NCBI GenBank assembly: GCA_029243025.1
Contig: JAQWSU010000006.1
Coordinates: forward strand, 434,001 to 498,000
DNA from: Pirellulaceae bacterium
GTDB taxonomy: Bacteria; Planctomycetota; Planctomycetia; Pirellulales; Pirellulaceae
Direction of reading: 5' to 3'
DNA: 64,000 nucleotides
Part shown: piece after piece, positions 1 to 64,000 of the stretch
Layout of the letters: every line of letters begins with the position of its first letter
Numbering within the stretch: the stretch's first letter is position 1
Notes under the pieces: generated by a model
Told to the model about the DNA's origin: nothing
Databases searched by the model: none
What the model saw: only the letters and a program-made list of their open reading frames with translations
Made by a program: the position numbers and the translations under genes

Positions 1-2048
<2,048 letters not shown>

Positions 2049-2078
2049 TTAAACTTCCATGTGCGGTCCGTGACAACG

Positions 2079-2420
2079 TCAGTGGATAGAACCCACGACA
2101 AAACGTAGATCACGAATTTTTTGATCGGGCATCCTTTCCGAGAGCGCTTTGGTCAAACGTCGCTTTTGAAATGTCAATTCTTGGACGACGGCCGAATTGG
2201 TAGCGATCACTTCCAGCACTCCCCGGCGCACTTGGCCGGGTCGACTGTGCTGGCTAAGTTGACCTGCGATCTCCTGCCAAACCTCCGAATAATCTTCCTG
2301 TGCCAATAGACGGTTGTAGCCACGCCGCGCCATCAGTTGAGGCAGCACATCCGCCAATTTTCGCGCATCCCGTTTACGCGGTTCCGACTTCTTGGAATTG
2401 TAGCGCTTTGACCCCGTCAT
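2079..2420 (-). CDS. dciA: DciA-like (DUF721) replication protein
   Basis: A 113-residue basic protein of the DUF721/DciA family. DciA is the ancestral loader or partner of the replicative helicase DnaB in bacteria without DnaC or DnaI. The visible family pattern is an Arg/Lys-rich N-terminus, then a KH-like core containing YSEVWQEIAGQLSQHSRPGQVRRGVLEVIATNSAVVQEL and a closing helix with KIRDLRFVVG. It lies 66 bases after dnaN and 54 bases before gyrB on the same strand, the slot where recF often sits. The family call rests on pattern recognition. The helicase-loading role is known for the family and inferred here. Confidence 0.8.
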   Translation of the reverse strand: MTGSKRYNSKKSEPRKRDARKLADVLPQLMARRGYNRLLAQEDYSEVWQEIAGQLSQHSRPGQVRRGVLEVIATNSAVVQELTFQKRRLTKALSERMPDQKIRDLRFVVGSIH

Positions 2421-2486
2421 CGTTGGCCTTGTTAAGTCAATTCTTAAACATTCGGAACCTGTGAGATTCCGATCAATAAACTTCAG

Positions 2487-3641
2487 TTACTGGGCGGTTC
2501 CCGCCGTTTCAGCCGTAGCGGCTTGCGGCCGGTCACGCGCCAATGGCATCACGACGTAGCCATATCCATCATCCGTTTCAAACAGTGCGGCGCTATCGGT
2601 ATCGAGAATATTGAGCGTAAAGATTTTTTCCTGATCAAGCACCTTGAGGAAGTCGGTGACAAATCGATGATCAAGACAGAGTGTGATTTCTTCACCATCA
2701 TAGGGAATTGGTAATTCAACATGCGATTCGCCCACATCAGCGGTCAAACCACATAGCACAAGCGAACCCTTTCCAAACGTAAAGTCGATACCACGACTAT
2801 CTACACTCGTAACGATAGCTGCCTGACGTAACGCCGAATGCATGGGTCCCACTGAAATTTCGATGTGTGCCGCTTCGGGCCGCTGTGGAAGCACATCGCG
2901 CCAACGTGGAAAGCGACCTTCCACCAAGCGAGAAGTGATCGTAACAGTCGGGCTTTTGACCAGAAAGTCATTTCCCCGTGATGCGATCCGTATTTCCGCA
3001 TCGCCATCGGACAACGCTCGTTCGATGAGTTGCATGGAGCGAGAAGGCACAATCGTCATCGCATCGCCTGTTGCGTGCCCATCAACCGACACGGCTGGAC
3101 CTTCCATTTTGGCCAAACGACGGCCGTCCGTCCCCACTGCAATGATGCGGTCGTTTTGCATCTCGAGTAAGACACCTCCCAGCGCGTAACGACTGCTTTC
3201 AGTGTCCGTGGCAAAAAGCGTTCGACGAATCAATTCCCTCATCAGACGAGCCGGTACCTCGTGATATTTGGTTTCTCCAAATTCCGGCACATTGGGGAAT
3301 TCTGCAGGATTTCCTGCTGCCAATTTGAATTTACTCCGGTCACCCGAGACAACAACCCCCTGCTCGTCTGCTTCGATCCGCAATGTCGCATCGCTTGATT
3401 CACTCAATATTGATTTGAATTGAGCGACTGATAACAGAGCACTTCCGGGAACTTCGACCTCTAATTCGGCAATATCAATTCGAATACCGACCTCCAGATC
3501 GGTTGCCATTAACACGGCCGCGTTGTCAGCTGCTTCGATCTTGACATTTTGAAGAATCGGCTTGGGACTTCTGGACGGAGCCACGCCGGCTGCGACTTGA
3601 AACGCAGAAAGCAATTTGTCTCGTTCGCATTTGATTTTCAT
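2487..3641 (-). CDS. dnaN: DNA polymerase III beta subunit (sliding clamp)
   Basis: Sliding clamp that tethers DNA polymerase III to the template; 384 residues from the chosen start. It begins MKIKCERDKLLSAFQ as in other clamps and ends with the usual VMPLARD-type segment, here followed by an Ala/Thr-rich tail of about 12 residues. Recognisable clamp segments include FATDTESSRYALGGVLLE and VGTDGRRLAKME. The frame also opens from a GTG at 3665, but the ATG at 3641 is preceded by AAAAGGGA at good spacing and matches the family N-terminus, so it is preferred. It lies downstream of dnaA with about 340 non-coding bases between, and upstream of dciA. Confidence 0.96.
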   Translation of the reverse strand: MKIKCERDKLLSAFQVAAGVAPSRSPKPILQNVKIEAADNAAVLMATDLEVGIRIDIAELEVEVPGSALLSVAQFKSILSESSDATLRIEADEQGVVVSGDRSKFKLAAGNPAEFPNVPEFGETKYHEVPARLMRELIRRTLFATDTESSRYALGGVLLEMQNDRIIAVGTDGRRLAKMEGPAVSVDGHATGDAMTIVPSRSMQLIERALSDGDAEIRIASRGNDFLVKSPTVTITSRLVEGRFPRWRDVLPQRPEAAHIEISVGPMHSALRQAAIVTSVDSRGIDFTFGKGSLVLCGLTADVGESHVELPIPYDGEEITLCLDHRFVTDFLKVLDQEKIFTLNILDTDSAALFETDDGYGYVVMPLARDRPQAATAETAGTAQ

Positions 3642-3978
3642 TGCATTCCCTTTTGGCTTACACACGCGGTGAATCGTTCCGGTGACTCTATTTCTAATAG
3701 TTATTTAAAAATTCAGTCGTAGTAGTAACAGTCGCGATAGCTACCGTCGATAGTTGAAGGTTGTTATCGATAACTAGTTCTAGGGTACCGACTTTGGTTT
3801 ACAACTGAGTCTTAATTGCTGGTGGATAACCTGTCTGTTCTCGGTTGGGTTCTGTTGATTGGTTAGCGATTTGTCGTCATTTGAAACGGTGGAACCTGAA
3901 CTTCGGGATTCAAGTTTGTAATCGACAATATTCACGACAGTAGATCGACAACTTTCCCACACTCCTGTTCCGTTGTTG
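3642..3978. other. dnaA-dnaN intergenic region, candidate oriC
   Basis: A non-coding stretch of 337 bases between dnaA and dnaN. It holds an AT-rich segment at about 3688-3716, a perfect 12-base palindrome GTTATCGATAAC at 3763-3774, one good DnaA-box match on the minus strand (TTATCCACC, 8 of 9, at 3821-3829) and one weaker match (TTTCCCACA, 7 of 9, at 3953-3961). Position beside dnaA plus an AT-rich element fits a replication origin. Only one strong box is visible, fewer than in typical origins, so the call is tentative. A 60-codon ORF inside it looks like chance. The region must also carry the dnaN promoter if dnaN is not only co-transcribed. Confidence 0.4.
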
Positions 3979-5067
3979 TCATGCCGCGTGAGGCGACAAG
4001 GCTCGTTCTAGTTCATGAACTGCGCTTCGCGTGGTCGAGTCAGAATCGATCATCCGTTGCACTTTTCTACACGCATGCATCACGGTTGAATGATCTCGTT
4101 GCTGAAACAGCTGACCAATTTGTTGGTAGCTCAAGGGCGTAAGTTCTCGGATCAGAAACATCGCAACGCTTCGAGCGAGAGCATCCATTTTTCGACGAGA
4201 TGCTCCGGTCACATTGGTGACTTTCAAACCGAAGTGTCGAGCCGTTGCTCGGATGATCTTTCTTGGATCCAAGGGATCGATGTCGGAATCCAATAATTTT
4301 TCGATCTGCGAAAACTCAACTGGACAAGACGGATCAATGTTTGAAGTGATAATCTGATTGACCAGTCCAATGAGTTGTGGAATGGACGTCTGGGTGCGAT
4401 TGGCGAGGTGTTCCTGAACTTCGATGCCTAGTTTCAAGTTTCGTTGTTGGCACAATCGCATCAGCAGTTCTTTGCGAGTATCTGCGGACGGTAGTTGCAA
4501 GGGAACGCAGACGCCGTGAGACAGTCGACTTTCAAGTCGGGCTGATAACTTCAGCGCGTGAAGTGGTTGCGAGGCGGCGAAAACAGTTGGCCGTTCAAAC
4601 CGATGTCGATGGTCGATGATGTTTGATAGAGTATGTTGGGTTTTGGGACTATCACGCAGTTCATTTAAGTTGTCAATCAGCAAGAGACCGGGTCGGCAAT
4701 AGCGTTGTTGAAATTGTGAAACGTCGTCCAGCTTTATCGCTTCCAGGTAACTGTGTACAAATTCACTCGCCGACAAAAGTGTCACCTGTTCCTGATCGTT
4801 TTGCCGCGACCAGGTCGCCGCTAACGCGTGAAGCAGTTGTGTTTTGCCGTAGCCGGCCGGAGCGGTGATGAGGAGCGGATGATATTGGATCGCTAACGAG
4901 GGCGCGTTGTTTTCGAAGGTTAGTCCGATACCATTTTTGATCAACGCATTTTCCGGACCTAATAGAAATTCGCGCAGCAGCGCACCAGATTCAGCCGACG
5001 CCTTGGAGCGACGACTTGTCACTTTGGAGACTGGCTCCAACGATAACGTGGCAATTCCGACAGTCAC
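3979..5067 (-). CDS. dnaA: Short DnaA-like initiator lacking domains I and II
   Basis: A 362-residue DnaA homologue; usual DnaA is about 450 residues or more. It starts almost directly at the AAA+ domain (LREFLLGPENALI near residue 32 corresponds to the FxxFVVGxxN box) and ends with the DNA-binding domain IV signature DHSTVMHACRKV. The oligomerisation and helicase-contact domain I is absent. The GTG start at 5067 has a GGAGG ribosome-binding site, and the frame upstream closes at TGA (5143-5145) with no other start codon, so the short N-terminus is real. Walker A reads APAGYGKT (residues 69-76), with Ala for the first Gly. Walker B reads LLLIDNL, with Asn for the second acidic residue. A second, standard DnaA may exist elsewhere. 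Confidence 0.85.
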   Translation of the reverse strand: MTVGIATLSLEPVSKVTSRRSKASAESGALLREFLLGPENALIKNGIGLTFENNAPSLAIQYHPLLITAPAGYGKTQLLHALAATWSRQNDQEQVTLLSASEFVHSYLEAIKLDDVSQFQQRYCRPGLLLIDNLNELRDSPKTQHTLSNIIDHRHRFERPTVFAASQPLHALKLSARLESRLSHGVCVPLQLPSADTRKELLMRLCQQRNLKLGIEVQEHLANRTQTSIPQLIGLVNQIITSNIDPSCPVEFSQIEKLLDSDIDPLDPRKIIRATARHFGLKVTNVTGASRRKMDALARSVAMFLIRELTPLSYQQIGQLFQQRDHSTVMHACRKVQRMIDSDSTTRSAVHELERALSPHAA

Positions 5068-5276
5068 CTTGCCTCCGTGAAGGAATCCGTTGTGCTCATC
5101 AGAATGCGTTTGAACTCTTCTGCAAAGCTTCCATTTGCTTGTTCAAACGCCGTCGGTTATTCGCTCAAAGCCTGAGCGGATGGGGTCCGAGGTCAACGAA
5201 CCAATCGACGTCTTTCCATCTGCGAGTTTTCAACCTTCCGGTAGGGAACAAAAAAGACCCTTGCTGAACCTCCGAA

Positions 5277-6476
5277 TTATACCGATTCTGGTCGTATTTC
5301 GCGAGGCTCAGAGCGTGAATTTGCGGCTGTTTCTGATTGCCTTAAATGTTTGATAGTCTTGAGGATACGAACAGCAGCCTCCTCAATCTCCTCCGGCTGC
5401 GTGGTGGCGCCCAGGCTAAGTCGAAGGGAGCTCTCGATTCGCTCAGGATCGAGCCCCATGGCCAGCAAGACGGGGGAAGGTTCGCTCGAGCCACTGGCAC
5501 AGGCCGATCCGGTGGAACAGGCCACGCCTGCCAAATCCAACGCCATGAGAATTGCCTGCCGATCCAGGCCGCAAAATGAGATATTCAGCGTATGTGGCAG
5601 CCGCGGATCCGTGCCGTTAACCACTGCGGTTGAATCCTCACAAAGGGCCGATTCTAGCCGTTTTCGACCCGATTCCATCCGCTCGTGTCGCTCCGATGAC
5701 TCCGCAGCCCAAAAACGGAGTGCCGCCAGCATTCCCACCACCAGCGCTACCGGTTCCGTGCCGGGTCGCATCCCAAGTTGTTGGGATCCGCCAAATAAGA
5801 TCGGCCGTAATTGACTCCCATTTCGTACCAACAGACCGCCAATGCCGGCGGGACCATGGAATTTGTGAGCTGCGACACTGAGGCTGTCGACACCCAGTTC
5901 TCGAAACTTAATCGGAGTTTTGCCGGCAACTTGAACCGCATCCGTGTGAACCGGAACGCCATGGGCTCGGCAACGTTCGACGACTTCCCCGATGGGCTGG
6001 ATGACTCCAGTTTCATTGTTTGCCAACATCACACTTACCAGACGGGCTGGCTGACCGTTTTGGAGTAACTCTTCCAGATGAGTTAGACAAATCGAACCGC
6101 TTTGCAGCGCTTTCAACCAATCAATCTGCCATCCGCGTTGTGCTAATTCACCTGCCGCAGCAATCGTACTGGGATGCTCAATGGAAGAGATGATCATGCG
6201 TCCAGGTTCGCCCTGTGCTCGACCTAAAATCCCCAAATTATTGGCTTCCGTACCACCACTGGTAATTACGAACTGATCAGCCGCCGAAGATATTTCCCCG
6301 CCTAGCAGAGTTGCAATCGCCTCTCGTGCATCGTCCAAGGTCAATCGAGCTGCTCGGCCCGCACGGTGTTGGCTGCCCGCGTTCGCTCCGATTCGAGCGT
6401 AACAATCCTGCATGGCGGCAACGACGCGCGGATCAATCGGGGTCGTTGCATTGTGATCAAGGTAGATAGATTTCAT
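5277..6476 (-). CDS. nifS: Cysteine desulfurase (NifS/IscS family)
   Basis: PLP-dependent cysteine desulfurase, 399 residues, which takes sulfur from cysteine for Fe-S clusters, thiolated tRNA or, in some organisms, selenium from selenocysteine. It starts with the family hallmark MKSIYLDHNATTP. The PLP lysine is K205 in AAHKFHGPAG and the catalytic cysteine is C327 in GSACASGSSEPS; the short loop around it is NifS-like. The gene overlaps the upstream membrane-protein gene by four bases (6473-6476), so the two are probably translationally coupled. No iscU, nifU or sufE lies beside it. Whether it is IscS-like or NifS-like in role cannot be told from sequence alone. Confidence 0.93.
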   Translation of the reverse strand: MKSIYLDHNATTPIDPRVVAAMQDCYARIGANAGSQHRAGRAARLTLDDAREAIATLLGGEISSAADQFVITSGGTEANNLGILGRAQGEPGRMIISSIEHPSTIAAAGELAQRGWQIDWLKALQSGSICLTHLEELLQNGQPARLVSVMLANNETGVIQPIGEVVERCRAHGVPVHTDAVQVAGKTPIKFRELGVDSLSVAAHKFHGPAGIGGLLVRNGSQLRPILFGGSQQLGMRPGTEPVALVVGMLAALRFWAAESSERHERMESGRKRLESALCEDSTAVVNGTDPRLPHTLNISFCGLDRQAILMALDLAGVACSTGSACASGSSEPSPVLLAMGLDPERIESSLRLSLGATTQPEEIEEAAVRILKTIKHLRQSETAANSRSEPREIRPESV

Positions 6477-7213
6477 TCTTCTATCGCGGTTGTTGCTCTC
6501 GTTTTTTCGATAAATTGCTGCGCCTGAGACTGCTTTTCGATCAGTCCTTTGTTTGCTGGTTCCAACTCGACTGCGACCGAATAGAGCTCGTTTGCCCGTT
6601 GGTGATCGCCGATCGAAGCATAGTCATCTCCGGCCGCAGTGAGATTTGCCACCATCACCGAATCGATCTTAAGTTGGAATTGATCTGAATTCGGAGAATC
6701 AACGGCTACTCCAAAAAGATCCGGGATCATGAAGTAAGCTTTTAACTCGGCCGCACGATGGACTGCCGCCCAAAAGGGTTTGAATTTCTGATTATTTTCG
6801 GCCGATTTGGTCCAAGTGAGCCAAACAAGGTTGCCTTTGGCATCTGTGGTATCGAGATAGTTACTGAGAATCCACGCATCCCCCTCCGATACGACTGATC
6901 CCGTTGTCACGAGGACCGAATCCCAACGACGGGCTGTTTTTGAGGAACTCACAATTTTTTTCAGTTTTAAATGTTCCTCCAAATTATTGCTGGAATCGGA
7001 ACGAAAAACGGGCGTGATTTGGAGTTCCAAAAAGGGAATTTGATAGAAGTAGAAATTGCGTCGCCGGAATCCATCCGGGGCGAACTCACTTCCCGCAACT
7101 TGACCGAAGGTCAGAATCACAAAGAAGAAAAAACCAGCCATCAGTATCAGACTGACGATGAGGAGAAAAAGACGTTGAAGAGGTGATTTTTTGGGAGTCG
7201 TTGCAGAATTCAT
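6473..7213 (-). CDS. Membrane-anchored protein of unknown function
   Basis: A 246-residue protein I do not recognise. It has a short basic N-terminus, one strong hydrophobic helix at about residues 13-37 (LFLLIVSLILMAGFFFFVIL), a soluble central domain, and a C-terminal helical segment (about 190-235) that resembles a single TPR pair (DDYASIGDHQRANELYSVAVELEPANK). Most of the protein should lie outside the membrane on the N-in/C-out side. It overlaps the cysteine desulfurase gene by four bases and probably shares its transcript. No catalytic motif is visible. Confidence 0.75.
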   Translation of the reverse strand: MNSATTPKKSPLQRLFLLIVSLILMAGFFFFVILTFGQVAGSEFAPDGFRRRNFYFYQIPFLELQITPVFRSDSSNNLEEHLKLKKIVSSSKTARRWDSVLVTTGSVVSEGDAWILSNYLDTTDAKGNLVWLTWTKSAENNQKFKPFWAAVHRAAELKAYFMIPDLFGVAVDSPNSDQFQLKIDSVMVANLTAAGDDYASIGDHQRANELYSVAVELEPANKGLIEKQSQAQQFIEKTRATTAIEE

Positions 7214-7256
7214 TGGAAAGCTTCAGGCCGGGATACACATAAAAGGCCCTCTTATT

Positions 7257-7805
7257 CTATCGCTTGCGAGCTTTCAATATGAGGTGGAAAGTTCCATCTC
7301 CGCACGAGTAGCTTGCCAATTTAGTCGCTAAAACCGTGTTTTTTGCAGAATTTCTGCCGATCATGACCGAGAAGGCAGCCCCTTGGTCGGAGCGACTGAT
7401 TCGCTCAGAAACAATCGGCGTGGTTCTCTGGCTCGGTTGATCGGTCGCGGAAACGGAGTCGTTTAGCGACGAAACCGTTTGACAGCTAACGCGAAACGGC
7501 GTTTGATGCCCGAAAAAATTCTGTCCCAACGGTCTATTCCAGACGACCGCCGAGGACTGAATGCGACTTGGTTGGTGGAATGGCTTTCCAACATGCCAGC
7601 ATCCGCCAGCGGAAATCGAGCCGGAATTTTCATCATGGCCAAATGGTTCAGGACGGGGCGTCAAAGACTTACGTGATTCAGGCAGTTCGGTGAGGAGAAA
7701 GCTGTCCCAACAAGACGGAATTTGGTACCGTCGATTCTCAACGACAATCCATGGTTGTTGACAAAGATGCCCGACGCTCGCTGTCGACCTAGGAAAGACT
7801 GCCAA
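7257..7805 (-). CDS. Doubtful hypothetical ORF in a 616-base gap
   Basis: The interval between the membrane protein (start 7213) and the ScpB-like gene (7830) holds no recognisable gene. The longest frame is this 182-codon minus-strand ORF, opening from TTG with no clear ribosome-binding site. Its product is Ser-, Gln- and Trp-rich, without a signal peptide, membrane segment or known motif. It could be real, because it would run 43 bases ahead of the next minus-strand gene, or it could be a chance frame or the remains of a gene. I see no RNA gene or repeat here either. Confidence 0.25.
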   Translation of the reverse strand: MAVFPRSTASVGHLCQQPWIVVENRRYQIPSCWDSFLLTELPESRKSLTPRPEPFGHDENSGSISAGGCWHVGKPFHQPSRIQSSAVVWNRPLGQNFFGHQTPFRVSCQTVSSLNDSVSATDQPSQRTTPIVSERISRSDQGAAFSVMIGRNSAKNTVLATKLASYSCGDGTFHLILKARKR

Positions 7806-7829
7806 TCGGATGTTGACAGCTGGTAAGAA

Positions 7830-9458
7830 GTGAGCTTCTGGATGGTTTGGCTCCAGCTAGACTCGCAAATTCGACGAATTAACGACATGCTTTCGAGAAG
7901 TTCAATTCCGGCGATCGCGCTCAAAAGTGTTGCCTGTCGTTATCGGCACTGGTCGACTGGCCTGATAGCCTCGCTAGCGTCAACGGGCCCGGCGGCTATC
8001 CAACAGGCCGGCTCCAGCGAGCCATCGTTGCCTGAGGATACCGATGCGGCAAAAATGCAACGAATGGAGGCGGTTTTATTTTTGGCGAGGGAGCCGCTTT
8101 CGAGTCGAAAAGTGAGCCAGTATGCCAACTTGGCGGACGGCACGGAAGCTCGTACACTAGTGCGCCGATTGAACGAAAGGCTGGATAAGATGAATCGAGC
8201 TTTCCGAATTCAAGAGGTAGCCGGTGGGTTCCAGTTGACAACACGGGCAAAGTTTGCGAAATGGCTTTGTCGACTGGACCATGTGCCAACACAACTGCGG
8301 CTATCAGCACCGTCGATGGAGACGTTAGCCGTGGTGGCTTTTCGTCAACCCGTGATTCGCTCCGAGATTGAAGCGATTCGAGGCGTCAGTTGCGGTGACA
8401 TATTGAATCAGTTAATGTCGCGTGATTTGGTGCGTGTCGGTGGCCGGAGTGATGAACTCGGAAGACCCTATTTGTACAATACGACGAAACAGTTTTTGAA
8501 GGTGTTCGGGCTTCGCAATTTGGACGACTTGCCAACATGCGATCGGCTGGCGTTAACGCCAGCCCGTTTGCCGCTGAAGTCCGGCACGCCAATTGAAATG
8601 GAAGATCCCAAGTCCACGGGATCGGTGGTTGAGGAGGAATCTGACGTGAACGTCTCGGTTCAAGAAGAACAGCATCCACATGACAAGCCAACTGAAATCG
8701 AGTCCGACCGTATGAGCGATCGCGAAGTTCGCATGGAAGATGAAGATTACGACGAAGACGAATACGAATACATCGACGAAGAGGAAGACGATGGAGCGGA
8801 AGACGATGGAGCGGAAGACGATGAACTAGAGGAAGAAGAGGACGGCGAAGAGCTAGAGGAAGAAGAAGAGTACGAAGACGACGATGAAGACGACGATGAA
8901 GACGATGATGAAGACGATGATGAAGACGATGATGAAGACGATGATGAAGACGATGATGAAGACGATGAACTAGACGATGAACTAGACGACGATGAACTAG
9001 ACGACGATGAACTAGACGACGATGAACTAGACGACGATGAACTAGACGACGATGAACTAGACGACGATGAACTAGACGACGATGAACTAGACGACGATGA
9101 AGACGACGGCGATGAAGACGACGGCGATGAAGACCACGACGATGAAGACCACGACGACGACGATGATGATGATGATGATGACGACGACAAAGACGACAAA
9201 GACGATGATGACGAAGATGACGAAGATGACGAAGAAGATGAAGACGGGGACGAAGAGGCCGATAGCGATGGCTTCGAAGATGATGAATGGGTAGAAGTCG
9301 AAGAGGACGATGAAGAAGGAAAGGAAGACGAAGAGGAGGAGTGGGAGGAAGAAGAGTGGGATGACGATGATGAGTGGGAAGAAGAAGAAGGAGACGGAAA
9401 AGAAGACGGAAAAGGAGACGGAAAAGAAGACGGAAAAGAAGACGGAAAAGAAGAGTAG
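7830..9458 (+). CDS. scpB: ScpB-like condensin subunit with hyperacidic tail
   Basis: A 542-codon frame. Residues about 75-225 form an ScpB-type tandem winged helix: KMQRMEAVLFLAREPLSS at the start, METLAVVAFRQPVIRSEIEAIRGV in the second unit, then YLYNTTKQFLKVFGLRNLDDLP. ScpB works with ScpA and SMC in chromosome segregation. From about residue 300 to the end the chain is almost only Asp and Glu, built on 12- and 15-base tandem repeats, then Trp/Glu and Gly-Lys-Glu-Asp repeats. ScpB is normally about 180-250 residues. The start is uncertain: GTG at 7830 has no clear ribosome-binding site and ATGs at 7842 and 7887 are alternatives. A second scpB lies at 46248. No scpA or smc is adjacent. Confidence 0.85.
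   Translation: MSFWMVWLQLDSQIRRINDMLSRSSIPAIALKSVACRYRHWSTGLIASLASTGPAAIQQAGSSEPSLPEDTDAAKMQRMEAVLFLAREPLSSRKVSQYANLADGTEARTLVRRLNERLDKMNRAFRIQEVAGGFQLTTRAKFAKWLCRLDHVPTQLRLSAPSMETLAVVAFRQPVIRSEIEAIRGVSCGDILNQLMSRDLVRVGGRSDELGRPYLYNTTKQFLKVFGLRNLDDLPTCDRLALTPARLPLKSGTPIEMEDPKSTGSVVEEESDVNVSVQEEQHPHDKPTEIESDRMSDREVRMEDEDYDEDEYEYIDEEEDDGAEDDGAEDDELEEEEDGEELEEEEEYEDDDEDDDEDDDEDDDEDDDEDDDEDDDEDDELDDELDDDELDDDELDDDELDDDELDDDELDDDELDDDELDDDEDDGDEDDGDEDHDDEDHDDDDDDDDDDDDKDDKDDDDEDDEDDEEDEDGDEEADSDGFEDDEWVEVEEDDEEGKEDEEEEWEEEEWDDDDEWEEEEGDGKEDGKGDGKEDGKEDGKEE
8876..9099 (+). repeat. Tandem repeats encoding Asp/Glu tail
   Basis: In-frame microsatellite within the ScpB-like gene. Units of 12 bases (GACGATGATGAA and variants, coding DDDE) are followed by a 15-base unit, ACGACGATGAACTAG (coding DDDEL), present in seven identical copies at 8986-9090. 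Unit lengths are multiples of three, so copy-number change by slippage would alter tail length without a frameshift. Confidence 0.95.
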
Positions 9459-9488
9459 TCGCAACCGCGATTGAATCGATGGCCGACT

Positions 9489-9518
9489 GACTAGTGAATC
9501 ATCAATGATTCACTAGTC
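9489..9518. terminator. Hairpin between convergent genes
   Basis: A near-perfect palindrome with 14-base arms (GACTAGTGAATCAT and its complement) around a two-base centre, placed between the ends of the convergent ScpB-like gene and hemA. The hemA stop codon (9513-9515) lies inside it. There is no clear T-run on either side, so it is a probable bidirectional terminator rather than a textbook one. Confidence 0.5.
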
Positions 9519-10787
9519 TCTCAGTTGAAAAAGTCTTTTCAGGGCATCCAACAGTCCATGAGGCGTACCTTTTTCTGCTTCATCTCGCAAGGATTCCAGC
9601 GGGGGATGGAGCAGTTTCTTGACAAGCCGATCGAACGACATCTGAATCTCTTTTTCCGTTGCTTCGTCGACGTCGCCAAGTTTGTTCATCAATCTCTCAA
9701 TCTCGGTTCGTTTGAGCCGATCGGTCGATTCGTGTAATTGGCGAATCGTCGGACCAGTGATTCGGTGATTCCATTTGGCCAAGAATCGATCGGTTTCAAC
9801 ATCAATGATCCGTTGTGCCTTGGGCCACTCCTTTTCGCGTTTTTTGCGATTGCTTTCGCAGGTCTTCTGGAGATCATCTACCGAATAGAGGTAAACACCC
9901 AGGCAATCGCCGATAGCCGCATCAAAATCTCTCGGCACCGCTAAGTCCAAAATGAACAGCGTGCGTTGATACCGCGCCGTTTCGATGCGACGGTAGTCTT
10001 CGAGCGTGACGATGGGCTGACTCGCACCCGTTGTACTAATTACCAAATCGGCTTGCGCCAGTAGTGTTGACAATTCATTCCATGCGGCCGTCTGTCCGTT
10101 GAATTCCTTCGCGAGTTCTTCGGCTCGTTGCCGATTGCGATTGATGATCGTCACATGCTGGACACCCGCATCGATCAGGTAAGTCAGGGTCTCGCGCCCC
10201 ATTTCACCGGCGCCAATTACTAATACCTGCTTGTCATCGAATCGCTCAAAAATCTGACTGGCAAAATCCGCAACTGCAACACTTGGGATGCTGACGCGGC
10301 GCTGATGAATAGCCGTTTCAGTCGCGACCCGACTTGCAACGCGCATCGCGCCTTGAAAGGCAGAATGTGTCATTGGACCGGTGTAATCACCCGCATTGGC
10401 GACTCGATAGGCTTCTTTGACCTGAGACAAGATCTGTGCTTCGCCCATCACCATGCTGTCCAAACTTGCGGCGACACGAAAAAGGTGACGGACGGCTTCA
10501 TCCCGTTCACGTAAGAAAAGATCGTTGGCAATCTGGTTCGCCTTCAGGCCGTGGAATCCGGCCAGGAACTCGATGATCTGATCGTCGCGAGGTGCCGCTG
10601 CCGCATCTTCGGCTGCCGTGTAAAGCTCTACACGATTGCAGGTTGAAAGCAGCACGGCTTCTGTATTGGGAAAGCTGCTGCGGAGCTTCGAAAGAGCAAC
10701 TGGAATCTGATCCGGGCTAAACGCGAGTTGCTCACGTACTTCAATCGGTGTCGTGTGATGGCTGCAGCCGACAAGTTGAAGTTTCAT
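9513..10787 (-). CDS. hemA: Glutamyl-tRNA reductase
   Basis: First enzyme of the C5 route to tetrapyrroles: it reduces Glu-tRNA(Glu) to glutamate-1-semialdehyde with NADPH. 424 residues, the usual length. The catalytic cysteine is C50 in LLSTCNRVELY, after the typical GCSHHTTPIEVRE N-terminus. The NADPH-binding motif is VLVIGAGEMGRETLTYL and the downstream ISTTGASQPIV segment is also typical; the C-terminal dimerisation helices follow. The gene starts immediately after the stop of the CcsA/HemX-like gene, a common pairing, and the two are probably one transcript. HemL, the next enzyme, is not in the window. Confidence 0.96.
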   Translation of the reverse strand: MKLQLVGCSHHTTPIEVREQLAFSPDQIPVALSKLRSSFPNTEAVLLSTCNRVELYTAAEDAAAAPRDDQIIEFLAGFHGLKANQIANDLFLRERDEAVRHLFRVAASLDSMVMGEAQILSQVKEAYRVANAGDYTGPMTHSAFQGAMRVASRVATETAIHQRRVSIPSVAVADFASQIFERFDDKQVLVIGAGEMGRETLTYLIDAGVQHVTIINRNRQRAEELAKEFNGQTAAWNELSTLLAQADLVISTTGASQPIVTLEDYRRIETARYQRTLFILDLAVPRDFDAAIGDCLGVYLYSVDDLQKTCESNRKKREKEWPKAQRIIDVETDRFLAKWNHRITGPTIRQLHESTDRLKRTEIERLMNKLGDVDEATEKEIQMSFDRLVKKLLHPPLESLRDEAEKGTPHGLLDALKRLFQLRD

Positions 10788-11714
10788 CTAGACACCTTCC
10801 CTTGTGACGACAAACCATCGGTCGGTTGAAGGTGCCAGAAATTGGACCTGACTCGGAGAGCCCACATGGACCGATGGCATCCAAAACATAATGGTCAGCA
10901 CAATGCCTAAGAAGACAAAGCTGCCCACGGTCAGGTACGCCACTTTTCGTCCTGATCGGCTGTGACGATAGAATGTGTTGAATAACAACATCGTCAGCAA
11001 CCAAGTGATCCAAACCATGGAGGCTAAAACCACTGGATCAGACCAGGGAATGCCTTGCTGTTCCCCCATTTGCGTTAGGTTCAACAAAATGCCCGAGATC
11101 AGGCCGATGCCCAATAATCCAATAGATGCGTACAAACAACGCTCATTCAGTGTTTGCAATCGCTCCAGGCTGGGTAGCCAAACACTGGAGGTGGGCGGAA
11201 GCTTCTGTTGCTTCAGTCGATAAGATTGGAACAGGTACATGAGCCCGGCAACGAAGCCAATGACAACCATTGCAATGCCGAACACAATCGATAGGCCATG
11301 CAGGATACCCCAGTAGCGAATGCCTGCTGCAGAATGCGGAAATAGCTGTGAGGCGGCAATGAGCGCTAAGCTTGTCGGCAGGATTATCAATCCTGTACTC
11401 GATTTTTGACGCACCATCATGCTCGCCAGGTAACTCGCCACGAAAATCCAAGCCAGCGACAAGCAGCCGGTGAACCAAGTCACCAGGACAATGCCATTTT
11501 CCCAGCGTTGTTGGAACTCGTAAATCAAGTAAACGGTGTGAGCAAATAAGCCGGCTGCAGCGAAGGCGATCATGACCGCCGTTCGGACTCGTGCTCGAAA
11601 AAAAAGACGAGTTAATTCCAGGGCGAACGCGACCGAGTAGCTGGCGGCGAAACAGACGACGGAGATGCCCGTGAGCACGATGGATAACCTCAGATACAGT
11701 GCGCAATACTCCAT
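10788..11714 (-). CDS. CcsA/HemX-like cytochrome c assembly membrane protein
   Basis: An integral membrane protein of about 308 residues with roughly eight hydrophobic helices and a CcsA-type segment (RYWGILHGLSIVFGIAMVV). CcsA proteins handle haem for cytochrome c maturation; HemX variants next to hemA affect GluTR level in some bacteria. The frame opens further upstream, but the first 52 codons are basic and not membrane-like, so the ATG at 11714 is preferred. Its stop directly abuts the hemA start. No ccsB/resB partner is adjacent, which leaves HemX-like and CcsA roles both open. Confidence 0.8.
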   Translation of the reverse strand: MEYCALYLRLSIVLTGISVVCFAASYSVAFALELTRLFFRARVRTAVMIAFAAAGLFAHTVYLIYEFQQRWENGIVLVTWFTGCLSLAWIFVASYLASMMVRQKSSTGLIILPTSLALIAASQLFPHSAAGIRYWGILHGLSIVFGIAMVVIGFVAGLMYLFQSYRLKQQKLPPTSSVWLPSLERLQTLNERCLYASIGLLGIGLISGILLNLTQMGEQQGIPWSDPVVLASMVWITWLLTMLLFNTFYRHSRSGRKVAYLTVGSFVFLGIVLTIMFWMPSVHVGSPSQVQFLAPSTDRWFVVTREGV

Positions 11715-12135
11715 TGTACACCGCTGCGGTAGTGATCTTCTAGGACCGGCACCAGGGCAGGCAATCCTGGCAGCGAAAGACCGCTTTACCGGGCAAAAAT
11801 GCATTTTTGCCCGGCGATCGGCCATTCTTTTTTGGGCCCGATCGCCGATTTCCAGACCTGCTGACTCCAATCAGCAGCCTGCCGAACGAATAATGCGGGC
11901 TTCCGTCGCCTCCACTAAGCCCTTCGGTTCGGCTGCTTTTGCACGCGAAAGTTACGAGTAAATTCTTGCGAACGATCGACTTAGCACAATCTCCATCCGA
12001 TTCTCTGCTCGGCCTGAATCGCCTGGTAGGATCCGGGTCAACTCACAACATTTAAATGAGTATCGGTCACCGACCTGCTATTCTATCCTGGATGCTGGCT
12101 CGCCTAATCTAAGCTTGAAATTTGATAAGGGATCG
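11715..12135. other. Intergenic region with nested palindromes
   Basis: About 420 bases between two divergent genes, with no credible ORF. It contains a perfect 26-base palindrome at 11789-11814 (arms CCGGGCAAAAATG and its complement). Overlapping its right end is a second inverted repeat with arms CGGCGATCG (11812-11820) and CGATCGCCG (11839-11847). These may form alternative hairpins or protein-binding sites. Promoters for both flanking genes should lie here, but I could not place them. Confidence 0.6.
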
Positions 12136-13065
12136 ATGATGCAAAGAATTTTCCGGCTATCCATTTGTTTGCTGGTCCTTGGCGTTTTATCGACGGTTGG
12201 ACAGTCGAGCAACGCGGCGGAGTTGCGTACCTGGACAGACAGCAGTGGCAAACACAAGATCGAAGCAGAATTTGTCCGATTCAACGAGAACAAAGTAACG
12301 TTGAAAAAGGAAGACGGGAAAAGGATTACACTCGTGCTCTCGAAGTTGAGTGATGAAGACCAGGATTTCGTGCGGGATTTGTCGGCCCCATCTCCAAGTC
12401 GATCGACGAGAAAACGTCCAAAATCGAATAATGTAGTTAACTCGGTTCGTGGTGCGGTTTATCGGAGTCAAACGCAGAATACGATGCGTCAAATCAATTT
12501 GGCGATTGCAAATTATCAGTCCACTCGCAACCGCTATCCGGCCGCGGCCATAATGACAGCGGACAAAAAGCCAGGTCTCAGTTGGCGCGTTGCCATTTTG
12601 CCGTACATCGAAGAAAAGGCATTGTACGATCGTTTTCGACGCGACGAGCCCTGGGACAGTGAGCACAATCGAAAACTCATCGAACAGATGCCGAGTGCGC
12701 TGAAATCACCCGGAACGGAAGCCGAGCCGGGATACACGAACTTTCTGGCCGTGCGGTTGCCGAATTCAGTCATCGCCGAAGGACGCCGTGGTGTGCGAAT
12801 GCAGGATATTCGTGATGGTACGTCCCGAACCGTCATGATTGTCGAGGCAGACGATGATCATGCGGTCATCTGGACCAAGCCCGATGATTTGGAATGGTCG
12901 ATCGAGGCACCCACAGCCGGTCTCGGCAACATTTGGCCCGGGCAGTTCTTCGTTGGTTTTGCCGATGGCCGAGTTGCTACTTTGCCGATTTCTACACCCG
13001 CCAAGGATTTGCAGGCCCTCTTCACGCGAGATGGGGGAGAGCGGGTACAGCTCGACTCGTTTTAA
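12136..13065 (+). CDS. Secreted SHD1 plus DUF1559-like protein
   Basis: About 309 residues. A signal peptide (MMQRIFRLSICLLVLGVLSTVG, cleavage near SNAAE) is followed by an SHD1-type beta domain (LRTWTDSSGKHKIEAEFV to LSKLSDEDQDFVR). A DUF1559-like region then begins NTMRQINLAIANYQSTRNRYPAA and runs through SWRVAILPYIEEKALYDRF and PWDSEHN, the pattern seen in many planctomycete pseudopilin-like proteins. The prepilin helix normally preceding DUF1559 is missing and the SHD1 domain is in its place. The ATG at 12136, or the next codon, is chosen because of AAGGG just upstream; the longer frame opens with TTG. Function unknown; export to periplasm or surface is inferred. Confidence 0.85.
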   Translation: MMQRIFRLSICLLVLGVLSTVGQSSNAAELRTWTDSSGKHKIEAEFVRFNENKVTLKKEDGKRITLVLSKLSDEDQDFVRDLSAPSPSRSTRKRPKSNNVVNSVRGAVYRSQTQNTMRQINLAIANYQSTRNRYPAAAIMTADKKPGLSWRVAILPYIEEKALYDRFRRDEPWDSEHNRKLIEQMPSALKSPGTEAEPGYTNFLAVRLPNSVIAEGRRGVRMQDIRDGTSRTVMIVEADDDHAVIWTKPDDLEWSIEAPTAGLGNIWPGQFFVGFADGRVATLPISTPAKDLQALFTRDGGERVQLDSF

Positions 13066-13233
13066 GAGCGGTTGTTCGGCTTCGATTAACCGTGACGATT
13101 AAATGGCCGAATGGCGTCGGTTCGATTTCTGGTTTTTCTCCAGATTGGCGAGCCAAGTCGAAGTGTCAGGGCTACGTTGGATTATGGCTGATTTGCAAGA
13201 GTAGGGATACTCAACCCGCTCGGAGTCAATCCA

Positions 13234-13836
13234 ATGAATCGTCGAAAATTTGCTTTCTTGCTTGGAATGGGGCTGTTTTGGCTCTCCGATAAATTGCGTG
13301 CTGACAGCGTGGATCAGCTGGCTGCCACTTTGATGCAGAGCACGGAAAAGAAAGTGGGGCGTATTCGCTGGAGCGCGCACGAAAACCATCGTTGGCGCTG
13401 GTACGAACGGGAATCGCTCATTGATGGCCGGTGGAAGCTGACAGGAGTCACTACGCCGGTCAACAGAGAGACCGGAAAGCCGTATCAGGCACGCACCGGA
13501 TATCTGAGCGAAACCGAAGTTCCCGCGGACATTCTCCGAACTGAGCGATCGAGCACAACAACCGATGCCGCGGTAGAAACTGAGACGCAGATCGGCCAAC
13601 CCGATCCGATTCGGCGGCAACGCGATGGGCGTCCGCCTAGTCAATGGTTACGCAGTCTGACCGCTGAAGAAATACATGTCTGGTTGAAGACAATTGAAGT
13701 CCCCGAGGTTGGTGTGAGCGGTATGACCTTCTGGACACACCTCACTCGGGATCATTCATTCGAAGCCGAAAAGATCGAAGGTTTGAGTCTTGAAGATCAA
13801 GCCAAGCTGCACGCTGCAGCACACTGCGGCTATTAA
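13234..13836 (+). CDS. Secreted hypothetical protein
   Basis: A 200-residue protein I do not recognise. The N-terminus MNRRKFAFLLGMGLFWLSDKLRADS looks like a signal peptide with an RRKF start. The mature part is Trp/Arg/Glu-rich with no obvious motif; its last 80 residues (SLTAEEIHVWLKTIEVPEVGVSGMTFWTHLTRDH) look like a compact folded domain with several conserved-looking Trp and His. GGAG seven bases ahead of the ATG supports the start. It ends 11 bases before the convergent sigma-54 activator gene; a weak CGGCT/AGCCG hairpin at the junction may act as terminator. Confidence 0.7.
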   Translation: MNRRKFAFLLGMGLFWLSDKLRADSVDQLAATLMQSTEKKVGRIRWSAHENHRWRWYERESLIDGRWKLTGVTTPVNRETGKPYQARTGYLSETEVPADILRTERSSTTTDAAVETETQIGQPDPIRRQRDGRPPSQWLRSLTAEEIHVWLKTIEVPEVGVSGMTFWTHLTRDHSFEAEKIEGLSLEDQAKLHAAAHCGY

Positions 13837-13847
13837 TCAGCCGGTGA

Positions 13848-14915
13848 TTAGGACTCGAGATCGTACTCTTTCAGCTTCTTGTGCAGTGTGTTGCGATTGA
13901 TGCCCAGACGAGCCGCAGCTTTTGTTTGAACGTTGTTGCAGCTGATCATGACTTGTGCGATCAGCTCGCGCTCCACTCGGTTAACGATCTTTGCGTGTAG
14001 GTTGTCTTCATTCGTACCTGCGTCGACCAACCCACGTTCGACAACGGCGTAAGTCAGACTTTCCAGATCGGCGGCCTGAAGTTTTCGATGACTGCTCGGA
14101 TGACCGTTGAGCACAGAATTGGGCAAGAGATCGACCGTCAGTTCATCGCCGTCAGCCATCACGACGGCCCGTTCGATGTAGTTTTGCAGCTCTCGTACGT
14201 TTCCCGGCCAATCGTACGCTTGGAGTGCTTCCATTGCTGCATCCTGAATATGAACCACATACCGATCATTGGCTTCGTTGTAGAGATTCAGGAAGAAGGC
14301 AACAAGTTCGGGAACGTCCTCTTTACGTTGTCTCAGGGCGGGAATCTCCACCGGGACCACATTCAATCGCCAGTAGAGATCTTCTCGGAAGCGCTCCTCA
14401 CTGACCTCCTCCATCAGATCACGATTACTGGCAGCGATCACACGAGTGTCGGTTCGAATGGTCTCGGTGTCGCCGACGCGTTCGAACTCTCGTTCTTGTA
14501 AGACTCGCAACAACTTGACTTGCAGCTGTGAAGACGTGCTGTTGATTTCGTCCAGAAACAAGGAGCCACCGTGTGCCGCTTCGAAACGGCCCGTTCGATT
14601 TGCGAGTGCACCGGTGAATGAACCACGCACATGCCCGAACAATTCGCTTTCCAGTAGGCTCTCACTCAGGGCTCCGCAATTGACTCGCACAAAGGGTCCG
14701 CCTTGTCGCAAGCTGAGACGATGAATTGCCGTTGCGACAAGCTCCTTACCCGTTCCTGTTTCACCAAGCAACAGGACGGATGCATTGGAACGTGCCACTC
14801 GCCGAATCGTCTGGTACACATTCTCCATCGCCTGGCTAGAGCCGATCAGCGCGGGAATGGGAGGCCCTGAATCGTTGGAGTGGGAGAAAGCGGACATCGA
14901 TTGTTCTTGGCTCAA
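13848..14915 (-). CDS. Sigma-54-dependent transcriptional activator, no receiver
   Basis: A 355-residue NtrC-type activator consisting of only the AAA+ domain and a Fis-type helix-turn-helix. Walker A is GETGTGKE (residues 51-58). The sigma-54 contact loop is GSFTGA (98-103), Ser replacing the usual Ala. Walker B lies in GGSLFLDEI, followed by the family segment DTRVIAASNRDL and the sensor II region WPGNVRELQNYIERAV. The C-terminal HTH is TKAAARLGINRNTLHKKLKEY. With no receiver, GAF or PAS domain, regulation must come from expression level or a partner. It overlaps the upstream HEAT/pseudo-receiver gene by four bases, which makes that protein an obvious candidate partner, although the latter seems to be exported. 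Confidence 0.93.
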   Translation of the reverse strand: MSQEQSMSAFSHSNDSGPPIPALIGSSQAMENVYQTIRRVARSNASVLLLGETGTGKELVATAIHRLSLRQGGPFVRVNCGALSESLLESELFGHVRGSFTGALANRTGRFEAAHGGSLFLDEINSTSSQLQVKLLRVLQEREFERVGDTETIRTDTRVIAASNRDLMEEVSEERFREDLYWRLNVVPVEIPALRQRKEDVPELVAFFLNLYNEANDRYVVHIQDAAMEALQAYDWPGNVRELQNYIERAVVMADGDELTVDLLPNSVLNGHPSSHRKLQAADLESLTYAVVERGLVDAGTNEDNLHAKIVNRVERELIAQVMISCNNVQTKAAARLGINRNTLHKKLKEYDLES

Positions 14916-17185
14916 TCAGTCTTTTTTGTTGGGGGTTGATTGTTCGCCAAGATCGGGGACTCAATCGAGTCGAGCAGTGCACCCAAAATGGCCTGAGTGT
15001 CGGTATCTAATTCCTCACTGCGATTGTATCGATCGTATTGATGTCGGACTTCGGCTTGGTTGAGTAGCAGGCCAAAAGACTGAACCGATTCGTTAAAAGC
15101 TTTCACAGCCATTTGCCGTTGTTTGACGGACATGGTGTTGAGGTTTGCGATGTCGGTCAGAGCAAGTTGAGCCTCCGAGGTGGGAAAACGGGCTGCCAGG
15201 TTGGTCGCCAGTTCGAAAAGCTCGGGCGTGTAGAGCGCTTGGAGGACCTGGGGTTGCTGCCTCAATAAAGTAGAAAATCGGTTGGAATCTTCTCGCGATA
15301 GACGGGTCAGCCAGTCAAGTGCGAAGGCAGCTTGTTCTAAGCGTCGGTCACCATCAACCGCGGATCGTCCCGCTAAATTTAATCCTCGGGCGACGATTTG
15401 CCCGAATAATTCGGGCTCAATCGGTTCTGGCGCGGCAAGAGTTTTGGGATGGGCATTGGCGATTTGTTCCAGCTTTAGCATTGAGTCAGAACGAAATCCT
15501 AACAACACGATCGGAATGTCGGCGGACTTCGGATCAGCTCGGAGGGCGGTTATCAACGACCAGAGACTAGGCCCACGGATTGCGTCACTGATCATGATCA
15601 GCTCCCAGTCGGGAGATTGGATGGATCGATTGACCAGTTCAGCCGGTTCGGTCACCACTTCTGCGGTAAAGCCTGCTTGATTGGCCAGCCCTCCCAGATT
15701 TTGGCCCTGTTGTGCGGATGGATGAAGAACCAGAATCTTTCGCTGTCCTGTGGAGCCCGCAAAGTATCCGATTGCTTGGGGCAAGCGACTTGCACCGGCA
15801 AAGGACCCTTTGGGATCGATTTTCATGATTGCTTTTGCGGCAGCAAAACGAACGCGGCGATTCGGATTCGTGAGTGCCAAAACCAGGGGCGCGACCTGGC
15901 CGGCTGCTGCTTGCAACACGCTCGGCTCTTCAAAAGAAGATAAAACTTCGGCAGCCGCGACAGCCGCGAGCCATTGTTTGTCTTTTAAACTCTGATGCAA
16001 AATAGCGTTCACGACATTCACGCCGGCTTGCTTGGCATCGTCATGCACCGTGCCCGGCCCTTGCCGCAAGGGACGATCCAGTCCAATCGCTTGGTCCAAT
16101 TTGAAACGACTGATGAAGCTGCGAATCAGATCGGTTTCATTCTGGGGATGAAGGCGGTGGAGGTCACGATAGAGTCGGGAGGCTGCCAATGCCGCAGCAT
16201 CGGCTTTGAACAGTTGATACGGAACAGGCGCCATGAGTTTTTCATCCCAGGTCCAGCTGAGTACGAGACCATCCAGGTCGGCTTTTTGAGAAATCAAACC
16301 GTCGTAAGCGCGCCCGGCTGCTTTTTTCAGTAATTCACGCGCCTCCGTCGTCAGAGGTGGGCTGCCAATCAGATCCTTAAACGCTTGGGAGGCGGCCGCT
16401 CGTGCTGCGGAGTTTCCCGTGGTCGATAGATACGGGTAGACGAGATAAGGTAGTCCGTCCCGTGAGCCAGCACGGCCTAGCGCTGCGATCGCCGTGAGTC
16501 GCAGTTGTAGGTTGGAACTCGACAAATAGGCGATTAACGGACCCACACTTTCGTCACCGAGTTGCGTTAAGACGGTTTTGGATCGGCGAACGACTTGTGG
16601 ATTCTCACTGTTGGCGATGGCGTTAATCAGGGATGGAACTGCGTAGACGCCCGATCGCAACAGTCGTCGGGCAGCTTGCAGTTGTTGCTCGCGCTGAGCG
16701 GATCCCAATTGGGAAACATCGGCGGCAATTCGTTGTGGATTCTGGGCGATTGTTTTTGCTGCATTGAAAACCGACTTGGCAAAGGCGGGACCCTCCGGTG
16801 CTAATTCCGGTTTGATGAGTCGTAAGATTGTCGAGGTCCCGAAACGTTGATGGAGATTTGATAATTGCTCGATCTTTAACCCACTACCTGCCAAACGCTG
16901 CAAATACTCGAGTGCCAAATCAGACCGGTCCAAGCGAATCAACAAGTCGATCGCGTGCATCAACTCCTCGGGAGTGGTTGGGTTGGTCGCACGAATTGCC
17001 TCGACGGCCGCGCTATCCACAATCTCCGGTGGTTTTTCGTCGAGCTCCGTGGCTCGTGGATTATTCGGCACGGATTGACCGAGCAGGTTAGTCGGTAGGA
17101 CGATTGCTAGGATCAAGACCACTGTCCCGCTCGCAAGGAGAAAGCGTCGGTCGGTATTCCACGAAGAAAAACGAAAGGAGCTCAT
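14912..17185 (-). CDS. HEAT-repeat protein with receiver-like domain
   Basis: About 757 residues from the ATG at 17185. A hydrophobic helix near residues 15-35 (FLLASGTVVLILAIVLPTNLLG) acts as signal or anchor. HEAT-like helical repeats follow (AVPSLINAIANSENPQVVRRSKTVL, SVGPLIAYLSSSNLQLRLTAIAALGRAG). A further HEAT block (VAPLVLALTNPNRRVRFAAAKAIMKI) leads to an alpha/beta domain at about 480-600 that reads like a response-regulator receiver: KILVLHPSAQQGQNLGGLA, then WELIMISDAIRGPSL, then ADIPIVLLGF. At the phospho-Asp position I align Ser, so it is probably a pseudo-receiver. A longer frame from 17227 exists, but the 17185 ATG sits directly before the basic-hydrophobic start. The gene overlaps the sigma-54 activator downstream. 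Specific function unknown. Confidence 0.8.
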   Translation of the reverse strand: MSSFRFSSWNTDRRFLLASGTVVLILAIVLPTNLLGQSVPNNPRATELDEKPPEIVDSAAVEAIRATNPTTPEELMHAIDLLIRLDRSDLALEYLQRLAGSGLKIEQLSNLHQRFGTSTILRLIKPELAPEGPAFAKSVFNAAKTIAQNPQRIAADVSQLGSAQREQQLQAARRLLRSGVYAVPSLINAIANSENPQVVRRSKTVLTQLGDESVGPLIAYLSSSNLQLRLTAIAALGRAGSRDGLPYLVYPYLSTTGNSAARAAASQAFKDLIGSPPLTTEARELLKKAAGRAYDGLISQKADLDGLVLSWTWDEKLMAPVPYQLFKADAAALAASRLYRDLHRLHPQNETDLIRSFISRFKLDQAIGLDRPLRQGPGTVHDDAKQAGVNVVNAILHQSLKDKQWLAAVAAAEVLSSFEEPSVLQAAAGQVAPLVLALTNPNRRVRFAAAKAIMKIDPKGSFAGASRLPQAIGYFAGSTGQRKILVLHPSAQQGQNLGGLANQAGFTAEVVTEPAELVNRSIQSPDWELIMISDAIRGPSLWSLITALRADPKSADIPIVLLGFRSDSMLKLEQIANAHPKTLAAPEPIEPELFGQIVARGLNLAGRSAVDGDRRLEQAAFALDWLTRLSREDSNRFSTLLRQQPQVLQALYTPELFELATNLAARFPTSEAQLALTDIANLNTMSVKQRQMAVKAFNESVQSFGLLLNQAEVRHQYDRYNRSEELDTDTQAILGALLDSIESPILANNQPPTKKTD

Positions 17186-17292
17186 GGGGATTCTCTTAAT
17201 CGTGCAAAGACTCGTTGTTAGTGTCATGACCGCTAGCTGCGAGAGCTAGAAATTCGGGCGGTGCATCCACACAAACAAATCGACCGGTCATC

Positions 17293-18672
17293 TTACATGC
17301 CGAGTGTCTGTCGCCAATTTTGCACTTGTTTAGCAACTTCCGTTGGTGCCGTTGATCCGTAACTGCGAAATGCTTTGATGGCGTTGTCAACGCCAAGCAC
17401 CTTGAAAACGCGTTCGTCGAGGACGGGGTGTGCCGACTTGAACTCATCCGCTGAAAGGCTGATCAACGGAATTCGTTGTTGAATTGCGGCACCCACGAGC
17501 TCACCGACCAAATGGTGAGCGGTCCTTTGGGGCACTCCGTTCTGTATCATGAACTCCATTAAGGTGGTCGCGTCCAAATAGCCGCGATCCAAACCACTTG
17601 CTATTTCCTCTTCATTCAGCTCCGCATCCTGCACCATGGGGGCCGCTAATTCCAAGCAGCTGGAGACCGTATCGACGGAGTCGAACAAGGGTAGCTTGTC
17701 TTCCTGCAGATCTCGGTTGTAGGCCAATGGCAGACCTTTGATCAGCACCAGCAGCGATTGGAGATTACCGACCACCCGTGCCGTCTTTCCGCGGATCAAT
17801 TCCAAAACGTCTGGATTGATCTTTTGGGGCATGATCGACGAACCCGTACAGAATTGCTGAGGCAGCGTCAAAAAATGAAACTCGGCCGTCGACCAAAGAA
17901 TCCACTCTTCAGCCCAGCCACTTAAGTGTTCGGCGATTAGGGTGAGGACAAACGCCAATTCGATCACAAAGTCGCGATCACTGGATACGTCGAGACTGTT
18001 GGCAGCGACCACTTCAAAGCCCAGTTGCTCGGCGACATAATCCCGATCAATGGGCAGAGTGGTACCCGCCAAGGCTGCGGCACCTAGGCTGTTGCGATTG
18101 ACTCGTTTCCGGCAGTCTGCCAGCCGTTCACGATCCCGCTGAAATTTTTCGCAATAGGCGAGCCAATAATGGGGCGCAAGCACAGGCTGAGCACGCTGCA
18201 TGTGGGTGTAGGCGGGTAGGATCACGTCCCGATCTTTTTCGCAACGGGCTACAAACGATCGCTGTAGGGCAGCCAGGTGCTGATCCATTTGATCGATCGA
18301 CTCTCGCGACCAAAGTCGGAGATCAGTAGAAACTTGGTCGTTTCGACTGCGACCCGTGTGAAGTTTGCGGCCAATATCGCCCAGACGATCGATCAAAGCC
18401 TGTTCGACATGCATGTGAATGTCTTCAAGCTCAATTCGCAGTGGCAGTTCACTCCGATCAATTTCCCCCTGAATATCGCTCAGCGTCTGCTCAATCCGAC
18501 CGCATTCTTCATCGCTCAGAATACCCACTTTGGCGAGCATCCGAGCGTGTGCCTTGGAGCCCTCGATGTCATGTCGATAGAGCCGATGATCAAAACTGAC
18601 GCTCTCGGTGAATTGCTCAACGCGTCGATCGACCGATTGTTCAAAGACACCACTACGGGAGGGACTGGACAC
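17293..18672 (-). CDS. argH: Argininosuccinate lyase
   Basis: Last step of arginine synthesis: splits argininosuccinate into arginine and fumarate. 459 residues, the normal length. Family landmarks include HTGRSRNDQVSTDLRLW and the fumarase/aspartase-superfamily signature GSSIMPQKINPDVLELIRGK holding the catalytic Ser. The start is a GTG at 18672 with only a weak AGG ahead. The usual WGGRF near the N-terminus is replaced by SGVFEQSVDRR. It is transcribed divergently from carB, whose product supplies carbamoyl phosphate to the same pathway, so the 401-base spacer may hold shared regulation. Confidence 0.96.
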   Translation of the reverse strand: MSSPSRSGVFEQSVDRRVEQFTESVSFDHRLYRHDIEGSKAHARMLAKVGILSDEECGRIEQTLSDIQGEIDRSELPLRIELEDIHMHVEQALIDRLGDIGRKLHTGRSRNDQVSTDLRLWSRESIDQMDQHLAALQRSFVARCEKDRDVILPAYTHMQRAQPVLAPHYWLAYCEKFQRDRERLADCRKRVNRNSLGAAALAGTTLPIDRDYVAEQLGFEVVAANSLDVSSDRDFVIELAFVLTLIAEHLSGWAEEWILWSTAEFHFLTLPQQFCTGSSIMPQKINPDVLELIRGKTARVVGNLQSLLVLIKGLPLAYNRDLQEDKLPLFDSVDTVSSCLELAAPMVQDAELNEEEIASGLDRGYLDATTLMEFMIQNGVPQRTAHHLVGELVGAAIQQRIPLISLSADEFKSAHPVLDERVFKVLGVDNAIKAFRSYGSTAPTEVAKQVQNWRQTLGM

Positions 18673-19073
18673 GCTGCCTGAAAACCTTACAACCAGGTGT
18701 GAAGTGTTGAAAACTCACAATTCGTTTAAATTAAACGGTTTACGTCGATGTGTCAACGAGCTGAATCGATGGGTGCATATGAATTGTGCATCGTAATTTC
18801 GGCAAAGAGCCGATCATCCGGCTCTCAGCAGCAATTGTGACCCCGCTCGACGATCGAATTTGTGGGTGACAACGAACATCCGTTTATCGAGAAGTGCCGA
18901 TTTGATTTTCGACTGCCGGATTTTGGCGATTCGGTCGAATGCGGAGGTCATCTTTCGCGACTCTCGTCGGTCACACCCTTTTCCGTTGGCGGGCAGCATG
19001 GTAATTTCGAGAGATTTTACCCACAGCCTCTAATACCCTGCGGCGATTCTCTGATCGGAAGGAATGGTGCGGC
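18673..19073. other. Divergent argH-carB intergenic region
   Basis: No credible ORF or RNA gene is seen here. The argH-side promoter candidate lies at 18730-18756. An inverted repeat, GTTTAAATTAAAC at 18724-18736, overlaps its -10 region and could be an operator. The carB side has AAGGAA shortly before its GTG start but no promoter I can place with confidence. Confidence 0.5.
18730..18756 (-). promoter_or_regulatory. Candidate sigma-70 promoter of argH
   Basis: On the minus strand, TTGACA (complement of 18751-18756) is followed 15 bases later by TTTAAT (complement of 18730-18735). The -35 is a perfect match and the -10 matches 5 of 6, but the spacing is two short of ideal. Transcription would start about 50 bases ahead of the argH GTG. 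Confidence 0.35.
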
Positions 19074-22000
19074 GTGCCACGTCGGGACGATATTCGTAAG
19101 ATTTTGTTGATTGGCTCAGGACCCATTGTCATCGGTCAGGCCTGCGAGTTTGATTATTCCGGAACTCAGGCCTGTAAAGCCTTGCGCGAGGAAGGCTACG
19201 AAGTGGTTCTGGTGAATTCGAACCCAGCGACCATTATGACGGATCCCAACACGGCCGATCGTACCTACATCGAGCCGCTGACATGGGAAATCGTGACGAA
19301 AGTGATCGAGCAGGAGCGTCCGGATGCATTGTTGCCGACGCTAGGTGGTCAGACGGGATTGAACGTGGCGATGGATCTGGATCGTCACGGGGTGCTCGAA
19401 AAGTTTGGCGTCAAAATGATTGGTGCCAATGCCGAGGTCATTGCCAAAGCCGAGGAACGCGACAAGTTTAAGACCGCGATGGAGAAGATCGGTCTGGAAT
19501 GTTGTCACGGGGCGACGGTTCATACCTTGGAGGAGGCTCGCGCTGTTCTCGACGATGTTGGCTTGCCGTGTGTCGTGCGCCCCAGTTTTACGCTCGGCGG
19601 TTCCGGTTCTTCGGTTGCCTACAATCGACAGGATTTCGATTCACTTGTTCAATACGGACTCGATCTATCACCTATCACCGAAGTCTTGATTGAAGAGTCG
19701 GTGTTGGGATGGAAAGAGTATGAGATGGAGGTGATGCGCGATCTAGAAGATAATGTCGTGATCATCTGCTCTATCGAGAATTTCGACCCGATGGGTGTAC
19801 ACACGGGGGATTCGATCACCGTTGCACCAGCTCAAACGCTGACCGACAAAGAATACCAACGAATGCGTGATGCCAGCTTGGCGGTCATTCGCGAAATTGG
19901 TGTGGAGACGGGTGGGTCCAACATACAATTCGCAATCGATCCCAAAACGGGTCGGATGATTGTGATCGAAATGAATCCGCGGGTGAGTCGATCCAGTGCA
20001 CTCGCCTCCAAGGCCACCGGGTTTCCGATCGCCAAGATTGCTGCCAAGTTGGCTGTCGGGTATTGCTTGCACGAATTACCGAATGACATCACGCGTGAAA
20101 CTCAGGCTTGTTTCGAGCCTACCATCGACTATGTGGTAACCAAGATTCCTCGATTTGCTTTTGAGAAATTTCCCGAGGCTGACTCGACGCTGACCACGCA
20201 AATGAAAAGCGTCGGTGAGACCATGGCTATCGGTCGAACGTTCAAGGAGTCATTTCAGAAGGCTTTGCGGGGTCTCGAGGTAGGACGTTTCGGATTCGGA
20301 TGTGATGGAAAAGATCTGTGGGGTACCGATCAACAACCTTCCTTAGAAGAAATTCGGCCTTATTTATCCAGGCCAAACGAAGATCGAGTCTGGTACTTGC
20401 GATACGCGCTCAAGGCGGGGATGACCCCCCAAGAAATCCATGAGCTGAGTAATATCGATCCTTGGTTCATCGACCATTTGGTGGAAATCGTGCAAGTCGA
20501 AGACGAATTGCGGGCCTTGGGAACCTTGGATCAACTCGATGATTATAACCTTCGTCGAGCCAAACAATTCGGCTTCTCAGACCGTCAATTGGCTGAGATT
20601 TTTCAGACCACTGAACTCGAGGTGCGACATTTCCGCAAGGAACGCAAAGTGATCGCAACTTTCAAGTCGGTCGACACGTGTGCCGCCGAGTTTGAAGCGT
20701 ATACACCTTATTTTTATTCCACTTATGAGGACGAAGACGAAACGCCAGCCAAGCAAGCCGATCGCAAACGCGTCATGATTCTCGGCGGTGGTCCCAATCG
20801 CATCGGACAAGGCATTGAATTCGATTACTGTTGTTGTCACGCCAGCTTTGCTTTGCGTGAACTCGGAATCGAATCCATCATGGTGAACTCAAATCCGGAA
20901 ACGGTCAGCACGGATTACGACACGAGTGATCTATTGTTTTTTGAGCCGCTGACGACCGAGGACGTGCTGAATATATGTGACCGTGTGCAGCCGGATGGGG
21001 TGATCGTTCAATTTGGTGGACAAACACCGCTGAATCTGGCCCGCGCCCTGGCGACCGCTGGCATTCCAATCATCGGCACGAGTGTCGAGATGATCGAGTC
21101 GACCGAAGACCGTGAGAAATTTCAGCAGCTGTTGCAACGATTGAATCTAAAGCAACCGGCCAACGGCATTGCCTTGACAATGAACCAAGCTCGGAGTGAA
21201 GCGGCCAACGTCGGTTTTCCATCACTCGTTCGTCCGAGTTTTGTGCTGGGCGGCCGAGCGATGGAGATTTGTTACGACCAAAGTCAGTTTGAGCGATTCG
21301 TCGCCGAGGCCTTTACGGTTTCGCAGGGTAAACCGGTGCTCATCGACCGGTTTTTGGAAGATGCAACCGAAGTCGATGTGGATGCGATCTGTGATGGGGA
21401 AGAGGTCGTGGTCGCTGGCATCATGGAGCACATTGAGGAGGCCGGCGTTCATTCGGGTGATTCGGCTTGTGCGATCCCGTCCTATAGCCTGTCTCAAAAC
21501 GTCATCGAAGAAATTCGGGCTGCCACCCGCTCACTCGCACTCCATTTGAACGTGGTGGGTCTGATGAACATTCAGTTTGCCGTTAAGACGGAAGATGGCA
21601 AACCCAATGTCTATGTGCTGGAGGTCAATCCACGGGCCAGTCGCACCGTGCCCTTTGTCGCCAAGGCGACTGGCGTTCCGATTGCAAAGCTTGCCGCCAA
21701 GGTGATGACTGGAATGACACTGAAACAGCTTGGAATCGAACGAGAGCCGATTCCAGCCCACGTGTCAATTAAGGAAAGTGTCTTTCCTTTCCGCAAATTC
21801 GCGGGCGTTGACATTGTGCTGGGCCCGGAAATGCGGAGCACGGGTGAAGTCATGGGGATTAGCGAACGATTTTCGATTGCGTTTGCTAAGAGCCAATTGG
21901 CGGCCGGTGTTCTACTGCCCACCACCGGCAAGATTTTTATAAGTGTTACCGAACGTCACAAAGATCTCGTTGCGAATCTTGCGGCTCGGTTGCATCAGCT

Positions 22001-22349
22001 CGGTTTTGAACTCATGGCCACATCCGGAACAGCCAAACGGCTTGAGGAGGCTGGAATTCCTGTCGAACCTGTCAAGAAACTGGCGGAAGGTCATCCGAAT
22101 CTGATCGATCATCTAATCGATGGCAACGTGTCACTGATTCTCAATACGCCGAGTGGCAAGGGTGCTCGTACTGATGAAGGAAAAATTCGAGCTTCGGCCG
22201 TTCAGCATGGCGTGCCTAGCATCACAACTTTTCAGGCTGCGGAAGCTGCCGTCATGGCGATGGAGGCCCTCCGCGAAAACGACATGCGAGTCCAATCATT
22301 ACAAGATCGATTCGCTGAACAAGTTCGCGCCGGCGCTTCTACGGAGTAA
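19074..22349 (+). CDS. carB: Carbamoyl-phosphate synthase large subunit
   Basis: Makes carbamoyl phosphate for arginine and pyrimidines from glutamine-derived ammonia, bicarbonate and two ATP. 1091 residues, the standard length with two homologous halves. The first opens [29 protein letters not shown] and the second opens [29 protein letters not shown]. Each has an ATP-grasp domain, including [17 protein letters not shown] and [17 protein letters not shown]. The C-terminal MGS-like allosteric domain (about 945-1075) includes [20 protein letters not shown] and [18 protein letters not shown]. The GTG start is fixed by the family N-terminus ([17 protein letters not shown]) and an AAGGAA upstream. 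The small subunit carA is not adjacent. Confidence 0.97.
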
Positions 22350-22362
22350 CCAGGCAGGCACG

Positions 22363-22380
22363 AGTTGGTTCGCGCCAACT
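22363..22380. terminator. Short hairpin between convergent carB and DUF481 gene
   Basis: AGTTGG and CCAACT (six-base arms, six-base loop TTCGCG) lie between the carB stop (22349) and the end of the convergent DUF481 gene (22387). There is no T-run, so this is a weak terminator candidate. Confidence 0.3.
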
Positions 22381-22386
22381 TGACCT

Positions 22387-23265
22387 CTAACGATTCCAGA
22401 CCAGGGTCACGAAGTAGTCAATGTCGTTCGCGAGAGACCCATCGGGCGTGCTGTCGTAGCGATCGACCGCGCCGACTTTCAAACTCAAGTTGGTGGCCTC
22501 GTCCAATAGGACTTCCCAATTCGCGTTCGCGACAACGCGGTAATTTTCAAAGTCTTCCCAGGCGGGAAAATAGTCGAACGTCAAGTTGACTTTTTGTCGA
22601 GCCGACAAGGCTTGCTCAACGTCTCCGCCAAAGTTAGCCTCCGGTATCCATTCGTTATCAATTCCGCCAAATTCCCTGGAAGCTCCTGCACCTAATCGGC
22701 CTGTCAAGGTGGAGCGATCGTTCTTGATGAAGTGGTGTCCAAAACCGGCTGATTTAGTCAATCGGAGGTCGAATGTCCTGAACTCGTCGTATTCCAAAAT
22801 GGTCTTGGTGTACAAAAACGATTGGGAGGACAGATTCCAATCCCAACGACTTTCAAACAGGCCGTAGTTCTGAGTCTCGACCCCATCGGCTGTCGTTTTA
22901 CCGTAAATCAATTTCATCCCGATTACGCTATGCTCGGTTTCTCGCTTCGCTGATGTTGATGCCACAATACTAAATGCTTGTGAATTGCCTTCGGATCCAT
23001 TGATCCCCAACTCCAACCCAAATTTCCAGAGCGGTGATGCGAACCAATGCGTCGGGGATGCCCAGCCGGTAGGGAATTCGCTGACGTCTTCGGTCAGGAT
23101 GTCATCGACCGTCGTTTCCGATACAACGTCGCCGAACTCTGTGGCCGTAATGGGCGGTAGCAATTCCAATTCGGCGTCTTCGGCGAACGCGCGTTGCGTA
23201 CAACTCGTCAGTACACTGACCAAAATGAAACAACGGATAGCTCGATAATCGCGTGGCATTCCCAT
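22387..23265 (-). CDS. DUF481-like outer-membrane beta-barrel
   Basis: About 292 residues. The signal peptide is CFILVSVLTSCTQRAFAEDAE; the mature chain after about residue 80 alternates in amphipathic beta strands (FGLELGINGSEGNSQAFSIVAST, WDWNLSSQSFLYTKTILEYDEF, NLTFDYFPAW) and ends with an aromatic-containing strand, YFVTLVWNR. This is the pattern of DUF481 (YdiY-like) barrels, also called salt-induced outer-membrane proteins. The acidic N-terminal stretch before the barrel is not typical. Its substrate or role is unknown. It is convergent with carB. Confidence 0.8.
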   Translation of the reverse strand: MGMPRDYRAIRCFILVSVLTSCTQRAFAEDAELELLPPITATEFGDVVSETTVDDILTEDVSEFPTGWASPTHWFASPLWKFGLELGINGSEGNSQAFSIVASTSAKRETEHSVIGMKLIYGKTTADGVETQNYGLFESRWDWNLSSQSFLYTKTILEYDEFRTFDLRLTKSAGFGHHFIKNDRSTLTGRLGAGASREFGGIDNEWIPEANFGGDVEQALSARQKVNLTFDYFPAWEDFENYRVVANANWEVLLDEATNLSLKVGAVDRYDSTPDGSLANDIDYFVTLVWNR

Positions 23266-23376
23266 AGATTGTATTGATACCCGGTGTCTGATTAGCCAAC
23301 AGTCACAGTGACGCCAAGCTCACAAATGGCTTATAGCAAAGCCGTTTTGGGTGCGACAAGATCAAAGACCATACTG

Positions 23377-24201
23377 CTAGCGGCGGAAGACAAGTGTCAT
23401 GGAGGCAGCCATCTTGCTGGCAATCGGCGAGCATTTGGCCACCGTGTCTTCGATGGGCCGCAGCAGGTGACGGGCCGATCTCGGGTTCGTTAGTTGCTTG
23501 GGAAAAAACCAACAAAATTGACTCATTTCGTTGTTCCAACCCAGTTCTTTCCCGATGCGTTGGTAGTCGCGCGCCTTGAGCCAATCGACACGTGAGACCA
23601 GCCGATTGTAGAGGCTGCCCGCGTTGAACTCGCGGAACATAATCAAACCGCCAGGTCGAACCACGCGGTGAATCAATTCGAGCATTTTGCGATGGGGACG
23701 CATGTAGGCCAGGGCAAACTGCGTGTAGCAGCCATCAAAAGTGGCGGGCTCGCGGGTGGCCAGCATTTCGAAAGCATCGGTCGCATGGAGTTGAACGTTG
23801 AGCGGCGTACCGCTTTTCTCTTCAAACCAGCTGGTCATCGCACGCCCTGCTTTCACTCGCTCAATTTTGTTGTCCAAACCTGTGATGCTTGCACCTCGCA
23901 TGGCGAAAAAGTGAGCTTGAGTTGCCACACCACATCCTAGATCAAGCAGATGAGGTCGTTGGCCGGGCAGCGAAAACAACTCATCGGCTTCGCAAACAAA
24001 GGGTGCGAAGTGATGTAAGAAATGATTTTGCCATGCGATATATCGATCGTAATAGTCGTGCATCGTATTTTGAGCTGCGAGCGGAATTCGATTATCGCGA
24101 ACGTCCGACAATAACTCAATCATCCCCTCTTCTACCGTCGGAATGCTGAGTGATTCGATTTGGGGAAATGATGCCAGCATGCTGCTATTTGCAATCGTCA
24201 C
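23377..24201 (-). CDS. Class I SAM-dependent methyltransferase
   Basis: 274 residues. Motif I is HLLDLGCGVATQAHFFAMRG (about 84-103), followed by the acidic residue that binds ribose (ITGLDNKIERVKAGRAM) and the post-motif segments FDGCYTQFALAYMRPHRKMLELIHRVVRPGGLIMFREF. This is a standard Rossmann methyltransferase. The substrate cannot be read from the sequence; the architecture is like that of small-molecule methyltransferases. The GTG start at 24201 is weakly supported and an ATG seven codons in (24180) is an alternative. Confidence 0.85.
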   Translation of the reverse strand: MTIANSSMLASFPQIESLSIPTVEEGMIELLSDVRDNRIPLAAQNTMHDYYDRYIAWQNHFLHHFAPFVCEADELFSLPGQRPHLLDLGCGVATQAHFFAMRGASITGLDNKIERVKAGRAMTSWFEEKSGTPLNVQLHATDAFEMLATREPATFDGCYTQFALAYMRPHRKMLELIHRVVRPGGLIMFREFNAGSLYNRLVSRVDWLKARDYQRIGKELGWNNEMSQFCWFFPKQLTNPRSARHLLRPIEDTVAKCSPIASKMAASMTLVFRR

Positions 24202-24735
24202 TCGAAATCAGTCCGTGTCAAAGTCTGTTAAAATCGAATTAAAACAACTCGCGATCGCACCCATTCTATCCTCTTGCTCGCCGACCCGTTGAGCAGATGG
24301 GATCTCACTTTCAGAGTTGACCGGCTCTGATCTGCGGAAGTCGGAAAGGTTGACGAGAGATTGAATCAAAAAGGGCCTCGCTATCTCGCAGAAACCTCTT
24401 GGGGCCGGTTTGTTCCACCGTGGACGTTTGCTTGCTGAGATCGGTGCTTGGTCTGGCTAAAACGGCCTATAGAATCCGGTTGTTATTACCGTTGTAATCA
24501 GCAGGCTCGTTCTGATGGTTTTAACGCACATCCAATTCGGCTTTGCAACGGTTTAACCCCTACTGCAACTGGGGACTGCCGACCCGATTGCAACTCTCTC
24601 ATCTATCCTACCCATTCAATCCCCAATTATACTAAGAGAGTCGCGCGGTTCTGCTCGGGGTCGGAAATTTCGCGCGTCTCTTTCTGAATTTGACTGTGCC
24701 AGGAAGCGTGGTGGAGTTGCGATCGGACCGTCGAG
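24202..24735. other. 534-base non-coding spacer
   Basis: Divergent spacer between the methyltransferase and the sulfotransferase. The short frames within it lack ribosome-binding sites and protein-like composition. I see no RNA gene, repeat or strong promoter. Two TTGAC sequences (around 24316 and 24348) have no matching -10. Confidence 0.5.
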
Positions 24736-25749
24736 ATGCTGCCTACAAAACCATTTTTTATCGTCGGAAACCCGAGATCAGGGACTACCCTGTTGCGGAC
24801 GCTGCTCTGTGGTCACTCGCAAATATTTATTCCTGACGAAACAGGATTCTTGGCGCACCTTGAAAAGTATCACTGTCGGGATCTCACCAAAGCAGAGATA
24901 AAACAGCTTGTCCTTGAAATTGGGGAAATGAACCACGAGTGGTTCCAACTAGTGAATGACCTCGATCGGTTTTGCGAACAGCTACCAGAGCCACGTTTGG
25001 ATTATGTTTTGGACAGCTTGTACCGAGCAAAGATCAAATCCGAACATGCAAAACATTGGGGTGATAAGGGCCCCAGTTACGTTCGAGTGATTCCGGAGAT
25101 TGAAAAAATATTCCCAAATGCTGTTTTCATCCATCTGATCCGAGATGGTCGCGATTGTGTTGTATCCGCGATGAAAAAATGGGGGCATCGATATTGGTAT
25201 TACGATTCGTTTTATCTGCTTAAAACTTGGAAACGAAATGTCAGGCTGGGACAGGCAGCTGGAAAACAATTGGGGTCGAAGCGGTACCTGGAAATTCGTT
25301 ATGAGCAACTTGTTGGACAAACGGAGTTGACGGTCCAACGAGCATGCGAATTTATCGATGAACCGTTTGAGCTGAACATGTTGGACCATCTGGAGACCGG
25401 GAAACAGATTTCAGCACCCACGGGTCATCATGAGGTATCCCGACCCGTGAACGAGATGTCAGTCGATAATTGGAAGTCAAAAATGAGTGAGTTCGATCAG
25501 AAACTCGCCGACTATTTAGTTGGGAACGAGCTTCGCCAGCTGGGTTATGCATTGGCTGACCTGCCAGCCATGTCGTTTTTCGAGAGAGTTAAGACGTTAG
25601 CGTTGGCATCGAGGTTCCAGTTGGTCGATAGTGCCAGAAGGCTGTTGTTTGCTGCGGGGTGGCTGACGATGAGCCGCGAAAAAACTCGCGCTAAGAGGAC
25701 CGGACCGAGCGAAATAAGTTCTAACGCTTGTCAGGCGAAGCATACCTGA
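24736..25749 (+). CDS. Sulfotransferase family protein
   Basis: 337 residues with the PAPS-binding 5'-phosphosulfate loop right at the N-terminus (FFIVGNPRSGTTLLRTLL) and the 3'-phosphate-binding region IHLIRDGRDCVVSAMKKWGHR. It should move a sulfuryl group from PAPS to an acceptor. Planctomycetes carry many such genes, often for surface polysaccharides. It heads a plus-strand group with a glycosyltransferase and a flippase, so a glycan or a lipid-linked sugar is the likely acceptor (inference). The C-terminal 50 residues are basic and not part of the fold. Confidence 0.9.
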   Translation: MLPTKPFFIVGNPRSGTTLLRTLLCGHSQIFIPDETGFLAHLEKYHCRDLTKAEIKQLVLEIGEMNHEWFQLVNDLDRFCEQLPEPRLDYVLDSLYRAKIKSEHAKHWGDKGPSYVRVIPEIEKIFPNAVFIHLIRDGRDCVVSAMKKWGHRYWYYDSFYLLKTWKRNVRLGQAAGKQLGSKRYLEIRYEQLVGQTELTVQRACEFIDEPFELNMLDHLETGKQISAPTGHHEVSRPVNEMSVDNWKSKMSEFDQKLADYLVGNELRQLGYALADLPAMSFFERVKTLALASRFQLVDSARRLLFAAGWLTMSREKTRAKRTGPSEISSNACQAKHT

Positions 25750-26008
25750 TCAAAAGAAAAGATGGCAGTATGAACCAAATCTCGCAAGATGCGTAAGAGG
25801 CGCAGTGCTCGCTAATTTGGTGATTTATAGGGTGTGGAATTGACGAAATCCAAAGGATTGTAGTTGCAGATCAGGAAAACAAACATGAACTCGATTCCAA
25901 TCTATGATGAATCGGCTTCATTCCAAATACAATGAGTTGATAGTGATCAATTGGCTTTGTCAGGCCAGTTACCGAATAGAATGCAGCAAGGGCGAAGCGA
26001 GAACTCTA

Positions 26009-27325
26009 ATGCCTGTGGCCGATCTCCCAACCTCGGAAGCCGAAACTGCCAGTCGCGAAAAGCTAACCGTATTTGTGTTAACGCATGATTGGTCGGGGCT
26101 GCATCAAATGTTCGAAGATGAGTCCTTCGAAAAAATGGCCGGGGTGCCTTTGGTACCCATGCTGTGGAAAGTATTAGCGGATAAGGGGCATGACGTTCAC
26201 GTCTTTGTGATTGGTCAGTTCTCATCCTCAAAAGATTTCATGATGGGTGGCTTTCACGTCCATCGTATTTGTCCGCCGCCGCTGATCTACAAAGCGATGA
26301 CGGCACGACCTTGGCGGAACGTGATCAAGATCGGTTGGCTCTGGACACAACGGGCCTTCAAACGAGAGGTGAATCGAGTTGCGGGAACGAATCCACCTGA
26401 TGTGATTTACTCCTACCGCAGCGATGCGGCTTGGGTTGGCTTTCGCCTGTGCCAAAAGCATCGATCCGTGCACATTGGCCGTCGATGGGGTACCTGGTTG
26501 GGACACACGTTGTTTAACGTTCCCTGGTATCGTCGGGTTCGCGATCTGGGAGAAATCATTTCTTACAAAGTTCCCTACGACATGTTGATCATGTCGAACG
26601 ATGGAACGTTGGGTGACAAAGTTGCCGAACGTTTGAATTATCCCAAAGAACGGCACCGCTTTTGGCTCGATGGGACCAAGCGTGGGATCTATGATCCTGA
26701 GATCGACACCGCTAAGGTGAAAGAATCCGTCGGTCTGAAGCCAGACGACTTGATGATGTTTTCTGTTGCGCGTCTTGATACTTGGAAGCGATTGGATCGG
26801 GCGATTGGCGCGATGCCGACGGTGCTCAAGCGAGTACCAAATGCCCGATTGGTGATCGGTGGCGATGGACCTCTTCGACCTGATTTAGAAGCCCAGATCG
26901 ATCGACTTGGCGTGGGCGAGTATGTGACGTTGTTGGGGAGCATTCCACATGCCAAGGTACGTGAATTGCACAACGCAGCAGATTTGTTCCTCACCGTTCA
27001 AGACCTGACGAATCTCGGTAACCAAATTATGGAAGCGATGCACAGCAAAACGTGCGTGATTGCCTACGATATTGGGGGCACTTCGGATGTGATGGTGGAT
27101 GGTCAAACCGGATTGTTGCTTTCAAAAGAGCAATTGCCGCAGTTGGGCGAGAAAATCGCGGAGCTCCTGGAAGATGAAGATCGTCGCCAGGAATTAGCGG
27201 TTGGTGCCTTTGAGTTTGCTCAAGAGAATATATGGTTTTGGGATGAGCGGATTCAGGCTGAAATTGATTTGGTTCATGAATTGGTTGACCAAAAACGCCG
27301 CAGTGAAGGGAAACGGAAGTCGTAG
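26009..27325 (+). CDS. GT4-type glycosyltransferase
   Basis: About 438 residues from the ATG at 26009; the frame opens earlier at 25904, but those 35 codons are not family-like. It has a GT-B fold: an N-terminal acceptor domain from LTVFVLTHDW, and a C-terminal nucleotide-sugar domain with MFSVARLDTWKRLDRAIGAM, ARLVIGGDGPLRPDLEAQI, VTLLGSIPHAKVRELHNAADLFLTV and the closing QIMEAMHSKTCVIAYDIGGTSDVM. The first Glu of the usual EX7E motif is not present (LTNLGNQIMEAM); only the second Glu remains. It lies between the sulfotransferase and the flippase on the same strand, so a role in surface glycan assembly is inferred. Confidence 0.88.
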   Translation: MPVADLPTSEAETASREKLTVFVLTHDWSGLHQMFEDESFEKMAGVPLVPMLWKVLADKGHDVHVFVIGQFSSSKDFMMGGFHVHRICPPPLIYKAMTARPWRNVIKIGWLWTQRAFKREVNRVAGTNPPDVIYSYRSDAAWVGFRLCQKHRSVHIGRRWGTWLGHTLFNVPWYRRVRDLGEIISYKVPYDMLIMSNDGTLGDKVAERLNYPKERHRFWLDGTKRGIYDPEIDTAKVKESVGLKPDDLMMFSVARLDTWKRLDRAIGAMPTVLKRVPNARLVIGGDGPLRPDLEAQIDRLGVGEYVTLLGSIPHAKVRELHNAADLFLTVQDLTNLGNQIMEAMHSKTCVIAYDIGGTSDVMVDGQTGLLLSKEQLPQLGEKIAELLEDEDRRQELAVGAFEFAQENIWFWDERIQAEIDLVHELVDQKRRSEGKRKS

Positions 27326-27362
27326 GTTCACTGGAGACGGTTGAGCTAAAACTTCGAGCACG

Positions 27363-28652
27363 ATGGGATTCGTCAAAAAAGCAACGCTGCTTGGTGTCAG
27401 CGAGTTCTTTCTTGCTTGCGGTGGAATTCTCAGTACGGTGATCTACTCGCGGTACTTGGGTCCTGATCGGGTTGGCCAACTGGCTGTCTTCATGTCGACG
27501 CTCACGATCGTGGTCCCCCTCGTATCGCTGGGGATTGGCCGAGCAAATATCTACTTCTTGAACACGGGGAGATTTGATCGACATCAAGTCATTAACAGTT
27601 CCCTGACGGTGGGTCTCTTCATTGCACTCGGTTTGACAGGAGCGATGACCGGCTTTTTCTATTGGAGAGCTGCGTTCTACGGCTCATTTCCCCTCGCGGT
27701 ACTCTTCATTTTCTCTTTTGGCATGTCCTGTAGCGTGATGATTTCCTTGTTGCGATCGGTTTTACTTGCCGAGCTCGCAAGTCGCCGTATTATGCTTGTC
27801 GATGTGATTCAACGCGTTGTCATGGTCGTCGCTGCGCTCGTACTGGCGCTCGTTGGCGTGTTGTCAGTGGGTTGGGCGATGTGTATCAATACGCTCGCTG
27901 GACTGGCGGGGGTGTCACTGTTGTTCTTCTTCTTACGCGATGATTTGACGTTTTCGCTGCGATTTAAACGAGAATGGTTCTCGGAAACTGCCACTTACGG
28001 CATCAAGGTCGCCGCGACCGGAATCTTGTACGCGATCACTTCATCGCTGACTGTGCTGATTCTGCGTCAGCGCTTGTCCGATGATTTTGCCACCGTTGGG
28101 TTTTACACACGCGCCGTGGCGATTTCGGGTTTTGCTGTACTCATCCCACGAGCTTTATCGCCACTGTTCTATGCGAAATGGGCGGATGCCACGAACACCG
28201 ATAAGACTGTGCAAATTGAGCGAGCCGCACGGTTCAATGTTTGTTATGGCACGCTGGCGGCGTTGGGATTGGTTTTCTTTGGGAAACTGATTGTCTGGGT
28301 TTTGTATGGCAACGAATTCTTGCCCGCTTATCGAGTACTTTATCTGTTTGCGCCTGCGATGGTCTTGATGTGTTTGTTTAGTATCTTCAACAGTGTGCTG
28401 ACTAGCGATGGCCGAGCGACAACAACGGCGCGGACGTTGCTGTTGTCATTGCTCTTGGTCGCGGCAATGGCCTACTTCTTAGTTCCCGTTTGTGGAATGT
28501 TCGGAGCGGCCTTGGCTGTTCTTTGTGGCAATCTTTTATCGACGGTTATTCTTGCTGTTACCTGTCGGAGCCTCTATGGCTTGAAACTGTTGCGGATGTT
28601 GTTTATCACTCGTGCTGATATCGACTATTTTGTCAAAGCACTCGCGCGCTAA
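27363..28652 (+). CDS. Polysaccharide flippase (Wzx-like, MOP superfamily)
   Basis: 429 residues, nearly all hydrophobic helices, about 12 by eye. The N-terminal pattern KKATLLGVSEFFLACGGILSTVIYSRYLGPDRVGQLAVF is typical of O-antigen/exopolysaccharide flippases (MOP superfamily). These move lipid-linked oligosaccharides across the cytoplasmic membrane. It follows the glycosyltransferase by 37 bases and is probably co-transcribed. Its last four bases overlap the end of the convergent deacetylase-like gene. No Wzy polymerase or ligase is recognisable nearby. Confidence 0.85.
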   Translation: MGFVKKATLLGVSEFFLACGGILSTVIYSRYLGPDRVGQLAVFMSTLTIVVPLVSLGIGRANIYFLNTGRFDRHQVINSSLTVGLFIALGLTGAMTGFFYWRAAFYGSFPLAVLFIFSFGMSCSVMISLLRSVLLAELASRRIMLVDVIQRVVMVVAALVLALVGVLSVGWAMCINTLAGLAGVSLLFFFLRDDLTFSLRFKREWFSETATYGIKVAATGILYAITSSLTVLILRQRLSDDFATVGFYTRAVAISGFAVLIPRALSPLFYAKWADATNTDKTVQIERAARFNVCYGTLAALGLVFFGKLIVWVLYGNEFLPAYRVLYLFAPAMVLMCLFSIFNSVLTSDGRATTTARTLLLSLLLVAAMAYFLVPVCGMFGAALAVLCGNLLSTVILAVTCRSLYGLKLLRMLFITRADIDYFVKALAR

Positions 28653-30715
28653 GCGATGCTGCTCTGCACCGCAACCGTCTCACCCGGTCTGACTGGGACT
28701 TGTCCAATATGAACTTGCTCACTGATCGATTCAATTTCAACCGGTTGTTGATTCGCGAAACAGTTGGCTACTTGCTCGCCCAGCACGACCAGCTGCAAAT
28801 CAATTGGCAGGCTGCTCGCGGTTGGATAAGAAAATTGCCAACCGTTATCGTCTGTCGGTGAAATGCGAAGTTTTCGGGTGGCTGCCCAGAAATCGCCAAT
28901 CTCGGCCATGGAGGCCACCCAGATTTGCCCCTCATCGCGTCGGTTTGCCAGTTGCTGCAGGTTATCGGCGAACTTATCCGTAAGTCGCCAATGACCATCG
29001 GATTCCGCGGTTATCGCATGACTTAAATGAGCTCGACTGATTGATGTCAAATAGGTGTGCGAAAAATGAATGCCGTAACTTCGAATCAATCGATCGATGG
29101 CCTCCGGCGCGTAGGCTTTTTCCACATCATGAATGGCTAACGTGTTGAACAACCACCGCGGGTTGTCGCCGGCTGCCTGGGATCCGAGAGTTCCGCTTCC
29201 CAGCGAGAGGGAGTGATGCTCGGGGTAGAAGATCGGAATCATGCTGATTTCCTCTCGAACGCCGCCAACGTGTCGTAGTAAATCGCTTACTCCGGGAGGT
29301 AAAGCCAGGGCGGCAGCCATTTTGGTCGATTGCCAAAACGCTCCCGGAACAGCAGCCAAGTCCGCTGACATCACGCGTTGGATTTTACGTTGGGCCAGAA
29401 AAAACTGCAGCATTGTCTTTTCAGGAATCAGTTGATAGGCAAGTACGGACATGCCGTGTAGGACAGCCCAGGGGCGTTTTGCTGCGAGGGCGCGGCGGGT
29501 ATTAGATGGGAGATCACGAATGTAGGCGCTTCCGCAAAACTGTTGTGTTTCGAGTTGGTCAAGCTGACCCTGGGGCAGAGCGTGCCCAAAATCTAACCGG
29601 CCCCAGATATAGCGAATTCCTAATCGATCAAGCCACGGATGCAGAGAATATTCGTCGGAGGGATCCCACCCCCGTCGACCGTAATTTGATAGAAATCGAT
29701 TGCCGTGGTCGATCCATGTTCGTGGCTTAAACTCGTCGAACGGGCTCAACAACGCCTCGAGTTCATTCACTCGAGGTTGAACGGAACTGTGCACACCGTG
29801 GGGACAGATTTCGATGCCTCCGGCATGTCCGTCACGGCAGACTCGAACAAAGTCAGGGTTGTGCAAACCGGGGCCGTCTGATTTGGGTGTTGCCGGAAAG
29901 ACTGATTTCGTAAACGGCAACTTCCGACCAATGAAACCGGCGGTTGGGTTTCGCGAGGAAGGCCTTGAGTGTCCGTGCCACAAAGCGTTAACTCGTTCAC
30001 AGCTGTCATGATCGGCGTGATCGGTGATAGAAAATACAGCCCGATTGCGCTGGGGATATCGGCCGGGCACAACGATGGGCACAGGCGTTCGTGAAACGCA
30101 CAGATAGAACGAGAATTCCAGCTGCTGTCCGACCTGTAAATCATAAGGATTGTGCCAGTTTCGGTAGTCAGGACCTTCAAAACTAAAACGAGGATGAGCG
30201 AATTGATGGTCGAGCCAGAATTCGATCGCCAACCGGTTGGCCGTCTCACCGACCTCCCATCGATGGGCTGGCAAGGGTCCGGATCCAACCAAAGAGAGGT
30301 GATAAGGTCCCACAGCGGCTTGGAGTGCGACGGGGGTCAAGGCTCCATTTAATTGTGTCTTGCCCAGCGTATCGAATCGATAATCGTTACTCAGCACGCG
30401 GACATTCGAAAGATGGGCTACCGACTTCCAAAGCAGTTCTTGAGATTTTATCGTTCGAGAACAGGTCCAAGAACAACTAACTGCCACGACGCGCGGAGAA
30501 AGCGACCGGACAGAAACCTGGCCGTGGTAGTCGTTTGACTGAAAAATGCTCTCGAGCGATGTCTCACTCGACCTCAATTCTGGATTCGGGGCGAGGCGGT
30601 TGTTTTGCTCAGGGACGGCGGCGACTGATAGGAGCGGTTGTCGGCCCGAGTGACGCGTGGATCCAAATTCAAGTGAACCGTCGTCTTGATTCAAATAGAT
30701 AGAAAGATCGTTCAT
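28649..30715 (-). CDS. Polysaccharide-deacetylase-like protein
   Basis: 688 residues. The middle has a NodB-like metal site: VFSITDHADHD (D232, H233, D235) and GGIEICPHGVHSS (H306, H309), followed by FKPRTWIDHGNRFLSNYG, another barrel strand with a likely catalytic pair. The N-terminal 220 residues look like a beta-rich accessory domain and the C-terminal 250 continue an alpha/beta barrel. No signal peptide is seen, so it may act in the cytoplasm. It is convergent with the flippase gene and probably belongs to the glycan cluster. Carbohydrate de-N-acetylation is a family-level inference; the motif spacing is not canonical and some other hydrolase activity is possible. Confidence 0.6.
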   Translation of the reverse strand: MNDLSIYLNQDDGSLEFGSTRHSGRQPLLSVAAVPEQNNRLAPNPELRSSETSLESIFQSNDYHGQVSVRSLSPRVVAVSCSWTCSRTIKSQELLWKSVAHLSNVRVLSNDYRFDTLGKTQLNGALTPVALQAAVGPYHLSLVGSGPLPAHRWEVGETANRLAIEFWLDHQFAHPRFSFEGPDYRNWHNPYDLQVGQQLEFSFYLCVSRTPVPIVVPGRYPQRNRAVFSITDHADHDSCERVNALWHGHSRPSSRNPTAGFIGRKLPFTKSVFPATPKSDGPGLHNPDFVRVCRDGHAGGIEICPHGVHSSVQPRVNELEALLSPFDEFKPRTWIDHGNRFLSNYGRRGWDPSDEYSLHPWLDRLGIRYIWGRLDFGHALPQGQLDQLETQQFCGSAYIRDLPSNTRRALAAKRPWAVLHGMSVLAYQLIPEKTMLQFFLAQRKIQRVMSADLAAVPGAFWQSTKMAAALALPPGVSDLLRHVGGVREEISMIPIFYPEHHSLSLGSGTLGSQAAGDNPRWLFNTLAIHDVEKAYAPEAIDRLIRSYGIHFSHTYLTSISRAHLSHAITAESDGHWRLTDKFADNLQQLANRRDEGQIWVASMAEIGDFWAATRKLRISPTDDNGWQFSYPTASSLPIDLQLVVLGEQVANCFANQQPVEIESISEQVHIGQVPVRPGETVAVQSSIA

Positions 30716-30811
30716 GGTGGCTGTTGTACTTGATCTGCTCGTCTGTGCCGAGTCGTGATCCGGATTCCCCAGACTACCGCATTGTTTGCCGTTGGTCGGA
30801 AGGCCAACGTT

Positions 30812-32581
30812 CTAGGCTTCCAATCCGATTGCGAGTCGTTCGCATAGGGGTTCGATGCGGAAAGCCACGAATTCGTCGACCTTCCAGAGATTTTGAGCCG
30901 GATCGGTCTCGAAGTAGACAGCCGCCGAGACCAGCAGGAGGTCACGAAAGCTTTTTAGCGGCAGGGATCTGACACCTTTGTTACCGACCCATTGGTAAGC
31001 ATGGAGTTTGGCGCGGTGAATCCCCAGAAAATTCAGCGCGAGGCGCGTTATGACATTAACCTCTAATTCTTGGCCGACAACTTCACCACGGATCACTGCT
31101 GCGAAGGTCGTTGCTTCCAGCTCCCGCCAAATTGCGACCGCTCGATTGACTTCGCGTTTTGCGGCTTCAAGGGTGGCGCCGGTCGAAACCAGTTCTTCTA
31201 TCGTTCGCTGTTGGCGTTTTGGCCGGTTAGCCCAGAGTCGAAAAAGTTTCGTGGCCTGTTTGAAATAGTAGGGTACGTCTTGCAGGATCAAGTCAAGTTT
31301 GCTTGGAAACGTTTTCAACAAACTTGAGCTCAATAAAGATTCCGCTTTGTCGGGACGAAGCTCGGTGTATTTGAATTCCGCGATGTCCGCGATGACTTCG
31401 GCGAGCACAGGTGTCATCGCGACCGGTAAACGTTCAACGATTTTGCCTTCGACGAAGTCTCGAAATTGCTGTGGATCCAGTTGCAACTGATCACCGTGCC
31501 CTCGGAAACAGTCAGCCAATTTAATGGTCTTGCCAGTGTGACTCTGCGCCTGCTCCTCTAATTTCAAGGGATCCGCATATCCAGCCAGTTGGACATACAA
31601 GTCGTCAAATCGCAGCAAACTTGCTTGCCAACCGTGTCCCCACACATCGTGAACGACATATTTGTCGACTTCGTGCAATGGCACGATGGCGGTGAGACGA
31701 CTGATTTCGTAAGCGATTGATGAAACGGAAAGTCCCGTGCGGTTAGCGAGCTTCTCGAGCAAACTGTTGGGTAAAGCTTCACCCCGTAGAAAACCAAACA
31801 CTGGGAAATGTGCAAACTGCCACTGTGAAAACTTGGTCACGCGTTTGAGGAATTGCCGTACCGGTTCCTGTTGATCGGCGTCAGACTGTTGGTAGCGTTG
31901 GGTATACAACTCCGTCTGGGAAAATGGCAGGCAGAAGAAGATCATGCAACCGGTTGCGATCAGTTCGACTTCGTCGCCTGCCAGGCCAGTATCGGGGTAG
32001 CACGTGCTAAAGAATCGGAAGATGTTTTCACGCAAAGTACTGGCCGTTGGCCAGAGGTCAAATTCATCACGAATCGCTCGCACGACTAATTTTTTTCGTT
32101 TTGCGTCTTCCGCATCCGCTTCCACTTGCCGTTGGACATCGCTCAGCATTTCGTCACTTAATTCAGGAAATGACCTCAATGCGTTCAGTAGCTGGCGTTG
32201 ATAGGATGGCGTTGCTCGAAAATCGGGTTCAAAGTAGCGCAGGGTATCGGAGCCGGCCGTGTCGAGGACATCGGAATGATGGGATGCGACCGACTCGTCG
32301 AGTTTCATCAAGACGCAAACCGCCCGCGCAAATATTTCTACGTCCTGGGTCGGTGTCTGATTTTCCAACACCGATGGCTCCAAAAGCTTGTCGGAGCTTG
32401 AAACCAGGCGATCGTGCAAATCCCGCAAACGCTCTCGATCGGCATCGGTGGGACGCTGCGGCTTGCCTCGACTGATATCCAGTTCCAGTTGTACGAATTT
32501 TTCGAGCTCTTGAATTATCGGTGCCCACTGGGGTGGAACTTGCATGCTGCAAATGTTTTTCCCGGTTAAAGTGGCTGGCAT
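30812..32581 (-). CDS. Large protein of unknown function with HDxWGHGW motif
   Basis: 589 residues, soluble, mostly helical by eye, with no signal peptide. I do not recognise the family. The most striking stretch is VDKYVVHDVWGHGWQASL (H311, D312, H316), which looks like a metal or catalytic site, followed by a second His-rich patch around ADCFRGHGDQLQLD. The C-terminal part includes EVNVITRLALNFLGIHRAKLHAYQWVG. The ATG at 32581 is used; an internal ATG at 32545 is an alternative. It is divergent from uvrA with 143 bases between. The first 70 residues contain a probable coiled region. Confidence 0.7.
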   Translation of the reverse strand: MPATLTGKNICSMQVPPQWAPIIQELEKFVQLELDISRGKPQRPTDADRERLRDLHDRLVSSSDKLLEPSVLENQTPTQDVEIFARAVCVLMKLDESVASHHSDVLDTAGSDTLRYFEPDFRATPSYQRQLLNALRSFPELSDEMLSDVQRQVEADAEDAKRKKLVVRAIRDEFDLWPTASTLRENIFRFFSTCYPDTGLAGDEVELIATGCMIFFCLPFSQTELYTQRYQQSDADQQEPVRQFLKRVTKFSQWQFAHFPVFGFLRGEALPNSLLEKLANRTGLSVSSIAYEISRLTAIVPLHEVDKYVVHDVWGHGWQASLLRFDDLYVQLAGYADPLKLEEQAQSHTGKTIKLADCFRGHGDQLQLDPQQFRDFVEGKIVERLPVAMTPVLAEVIADIAEFKYTELRPDKAESLLSSSLLKTFPSKLDLILQDVPYYFKQATKLFRLWANRPKRQQRTIEELVSTGATLEAAKREVNRAVAIWRELEATTFAAVIRGEVVGQELEVNVITRLALNFLGIHRAKLHAYQWVGNKGVRSLPLKSFRDLLLVSAAVYFETDPAQNLWKVDEFVAFRIEPLCERLAIGLEA

Positions 32582-32724
32582 TGGTTGTTCTTTCGATTGC
32601 GGAGGCGTTCTGTAGCTGAGTGCAATTCACTATCGCGGCAATTCGCGGTCTGGGCACAAGTTCGGCACTGTTCTAGAATGATGCGTTACTCCGTTCGCTA
32701 GAAACCCCTTGTTGCTACTAGACT

Positions 32725-35700
32725 ATGCCAAATTCGGACATCGTGATTAAGGGTGCGCGGGAGCATAATCTGCGAGAAGTGGACCTGATTCTACCTCGCA
32801 ATAAGTTGATTTGCCTGACCGGAGTGAGCGGATCGGGCAAGAGTTCGCTCGCGTTCGACACGCTTTATGCGGAGGGTCAACGGCGGTATGTCGAGAGCCT
32901 TTCGAGTTTTGCGCGACATTTCTTGGGGCAGATGCCAAAGCCGGATGTTGATTTCATCGGTGGGCTCAGTCCGTCTATTTCGATCTCGCAGAAGTCAGCG
33001 GGGACGAACCCCCGATCGACAGTCGGCACGATCACGGAGATTTACGACTATCTGAGAGTTCTTTTCGCGCGAATTGGTGATGGCCACTGTCCCTCCTGTC
33101 GAAGACCCGTCACGGCTCAATCTCGCGAACAGATTCTAGCACGAATTCTGATGATTCCTGACGAGTCTCAGGTCAATATTTTAGCTCCAGTGATTCGGGG
33201 ACAAAAAGGGGAGTATCGAGATCTATTTGAGGAATATCTGAAACAGGGCTTTGTGCGGGCGCGAGTTGACGGGGAACTTGTCTCCCTGTCGGCCGACCAA
33301 CAGTTAGATCGCCAAATGCGTCACGATATCGAGATCGTGGTGGATCGGCTGACCGTGAAAAGTGGCTCACGTTCTCGCCTCGCCGAGGCGATTGAGTTGG
33401 CGTTGAAGATTGGCAAAGGTAGCCTGATAGTTGCTCAGCCGGACGCGGCCGCTGACGGAACCGTTTCCCGTGGTCGCCGCAAGAAGACTCCAGCTCGTCG
33501 TCGTGGCAATCGACCCGGCGATATGGTGATGTCAATCAATTACGCGTGTACCGATTGCGGGCTGAGTTTTGAACCGCCGAGTCCGCAGTTATTCAGTTTC
33601 AACAGCCCACAAGGTATGTGTGTCGAGTGCGATGGGCTGGGTGAATATTATTCGTTCGACGTGTCCCTACTGATTCCTGATTCATCGCTCACCTTCAAGC
33701 AAGGTTGCGTAGAAATTTTGGGTCCTTGGAAGGATATGGGGCGATGGCGACGTCACATCTATCAAGGTGTGGCGACCACATTCGAGCGGCAGCATAACCT
33801 GCCAGAAGGCAGCATGCTCGAGACTCCCTGGGACGAATTGAATCAGCAAATCCAAGAAGCATGGCTATGGGGGACTGGCGAACTGCACATCACGTTTACC
33901 TGGCGTGGTGGTAAGTCACCCATGAAATATGGCGGTACTTTTGACGGGATCATTCCCGACCTAATGTCGAAGTATCGGAACAGTAAAAGTCGCATGCAAT
34001 TGCGACAACTCGAGCGATACATGAGTACGATCGAGTGTCCTGACTGCCACGGACAACGACTGAATGCCCAGGCTCGCAGCGTGACGGTCCGCAGCACTCA
34101 TTCTCGGTTTTCCGATGATCCGACGCGATCGTTGCCCGACGTCTGTTGCTTATCGGTTGAGGAAGCGATCGACTTCTTCCAATCGCTCGACCTGGATGAA
34201 ACCCGCACGTTTGTTGCCAGCGAAGTGCTGAAAGAAATCCGTGGCCGCCTCGGTTTCTTGAACAATGTAGGTCTGGATTATCTCTCTCTCAATCGGTCGG
34301 CTCCCACTTTGTCGGGCGGGGAATCCCAACGGATTCGACTGGCAGGACAAATCGGCTGCGGTCTTGTGGGCGTTCTCTACATCCTAGACGAACCGTCCAT
34401 TGGGCTTCATCCGCGTGACAACGATCGACTGATCGAGACGCTTGGCAACTTACGTGATCTTGGTAATACGGTCGTCGTAGTGGAACACGATGAAGATACG
34501 ATGCGAGCCAGCGATCACCTGATCGATTTTGGTCCAGGGCCGGGAGTACGAGGGGGCCACGTCGTCGCCCAAGGCGATGTCGAAACGTTGGAAGCCAACT
34601 CGCAAAGCCTGACCGGTCAGTTCCTCGCCGGCAAGATGCAGATTGAAGTTCCCAAAACGCGGCGGTTGTCTGACGACATTCAGCCACCCGTGGTTGATTT
34701 GTCGACGCTCGAAGTCGATCCGCCCAAGAAAGCACGTCGCAAGGCCATCACTGAGGTGCCGACGAGAACGTCCGCTGGGAATCACTGGTTGACCGTTGTC
34801 GGAGCCGCTCACAATAACTTGAAACAGGTTGACTTTGCCTTTCCATTGGGTGCATTCATCTGTGTCACGGGGGTCTCAGGATCTGGAAAAAGTTCCTTGG
34901 TCAATGATATTCTCGTCGAGGTCTTGCGACGTGATCTGAATCAGGGTGATGGAGATCCGGGTGCGCACGAAGCAATTCTTGGTCTGGAAAATCTCGACAA
35001 GATGATTGCGATCGACCAGTCTCCGATCGGCCGCACGCCCCGCTCCAATCCGGGAACTTACATTAAGTTGTTCGATGACGTTCGAAATCTATACACCCAG
35101 CTTCCCGAGTCGAAAAAACGGGGTTACAAGCCAGGGCGGTTTAGTTTCAATGTGGAAGGGGGACGCTGCCCCGCTTGCGAGGGGAATGGGTCAACACGTT
35201 TAGAAATGGATTTCTTGGCAGATGTTTGGGTCACCTGTCCCGTTTGCCAAGGTCATCGATTCAACCGAGAAACCCTCTCTGTCAAATTCAAAGGTCATTC
35301 CATTGCTGACGTTTTAGAGATGGATGTGCAACAGGCACTTGAACTGTTCGACAACATTCCCAAGATTCGTCACAAACTTCAAACGCTCCACGACGTTGGC
35401 TTGGACTATTTGAAAATAGGTCAGCCATCTCCTACGCTATCGGGCGGGGAAGCTCAACGAACCAAACTGGCCCGTGAACTTGTCAAGAAAAGTACAGGGC
35501 AAACACTGTATCTGTTGGATGAACCAACCACCGGTTTGCATTTTGCCGACATCCAAATGTTGTTGAAAGTGTTGCATGGATTCGTTGAGTCTGGCAATAC
35601 GGTCATTGTGGTGGAACATAATCTGGATGTCATCAAAACGGCTGACTGGATTATCGATTTGGGACCGGAAGGTGGCGCAGGTGGAGGGCAGGTGGTGGTT

Positions 35701-38700
35701 GCTGGCACTCCAGAAACGGTCGCCAAGAGTACAGTATCACCGACGGGTCAGGCGCTCAATCGATTAATGAACGGTGCCCCGATCACGAAGACGACGGGTC
35801 GTAAGAAAGCCAAGACGAACCGAACCAAATCCGCGCAGCAAGCGCGTTTCATTGAAGTTGAGGGAGCTCAACAACACAATTTAAAACATGTTGATGTGAA
35901 GCTGCCACGTGATCAAATGACGGTGTTCTGCGGGCCGAGTGGGAGTGGTAAGAGTTCGTTGGCCATGGACACAATTTATGCCGAGGGTCAGCGACGATAC
36001 GTTGAAAGCCTTAGCTCTTATGCGCGACAGTTTGTCAGCCAAATGCAGAAGCCGCAATTGGAACGTATTGAAGGCCTCTCACCGGCGATTGCGATCGAGC
36101 AGCAAAACTTGGGTAACACGCCCCGCTCAACCGTGGGGACCTCGACAGAGATTTATGACTACCTGCGGATTCTGATGGCCCGTTTGGGTACGCCCCATTG
36201 TCCCGATTGCGACATTCCGGTTGGCACCCAGACTCCCGACCAGATCGTGGACAAGATCATGTCGGAGTCTGAGGGCACAAAATTATTTTTGATGGCCCCA
36301 GCCAACGTGGAAGCCGGTCAAAAATATGAGACGCTTTGGGACGAATTGCGAAGTCATGGTTTTCTGCGAATACGAGTCGACGGCGAGACGTTTACGCTGG
36401 ATGATCCTCCCGCGATTGATCGCCGGCGCAGGCATAGTGTGGAAGTTGTGATTGATCGGATTGTGGTTCGCAAAAAGTCGCGGAGCCGGATTGCCGAAAG
36501 CGTTGAATCCGCACTTTCTTATGGGCAGGGCGTCATGCATGTGGCCTATCCCGACGACCGTATGCCGGAATCGCGCTGGAAGATTCAATCCCACAGTCAG
36601 CATCGCGTGTGTGAACAGTGTGGCCGAAGCTTTGAAACGCTCACGCCCCATAGTTTTTCCTTTAATAGTCATCTCGGTTGGTGCCAGATTTGCGAAGGAT
36701 TGGGGACCCAGGTGGGTGCCAATCCGGCTTCCCTGATCCGCGATCGGCAAATGACGCTTGCTGAGGGCGCGATTCACATCTGGCCCGACGTTCGTAAACC
36801 GCTCTCTCGTTGGATGTTGAAGGCACTTACCGAGGGTACAGGCGTACCGTTGGATGTTCCATTCGATGAATTGGATGCGCGTCAGCGGCGGATCATGATG
36901 CATGGTTCGGGCGACGCGTGGCTTTCGGTTTATCGAAACGGTCGCAAAACAAAAACCGGAAGGCCACTCTTTGAATTTCAGTTCAAAGGTTTGTATCCGG
37001 CCTTGGAGGAGGCCGCCAAACTGTCGCCTACCTTGCGCGGTCAACTTGAACATCTGGTGGATGAAGTGGAATGCTCTGCCTGCGGCGGTAGTCGGTTGCG
37101 GGATGATGCAGCTGCCGTCCGCTTCCGAGGTCGCAGCATCGATCAGCTTTGTCATCAGCCGCTCGGGAACCTGCAAAAAACGATTGAGGCGTGGAAGCTG
37201 GCAGCCAACGAACGCAGGATTGCCGGTGAACTGGTTCGTGAAATTACTGGCCGAGTCGAATTCTTGAACGATGTTGGATTGGAGTACCTGACGTTGGCTC
37301 GTCCGGCGATGACGTTATCGGGCGGTGAAGCACAGCGAATTCGTCTCGCAAGCCAGCTCGGGAGCGGTCTTTGTGGCGTTCTCTATGTTTTGGATGAACC
37401 TACGATTGGATTGCATCCTCGCGACAACAGTCGGCTGTTGGCCGCCCTGCATCGTCTGCGTGACTTGGGAAATACGCTGGTGTTGGTCGAACATGATCGC
37501 GAAGTGATTCAAGGCAGTGACATGCTTGTCGATTTTGGCCCGGCCGCTGGCAGTCAGGGAGGGGAGGTGGTCGCTCAGGGAACACCTGAGGTGGTGGCGA
37601 AACGCCGTAACTCGGTGACAGGACCCTATCTTTCTGGTCGTAAAGCGATTCCCGTGCCAGCGAATCGACGTCTTTCCGCCGAGGTTGCAAATCAACTAAG
37701 CAGTGTTGTCAAGCAGCGTCGAACTCGCAAAAAAGATCAAGAATCGACCGTCGATCTTTTGACCGTGGTTGGCCCACGCCACAATAATTTGCACGGAGAA
37801 GATGTCAGCATTCCCTTGCGAGTTTTGACGGCGATCACTGGGGTGAGCGGTAGCGGTAAAAGTTCCTTAGTCAACGATGTCTTGTACGCGTCGCTTGCTC
37901 GTACACTCCATCGTGCGAGTTCCATTCCGGGTGCTCACGAACGTATCGATGGAATTGAACATATCAACAAGGTGGTCCGAGTCGACCAACAGCCGTTAGG
38001 CAACTCGCCCACATCAAATCCAGCAACTTACACGGGCGTGTTCGAATTAATTCGCATTCTGTTTTCGCAATTGCCGGAAGCAAAAGTGAGGGGCTACACG
38101 CAACGACGATTTAGTTTTAATGTCTCGGGCGGTCGGTGTGAGGAGTGTGATGGCAACGGTCAGTTATGTATCGAAATGCATTTCCTGCCGGATGTGTGGG
38201 TCGAATGTGACACCTGTCGAGGGCAGCGCTACAATGCAGAAACTTTGGAAGTCAAGTTTCGAGGGCATTCGATCGCCGATGTGCTGAATTTGACCTGCGG
38301 GGTCGCCCAAAAGCTATTCGAGAACATACCGAAAATTCGACGTATTCTGCAAACCCTTTGTGATGTGGGATTGGACTATTTGACGTTGGGACAAGCTGCA
38401 CCAACCTTGTCCGGTGGCGAAGCCCAACGTGTCAAATTGGCGGCCGAGCTTTCGCGTCCCGATACGGGCCGAACGCTTTACTTGCTTGACGAGCCGACGA
38501 CCGGACTCCACTTCAACGATTTGGCGAAGCTACTGTCGGTGCTGAACCGGTTGGTTGATCTTGGCAACACCGTGGTTGTTATTGAACACAATCTCGACGT
38601 GGTGAAAACGGCTGACTGGGTGATCGATATGGGGCCCGAGGCCGGCGAGCAGGGAGGTCACGTGGTGGCATGCGGCACTCCTGAGCAGTTGGTTCAATAT

Positions 38701-39834
38701 GCGCTGGCAACCCCAAAACCAACGAGCACCTCGAAACGTTCCCAACAAAACCTGCTATCGGTGACGGGTCTGGCGTTGGCACCAGTGCTCGAAACAGACC
38801 CTCTTGAGCAACGGAAGGTTTATGATCCGACCTCCGATCAGGAGGATCGGGAGGGCGATCTGGATATTACCGAAGTGGGGCAGCAAGCCAAGATGCCCTG
38901 GCAAATCGATGGTCGACGATGGCATGCGCAGGATCGTGTTGGTCGAAAGGGAGAGCCCTGCCGCTGGGAAGGCCGCGCCCTTGAAGAGATCGTGGATCGT
39001 ATTCAAGATTTGGGTGACTTCCATGAAACCGATTGGAGCGCCCGCACGATCGTCGAAATCGCAGGTCAGACCAAGAGTCACGGTTGGTTTCTGCATGCGA
39101 TTACGGGTGATGCGTGGTTGTTGAAACTGAAATTCCGCACCTCCAAGGGAACATTTCGACGAGACGAAATCGCCAAGAAACTGAATCTCAAAACGCTTAA
39201 TCAGATGGAAGACTTGCCGGTGTATGGCAATCAGCCTCGCGTTCGCTGCAAATCGATTCGAGGGCCATGGCAGGAAGTAGAAATTCGGGTGCATTCATTT
39301 GAAGAGATCGACACGCCCGAGTTTTGGGGTTTTCTCGAAAACGCGGTGAAAGGCTTTGAGAAACTGACGACACGAGCCGCCAGTAACCCCGAGGATTTAA
39401 TGCCCTGGAAGAAACTGGGCCGAAAGTGGCATTTCTCACGAAGAGGATTTCCGCCGGGCAAAAAAATCAAATGGCAAGGGAGCTTGCTCGAAGAATTATG
39501 CGAGTTGCTTGTTGAAGTTGCCGGTGATGACAGCCAATTCCTTTGGAATAACCAACAATTGGTTCACTTGTACGTGCCAGGTCAGCGGCAACCTTGGGCC
39601 ACTGTCCATACTAAACGCCCTGTATCACTAGATTTGGTGCTCACCGGTCCAAAGAGCCAATTCGGTTTAGGCCGCATTACAAAACTCGGTTCCGATCGCG
39701 AAATCGATGGCACCGCGGAAGAAGCGGATTTGGTCAAAATCAAGTTTGTGAACAATGCTGATCTGCAGAGCGGCGAATTGGAGCAATTTCTCCGTGAACA
39801 TGCTGACGCAGTGCGAACAGCCCTGGCACGCTAG
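32725..39834 (+). CDS. uvrA: Tandem double UvrA with duplicated C-terminal domain
   Basis: 2369 residues; a normal UvrA is about 940. Two full UvrA units are fused. Residues about 1-1015 carry Walker A near 35 (GVSGSGKSSLAFDT) and near 715; about 1040-1990 carry Walker A near 1069 (GPSGSGKSSLAMDT) and near 1705. All four ABC signatures (LSGGESQRIRLA, LSGGEAQRTKLA, LSGGEAQRIRLA, LSGGEAQRVKLA) and the Zn-finger Cys pairs (CTDCG with CVECDG, CPACEG with CPVCQG, CEQCG with CQICEG, CEECDG with CDTCRG) look intact. It recognises DNA damage in nucleotide-excision repair. Residues about 2000-2369 are an added region with two copies of an unknown domain, starting MPWQIDGRRWH and MPWKKLGRKWHF. Chlamydial UvrA is also double; the added tail is unfamiliar to me. 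Confidence 0.95.
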   Translation: MPNSDIVIKGAREHNLREVDLILPRNKLICLTGVSGSGKSSLAFDTLYAEGQRRYVESLSSFARHFLGQMPKPDVDFIGGLSPSISISQKSAGTNPRSTVGTITEIYDYLRVLFARIGDGHCPSCRRPVTAQSREQILARILMIPDESQVNILAPVIRGQKGEYRDLFEEYLKQGFVRARVDGELVSLSADQQLDRQMRHDIEIVVDRLTVKSGSRSRLAEAIELALKIGKGSLIVAQPDAAADGTVSRGRRKKTPARRRGNRPGDMVMSINYACTDCGLSFEPPSPQLFSFNSPQGMCVECDGLGEYYSFDVSLLIPDSSLTFKQGCVEILGPWKDMGRWRRHIYQGVATTFERQHNLPEGSMLETPWDELNQQIQEAWLWGTGELHITFTWRGGKSPMKYGGTFDGIIPDLMSKYRNSKSRMQLRQLERYMSTIECPDCHGQRLNAQARSVTVRSTHSRFSDDPTRSLPDVCCLSVEEAIDFFQSLDLDETRTFVASEVLKEIRGRLGFLNNVGLDYLSLNRSAPTLSGGESQRIRLAGQIGCGLVGVLYILDEPSIGLHPRDNDRLIETLGNLRDLGNTVVVVEHDEDTMRASDHLIDFGPGPGVRGGHVVAQGDVETLEANSQSLTGQFLAGKMQIEVPKTRRLSDDIQPPVVDLSTLEVDPPKKARRKAITEVPTRTSAGNHWLTVVGAAHNNLKQVDFAFPLGAFICVTGVSGSGKSSLVNDILVEVLRRDLNQGDGDPGAHEAILGLENLDKMIAIDQSPIGRTPRSNPGTYIKLFDDVRNLYTQLPESKKRGYKPGRFSFNVEGGRCPACEGNGSTRLEMDFLADVWVTCPVCQGHRFNRETLSVKFKGHSIADVLEMDVQQALELFDNIPKIRHKLQTLHDVGLDYLKIGQPSPTLSGGEAQRTKLARELVKKSTGQTLYLLDEPTTGLHFADIQMLLKVLHGFVESGNTVIVVEHNLDVIKTADWIIDLGPEGGAGGGQVVVAGTPETVAKSTVSPTGQALNRLMNGAPITKTTGRKKAKTNRTKSAQQARFIEVEGAQQHNLKHVDVKLPRDQMTVFCGPSGSGKSSLAMDTIYAEGQRRYVESLSSYARQFVSQMQKPQLERIEGLSPAIAIEQQNLGNTPRSTVGTSTEIYDYLRILMARLGTPHCPDCDIPVGTQTPDQIVDKIMSESEGTKLFLMAPANVEAGQKYETLWDELRSHGFLRIRVDGETFTLDDPPAIDRRRRHSVEVVIDRIVVRKKSRSRIAESVESALSYGQGVMHVAYPDDRMPESRWKIQSHSQHRVCEQCGRSFETLTPHSFSFNSHLGWCQICEGLGTQVGANPASLIRDRQMTLAEGAIHIWPDVRKPLSRWMLKALTEGTGVPLDVPFDELDARQRRIMMHGSGDAWLSVYRNGRKTKTGRPLFEFQFKGLYPALEEAAKLSPTLRGQLEHLVDEVECSACGGSRLRDDAAAVRFRGRSIDQLCHQPLGNLQKTIEAWKLAANERRIAGELVREITGRVEFLNDVGLEYLTLARPAMTLSGGEAQRIRLASQLGSGLCGVLYVLDEPTIGLHPRDNSRLLAALHRLRDLGNTLVLVEHDREVIQGSDMLVDFGPAAGSQGGEVVAQGTPEVVAKRRNSVTGPYLSGRKAIPVPANRRLSAEVANQLSSVVKQRRTRKKDQESTVDLLTVVGPRHNNLHGEDVSIPLRVLTAITGVSGSGKSSLVNDVLYASLARTLHRASSIPGAHERIDGIEHINKVVRVDQQPLGNSPTSNPATYTGVFELIRILFSQLPEAKVRGYTQRRFSFNVSGGRCEECDGNGQLCIEMHFLPDVWVECDTCRGQRYNAETLEVKFRGHSIADVLNLTCGVAQKLFENIPKIRRILQTLCDVGLDYLTLGQAAPTLSGGEAQRVKLAAELSRPDTGRTLYLLDEPTTGLHFNDLAKLLSVLNRLVDLGNTVVVIEHNLDVVKTADWVIDMGPEAGEQGGHVVACGTPEQLVQYALATPKPTSTSKRSQQNLLSVTGLALAPVLETDPLEQRKVYDPTSDQEDREGDLDITEVGQQAKMPWQIDGRRWHAQDRVGRKGEPCRWEGRALEEIVDRIQDLGDFHETDWSARTIVEIAGQTKSHGWFLHAITGDAWLLKLKFRTSKGTFRRDEIAKKLNLKTLNQMEDLPVYGNQPRVRCKSIRGPWQEVEIRVHSFEEIDTPEFWGFLENAVKGFEKLTTRAASNPEDLMPWKKLGRKWHFSRRGFPPGKKIKWQGSLLEELCELLVEVAGDDSQFLWNNQQLVHLYVPGQRQPWATVHTKRPVSLDLVLTGPKSQFGLGRITKLGSDREIDGTAEEADLVKIKFVNNADLQSGELEQFLREHADAVRTALAR

Positions 39835-39861
39835 TTATTTTTATTCGGGAAGTGCGAAAGA

Positions 39862-40524
39862 ATGTCAGATCAAGTGTTAATTCCACCGGCCTTTCTGTTT
39901 CGGCTCGCAACACCCTGTCGTTATACGGATCAACGGTGGACCAAGAAGGGACTCGAACTCGAAGCCAAACACACGATTCCTAGTTTTCACGCGGAACTAA
40001 ACGGTGGACCCCATTTTGCAGATCTGCGGATCGGATGGAATGAAGAGGGAATTGCCGTTAACCTTCGCCTCACCGGAAAGAAGCAGGCTCCCTGGTGCCG
40101 AGAGACCCGCTTGGATGATAGTGATGGGCTATCGTTATTCCTCGACACGCGTAACACTCAAAACATACACCGTGCCGGTCGGTTTTGTCATCGCTTTGTT
40201 TTGTGCCCACAAGGTTCTGGACAGATGCTGGACGAACCGACACTGAAGTTGATTGAGATACATCGATCACGAGAGAATCCAAAACAGGCTCTCAACCAAT
40301 CGCTGAAGATTCGTAGCGAAAAGCGGATCGACGGTTACATCATCGAGGCGTTCATTGCGGCCAGTGCCTTGACCGGATTTGACCCGGTTGATCAACCTCG
40401 CCTCGGTTTCAGCTACAACGTCATCGACCGTGAATTAGGCTGGCAAACCTTTAGTCTGGGACCCGAGTTTCCCTTTATGTCCGATCCAAGCCTGTGGGGG
40501 TCGCTAGATTTAATTGAAAGCTAA
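39862..40524 (+). CDS. CBM9-like beta-sandwich protein
   Basis: 220 residues without a signal peptide. The central pattern (GIAVNLRLTGKK, then DDSDGLSLFLDTRNTQNIHRAGRFCHRFVL, then GYIIEAFIAASALTGFDP, then LGFSYNVIDRE and a closing WGSLDL) is that of the family-9 carbohydrate-binding/DOMON-like beta-sandwich found in many planctomycete proteins. Usually this fold is a module of a larger secreted enzyme; here it stands alone and seems cytoplasmic. It follows uvrA by 27 bases and may be co-transcribed. The role is unknown. Confidence 0.7.
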   Translation: MSDQVLIPPAFLFRLATPCRYTDQRWTKKGLELEAKHTIPSFHAELNGGPHFADLRIGWNEEGIAVNLRLTGKKQAPWCRETRLDDSDGLSLFLDTRNTQNIHRAGRFCHRFVLCPQGSGQMLDEPTLKLIEIHRSRENPKQALNQSLKIRSEKRIDGYIIEAFIAASALTGFDPVDQPRLGFSYNVIDRELGWQTFSLGPEFPFMSDPSLWGSLDLIES

Positions 40525-40547
40525 TTGGCGAGAGTCTTTTGTAGCGT

Positions 40548-41816
40548 TCAAGCCACGCTCGTCAACACGTACGGACCTTTGGGGATGACTGCCAGCGATG
40601 CTTGCGGCCCATATCGGTCAAACGCTTGCGCAATAGCCTCTTCCACCGAAGCAGCGCTGCGGACAAACAGGTGATTGATCGTTTCGGGGGACAGCCCCTC
40701 AGTGACAATGTCCACCTTGGCCTTTGTTAACACCTGTGCCAACTTCTGCAGTTGCCATTGATCGAGTGAAAAGTAATCCGGCTCAAACAATTGCTGCATG
40801 AAATCATCAACGGTTGCATGTCGTTGGAAGAGTTGAGCGAATTCAGGGCTGCCAATTCCTTCCGACATGCTGGCTGCCAGAATGATTGTGCCGCCCTCTT
40901 TGATGATCGGTAAGGCGGCAGTCAAACCTTTGACAGACTGATAGAAGGTCGTGTCCAAAGGATATCCTGCACTGCTAGTAACGACGATGTCCACCGGTTC
41001 AGGCACTGTCGCCGAAACCACTTCTCGAACAAATGAGACGCCTTCCGCAAAAGCTTGTTCCATGTCACCCGCGACAAGTTTCAACGGTCGCCGTTCCGCA
41101 TCGATCACGGCATTTACGATAAAGTCGCATCCAGCACGCCGAGCGATCCAACTGTTTTCCTCATGCACCGGATTCCCATCCAGATTGCCACAATCGGCCC
41201 GAGGATGGTTGAGGAAATTTGGACCATGCCAGACTCGTACCGTGTCGATGCCGGCCAAGCCGGGACAAATGACTTTACGGCCCCCGGAAAAACCCGCCAT
41301 TAAATGAGGTTCAATGAGGCCTGTGGTGATCTTTAAATCCGCATCTAAGTATCTGGAATCAATCCAGATCGGAACACCGCGCGGACTTTGTCCGAGATAG
41401 CGATGTTGATCGCGGTCTTGACCATCGTGGTTTTCTATTCGATAGCGATTGGCGATTTCCTCACCGACCATTTCGATCAGCTCGTGTCGATCGTTCGGAC
41501 GGTGCAATCCGGTTGCGACGAGAATCAAGATACTTTCACGCTGGATGCCTGATCGCTCAAGTCGTTGAAGTAACCCGGACAGGATCAGCTGGTTAGGAAC
41601 CGGGCGCGTGATGTCACAGATTGCGATGCAGACCGTCTTGCAGTTGACCGCCAATTGGTCAAAGGCAGGGGTTCCCGTGGGAGCATCGAGCAATTGATCT
41701 AAGGTCAGCGCAGGATTTCGCAGCGGGTCGGTTTGGCGATAAGCCAGCAAACGTGCCTCGCAGGACGGAAGCTGGACCCAGAGTCCAGTACGTCCGTAGT
41801 CGAGTTGTACTCGCAT
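40548..41816 (-). CDS. larA: LarA-type nickel-dependent racemase
   Basis: 422 residues from the ATG at 41816; a GTG four codons upstream is possible. This family (DUF2088) includes lactate racemase, which uses a nickel-pincer nucleotide tethered to a Lys. Expected residues are visible: H105 in GLHRPN, H171 and K181 in EPHLMAGFSGGRKVICPG (the same ten-residue spacing as H174/K184 of the Lactobacillus enzyme), H197 in VRVWHGP, and DITRP near 69-72. LarB, LarC and LarE, needed to make the cofactor, are not in the window. The substrate may be lactate or another alpha-hydroxy acid. Confidence 0.85.
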   Translation of the reverse strand: MRVQLDYGRTGLWVQLPSCEARLLAYRQTDPLRNPALTLDQLLDAPTGTPAFDQLAVNCKTVCIAICDITRPVPNQLILSGLLQRLERSGIQRESILILVATGLHRPNDRHELIEMVGEEIANRYRIENHDGQDRDQHRYLGQSPRGVPIWIDSRYLDADLKITTGLIEPHLMAGFSGGRKVICPGLAGIDTVRVWHGPNFLNHPRADCGNLDGNPVHEENSWIARRAGCDFIVNAVIDAERRPLKLVAGDMEQAFAEGVSFVREVVSATVPEPVDIVVTSSAGYPLDTTFYQSVKGLTAALPIIKEGGTIILAASMSEGIGSPEFAQLFQRHATVDDFMQQLFEPDYFSLDQWQLQKLAQVLTKAKVDIVTEGLSPETINHLFVRSAASVEEAIAQAFDRYGPQASLAVIPKGPYVLTSVA

Positions 41817-41955
41817 GCGTACAACCACCGTCTGCTGAGAGAATGGGAAGGGAACGATTATTCACGACGGGCGACGCGGTAGTCGCCGAAGCGTCTAGCC
41901 GCGCTGGTCATCAAAATCGGTATGTGGAGGCGAACGGAGTCAGGAAGCCGCCTGT

Positions 41956-42177
41956 TTAGGTTTCTTCCTTCTGCTCTTCTTCACCTTCTTCTACTTTGAC
42001 CTTCTTCTTCTTCTTTAGGGCGACCTTTTGGACGCGCACTTTAGGAAGTCCGAAGATCGAATCGCCTTCTTTCCAACGCTCGTTTTCTTCCAACTTGGCG
42101 ATGCGCTCGACCCGTGTCAGTACGTTGCGGTTACCAAGACCGCCTCGTCGAACCTTGAGGCTCTTGTCGATTGTCAT
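41956..42177 (-). CDS. PVC-superphylum small basic protein
   Basis: 73 residues, beginning MTIDKSLKVRRGGLGNRNVL and continuing with TRVERIAKLEENERWKEGDSIFGLPKVRV, then a Lys run and an acidic tail (EEGEEEQKEE). This matches a small basic protein family (TIGR04137, from memory) restricted to Chlamydiae, Verrucomicrobia and Planctomycetes. The frame opens 21 codons earlier, but the family N-terminus and the GGGAGAA upstream fix the ATG at 42177. Function is not established; its basic charge and abundance suggest an RNA or ribosome association (inference). A good sigma-70 promoter lies about 94 bases upstream. Confidence 0.88.
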   Translation of the reverse strand: MTIDKSLKVRRGGLGNRNVLTRVERIAKLEENERWKEGDSIFGLPKVRVQKVALKKKKKVKVEEGEEEQKEET

Positions 42178-42587
42178 TTCTGCATTTCTCCCGTAGGACT
42201 CTTCGAGTGGCGGACGTCTCGCCGCCCGGCAACCACCCATTCGCTAAATCGGCAAATGGGGAAGCAGGTCAGTATAGAAAAAGAGCCGGTCTTCATCAAT
42301 CCGATGTGGGCTGGTCGGAAATCGCGATCTTTATCAGGCATGAATTTTGCCTTCTAGCAGACGGTTCATCGCCCATATTAGGCTTTTTCTAGACCGCCCA
42401 TCGCTCGTTTTGTGCCCATTGTTTCATTTTTGGCCCCCTTTTCTTTCCCCAGAATCTGTGCCGATCAGCCAAGGAAGCCGGTCGGGATTCGGGGAAACGG
42501 CCAGAACGGGCCCATTTTCAGCCGCTGGGCTGCTCAAAGGGAGGGCATGGGAGAAGAATCCCAATTCGCGTGGGCAATCCAGTAGGC
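42178..42587. other. 410-base spacer upstream of the small basic protein gene
   Basis: It holds the ribosome-binding site and a promoter candidate (42271-42299) of the small basic protein gene. I see no gene or RNA element in the rest, which runs to the end of the kinase gene. Confidence 0.5.
42271..42299 (-). promoter_or_regulatory. Sigma-70 promoter of the small basic protein gene
   Basis: On the minus strand, TTGATG (42299-42294) and TATACT (42276-42271) are separated by exactly 17 bases. The -10 matches 5 of 6 and the -35 matches 4 of 6. It would give an untranslated leader of about 90 bases ahead of the ATG at 42177. Confidence 0.55.
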
Positions 42588-43460
42588 TCAACTCTCAGCC
42601 GAAGTGACGCCGCCGATCGCTCTCAGGAATTCATCTGTACTGTTCGGTCGCTCGGAAGGCTGGACGGACAAGCACTCCATGATCACTTTTGCCAGCTTCG
42701 GATTGAGTTTCGGGCAGACGTCAAGCAAATTGACCGGTGCCTTGGTGTCGTGCAGCATGGCTGCCTTGCCCGTCACATCTTGGGATGGCCAGGGGAGTTC
42801 CAATGCACAGAGCTGATAAACGGTGACGCCGAGTGAAAAGATATCAACTCGCTGATCGGTTGGCCGTCGTCGCACGACCTCCGGGGCCATATAGTTGGGG
42901 GTGCCGGTGCGATTGCCAGGCTGCATGAAATCTTTCGTGGCTGGTACGCTAAGGCCAAAATCGATCAATTTCAACTCGGTGGCATCGTTGGCACAGATGA
43001 AATTACGTGGGCAGATATCGCGATGGATGAAGCCAGCTTGGTGCACGACTCCAATCGATTGGGCCATTTGCTTGATCAATTTGAGTCGATTGCCATTGAG
43101 CAACGGGCTGCGTTCTTTGATCAAGACGTTTAAGCCAGGCCCGTCCAAATACTCCATCAACACATAATGTTCGCCGGAGTTGGTTATGCCGTAATCGATC
43201 GTTTTCACGATGTAGTCGTGTGAAATCTGGATCGCAATTTCGCCTTCCGACGGCTTCTCCAGACCCTTAAAGCGGGCTTCAAAGAATTCTGTTTTTTCGG
43301 GATCGAGCACCTTGAGGCCAACGACTTCGCCCGTCTTTTTGTCCTTGGCCATGTGGAAGGAGGACATCGTTCCGGAGACAGCTTCGCGCAACAACTCGTA
43401 ACGTTGACTAATACTTAATTTGCCTTCGAGCAACGACTTGAATTGATCAAGCAAACCCAT
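42588..43460 (-). CDS. Ser/Thr protein kinase, cytoplasmic
   Basis: 290 residues, only a Hanks-type kinase domain, with no membrane segment or sensor domain. The ATP-anchoring Lys is K50 (VVGLKVLD), the catalytic loop is HRDICPRN (146-153), DFG is at 167-169 and the activation segment ends GTPNYMAPEVV. The Gly-rich loop is degenerate (REAVSGTMSS). The catalytic-loop Lys that normally follows HRD by one residue is Cys (C150), which is unusual; Asp148 and Asn153 are kept, so activity is possible but altered. It reads toward accD's downstream side on the same strand, about 100 bases away. Confidence 0.88.
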   Translation of the reverse strand: MGLLDQFKSLLEGKLSISQRYELLREAVSGTMSSFHMAKDKKTGEVVGLKVLDPEKTEFFEARFKGLEKPSEGEIAIQISHDYIVKTIDYGITNSGEHYVLMEYLDGPGLNVLIKERSPLLNGNRLKLIKQMAQSIGVVHQAGFIHRDICPRNFICANDATELKLIDFGLSVPATKDFMQPGNRTGTPNYMAPEVVRRRPTDQRVDIFSLGVTVYQLCALELPWPSQDVTGKAAMLHDTKAPVNLLDVCPKLNPKLAKVIMECLSVQPSERPNSTDEFLRAIGGVTSAES

Positions 43461-43561
43461 CTTGATTTACGCCCCAGCAGAATCGATTCCGGATGGCACG
43501 CCAGGTGCCGATTAAATCTAGGTTAACATCGAATAGGGGCAAAAGTGGCGGGAATCCCCGG

Positions 43562-44398
43562 TTATTTTCCGCAGTAATCGATGACTCGGGCAATTTCGCT
43601 TTTGAGGCGATCACGCGAGACGATGCGATCGATAAAGCCATGTTTCAACAGAAATTCACTCGTTTGAAACCCTTCCGGTAATTCGATCCGGATGGTGGCT
43701 TTGATCGTGCGAGGTCCGGCAAAACCAATCAATGCCTTTGGTTCGGCAAAAATGACGTCGCCCAGCGAGGCGAAACTGGCTGCGACACCTCCCATCGTGG
43801 GATTGGTCAGTACGGAAATGAACAGGCCACCCGCCGCATCGTGACGCGCCAACGCAGCTGACACCTTGGCCATCTGCATTAACGAGTGAATTCCCTCGTG
43901 CATGCGGGCTCCACCACCAGATCCGCTCACGATGATCGCAGGCAATTTTTGTTCTGTCGCTCGCTCGACCAATCTAGTAAGCCGTTCGCCCACGACCGAA
44001 CCCATGCTGCCCATGATAAACGCTGAGTCCGTCACGGCGAATGCAACTCGGCGGGCACGCACCATTCCAGTGCCGGTGATCGCAGCATCCCGCAGGCCAG
44101 TCCGTTTTTGTTCGGCCGTCAGCCGATCCCGATACGGCTTCTTGTCTTTGAATTCTAGTGGGTCGTCAGGCATCAAGCCCTCGTCCCACTCTTCAAAAGT
44201 CCCTTCGTCCAAGACTTGGCGAATTCGCTCGCCAGCAGATACATAAAAGTGGTAGCCGCACTCCGGGCAAACTCCCAGACGTTTTTCGGCTTCCTTGCGA
44301 AAAATTGCGGTTTGGCATCCGGGGCACCGTTGCCAGAGTCCCTCAGGGACGCCACGCTTGGGTCGCTTCATAGCACGTGATGAAAGATTTGTTGCCAT
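43562..44398 (-). CDS. accD: Acetyl-CoA carboxylase carboxyltransferase beta
   Basis: 278 residues, the carboxyltransferase beta subunit that with AccA transfers CO2 from carboxybiotin to acetyl-CoA, the first step of fatty-acid synthesis. The N-terminal Zn ribbon has C25/C28 (CPGC) and C44/C47 (CPEC). The crotonase-like core includes [39 protein letters not shown] and [17 protein letters not shown], and it ends [21 protein letters not shown]. An internal ATG nine codons in is an alternative start. accA is not adjacent. Confidence 0.96.
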
Positions 44399-44572
44399 AT
44401 TGGAATTCGCCGAATGGACGGTCGCTGCGATGCTGGATTTCCTCGAATGACTGATTATCGCCGGAAATGCTGAATTCAGGCAAGCCGTTCTGAGTACCGA
44501 TTATTGCACATCCCACTCTCCGCCGATCGGTCGAATCCTACTTATCTGGCACAGAACTCAAGAATGGCGGGG

Positions 44573-45160
44573 CTATTCTAACGAGGATGCTAGCACTTTG
44601 TCATCGGGAACATCAATTGCCATCCAGCTGCCGCACTCGGTTTCGGCTTGCCAGAGATTTCCCAGATCGGTTTGATCAAGATAGCTGCGAACGATGCTAG
44701 CCAACGGCCCCGGTACAACGATGGCGATTGTTCCCGATTTGTGTTTCTTCAGGATCTTCTCGAGAGCGATTTGCACTCGTTGCCGAGTAGAACTCATCGT
44801 CTCCCCCTCGGGGGGACAGACCGTGTCAGGTTGTTCCTGCCACTGTTTATAGACTTTTCGCTGGGTTGATTTGATTTCATCAATCAGTTTTCCCTGCCAC
44901 AAGCCGTGATCCAGATTTTGCAACCGGTTGACCGTTTTGGATTTAAGTGCCAGCGCGCTGCACAACACAGCCGCCGTTTCCTCGGCTGCCTGGCAAGGTG
45001 ACGAATAAACCATCTCGATGCCCAGATCGGCTAACTCGTTTGCGGTGCGGGCGATTTGGTCGTTACCGAATTCGTTCAAAGGAATGTCTAACGTTCCTTT
45101 GATACGACCCTGCTCGTCATAGTCGGTTGTGCCGGGTCGGATCAGAATTACTCGAACCAT
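44573..45160 (-). CDS. Histidine-phosphatase-fold protein, catalytic residues lost
   Basis: 195 residues with the phosphoglycerate-mutase-like layout: VILIRPGTTDYDEQGRIKGT, then PLNEFGNDQIARTANELADL, then MVYSSPCQAAEETAAVL, then LDHGLWQGK and TIAIVVPGPLASIVRSYL. The active-site RHG is RPG (P9 for His), the second His (VxHG) is Pro (P150), and the Arg of the SSPLxRAxxT motif is gone. It is thus very unlikely to use the phosphohistidine mechanism and is probably a pseudoenzyme with a binding or regulatory role. It lies 18 bases after rpe on the same strand and is likely co-transcribed. Confidence 0.8.
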   Translation of the reverse strand: MVRVILIRPGTTDYDEQGRIKGTLDIPLNEFGNDQIARTANELADLGIEMVYSSPCQAAEETAAVLCSALALKSKTVNRLQNLDHGLWQGKLIDEIKSTQRKVYKQWQEQPDTVCPPEGETMSSTRQRVQIALEKILKKHKSGTIAIVVPGPLASIVRSYLDQTDLGNLWQAETECGSWMAIDVPDDKVLASSLE

Positions 45161-45178
45161 TGGAGAATCAACTCCCCC

Positions 45179-45868
45179 CTAGTGCCGCTGGGCCAAGGTT
45201 TCCAGCTCGCGAATGATTGAAGCGTAGTCAGGCTCGCGAAAGATCGCAGAACCCACCACAAACAAATCTGCCCCTGCCTCGGCGCAGGAGCCCATGGTGG
45301 TCGTGTTCACGCCACCATCGACTTCCAGGATCAAGTCCTCCTGACTCTGTTTTCTCAGAAGATTAAGCTTTTCTAAGGCGACCGGATTGAATGACTGGCC
45401 GCCAAATCCGGCGTTGACACTCATTACTAAAATGAGATCGCACAATTCCACAAACGGCTCGATCTGAGCCAATGGCGTGTCCGGATTTAAGGACAGTCCG
45501 ACTCCACACCCCAGCTCTCGGATCTCCGAAAGGTCACGGTGAGGATCATCTGTTGCCTCAATATGAATCGTAATTAAGTCGGCGCCGCTGTCGACAAAAT
45601 CCTTGATATATCGACCTGGCCGTTCAACCATTAAATGAACATCGAGCGGTAAATCAGTCACCCCACGGATTGCCGCGATGATCGGCATGCCATAGCTCAA
45701 ATTCGGAACAAATTGACCATCCATCACATCCAAATGAAGTCCCTTGACTTCGGCTTGTTCAAGTCGCTGAACCTCCTGTTGGAGATTGGCGAAATCGCAC
45801 ATCAACAGCGACGGCAGAACCGCAGGGGTCGCACGACGCAAGCGTTCGAGTTGTTGGCGAGATGACAT
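45179..45868 (-). CDS. rpe: Ribulose-phosphate 3-epimerase
   Basis: 229 residues from the ATG at 45868; the frame continues to 46036, but those 56 codons are not family-like. It interconverts ribulose-5-phosphate and xylulose-5-phosphate in the pentose phosphate pathway. The TIM-barrel metal site is visible: LHLDVMDGQFVPN, DVHLMVERP, ITIHIEA, and the later LILVMSVNAGFGGQSF, LEVDGGVN and FVVGSAIF. It is followed by the histidine-phosphatase-like gene. Confidence 0.95.
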   Translation of the reverse strand: MSSRQQLERLRRATPAVLPSLLMCDFANLQQEVQRLEQAEVKGLHLDVMDGQFVPNLSYGMPIIAAIRGVTDLPLDVHLMVERPGRYIKDFVDSGADLITIHIEATDDPHRDLSEIRELGCGVGLSLNPDTPLAQIEPFVELCDLILVMSVNAGFGGQSFNPVALEKLNLLRKQSQEDLILEVDGGVNTTTMGSCAEAGADLFVVGSAIFREPDYASIIRELETLAQRH

Positions 45869-46247
45869 ACCGAGTCCGGAAGAATAAGAATTTGAGGCGG
45901 CGATCCAGCTACAGCAAAGATCAAGCGGCATAGCCTGCGACAATGAAAGTTCAGGCGGTTTGAGGCCGACCTGCCAGGATGTAAGGAAACCGTCCGTCCA
46001 ATATGGCGTCTCAATGAGTTCCGTCGGCCGATCCAAATTCGTGGCCGAGTCGCGTGCTGTTAAAAAGAAGTCCCAATTCTAACAACGACGAACGGCTCCG
46101 TCAGCGCGCCTAGTAGGTGATCTCAGAACCCCCCAGCCGAGGGCATGGCCGCCATTCCCGCAGTTTGCCGCCGGCGGAAGACGTTGTTCTGCCTACCTAA
46201 GCTGCTACTGGACAGCAGGTTGCAACATCTTAGCGGACGATGGCCGG

Positions 46248-46994
46248 TCAACCAAAGTCGTCGTGGCTGGGTAGATCGTCGAGCGATTCTAGTCGAAATA
46301 AGTCGAGAAATCGGTCGGTTGTCTTGTAGGTAATTTTCTTTGGCGCGCTCGGGTCTCGTTCTACCGCGAGCAGTTGGCGCCGCACTAATTGATTGAGGGC
46401 CCCACCACAGGGACGGCCTTTTAACGTTTCGATTTGTTGTCGAGAAATCGGTTGGTTGTAGGCAACAACAGCCAGCAAGTCGACAGCCAGTTGTGATAGT
46501 TTCGCTTCTCGAACTCGACCGTAAAAACGTTCTCGCGTTTTTTCGAATTCAGCTCGGAGTGCCAAACGATAGCCGGCCGCGTCGGAAACCACTTGGTAGG
46601 GGGCGTCTTGTTCCTGGTAGAGCTGATTCAGGTGAAGGACCAAGTCATCGATCTCCGCCGGGGTCACGCCGCGCAGGTAACTGGCCATCAAACGACTGGT
46701 CAGAGGTTCATTCTGCGGATGGCCGACGAACAGGATGGCTTCCAGGATCGCCTCGGCGGAAACATTTGAGTCGTCGTCTTCGGCGACAATCGCCTCAATG
46801 TTGGATTCTTTCGTCGTTTTCGATTCGGTCTCTGCGTTATCTTCATCCGCCGATGCCGCGGGCGAGTCTTGACCGATCAATTGAGCAAACGCGTTTGTCA
46901 ATTGATCGACAGATAAAGTCGTTGGCTCGGCGTCGTCGGAGTTTTGACTGTCGGAGCCAAAGCCATCGACTTCTGATTGGTCGTCGTGAGTCAT
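46248..46994 (-). CDS. scpB: Segregation and condensation protein B
   Basis: 248 residues. After an 80-residue acidic, low-complexity N-terminus (Asp, Glu, Ser, Thr), the ScpB winged-helix core begins AEAILEAILFVGHPQNEPLTS and continues YQVVSDAAGYRLALRAEF, AVDLLAVVAYNQPISRQQIETLKGRPCGGALNQL and ITYKTTDRFLDLFRLESLDDLP. It should join ScpA and SMC in chromosome organisation. This is closer to the usual ScpB length and sequence than the paralogue at 7830, so it is probably the main ScpB. No scpA is adjacent. Confidence 0.93.
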   Translation of the reverse strand: MTHDDQSEVDGFGSDSQNSDDAEPTTLSVDQLTNAFAQLIGQDSPAASADEDNAETESKTTKESNIEAIVAEDDDSNVSAEAILEAILFVGHPQNEPLTSRLMASYLRGVTPAEIDDLVLHLNQLYQEQDAPYQVVSDAAGYRLALRAEFEKTRERFYGRVREAKLSQLAVDLLAVVAYNQPISRQQIETLKGRPCGGALNQLVRRQLLAVERDPSAPKKITYKTTDRFLDLFRLESLDDLPSHDDFG

Positions 46995-47095
46995 CGAGTC
47001 ACATGGGTGGATCGGATGAAGGCCTACGCGTCAACCACATTCTTGTGATCCACCGTAGGGCTTCATTTTCGACCATTATCTGCTTCGCACCAAGA

Positions 47096-47947
47096 TCAAT
47101 TCTGGCGCTTCTCGACCTCACCCTTCATGAATGCCAGTCCATCACGTGCCAATTGTTCCTCGGAATCGTACATGCGTCGCCAGATCTTCGTCGCGGCAAC
47201 CAATTCGGGAAGAGCCAATCCAAAGGCTTCGATCATCAGCCAACCGTCGTAACCCACTTCGTTGAGAGCATCGAAGTTGTTATCCCAATGAACACCGCCC
47301 GTCCCGGGGGTACTGCGATCGTTTTCGGAGATGTGCACATGAACCAGGTAGGGGGCACATTCACGGATAGCTGCAGCGGGTGACTTTTCCTCGATGTTGG
47401 CATGAAAGGTGTCATACATCATGCGGCAATGGGGATGATCCACATCTTTGAGGAATCTGACGGTATCTGCTGCACAGTTCAACAGGTGACACTCGAATCG
47501 ATTGAGATACTCAACGCCTAGCATGACGTCAACCTTTTCCGCGTGCTCAGCAACTTGTCGCATGCTGTCTACGCCGCGACTCCATTCGTCTTTGGTCGGA
47601 CCGGCGCCGGTGAAATGTCCTAGTGCTGAGTGGTAAGGCCCGACTAAGGTCTGAGCGTTGACAGCTTGGCAGCAGTCGAGTGCCAGTTTGTTGTTGGCGA
47701 CTCCTTTCGCCCGGATCGCATTATCGATACTGATTGGATTATCTTCTTCGCCGCGGACCGTGACGGCCGTGCGTTCGAGACCAAGTTCGTCGAGTCGTTT
47801 CCCCCACTTCGCCCATTTGTCCACATCTAAATCGAAGATTGGTAATTCGACACCGTCGTAACCCATCGATTTAAGCGATTCCAAGACGGGCAACATTTCG
47901 TCGCTGAGATCACCGCTCCACAACAACAAATTCATACCGTACTTCAT
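47096..47947 (-). CDS. Sugar isomerase/epimerase (tagatose 3-epimerase-like)
   Basis: 283 residues from the ATG at 47947, which has AAGGAG 11 bases upstream; a GTG at 47959 is too close to that site. It has a xylose-isomerase-like TIM barrel with the four metal ligands of the D-tagatose/D-psicose 3-epimerase group in context: Glu in GVEYLNRFECHLLN, Asp in MMYDTFHANIEE, His in VHVHISENDRSTPGTGGVHWD and Glu in LMIEAFG. It probably epimerises a ketose; the substrate is unknown. It starts within a few bases of the stop of the AcpH-like gene, so the two are likely coupled. Confidence 0.85.
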   Translation of the reverse strand: MKYGMNLLLWSGDLSDEMLPVLESLKSMGYDGVELPIFDLDVDKWAKWGKRLDELGLERTAVTVRGEEDNPISIDNAIRAKGVANNKLALDCCQAVNAQTLVGPYHSALGHFTGAGPTKDEWSRGVDSMRQVAEHAEKVDVMLGVEYLNRFECHLLNCAADTVRFLKDVDHPHCRMMYDTFHANIEEKSPAAAIRECAPYLVHVHISENDRSTPGTGGVHWDNNFDALNEVGYDGWLMIEAFGLALPELVAATKIWRRMYDSEEQLARDGLAFMKGEVEKRQN

Positions 47948-47955
47948 CGTAATAT

Positions 47956-48633
47956 TCACTCCTTGAGCGCGAGACTTGGCGAGTGCGTGTCCACATTCAG
48001 CAACTCGGAAACGCGCTGGTTTACGGATCTACGAGCGATGGGAAACCACTCGGTTAACTCAACCGGCAACGCCGCCAGTTTGACGCGTTGCATGACGTTA
48101 TTCAAGCGGAATAGCAGTTTGGCATCCTGGGCGTAGTCATACAAGAACCGCACTTCGGAAAAGCGAGGCATCAGTAGCGCGAGTTTGGGGACAGGTTTGC
48201 CCGTCATTCGTTCAACCGTCCAAGCAACCATGGTTGGATCCAACGAATCAATTGCATCGTAGTAGGCCTCCAATCCCGCCGGATCGGCCTGAATGAGCGC
48301 ATCGTCGAGCAAGAGTTCGACCAGAATGTGCCCGAGGAAACTGGGACGCAGTCCATCATCGGGCGGCAAACGGTCACGAATTTCCACGGTAAAGCTCCAC
48401 GATAATTCGGCAAAGGCTCGAGTTCGGTGAAACCAGTCGTCGTCCTGATGGTGCTTCAGAATTCCGGCAGCGATCGCGGCAATTCGTTGATCTTTGCTAT
48501 TGAGAAAGGGTCGAGCTAGTTTCGAGCGGGCGCGCACGCGCCGATCCACAACGTTTAACCAATCGGGGATCGCTGTCCCAGCTAAGAAATACGGGTGGTT
48601 GGTGAACGCTCGTCCGTGGGCGAAATAGTTCAT
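47956..48633 (-). CDS. AcpH-like (ACP phosphodiesterase family) protein
   Basis: 225 residues. The N-terminus MNYFAHGRAFTNHPYFLAGTAIPDWL and the His/Asp-rich helices (GILKHHQDDDWFHRTRAFAELS, FLGHILVELLLDDAL) resemble the acyl-carrier-protein phosphodiesterase AcpH, an HD-like all-helical hydrolase that removes phosphopantetheine from ACP. Similarity is at motif level only, and the protein could be another HD-like hydrolase. It is immediately upstream of the epimerase gene. Confidence 0.55.
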   Translation of the reverse strand: MNYFAHGRAFTNHPYFLAGTAIPDWLNVVDRRVRARSKLARPFLNSKDQRIAAIAAGILKHHQDDDWFHRTRAFAELSWSFTVEIRDRLPPDDGLRPSFLGHILVELLLDDALIQADPAGLEAYYDAIDSLDPTMVAWTVERMTGKPVPKLALLMPRFSEVRFLYDYAQDAKLLFRLNNVMQRVKLAALPVELTEWFPIARRSVNQRVSELLNVDTHSPSLALKE

Positions 48634-48671
48634 CGGCTTTCAATCGATACCAACCGCACAATCTCGCGTCG

Positions 48672-49304
48672 TCAGGGCGCCGTGTTTTCGTCCAATTCGA
48701 CGGTGACTTCGACATCATCGGAGTTGATGGAGTCGGTTTCCTCCAGCAAGCGAACCAGCGCGGGAATCGATTCGGCAGCCGCGGGTCCAATTTGGCCCAA
48801 AGCGCGAGTTGCCTCGCGTCGAACCCCTTCATTCTCGTCATCCAATAACCTTATCAAATCGGGGACGCCGATGACAGCTTCCGGCCCAATACGCGACAAT
48901 ACGCGACAGGCTAAAGAACGAACGACCGGATTAGGATCTTTGAGCGTTTTGATCAACTGGGGAACCGCCGCCGGTCCCATTCGACCGAGTGAATCGGCTG
49001 CCGTCTCTGAATCGCTCCACTCATAGTAAGGACGCAGAGCACGGACGCCGTTTTGAGCGGGAGATGTTTGCGAATCGGTCGTCTGGTCGGTCGTCTGGTC
49101 GGTCGTCTGGTCGGGGGTCGAAGAGCTATCCGGTTGCGCCGGCTCAGGTGGAGACAGATCAACTTGTTCCGTGATTTCAATCGAGGTCTGGTTCACTCTG
49201 CCTTGGGGCGGAGAAGTGGCCGATTGCCAGCCATTGCAGCCCATCACCGTCAGGCAAAACAGCCCCAGAGCCAGTCGGTGCAGATTGGAATGGCAACATT
49301 TCAT
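48672..49304 (-). CDS. HEAT-repeat lipoprotein
   Basis: About 210 residues from the ATG at 49304. A lipoprotein signal (HRLALGLFCLTVMGC, Cys in LTVMGC) is followed by a Thr/Pro/Gln-rich linker with three copies of TTDQ from a 12-base repeat (49076-49113). Three HEAT/PBS-lyase-like repeats follow (DSLGRMGPAAVPQLIKTLKDPNPVVRS, RIGPEAVIGVPDLIRLLDDENEGVRR, QIGPAAAESIPALVRLLEE). It is probably membrane-anchored in the periplasm and binds a partner through the HEAT surface. Partner unknown. Confidence 0.85.
   Translation of the reverse strand: MKCCHSNLHRLALGLFCLTVMGCNGWQSATSPPQGRVNQTSIEITEQVDLSPPEPAQPDSSSTPDQTTDQTTDQTTDSQTSPAQNGVRALRPYYEWSDSETAADSLGRMGPAAVPQLIKTLKDPNPVVRSLACRVLSRIGPEAVIGVPDLIRLLDDENEGVRREATRALGQIGPAAAESIPALVRLLEETDSINSDDVEVTVELDENTAP
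49076..49113 (-). repeat. 12-base tandem repeat in lipoprotein linker
   Basis: Three direct copies of a 12-base unit (plus strand CGGTCGTCTGGT) encode repeated Thr-Thr-Asp-Gln in the linker of the HEAT lipoprotein. Confidence 0.9.
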
Positions 49305-49635
49305 GGAGAGCTCGGTTGGAACCTTCTCGGTAGCTTTGTTATCATCGAGCAAGCGGCAGCCAGCCGGTGTCATGAAAAACGTTCGGTTTCTCGTGGCCCC
49401 AGCCAGCTACGGGTCAATCATGGCCGTCTGGCACCTCTGTCAAACCGCCTATGCTTTTCAGAATTATACCGGACAGCTAGGCTTTTCCTGAGATTCCAGC
49501 CAGGATTGGCAAAAGCTGCCGTATCGATTGTGCCGCTTACCGGGAATGGTTGAGGGCTTCAGGGAAAATCTCGCAACGAATGGATTAGGTTTCCGCAATT
49601 GCCGTTTTTTATTTTTAGCCAAAGGGGGTGATCAC
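49305..49635. other. Divergent spacer before the S41 peptidase gene
   Basis: 331 bases between the HEAT lipoprotein and S41 peptidase genes. The only feature I can name is the very strong Shine-Dalgarno sequence GGGGGTGATC near 49624-49633, which sets the peptidase start. No gene or RNA element is seen. Confidence 0.5.
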
Positions 49636-51039
49636 GTGCCGATGAGGAACTTGGCGATCCTGTTTATCGCGTCCTTCGTTTCCCTGATTTGTTACGGTGA
49701 AGCGGGAAGAAATCGGTACGCGAACATCCTTTCAGAATCCATCGATAAAGTGGCCGCCTTTTATGTCGAGCCGGTTACTTCACGGCAGCTATTTGAAAGC
49801 GGCATGAAAGGCATGCTCAACGATCTGGATCCCTATTCCGGATATATTTCGCCTCAACAACTCAGCGAATTTCAGGTTGACATTCAACAAGAATTTGGCG
49901 GGATCGGCATCGAGGTTGGCATGCAGGATGATCGTTTGACCGTGCTGAGTCCCGTGCCGGGGACGCCGGCCTATAAGGCAGGTTTGTTGGCGGGTGACAC
50001 GATTCTTTCCATCGAAGGGCAGGATACTACCGGTTTCTCTCTTCAGGACGCCGTTGAGTTAATGAGGGGTCCCCGGGGAACGCCAGTGAAACTGACCGTC
50101 TTGCATCGTGGTGACGAGGAGCCTGTCGAGTATTCGATTATACGTGACAAGATTCAAATCGAGTCGATTCGGGGTGACCATCGCTCGGATGACAGCGAGT
50201 GGGTATTTCAACTGACAGACGACCCACGGATTGGATACGTACGACTGACGAGCTTCGGTGATCATACAGCGGAAGACTTGGCCCAGCGGTTGGGTGAGTT
50301 GAAAGGAAATGTTGACGGACTCATTATCGACCTGCGCGGCAACGCCGGGGGGTTGCTCACCGCGGCGATCGAGATCTGCGACATGTTTATTCCCAAGGGT
50401 GAAATGATTGTCAGCACCCGTGGGCGAGATCCCAAAATGCAGCGCGAGTTTCTCGCAACGAAGGATCCCATTGTCGATCCAAAACTGCCAATTGTGATTT
50501 TGGTCGATCCGTTATCAGCCAGTGCAAGTGAGATCTTTGCCGCCTGCATGCAGGACTATGGTCGCGCAATAATTGTTGGTGAGCGGACTTGGGGTAAGGG
50601 GACCGTGCAGAATGTCATTGAAATCGAGGGCGGTCGAAGTGCCATTCGTTTGACGACCCAGACTTATTGGCGACCAAGTGGACGCAATATTCATCGACAT
50701 TCAGATGTAACCGAAGAGGATGAATGGGGTGTGAAGCCCTTGCCCGAGAACGAAGTCAGGTTGACGCCTGAACAACGGGAAGCGTTCTACAAGTATCGTC
50801 GAGATCGCGATATTTCGCCCAGCCTTGATGATGAGGGGGTCAAGGACAAGCTGGAGCTGCAAGATGCTGATGGGGACGATACTGATGGGGACAATACTGA
50901 TGGGGACAACGTGCAAATCGAGCTGGATGAGACAGTGGATCTCCAATTGCAGCGAGCGATTGAGGTGCTGAAGCAAGAAATGCCACCACGAGTCACGACT
51001 GCGATTGGAACGAATTCAGCCTTGCCGAAAGCAGCCTAG
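49636..51039 (+). CDS. S41 family C-terminal processing peptidase
   Basis: About 467 residues. The start is the GTG at 49636 (or ATG 49642), set by a near-perfect anti-16S sequence (AAAGGGGGTGATC) just upstream; the longer frame from 49528 is not family-like. After a signal peptide (LAILFIASFVSLICYGEA) come the usual N-terminal region, a PDZ domain (GIGIEVGMQDDRLTVLSPVPGTPAYKAGLLAGD) and the protease core. The catalytic Ser is in DPLSASASEIFAACMQDYG and the Lys in GERTWGKGTVQN. Such proteases cut periplasmic substrates near their C-termini. Three copies of a 15-base repeat (50866-50910) encode an acidic TDGDN-type linker near the C-terminus. Confidence 0.93.
   Translation: MPMRNLAILFIASFVSLICYGEAGRNRYANILSESIDKVAAFYVEPVTSRQLFESGMKGMLNDLDPYSGYISPQQLSEFQVDIQQEFGGIGIEVGMQDDRLTVLSPVPGTPAYKAGLLAGDTILSIEGQDTTGFSLQDAVELMRGPRGTPVKLTVLHRGDEEPVEYSIIRDKIQIESIRGDHRSDDSEWVFQLTDDPRIGYVRLTSFGDHTAEDLAQRLGELKGNVDGLIIDLRGNAGGLLTAAIEICDMFIPKGEMIVSTRGRDPKMQREFLATKDPIVDPKLPIVILVDPLSASASEIFAACMQDYGRAIIVGERTWGKGTVQNVIEIEGGRSAIRLTTQTYWRPSGRNIHRHSDVTEEDEWGVKPLPENEVRLTPEQREAFYKYRRDRDISPSLDDEGVKDKLELQDADGDDTDGDNTDGDNVQIELDETVDLQLQRAIEVLKQEMPPRVTTAIGTNSALPKAA
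50866..50910 (+). repeat. 15-base tandem repeat in the peptidase gene
   Basis: Three copies of a 15-base unit (ACTGATGGGGACAAT and variants) encode an acidic linker near the C-terminus of the S41 peptidase. Confidence 0.9.
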
Positions 51040-51166
51040 GGTTCTGGTAGTTGTCTTGGGATAACTACAAACCGTTTGGCGGATTGCTGGTCCCCTTTAT
51101 GGAGTCCGAGCAGATGATTAAACTCAGCAGCTTATTTGTCTGTTGTTTTGCCGTCCGTGGAGAATC

Positions 51167-52006
51167 ATGGTCAACAATCTGCCCCTAAAGACAATTGTTC
51201 ACAATGGCCTGACCATCGAAGGTTATTCGCGCGCTGCCGTGCAGAGCTATTGGCGGATTCCAGAGTATAAAGTTGGTTTCGATCTTGGTGCACAACCGTG
51301 GGATTTCATGGGTACTGGCACTTGGTTCGTGTCTCATACGCATCTAGACCACATCGCTGCCCTGCCGGTCTATGTCGCTCGTCGTCGTATGATGAAGATG
51401 AGCCCGCCCAAGATCTATCTGCCAAGTTGTGCCGTCGACAACGTAAAGCGGATGTTGCATTCCTTTACGCGGCTCGATCGAGGTAAGCTGCCATGTCATT
51501 TGATCGGTGTGGAATCAGGGCAGGAAATTGAGCTCTCGCGAGAATTGTTGGTGACAACACACGCGACGAAGCACACCCTACCCTCCTTGGGATTTGTGGT
51601 TTGGGAACGTCGAAAGAAACTAAAGCCCGAATACCAAGACTTGTCCGGTGAGCAGATTCGTGATGTGCGATTGAGCGGTAAAGAGGTCACCTTGGAACGG
51701 CGATATCCCAAACTCGCTTATTTGGGTGATAGCACGCCGGCAGGATTAGACGACAATCCGATCATGTATGAGGCAGAAGTGCTGATTGCGGAAATGACTT
51801 TTCTCGCTCCCGACCACCGCAAGCAAAATATCCATAAACTGGGACATATTCATCTCGATGATTTTGTTGCACGACGTGACCGATTCGAGAATGATTTGGT
51901 GATCGCCGCTCACTTTAGCACGCGTTATCATCCGCGGCAGGTTGAAAGCTATGTGCAGAAGGCGTTTCCTGACATGATGGACGGGCGGTTGCATCTTTGG
52001 CTCTAA
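51167..52006 (+). CDS. Metallo-beta-lactamase-fold hydrolase, RNase Z-like
   Basis: 279 residues from the ATG at 51167, which has GGAG just upstream. The metal motif is [12 protein letters not shown]; a later Asp (LAYLGDSTP) and His ([10 protein letters not shown]) complete the two-metal site. Lack of the usual RNase Z exosite and the layout (motif near residue 64, [18 protein letters not shown]) suggest a short RNase Z-like or general MBL hydrolase. It lies between the S41 peptidase and hemW on the same strand. The substrate, perhaps tRNA 3' ends, is not proven. Confidence 0.82.
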
Positions 52007-52034
52007 ATCATGGACCTAAGCAATGAGCAGCTGA

Positions 52035-53180
52035 GTGACCCAAGCATCCCCCCCTCCAGTCACGCCACGTGCTGCCTATGTGCATGTGCCCTTTTGCCGG
52101 CATCGCTGCGGTTATTGTAACTTTACCCTGATCGCTGGACGCGATGATCTTATTGCCTCCTACCTGGAGGCTCTGGAAATCGAACTTTCCACCTTGGATC
52201 TACCTCAACAGGTCGATACCCTGTTTGTGGGAGGTGGCACGCCGTCCCATTTGGCTCCGACTGATCTAGAACAGTTGTTGAAGCTCGTTACCCATTGGTT
52301 CCCTCTCAGCGACCAAGCTGAATTTACGGTGGAAGCAAATCCATCTGATGTGGCGCCCGATCGTATTAAAGTCATGAGCCGCGCCGGCGTGAATCGGATC
52401 AGCTTGGGCATCCAGTCATTCGATGATGACAAACTGTATATCCTCGAACGTGATCATCGTCTGTTGGATATTCAACGAGCCGTTCATGTCGTCCGACAAG
52501 AAATCGACAATCTTTGCCTCGACTTAATCTTTGGTGTGCCCGGTGAATCTCGGGACGTATGGAGACGAGATTTGCAAGCGGCGATCTTGCTGGAACCACA
52601 GCATCTTTCCACTTATGGATTGACGTTTGAAAAAGGCACGCCCTTTTGGTCGCGTCGCGAGAAACAACAGCTGAATTCGATTAGCGAATCTGACGAAGCA
52701 TGGATGTACGAATTCGGCATGGATACCCTGAAGGCGGCAGGTTTTGAACACTATGAGATTTCCAATTTTGCGAAATCCGGATTTCGCAGTCTTCATAATC
52801 AAACCTACTGGACGGGTGATCCCTATTTCGCCGCTGGACCCGGTGCTGCTCGCTTTCTGAACGGGCGGCGCGAAACTAATTATCGCAGTACCACGACCTA
52901 CTTGAATCGCGTTTTGACAGGGCAGCCGCATGTGGCAGAATCCGAGCAACTGTCGGACGAGCAACTGGCTCGGGAACAATTGGTATTTGGCCTGCGGCGA
53001 ATCCAAGGCGTTCATCGGGTGAACTTTCACCAGCGCACGGGTTTTGAAATCGAGCAGCTGGTTGGGGACGTGCTGTCAAAATACTTGCAGCGAGGGTGGT
53101 TGGTGTGGCAAGCTGGATCGCTGCGTCTGACTCGCGCTGGACTACTGTTCAGCGATTCGATCTGGCCAGATTTCTTTTAG
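52035..53180 (+). CDS. hemW: HemW-like radical SAM protein
   Basis: 381 residues. The radical-SAM cluster motif is CRHRCGYC (CxxxCxxC) in YVHVPFCRHRCGYCNF; VDTLFVGGGTPSHL and ISLGIQSFDDDKL follow. The motif LHNQTYWTGDPYFAAGPGAA is characteristic of HemW, a haem chaperone, rather than the HemN oxidase. It starts with GTG at 52035; an ATG slightly upstream runs straight into a stop. Old annotations call such proteins coproporphyrinogen III oxidase; the HemW role is more likely. Confidence 0.9.
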   Translation: MTQASPPPVTPRAAYVHVPFCRHRCGYCNFTLIAGRDDLIASYLEALEIELSTLDLPQQVDTLFVGGGTPSHLAPTDLEQLLKLVTHWFPLSDQAEFTVEANPSDVAPDRIKVMSRAGVNRISLGIQSFDDDKLYILERDHRLLDIQRAVHVVRQEIDNLCLDLIFGVPGESRDVWRRDLQAAILLEPQHLSTYGLTFEKGTPFWSRREKQQLNSISESDEAWMYEFGMDTLKAAGFEHYEISNFAKSGFRSLHNQTYWTGDPYFAAGPGAARFLNGRRETNYRSTTTYLNRVLTGQPHVAESEQLSDEQLAREQLVFGLRRIQGVHRVNFHQRTGFEIEQLVGDVLSKYLQRGWLVWQAGSLRLTRAGLLFSDSIWPDFF

Positions 53181-53361
53181 GTCGACCCATCCAATGCGAT
53201 GTTTCAGCATGACCGGTCTGTGGAGATAACCCAGTAAAAATGTGCTGACGATCGGAGACAACTTCAGCGAAGAATAAGAGAGAAATTTGACCAAGATCCG
53301 CTCCGTTCAGACGAATAACAGGAATCAGGCCCAGCCCCTTTTCTCGGGAAGGAATGAATAA

Positions 53362-54048
53362 ATGAACTCAACTCCAGAAGCCGTAAGCTGTTGCCGAGAC
53401 GAGTCCGAAGCGGCCGAGTCGGATCGGTTCGTTGTTTTTGAAAAACTTATTGACTGGCTGATCAGCTCTCATCCAGAGCAGATTCGTGATGACGTACGAA
53501 AATTGCGGGAACGATATCCGGAGGCTGCTGATGAAGAATTAGTAGAAAAACTGGTCAGCATCAAATCGATCAAAAATGGTTGGGTTGGAGCTGCGACAGG
53601 TGTGCCCGGATTCTTGGCGCTCCCCGTTGCGCTCCCCGTCGACCTGCTTGCTTCCTGGAAGATTCAAATCAATTTGGCGATGTGCATTGCACATATTTAC
53701 GGTAATGCTCTCGATCGTCGTGACGTGGAGCAACTGAAGACCGACATTCTCGCGATTATGGCTGGTTCAAGCAGCGAGGAGCCGATCGAAGTGATGGGTG
53801 TTGAAATTGATCAAGTGACTCAGCAGTCGGTTCGTCGCTATCTGACGCGCGAAGCGACCATCGAACTTTGGAAACATCTCGGGTTGCGCATGATCAGGAG
53901 GACCGGTTCCCGGTCGTTGGTGGGTCTTGCCAAAGTCGTACCGTTGGTTGGAGCACCAATCGGCTTCGCATTCGACTATGCCGCCACGCGTCGCATCGGA
54001 GAAAATGCTCGTCAATATTATGAGCGAGATAGCCGCGTGACGGTTTAA
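53362..54048 (+). CDS. EcsC-family-like protein
   Basis: 228 residues. After a charged N-terminus it has two hydrophobic stretches, NGWVGAATGVPGFLALPVALPVDLLASW and the C-terminal VVPLVGAPIGFAFDYAATRRIGENARQYY, typical of EcsC-like and related DUF proteins. These are thought to associate with membranes; function is unclear. GGAAGGAATG lies just ahead of the ATG. A bidirectional terminator candidate follows at 54118-54147. Confidence 0.7.
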   Translation: MNSTPEAVSCCRDESEAAESDRFVVFEKLIDWLISSHPEQIRDDVRKLRERYPEAADEELVEKLVSIKSIKNGWVGAATGVPGFLALPVALPVDLLASWKIQINLAMCIAHIYGNALDRRDVEQLKTDILAIMAGSSSEEPIEVMGVEIDQVTQQSVRRYLTREATIELWKHLGLRMIRRTGSRSLVGLAKVVPLVGAPIGFAFDYAATRRIGENARQYYERDSRVTV

Positions 54049-54117
54049 CTGCCCGAGTCCATTCGTTGCCGTTGCTTCGTTGGGTTAGCTGGCAAGGGGG
54101 CTGCCCAGCGGCGGGAA

Positions 54118-54147
54118 AAGCCACGCGAGTATCGTGTCGTGTGGCTT
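54118..54147. terminator. Bidirectional rho-independent terminator
   Basis: Arms AAGCCACGCGA (54118-54128) and TCGTGTGGCTT (54137-54147) pair over 11 positions with one G-U, around an eight-base loop. T-rich sequence follows (TGTGTTTTA), and AAAA precedes it, giving a T-run for the other strand. It sits between the convergent EcsC-like and selenoprotein genes and can serve both. Confidence 0.7.
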
Positions 54148-54163
54148 GTGTTTTACTTTGGAT

Positions 54164-54511
54164 CTAGCAAAAAAGCTCTTCGTACGTTTCCTCGTTGAAT
54201 CCGACCATCAGCGTCTTGCCTTTTCGCAGGGTCGGTGCTCGGAGATTGCCCGTCGGGCCAAGGAGTAGTTTTTTGATCTCGTCGATGCTGGGTTTATCCT
54301 TTTTTAAATTGAGATGGACAACCTTTTTACCTTTGGCGGAATAGAGCTGATTGACTTGCTTCAGCAAGTCAAGTGCTCTGTCCTCTTTATAGGTGTCTTT
54401 TCTCGCATCGACCTCGACGGTCGCCTCAAGACCTGCATCCGCAAGGAACTCTTGCGTTTTCCCGCAGGTCTTTCAGCCAGGCCGGTGGTAACTCCAATCG
54501 ATTTTCGCCAT
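54164..54511 (-). CDS. ArsC/Spx-like selenoprotein (in-frame TGA = Sec)
   Basis: The obvious frame (54164-54367, 67 codons from a TTG) looks like the back half of an ArsC/Spx-like thioredoxin-fold protein (NLRAPTLRKGKTLMVGFNEETYEELF). Reading upstream, the same frame runs through one TGA (54473-54475) to an ATG at 54511 preceded by GAGAGGAC. The 115-residue product starts MAKIDWSYHRPG-U-KTCGKTQEFLADAGL, so the TGA falls exactly at the first Cys of the family CxxC motif. Right after it comes a SECIS-like stem-loop (54428-54475). Together these indicate selenocysteine insertion; it is probably a thiol-selenol reductase. The usual alternative, a pseudogene, is less likely because the frame is otherwise intact and the hairpin is present. 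Divergent from mutY. Confidence 0.82.
54428..54475 (-). promoter_or_regulatory. Bacterial SECIS element after the UGA
   Basis: Read on the minus strand from the UGA (54475-54473): a nine-base lower stem AAGACCTGC (54472-54464) pairs perfectly with GCAGGTCTT (54436-54428). Inside it is a 7/3 internal loop and an upper stem CGCAAG/CTTGCG (54456-54451 with 54445-54440) closing a five-base loop AGUUC. The loop begins 22 bases after the UGA and has G as its second base. This agrees with the bacterial SECIS model as I know it (loop roughly 16-37 bases downstream, G among the first two loop bases). Confidence 0.8.
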
Positions 54512-54639
54512 CGCTTATGTCCTCTCGAAAACTGTTTAAGAATACCTATGATGATACAGTCGGGCAGGCGGAAACAGCAATGTGGCAGCGCCGTTTCGTT
54601 GACTTAGCAGGCTTTAGAATTGAGCTGTTGGACGGGTGA

Positions 54640-55734
54640 ATGAGTATTGCCGAAGATTTACCGGCACTCCCGGATGAGGAATGGAATCGGCGTTTTCGTC
54701 GTCGGTTGCTGGGCTGGTTTCGGAAAAATGCCCGCGATCTGCCGTGGCGTCGCTCGCAGGATCCTTACCCGATTTGGGTGAGCGAGATCATGCTGCAGCA
54801 AACCCAAGTGGAAACGGTCAAACCGTATTTTAAGCGATTTATCGAGCGTTTCCCCAACGTCCTGGCCCTTGCGAAGGCTGACGAGCAAGAGGTGCTGCAG
54901 TTGTGGGAAGGACTTGGTTACTACCGTCGAGCACGTCAATTGCACCGTGCGGCCAAAATCGTTCGGGATGAATATCAGGGACAATTTCCGCGGGATCCGG
55001 TTGATGTGATCGCGTTACCAGGAATTGGTCGCTACACGGCGGGGGCCATTCTTTCGATCGCCTTTGATGATCGTCAGCCGATTGTCGAAGGAAATACGAT
55101 TCGAGTTTACAGTCGTCTGCTTGCCTATCAACAAGATCCACGTTCCTCGGCCGGACAACGGCTCTTATGGGCTTTTGCCGCCTCAATTCTGCCACAACGC
55201 AAGGCGGGCCAACTCAATCAAGCGTTGATGGAGTTGGGCAGCGAACTGTGTCGTCCGCGATCACCGCAGTGCGATTGCTGCCCAGTCAACGAACTGTGCC
55301 CAACCAACGCTCACGGTTGGCAAGAAAAGATTCCGGTGGCTGGAAAGAAAGTCGCCTACGAAGATTTGCACGAGGTTGCTGTCGTGGTGCAACGTCGCGG
55401 TATGATCTTGATCCGTCAGTGTGCCGAAGGTGAACGGTGGGCTGGACTTTGGGACTTTCCTCGATTTTCGGTCAGAGAGGGGCAGAGCCTGCCTGCACAG
55501 ATCCCTGAACAAGTGCGGGGACTCACGGGTGTTACGGTGGGCGGTTGCCGTTTGCTAACCGAGATGAAGCATGTAGTGACGCGCTACCGGATCACGCTTA
55601 GCTGTTTTCAAGCGGATTATCAATCGGGTCGCAAACTTCCCGGAACCGATTGCCAGTGGATTAAGCCAAATCAGCTGTCTGACTTTCCGCTCAGTGTCAC
55701 CGGACGCAAGATAAGCAAGATGGTCAAAAGTTGA
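54640..55734 (+). CDS. mutY: A/G-specific adenine DNA glycosylase
   Basis: 364 residues. It removes adenine mispaired with 8-oxoguanine. The catalytic Glu is E49 (WVSEIMLQQTQVETV), followed by the helix-hairpin-helix LPGIGRYTAGAI, the Fe-S cluster cysteines in CRPRSPQCDCCPVNELC (Cx6Cx2Cx5C) and a C-terminal Nudix-like domain (EVAVVVQRRGMILIRQ to HVVTRYRITLSCF). The second catalytic residue, Asp138 in E. coli (LDGNV), is Glu here (E150 in PIVEGNTIRV), at the same 101-residue distance from the first. It is divergent from the selenoprotein gene, with 128 bases between. Confidence 0.95.
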   Translation: MSIAEDLPALPDEEWNRRFRRRLLGWFRKNARDLPWRRSQDPYPIWVSEIMLQQTQVETVKPYFKRFIERFPNVLALAKADEQEVLQLWEGLGYYRRARQLHRAAKIVRDEYQGQFPRDPVDVIALPGIGRYTAGAILSIAFDDRQPIVEGNTIRVYSRLLAYQQDPRSSAGQRLLWAFAASILPQRKAGQLNQALMELGSELCRPRSPQCDCCPVNELCPTNAHGWQEKIPVAGKKVAYEDLHEVAVVVQRRGMILIRQCAEGERWAGLWDFPRFSVREGQSLPAQIPEQVRGLTGVTVGGCRLLTEMKHVVTRYRITLSCFQADYQSGRKLPGTDCQWIKPNQLSDFPLSVTGRKISKMVKS

Positions 55735-55802
55735 CGTTTCCTGGCAGGGTATTCCAACCGTTTGAGAGTGCTTGTCTTAGAGTGCTTGAGTTGTCGGCCT
55801 TG

Positions 55803-56582
55803 TCACTTCATCAGTTCATCGACCGATGCACCGATATCGGGTTGGGCCATGAGACGTTCACCAACCAGGATGGCGTTGACTCCGGCGTCCTCCAGCATTC
55901 GCACATCACTTTGGCGATGGATACCACTTTCACCGACCAACAGGCATTCGGCGGGAATCTTTTCTCGCATCCGCACGGTGTGATTCAAGTCGACTTCAAA
56001 CGTTCGGAGGTCTCGGTTGTTGACCCCAATCAGTGTGGCACCTGCTTCGAGTACGCGATCAAGATTTTCGGGTTCGTAAAATTCAACCAGTGGGGTGAGT
56101 CCCAGTTCAACCGCTTCGTTGTGTAACTTTCGTAAATGGCAATCGTCCAGGCATTCTGCAATCAAGAGAACGGCGTCAGCGCCGGCAACACGCGCTTCCA
56201 GCAATTGATAAGTGTCGAGAATGAAGTCCTTTCGCAGCAACGGCGTCGAAACAGTCTGTCGGATTTGAGAGAGGTATTGCAGGGATCCTTGAAAATAGCT
56301 CTCGTCCGTCAAAACACTGATGCACGTTGCTCCGTGATCGGCATAGATGGAAGCGATCTGTTGAGGTTGGAAATCCTCTCGGATGATACCTTTGGACGGG
56401 CTCGCCTTTTTGACTTCTGCAATCAACTTGATGCGACCCTTGGCAGCTAGTGCATCGAAGAAGGGCCGCACGGGGGGAGCTTGATCGAGAGCTTGACGCA
56501 ATTGCGATTCGGGAACGCGTTCTTTGGCCGTTTCGATTTCAAGCCGCTTGGTAGCGACAATTTTGTCAAGGATGGTGGGCAC
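55803..56582 (-). CDS. trpC: Indole-3-glycerol phosphate synthase
   Basis: About 259 residues from the GTG at 56582, preceded by AGGATCC; the frame extends to 56669 but would overlap purH and is not family-like. It closes the indole ring in tryptophan synthesis. TIM-barrel motifs: IKLIAEVKKASPSKG, CISVLTDESYFQGSL, TPLLRKDFILDTYQ, AVLLIAECL, LIGVNNRDLRTFEVD, LLVGESGI and AILVGERLM. It is just downstream of purH; the spacing of 34 bases suggests co-transcription. Confidence 0.95.
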   Translation of the reverse strand: MPTILDKIVATKRLEIETAKERVPESQLRQALDQAPPVRPFFDALAAKGRIKLIAEVKKASPSKGIIREDFQPQQIASIYADHGATCISVLTDESYFQGSLQYLSQIRQTVSTPLLRKDFILDTYQLLEARVAGADAVLLIAECLDDCHLRKLHNEAVELGLTPLVEFYEPENLDRVLEAGATLIGVNNRDLRTFEVDLNHTVRMREKIPAECLLVGESGIHRQSDVRMLEDAGVNAILVGERLMAQPDIGASVDELMK

Positions 56583-56616
56583 GACGGATCCTGCGTTTCG
56601 AATGCTGAAAAAATCT

Positions 56617-58191
56617 TTAGTGTTTAAAATGTCGCTTCCCAGTGAAGACCATGGGCAGTTGGTGTTCATCGCAGGCCGCGATCACTTCACTATCACGTTT
56701 AGAGCCGCCGGGTTGAATGATAGCGGCAACACCTGCTTGAGCGGCTCGATGAATTGAGTCGGGAAAGGGAAAGAATGCGTCGGAGGCAAGAACCGATCCG
56801 ACCGCTCGCTCGCCTGCCTTCTGCAGCGCGATTTCGACGGAATCGACGCGACTCATCTGGCCAGCGCCGGCGCCGCACAACGCCTGATTCTTGGTAACGA
56901 CGATCGCGTTACTCTTGACGTGCCGCACCACCGCCCAGCTGAAACGAATTTCGTCGACGAGCGGCGCATCGGGTTGCGTTGTTGTTGCGATTGTCCAATC
57001 ATCGTATTGATCAGGGAGCGTGTCCGAAGCTTGGACCAATACGCCACCGCTGATGTGTCGCAGACTCATCGTTGCCGTGACGTCGCCAAAATCGCCGATT
57101 TCCATCAGGCGTACGTTCGACTTCCATTTCGGCCGGGTGGTGAGGATTTCTACCGCGGCTGGATCGAAATGAGGCGCCACAATCGCTTCAATAAAAAGGC
57201 CTGGTGTTGCGAGTACCGCAGCGGTTGCAACATCTACCTTTCGGTTGAAGGCCAGAATCGATCCGAACGCACTGACAGGATCACCGTCTAACGCTTTTTG
57301 GACTGCGTCTACCAGCGATTCTGCGGACGCACAGCCACAAGGGTTGTTGTGTTTGATTACCACAGCAGCGGCTTGTGGCAGCGAACGCACGATCGATATC
57401 GCGCTGTCTAGATCTAACAGGTTGTTGTACGACAGCTCTTTGCCGTTCAGTTGTCGGGCTGAAATTAAGCTCGGACCTTCCGTCTTTCCGTCACTGTAAA
57501 GAGCCGCTCCTTGATGCGGGTTTTCGCCATATCGGAGCATTGATTTACGCTGAAGTTGGATGTTGAGCTGTTCCGGCAGGGATTCCTCCCCCTTGCTTAA
57601 CTGTTGGCTGAAGTACTGACTGATGGCGGAGTCATAAGCGGCGGTTCGAGCGAATGCCGCGCCGGCTAATTTCTGGCGTTGTTCAAAGCTGGTCGAACCC
57701 GAATCTTGGACTGACTGAAGGATGTCCGCGTATTGCTCCGGTGCGGTCGCAATCGTTACAAACGAATGATTTTTGGCAGCCGCTCGGACGAGGCTCGGAC
57801 CACCAATGTCGATCTGTTCGATCGCCTCCGGCATGGTCACGCCTTCGCGGGCAACGGTTGCCTCGAATGGATACAGATTAACTGCGACCAGTTCAAACGA
57901 TGCGATGCCGTGGCTATCAATCCCCTGCATATCGTCTTCTCGGTCGTGTCGGCAGAGGATCCCACCGAAAATCTTCGGGTGAAGCGTCTTGAGTCGGCCG
58001 TCCATCATTTCAGGAAAACCCGTGTAGGCAGAGATATCACGGACTTCGATTCCATTCTCGCGTAGGTGTTGGGCGGTGCCACCTGTGCTGAAGATCTCGA
58101 CACCGGCAGATGCCAATCCCTTGGCAAACTCGGCAAGGCCGAGTTTGTCACTCACACTAATCAAAGCCCGACTTATTCGCGGAGAATCCAT
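56617..58191 (-). CDS. purH: Bifunctional AICAR transformylase/IMP cyclohydrolase
   Basis: 524 residues from the ATG at 58191; a TTG 14 codons upstream is an alternative. It performs the last two steps of IMP synthesis. The N-terminal cyclohydrolase has [34 protein letters not shown] and [22 protein letters not shown]. The transformylase half has [37 protein letters not shown] and [12 protein letters not shown] near the C-terminus. It sits with trpC on the minus strand. Confidence 0.97.
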
Positions 58192-58423
58192 AGGTCGTCT
58201 TTCCAAAGCAAGATCAAAAAGAAGGTCGTTCAACGGACCTGATTGTCGGCTTCTTCAGACTTTGGTCAACTCCCCGCGCCAGTGGCCAACCGCTGACGGG
58301 CGAGCGGATCCTGAAATGCAAGTCGAGGATAGGGGTCCGAGTGACCGTCTACTTAAGACCGAGCGGATGGGCCAAACTGGGCACGCGGGGCTTGCTTCGA
58401 GCTGGGTTCGAAAAATCGACGGG

Positions 58424-60121
58424 CTACCCGAATGGATCCTCACCGTCACCCGCTCCGAATGGATTCCCTTCGTCTGCGTCATCCGCTCCGAATGGATCCT
58501 CACCGTCACCCGCTCCGAATGGATCCCCTTCGTCTGCGTCACCCGCTCCGAATGGATCCTCGCCGTCACCCGCTCCGAATGGATCCCCTTCGTCTGCGTC
58601 ACCCGCTCCGAATGGGTCGTCATCTCCGGCGGCCGGATTATTCAGCCTGCCGGCGTCGGGCGTGGGTGGACTAAATTCGTCGCGACTCGCTCCGGAATCA
58701 GAAGCCGGTTGATTTGCTTGCTTCGTTTTGTCTGTGGTGGGTTGAGGGAGTGAAGCATGAATCGTTGGCAAGGGGGCATGTATCTCTCGCAGGCACTGGA
58801 TAGTTCCATCACTTGCTGCCAGATAGATGCGGTCAGTCAGACGGTTCGTGATCGGCAAGTCATATCCCGATACGTCCAACGACATCACTCGACCGCCCGT
58901 TTTCGGATCGAGACCATGCATCACACCTTGTTGATCGAGAACGTACAAACGCGTGTCACTGGCGGCGACGATGCGTTTGATACCGGTCACCAGCCATTGC
59001 TGGAAACCATCGGAGCTTCCAACGGCATGTAAGTTGCCAAATTCGGTAATCGCGTAAATCCGCTCATTGTCACTGAATAGCGATTCGTGGATCGGTTCTC
59101 CTGTGGCATATTGCCACTCGATTTCACCATCGCCTTCGTCAAGGCAGTAGATGAATCCGTCCGATGATCCGACAGCTAAGCGATCTGGTTTGACGAATAC
59201 TGTTTGTCCGTGAATCGGTCCGCTTGTGCGAACCATATACTGGACTTCGGGTTTCTTCTCGATATTGCATACGTAGGCGCGGCCACCCTCGGTGGGCCAA
59301 CTGATTGTACGAGGACTTGCCGTGATCGGAGCGGAAACTTGGCTGCCTGAGTGATAGTACCAAGTGGGTCGTTGGTAAGGTAGCTGATCGGGCTTGCGAA
59401 CAGGATCGTCCTCACTCGGTAGCCAATGTCCTTCAATTTGACCATTGCTTGTGGGAGCGAATGCTAGTTTTTGGGTGAGCACGGGTCCAATGATGGGATT
59501 ATTCTGAAGAGATCGTTTCCAGACTTGTTCCCCCGTTTCACGCTCCAGCAGATACAAACTCGATCCGTTGATCACGGAAACGTACTTGTCGTTTGCGGCA
59601 GGATTCAACGTTTGATAACTCGGTCGACCGACGAGAATGGCCCACAATGTTTGCCCATTTTCCGCGTCGATAGCCTGAACGGTTCCGGAGTTCGTTTGAA
59701 TGTAGAGAACGCTTCTCGGAACCCGCTTTTCTTCAATCGTTGTTTGATATCCACGTGCGTCGAGGCGAATCTTTTCTTTTTCTGCGAGTCGAGCTGCCTC
59801 GGCGTCACCGATCGCTTTGCCGTCTCGACCGAGATCGATCGCACTAAACCGTCGGATGCCCTTGTCGTACTTCACTTCGTAAACAGGGTAAGAATTCGCG
59901 AGATAATCCTCATAGGAATCGAGGCCGAGCAGCTGGAGATGAGCGTTTGCCGCCGCAGATCGATCGCGATCGAGCTCGGCTTGGGACGTCCAAGCGACTT
60001 CTAGACCGGCTCGTCGGTAGTCGGTTGGGCCGGAAAACGACCTTCTCAGCTGGCCCCAGGCGCTGCTGCAAACCAGGAGGAGAAAAGGCAATACGAGACA
60101 CGATTTGTGGTAGCGAAGCAT
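58424..60121 (-). CDS. Secreted PQQ-like propeller with DPFG repeats
   Basis: About 565 residues from the ATG at 60121, which has TGAGG upstream. A signal peptide (LPFLLLVCSSAWGQ) is followed by a helical stretch and a PQQ-type beta-propeller: YIQTNSGTVQAIDAENGQTLWAI, SLYLLERETGEQVWKRSL, GFIYCLDEGDGEIEWQYATG, LYVLDQQGVMHGLDPKTGGRV. The C-terminus is three copies of a 20-residue unit of acidic DPFGAGD(A/G)D(E)G type, a tail also seen in planctomycete secreted proteins. It may bind or scaffold other proteins like BamB; an enzymatic role is not supported. Confidence 0.85.
   Translation of the reverse strand: MLRYHKSCLVLPFLLLVCSSAWGQLRRSFSGPTDYRRAGLEVAWTSQAELDRDRSAAANAHLQLLGLDSYEDYLANSYPVYEVKYDKGIRRFSAIDLGRDGKAIGDAEAARLAEKEKIRLDARGYQTTIEEKRVPRSVLYIQTNSGTVQAIDAENGQTLWAILVGRPSYQTLNPAANDKYVSVINGSSLYLLERETGEQVWKRSLQNNPIIGPVLTQKLAFAPTSNGQIEGHWLPSEDDPVRKPDQLPYQRPTWYYHSGSQVSAPITASPRTISWPTEGGRAYVCNIEKKPEVQYMVRTSGPIHGQTVFVKPDRLAVGSSDGFIYCLDEGDGEIEWQYATGEPIHESLFSDNERIYAITEFGNLHAVGSSDGFQQWLVTGIKRIVAASDTRLYVLDQQGVMHGLDPKTGGRVMSLDVSGYDLPITNRLTDRIYLAASDGTIQCLREIHAPLPTIHASLPQPTTDKTKQANQPASDSGASRDEFSPPTPDAGRLNNPAAGDDDPFGAGDADEGDPFGAGDGEDPFGAGDADEGDPFGAGDGEDPFGADDADEGNPFGAGDGEDPFG
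58432..58614 (-). repeat. 60-base tandem repeat, three copies
   Basis: Three near-identical 60-base units in the 3' end of the propeller-protein gene, each coding 20 residues of the acidic Gly-Asp-rich, DPFGAGD-type repeat. Copies differ at only a few bases, suggesting recent expansion or gene conversion. Confidence 0.95.
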
Positions 60122-60596
60122 GAATAACCTCAAACACATCGGGCCCAGATAGGCCGAATTGCTAGACTAAGCCGCCATGCGGCCGATGAAGGACGCCGAA
60201 ATCTGCACGATTCTCGAGTCCCTCGTCCGTTCCGGTGTCCTTTCATGATAGTCGATCGGGCCATTCAATTCCGGGAAAAACACCGATTCGGCGGCAGATC
60301 GGCAAAAGCGACCTGCTTGTGTTTCGGATGCTTAACGGTTATCCCGTTGGGGGGCCCATGGACCGGTGGCCGCGGCGAATCTACGATGGGAGATCGTAAA
60401 AATCATCAAACAAAAGACGCTGGTGCGGAAGACAGTTGGTACTGAGCCGAAAGTGAATGCCGAATTTCAGGCCTTAAGGCGACCGTCGCCGAAGGGGCTT
60501 TCAGCAAGCTTCTCGATTCGCGAATTGTTGTTTTCGACGGCTAACCTGTCCATTTTATCGTACCCGACCCATTTATACGTGTAAGAGGAGTAGGGA
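60122..60596. other. 475-base spacer before the large unknown gene
   Basis: Divergent spacer between the propeller gene and the large gene. The short frames in it have no protein-like composition. It ends with a strong AAGAGGAGTAGGGA ribosome-binding site for the next gene. I could not place a convincing promoter or RNA element. Confidence 0.5.
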
Positions 60597-63500
60597 ATGG
60601 AGCTTCGAGATCTTGGTCCCGACGGCCAGCAAGCTCTCGAACAGACTCTGGGCTACCTGAATTTCTCGTCTGGAGCGTCTGACAATCAGTTTTTGCTGAA
60701 TTTGAATCAGCTATTCGCTCTGATTGAAGACCAGCTCTTGTCAGATGCCGCTCCCGCCCACCGGCGTCTCAAGACGGAGCCCGTGCCGAATTGGCAGGTC
60801 GTTGGAACGCTTTGGCGCGAAAAACTGGCCGAATTGACGGGAGTCGTACCGGCATTTGAGGACACGACCCAAGTGGTCGCGGTCTTGAATCTTCTCTTGG
60901 ATCATGTGGTCCCCGGAGTTCGTGATTTCCATCGTGATCTGTTGTTTCATCAGTCCGACAATGCTTTGCTCACCCCGTTGCTGATCGGCCGGATTTGCGA
61001 AGTTGTATTGCGACAGGGGGCACCTTGGGACGAGATCGATCGAATTACCGAGTCTGCGATCCGCGAGTTGAATGACTACGTGGGTTACCGTCCGGTCGCC
61101 GTATTGGAATCGCGCGTTCTCGAGCCCTATCCTCATGAAAAAGTGAGGCCCATTCCGCTTTTCATCCAAGGAGTGGGAGTAGCTCATGGTCCCTACCAAG
61201 AAGTCATCGCGCTTGCCCTGAAGATCATTAACGAAATTGACCCCATGGTGTTGCAGGCGGCCTGTTTCGTACCAGAGCATCTCGAGGAATTGGCTCTCGA
61301 TCCTCGAGCCTATGACTTTGAACATCCTGTGAACAAAAGGCCGAATTACCATTTTGGGCAATGGGATCCACACTCGATTGACAACCGCGGTTTCTATAAC
61401 CGATTCGTGATTCAACAAGTGACGCTCGACGCGTTGATGAATCGGATTGGATCGACACACAAGATTCCCGATAAAGAAGTGAAATTCGAAGCTGCTGCGG
61501 TACTCGTTGGAACCATTTTGATGGCATCCGGAGTCAGCGGTACGGGGCCGGATTTTCATGACTCGAGCATCACGCTGGGGAATTTGCTCCCGCGCATTGC
61601 GACTTTCCGAGACGTGTTTTATGAGCAGTTGATCGACCAACTTCAGCAACATGATCCAAAGCACGCTGAGCGACTGGTGGAAGAGTCACAAAGGTTGCGG
61701 CAACCGTTTGGTGCAGCCCGACAGCATCTCAACTCGCAATTGACTCGCCAGCGAGCGTCACAACTCGAACATGTTCGCTTAGCCAGTTTATTTGCCAGAA
61801 TGGGATATCCCGAAGCAGCCCAACGGCAGATTAATTCGCTGCCCGTGACCTCGGCCAGAATGCTTTGCCGCATTGATTGCAACCTGACCTTGAGTCAGCG
61901 TGATATCGATGACGGCAACCTGATACGAGCCGAGCAGTGGCTTGATGATACCCGCGAGTTGCTCACTCGTGGCATTCAGTGCGGAGCGGTAATCGACCCT
62001 TGGAATATTTTGGGTTTCGACGGCAACTTCAGTCTGTTCCCGGCGATGGAGAATAGCATTCACGATCATCGCGTGGACGAAATGCTGGAGCTGATTGACG
62101 AGGTATTTGAAACGTATGGCCGACTTTGGAGTGCGGCAGCAGCCTCGGATGATCAAGAGTTAGGCGATCAGGTGAACGCGAAATTTAAAGAATTTGCTCG
62201 CTGGTGGCATCAATTTGCCGTGCACGAAGTGAGTTGTGTTGACGCTTCTGATTGCCTGGAATTGCATCGCGCGGCCGAGGATGTGGTCGATGCATTGAAT
62301 CATTGGCATAAGGCAGGTGAAGCCACAGGAGCCATCCGTTTTTGGGCTCCTTATGTCGAACGCTTTGATGCGCCTCGGGCCTATGCCATGGTGATTGAAA
62401 TGCTGTTGGATCGTCGCGACGTGGTTGCAGCGCGTGCACTCCTGATTCATTGGCTGGGTCAAGCCGATGTTACGCCTCTGGAGCAAGGTGAGGATTCATT
62501 TCATCGGCTGTCGATGCGATGGTTACTGGAAGTTTTGGGACTGAAGCCCAAGTCCGGAGCATCGATCGATGTGCCGGGTCCGGCGCCGCCGGAAACCTGG
62601 AGACGCGTGCAGAAATTCTTTGATTACATGGAGGCAAACGCCGGAGATTATTGGCATGTGCCTCCATTCGGACTTGGCGGTGCTGATGAAACCTCTGATG
62701 GCCCGGATGGCTCCGAGAACTCCGATGAGCCGTTCATGGATGATGAGGAGGAAGATCAGGACGATGAAGATGATCTGTTCGGAGCGGCCTACGAAGATGT
62801 CGTCTACCGTGATAGTACTGATGACGGTATCGAAGGAAGCCTGTTCGACTCGGGAGGGGGAAATGATGATCAGCTTGACCTATTGCATGATCAAATTGCG
62901 GGACGGCTCTCTTTCCTTAATTCTCTTGCGCGGCTACGACGAATTGCAGCACTTGCGTGGATGCTGGCCCCTGCCGATGGGGACGATGGTGGGCAGTGGT
63001 TTGAGGAGAGTTTGAAGCATTGGTTGCAGCACGGTGCTCAAATTCGCGAGTCACTCGAGCGACTATTGGCCGAGGTCAGTCGATATCGACTAGGAAGACC
63101 CTCCCACGATTATCTATCGATGGCTGAATTCGATCGCGAGCGCATGATTAAAGAGTCGCTGATGGAACATGTCATCGGTGCCAGTGTTGAAATCAGCCAA
63201 ACAGATCAGTTCATCCACTGTGCCTTGCGACATTCGGAAATTGACCTGCCAGCCGATCAGGCGGCCGCCATTCGTTTGCTCAGAAGTGCCATTCAAGGAC
63301 AGCAAGCCGAAACGGAAGTTGCCTGGGCCGAATTGAAAACGGCTCTCAGTACGGAGCCGATTCTGTATGTTCCTCTTGTGCGGGGTGGGAATCCAAGGAA
63401 TATCGTAGAAGTTCGTAACCGACAGCAAATGCTGCGAGTCCTTTTGGCTTGGTTGCCTCGCCTGGGTTTGCTCACCGAGACCCGCGACCTGATCGACGTG

Positions 63501-64000
63501 GTGCGAACGATGGAGCGATCAACACCTGCTGGACCCGGAGCGGTTACCGAATTCGATGATCTTTTTGAAGTCGGATTTCGTTCGCTTGTCGATTGTGTGA
63601 TTCGAGCGACCAATGTTAATGAGACCCAAGATTTGTCACCGACTGATGAAGTGGGTGACACCGGTCCCCAATTGGTCTCTTGCCTGGAGAGCATGACCGA
63701 ATCGATGCTGGTCACGTGGCTTTCTCACAGCAGGACTCTAAGACTATCGGTGTTGGAAAAGGTGAAAAGTGACGAAGCTTGGCAAGATCTCGTTCAATTC
63801 ATCAAGCGTTACGGGGAAGATCTGTTTACCCAACAGTTCCTGAGTCTGGCAAATGTTCGAAGCATCTTGTTTCAAGGAGTTGAAAACTGGTTGCTGCAGA
63901 TGGAGGAGGATTTGTCTGAAGGATGGAACTTCAAGCTGATTGAAGAGCTCGATAGCGTCATTTCTCGTGAAGAGGTGACCAAGCATATGACCTTGGTACT
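60597..64000 (+). CDS. Very large protein of unknown function (5' part)
   Basis: At least 1134 residues, open to the window edge. The ATG at 60597 has a strong GAGGAG site. It begins MELRDLGPDGQQALEQTLGY and appears soluble and mostly helical, with an HDS/HDP-like pattern near SVSGTGPDFHDSSITLGN but no family I recognise. An acidic, low-complexity segment lies at about residues 715-735 (MDDEEEDQDDEDDLF). No signal peptide is seen. It could be a conserved planctomycete cytoplasmic protein; nothing in the visible part shows an enzyme. Confidence 0.8.
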   Translation, partial: MELRDLGPDGQQALEQTLGYLNFSSGASDNQFLLNLNQLFALIEDQLLSDAAPAHRRLKTEPVPNWQVVGTLWREKLAELTGVVPAFEDTTQVVAVLNLLLDHVVPGVRDFHRDLLFHQSDNALLTPLLIGRICEVVLRQGAPWDEIDRITESAIRELNDYVGYRPVAVLESRVLEPYPHEKVRPIPLFIQGVGVAHGPYQEVIALALKIINEIDPMVLQAACFVPEHLEELALDPRAYDFEHPVNKRPNYHFGQWDPHSIDNRGFYNRFVIQQVTLDALMNRIGSTHKIPDKEVKFEAAAVLVGTILMASGVSGTGPDFHDSSITLGNLLPRIATFRDVFYEQLIDQLQQHDPKHAERLVEESQRLRQPFGAARQHLNSQLTRQRASQLEHVRLASLFARMGYPEAAQRQINSLPVTSARMLCRIDCNLTLSQRDIDDGNLIRAEQWLDDTRELLTRGIQCGAVIDPWNILGFDGNFSLFPAMENSIHDHRVDEMLELIDEVFETYGRLWSAAAASDDQELGDQVNAKFKEFARWWHQFAVHEVSCVDASDCLELHRAAEDVVDALNHWHKAGEATGAIRFWAPYVERFDAPRAYAMVIEMLLDRRDVVAARALLIHWLGQADVTPLEQGEDSFHRLSMRWLLEVLGLKPKSGASIDVPGPAPPETWRRVQKFFDYMEANAGDYWHVPPFGLGGADETSDGPDGSENSDEPFMDDEEEDQDDEDDLFGAAYEDVVYRDSTDDGIEGSLFDSGGGNDDQLDLLHDQIAGRLSFLNSLARLRRIAALAWMLAPADGDDGGQWFEESLKHWLQHGAQIRESLERLLAEVSRYRLGRPSHDYLSMAEFDRERMIKESLMEHVIGASVEISQTDQFIHCALRHSEIDLPADQAAAIRLLRSAIQGQQAETEVAWAELKTALSTEPILYVPLVRGGNPRNIVEVRNRQQMLRVLLAWLPRLGLLTETRDLIDVVRTMERSTPAGPGAVTEFDDLFEVGFRSLVDCVIRATNVNETQDLSPTDEVGDTGPQLVSCLESMTESMLVTWLSHSRTLRLSVLEKVKSDEAWQDLVQFIKRYGEDLFTQQFLSLANVRSILFQGVENWLLQMEEDLSEGWNFKLIEELDSVISREEVTKHMTLV

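Follow-up and report, generated by a model that had tools for sequence, protein, structure and literature searches.

Does the TGA at codon 13 of a short minus-strand frame (54511-54164) in this planctomycete DNA end a protein, or is it read as selenocysteine (Sec)? Within the 64,000-nucleotide stretch that was analyzed (the window), the frame encodes 115 residues from an ATG at 54511 to a TAG stop at 54166-54164, and it is open throughout apart from this single TGA (54475-54473). Upon translation, the codon falls in the motif G-U-K-T-C, where it would be the first residue of a UxxC motif whose second residue, Cys16 (codon at 54464-54466), is the presumed resolving thiol. The sequence GAGAGG, which resembles a ribosome-binding site, lies 9 nt before the ATG (54526-54521). 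These features agree with an earlier, sequence-only reading of the locus, which had pointed out a TGA at the first Cys position of CxxC, an intact frame on both sides of it, and a ribosome-binding site and ATG upstream. As that reading also expected, this frame appears in a mechanical ORF list just as a 67-residue piece with a TTG start (54367-54164). Another candidate TGA, at 62542 on the plus strand of the window, is one among several TGA codons in its translated stretch and was set aside.

Genomic context of the gene

The gene is flanked by an EcsC-family gene (53362-54048), which converges with it, and by a MutY-type gene with HhH-GPD and NUDIX domains, which starts at 54640 and diverges from it. 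Among 81 loci of the family, we found no conserved operon or partner gene: the largest cluster of neighbors is present at 13 loci in varying positions, with many of the contigs being short, and the MutY cluster is present at 4 loci, counting the window's own. In the gap that separates the selenoprotein gene from the EcsC-type gene, the plus strand has a terminator-like stem followed by T (54118-54147); one such element was found and 1.0 was expected from shuffled sequences. Elsewhere in the window, a 571-residue ORF on the minus strand (58424-60139), which we take to be PQQ-repeat-like, has tandem repeats of the DPFGAGDxDEG type at its end, and the opposite strand carries repetitive ORFs.

Family, fold and likely function

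The full product matches positions 1-107 of the 107-position NCBIfam model NF041106 (ArsC_rel_Se_1, 'ArsC family (seleno)protein') with 144.5 bits against a cut-off of 85. It shares with this family the UxxC motif and the existence of Cys homologues; an outer stem in its SECIS element, which the family does not keep, sets it apart, and otherwise nothing about it is distinctive. The product also matches Pfam ArsC (PF03960) with 37.4 bits, above the gathering score of 24, whereas its 44.4 bits with the Spx/MgsR model TIGR01617 fall below the cut-off of 75.05. The AlphaFold model (mean pLDDT 93.8, pTM 0.86) has an ArsC/Spx-like thioredoxin fold in which a helix spanning residues 14-25 begins directly after U13. 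The best matches of the model in the PDB are Spx and ArsC-like proteins, and the first eight rows of the Foldseek search are all Spx or the Spx-type protein 3l78 of S. mutans. VIA-align gave a Z score of 9.3 for 3gkx (rmsd 2.7, 90 aligned residues) and 9.0 for 3ihq (rmsd 2.8, 88 aligned residues). In a profile of 41 sequences (the window and 40 of the 80 named loci) used for structure alignment, U13 falls opposite Cys10 of Spx (3gfk) and C16 opposite its Cys13. The protein thus shares with Spx (1z3e, 6ghb, 3gfk) both the fold and the position of the CxxC motif, with Sec replacing the first Cys.

We take cd03032 to be the ArsC_Spx domain. The 2008 ocean GOS survey lists 'Arsenate reductase 2, cd03032, UxxC, 42 selenoproteins, 238 Cys homologs' (PMC2398784), and a 2026 catalogue (PMC13188914), which attributes the family to this survey (Zhang and Gladyshev 2008), has the entry 'Arsenate reductase-like protein, NF041106, UxxC'. 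The window protein has the same UxxC motif as Arsenate reductase 2, and the two are likened by this motif and by the family credit, not residue by residue. ArsC-like selenoproteins were also listed in 2006 (PMC1794560) and planctomycete selenoproteins were described in 2016 (PMC4807772); ArsC and arsenate terms are absent from the main text of PMC5029168 and PMC12013277. The suspicion, already voiced from the sequence, that Sec-containing ArsC-like proteins had been reported before was therefore right: the gene belongs to a selenoprotein family that is already in the databases and the literature. We found no experimental study of the NF041106 family in the open-licence PMC literature.

The name given to the family in the catalogue (PMC13188914), the PF03960 match, and the presence of ArsC structures (e.g., 3f0i) with the same fold among the structural matches would suit a true Sec-containing arsenate reductase, in which U13 attacks arsenate and detoxifies it. 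However, arsenate-reducing ArsC has a CxxS-type active site with a single catalytic Cys, according to PMC2757866, and other ArsC-type proteins have Cxx(S/V), whereas the window protein has UxxC. In addition, its nearest solved structures are those of Spx, its flanking genes are of the MutY and EcsC types rather than arsenic genes, and clusters of neighbors are common to no more than 13 of the 81 loci. Arsenate reduction is therefore an unlikely function for this protein. The similarity to Spx raises another question, namely whether the protein is a selenium-based regulator and not an enzyme, with a U13-C16 selenenylsulfide as a very fast redox switch on RNA polymerase alpha binding. Such a role would be in line with the alignment of both residues with the Spx cysteines, with the Foldseek result, and with a gene that stands alone, but the score under the Spx/MgsR cut-off argues against it, and a fast Sec nucleophile would be better suited to catalysis than to sensing; we regard this role, too, as improbable. 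Because of the UxxC motif, the thioredoxin fold and the lack of a partner gene, a general Sec-containing thiol-disulfide oxidoreductase is the most likely function. In this enzyme, U13 would be the attacking selenolate at the start of helix 1, and C16 would resolve the intermediate as a selenenylsulfide.

Sec machinery and distribution of the gene

To be decoded as Sec, the TGA depends on a dedicated machinery, and the sequence-only reading had proposed to look for it. The window's own genome carries selA and selB next to each other on contig 2, with scores of 570 and 365 bits, respectively, and tRNA-Sec (64.7 bits, anticodon UCA) lies on the same contig, about 29 kb from them. The fourth component, selD (352 bits), is located on contig 60 (L123:1563-2621, plus strand) and has an in-frame TGA of its own in the motif CAGUAGK. 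Judged from this codon, selenophosphate synthetase, the selD product, is probably itself a selenoprotein, so that the cell probably has two or more selenoproteins.

We then compared the gene among 98 genomes, the window's own and 97 relatives. The gene is present in 26 of them: 22 genomes carry a single TGA and the other 4 have Cys in its place, so that the xxxC motif always begins with Sec or Cys. Nineteen of the 22 TGA-bearing genomes have selA over the cut-off, and the TGA form is associated with selA across the 98 genomes (p 0.006). The three others (G003, G084 and G086) have no selA over the cut-off, while tRNA-Sec is over the cut-off in G003 and G084 but not in G086. The phylum was also sampled evenly, with 294 genomes, 64 of which hold a total of 65 matches above the family cut-off; 55 of these matches have one TGA and 10 have no stop, nine of the latter reading Cys and the tenth (L133) being unparsed. 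Thus, Cys stands at position 13 in all four TGA-less relatives and in 9 of the 10 stop-free matches of the phylum sample, as the sequence-only reading had suggested checking. Of the 191 genomes in this sample with selA over the cut-off, 53 have a TGA form that passes the family cut-off, compared with 2 of the 103 without (Fisher p 3e-9), and 7 of the 9 genomes with only the Cys form are without selA over the cut-off (residue versus selA, p 2e-6); these counts were read by hand, and lack of selA in G237, G246, G268 and G358 means absence from the list of selA-matched genomes. G268 and G358 are the two of these four that carry the TGA. The assemblies of G003, G084, G086, G268 and G358 each consist of 100 or more contigs. 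Taken together, the Sec form of the gene tracks selA.

One genome of the phylum sample (G142) has two family members, one with the TGA (L135) and one without a stop (L133). Among the best 80 of 582 named hits, the record titles name Planctomycetota, Acidobacteria, Methylomirabilota, Rokubacteria, Verrucomicrobia and others. One record (L092) is titled as a Klebsiella pneumoniae MAG, but the tree places its gene together with one from the phylum of the window, and the title is probably a wrong label.

The hairpin following the TGA

Starting at the TGA, a stretch of 51 nt folds at -23.8 kcal/mol (z -5.11), whereas 200 dinucleotide shuffles average -11.1 kcal/mol and none of them (0/200) is as stable. 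By this measure, the TGA ranks second of the 2458 TGA triplets that the window contains on its two strands, and it is the sole one followed by a hairpin pattern that was taken from the ArsC-like selenoprotein family itself. The fold consists of two parts. An outer stem of 10 pairs (nine Watson-Crick and one G-U) starts at the base right after the TGA and spans 54472-54428 on the minus strand, with arms at 54472-54463 and 54437-54428. It encloses an inner stem of 6 pairs, CGCAAG/CUUGCG, with the loop AGUUC (54456-54440). In the window, a sixth inner pair of the family hairpin (A-C) is open, which gives the five-base loop. Most of the folding energy comes from the outer stem, since the inner hairpin by itself reaches just -6.7 kcal/mol. 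The bSECIS model, as given in PMC13188914, has a stem of 4-16 bp, a loop of 3-9 nt with G in its first two positions, a distance of 16-37 nt from the UGA, and an MFE at or below -7.5. The element in the window fits this model with its 6-bp stem, G as the second base of the loop, 22 nt from UGA to loop, and -23.8 kcal/mol, although the energy limit is reached only with the outer stem. Because the sixth pair is open and the inner hairpin alone is this weak, the outer stem may help in the window. No match to the window was found in Rfam at gathering scores.

Comparison across the family separated the two parts. In 22 Sec sequences (the window and 21 relatives), the inner hairpin is the only structure predicted in common, with 98.5% of cells paired. 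The outer stem was rejected as a conserved SECIS element, as 44.1% of its cells are paired in the same sequences versus 43.9% in shuffles. The sequence-only reading had described a nine-base stem at the base after the TGA and an inner stem-loop with G in the loop; both indeed fold in the window, but the outer stem, which it emphasized, is not kept across the family.

A larger set, in which genes were not selected for the hairpin, comprised 106 loci representing 94 distinct genes (87 Sec and 7 Cys). All 87 Sec genes have the loop G, and 509 of 522 stem cells are paired in these genes versus 20 of 42 in the 7 Cys genes. Compensatory changes account for 17 cells at three of the six pairs in the Sec genes. 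The hairpin also leaves a mark on the codons that it overlaps: Leu is encoded by CTT in 81 of 87 Sec genes versus 9.1% elsewhere within the same genes, and Glu by GAG in 77 of 77 versus 46.8% elsewhere. The hairpin RNA constrains codon choice at both residues.

Adding the phylum set, in which 4 of 64 fetched stretches were unparsed by motif (L133, L160, L170 and L188), and reducing the joined sets by identical protein yielded 154 proteins, 138 Sec and 16 Cys. Using a criterion of at least four consecutive pairs beside the loop G, we placed 114 of the 138 Sec genes into hairpin registers. In one register (89 genes), 99.1% of cells are paired and 20, spread over four of the six pairs, are compensatory, versus 2.3 in shuffles; in another, offset by a single base (22 genes, 21 distinct), 98.6% are paired and 11, spread over four of the seven pairs, are compensatory, versus 1.4. 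Both paired percentages are raised by the selection for four or more pairs, and related sequences can beat such shuffles without structure; slid versions of the registers have at most 63.5% of cells paired.

Five more genes (L119, L166, L167, L171 and L173) were counted by eye as having the GU loop, and 19 of the 138 distinct Sec genes remain without such a hairpin (L135, L136, L145, L148-L150, L152-L154, L162, L168, L169, L174, L175, L177, L179, L181, L184 and L187), none of them among the 87 nearest. All 19 have an Asp-containing motif, such as RADAFLE, replacing QEFLA. When 18 of them were aligned and folded with RNAalifold, leaving out L154 as nearly identical to L152, no shared structure emerged, and their single folds have z from +0.43 to -2.41. 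These members may use another, undescribed type of bacterial SECIS. In one Sec gene (L102), Arg replaces the Cys of UxxC (UxxR).

With the hairpin covarying, the machinery complete and the same single TGA present in open frames of 21 other genomes, which argues against both sequencing error and decay, there is hardly any chance that the gene is a decayed or truncated one with an ordinary stop, or the product of a sequencing error, even though the mechanical ORF list gives just a 67-residue piece. None of the findings that the sequence-only reading had named as damaging to it, namely missing sel genes, relatives with a plain stop and scattered frame damage, or a misread base, was encountered.

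Exchange of Sec and Cys

Sec and Cys both occur at position 13 in the family. In a tree of the 154 proteins, the Cys label requires 12 changes and three labels require 16 overall, but well-supported branches (24 of 151 inner ones) force no more than 2. Exchange of Sec and Cys has thus likely happened repeatedly, in a number that is unsure. Two of the 16 Cys genes (L116 and L125) keep five of the six SECIS pairs but not the loop G, and their stems look like a relic of a recent change from Sec to Cys.

Implications

The frame, the family membership, the conserved and covarying hairpin, and the presence of the Sec machinery all support the same account. We are confident, though short of certain, that this is a planctomycete selenoprotein gene of the NF041106 family whose UGA codon 13 is decoded through SelB and the hairpin, and whose product probably acts as a stand-alone thiol-disulfide oxidoreductase of the thioredoxin fold. 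SelB with Sec-tRNA-Sec would read the UGA, directed by the hairpin that begins 17 nt after it, and the resulting 115-residue protein would carry U13-x-x-C16. On the evidence of the NF041106 match, the conserved TGA and the machinery, the proposal of a Sec-containing ArsC/Spx-like redox protein appears sound, and the organism very probably uses an in-frame UGA for Sec in this small protein.

By itself, this gene adds one more member to a family already on record and leaves the ideas of the field as they were. It does illustrate that a selenoprotein missed by plain ORF calling can be strongly argued for from nothing but sequence, on the grounds of family membership, Sec machinery and compensatory changes within a hairpin of the coding region. 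Across the family, the SECIS stem has been rewritten while the loop was kept, and the family is a good test bed for the mutual replacement of Sec and Cys.
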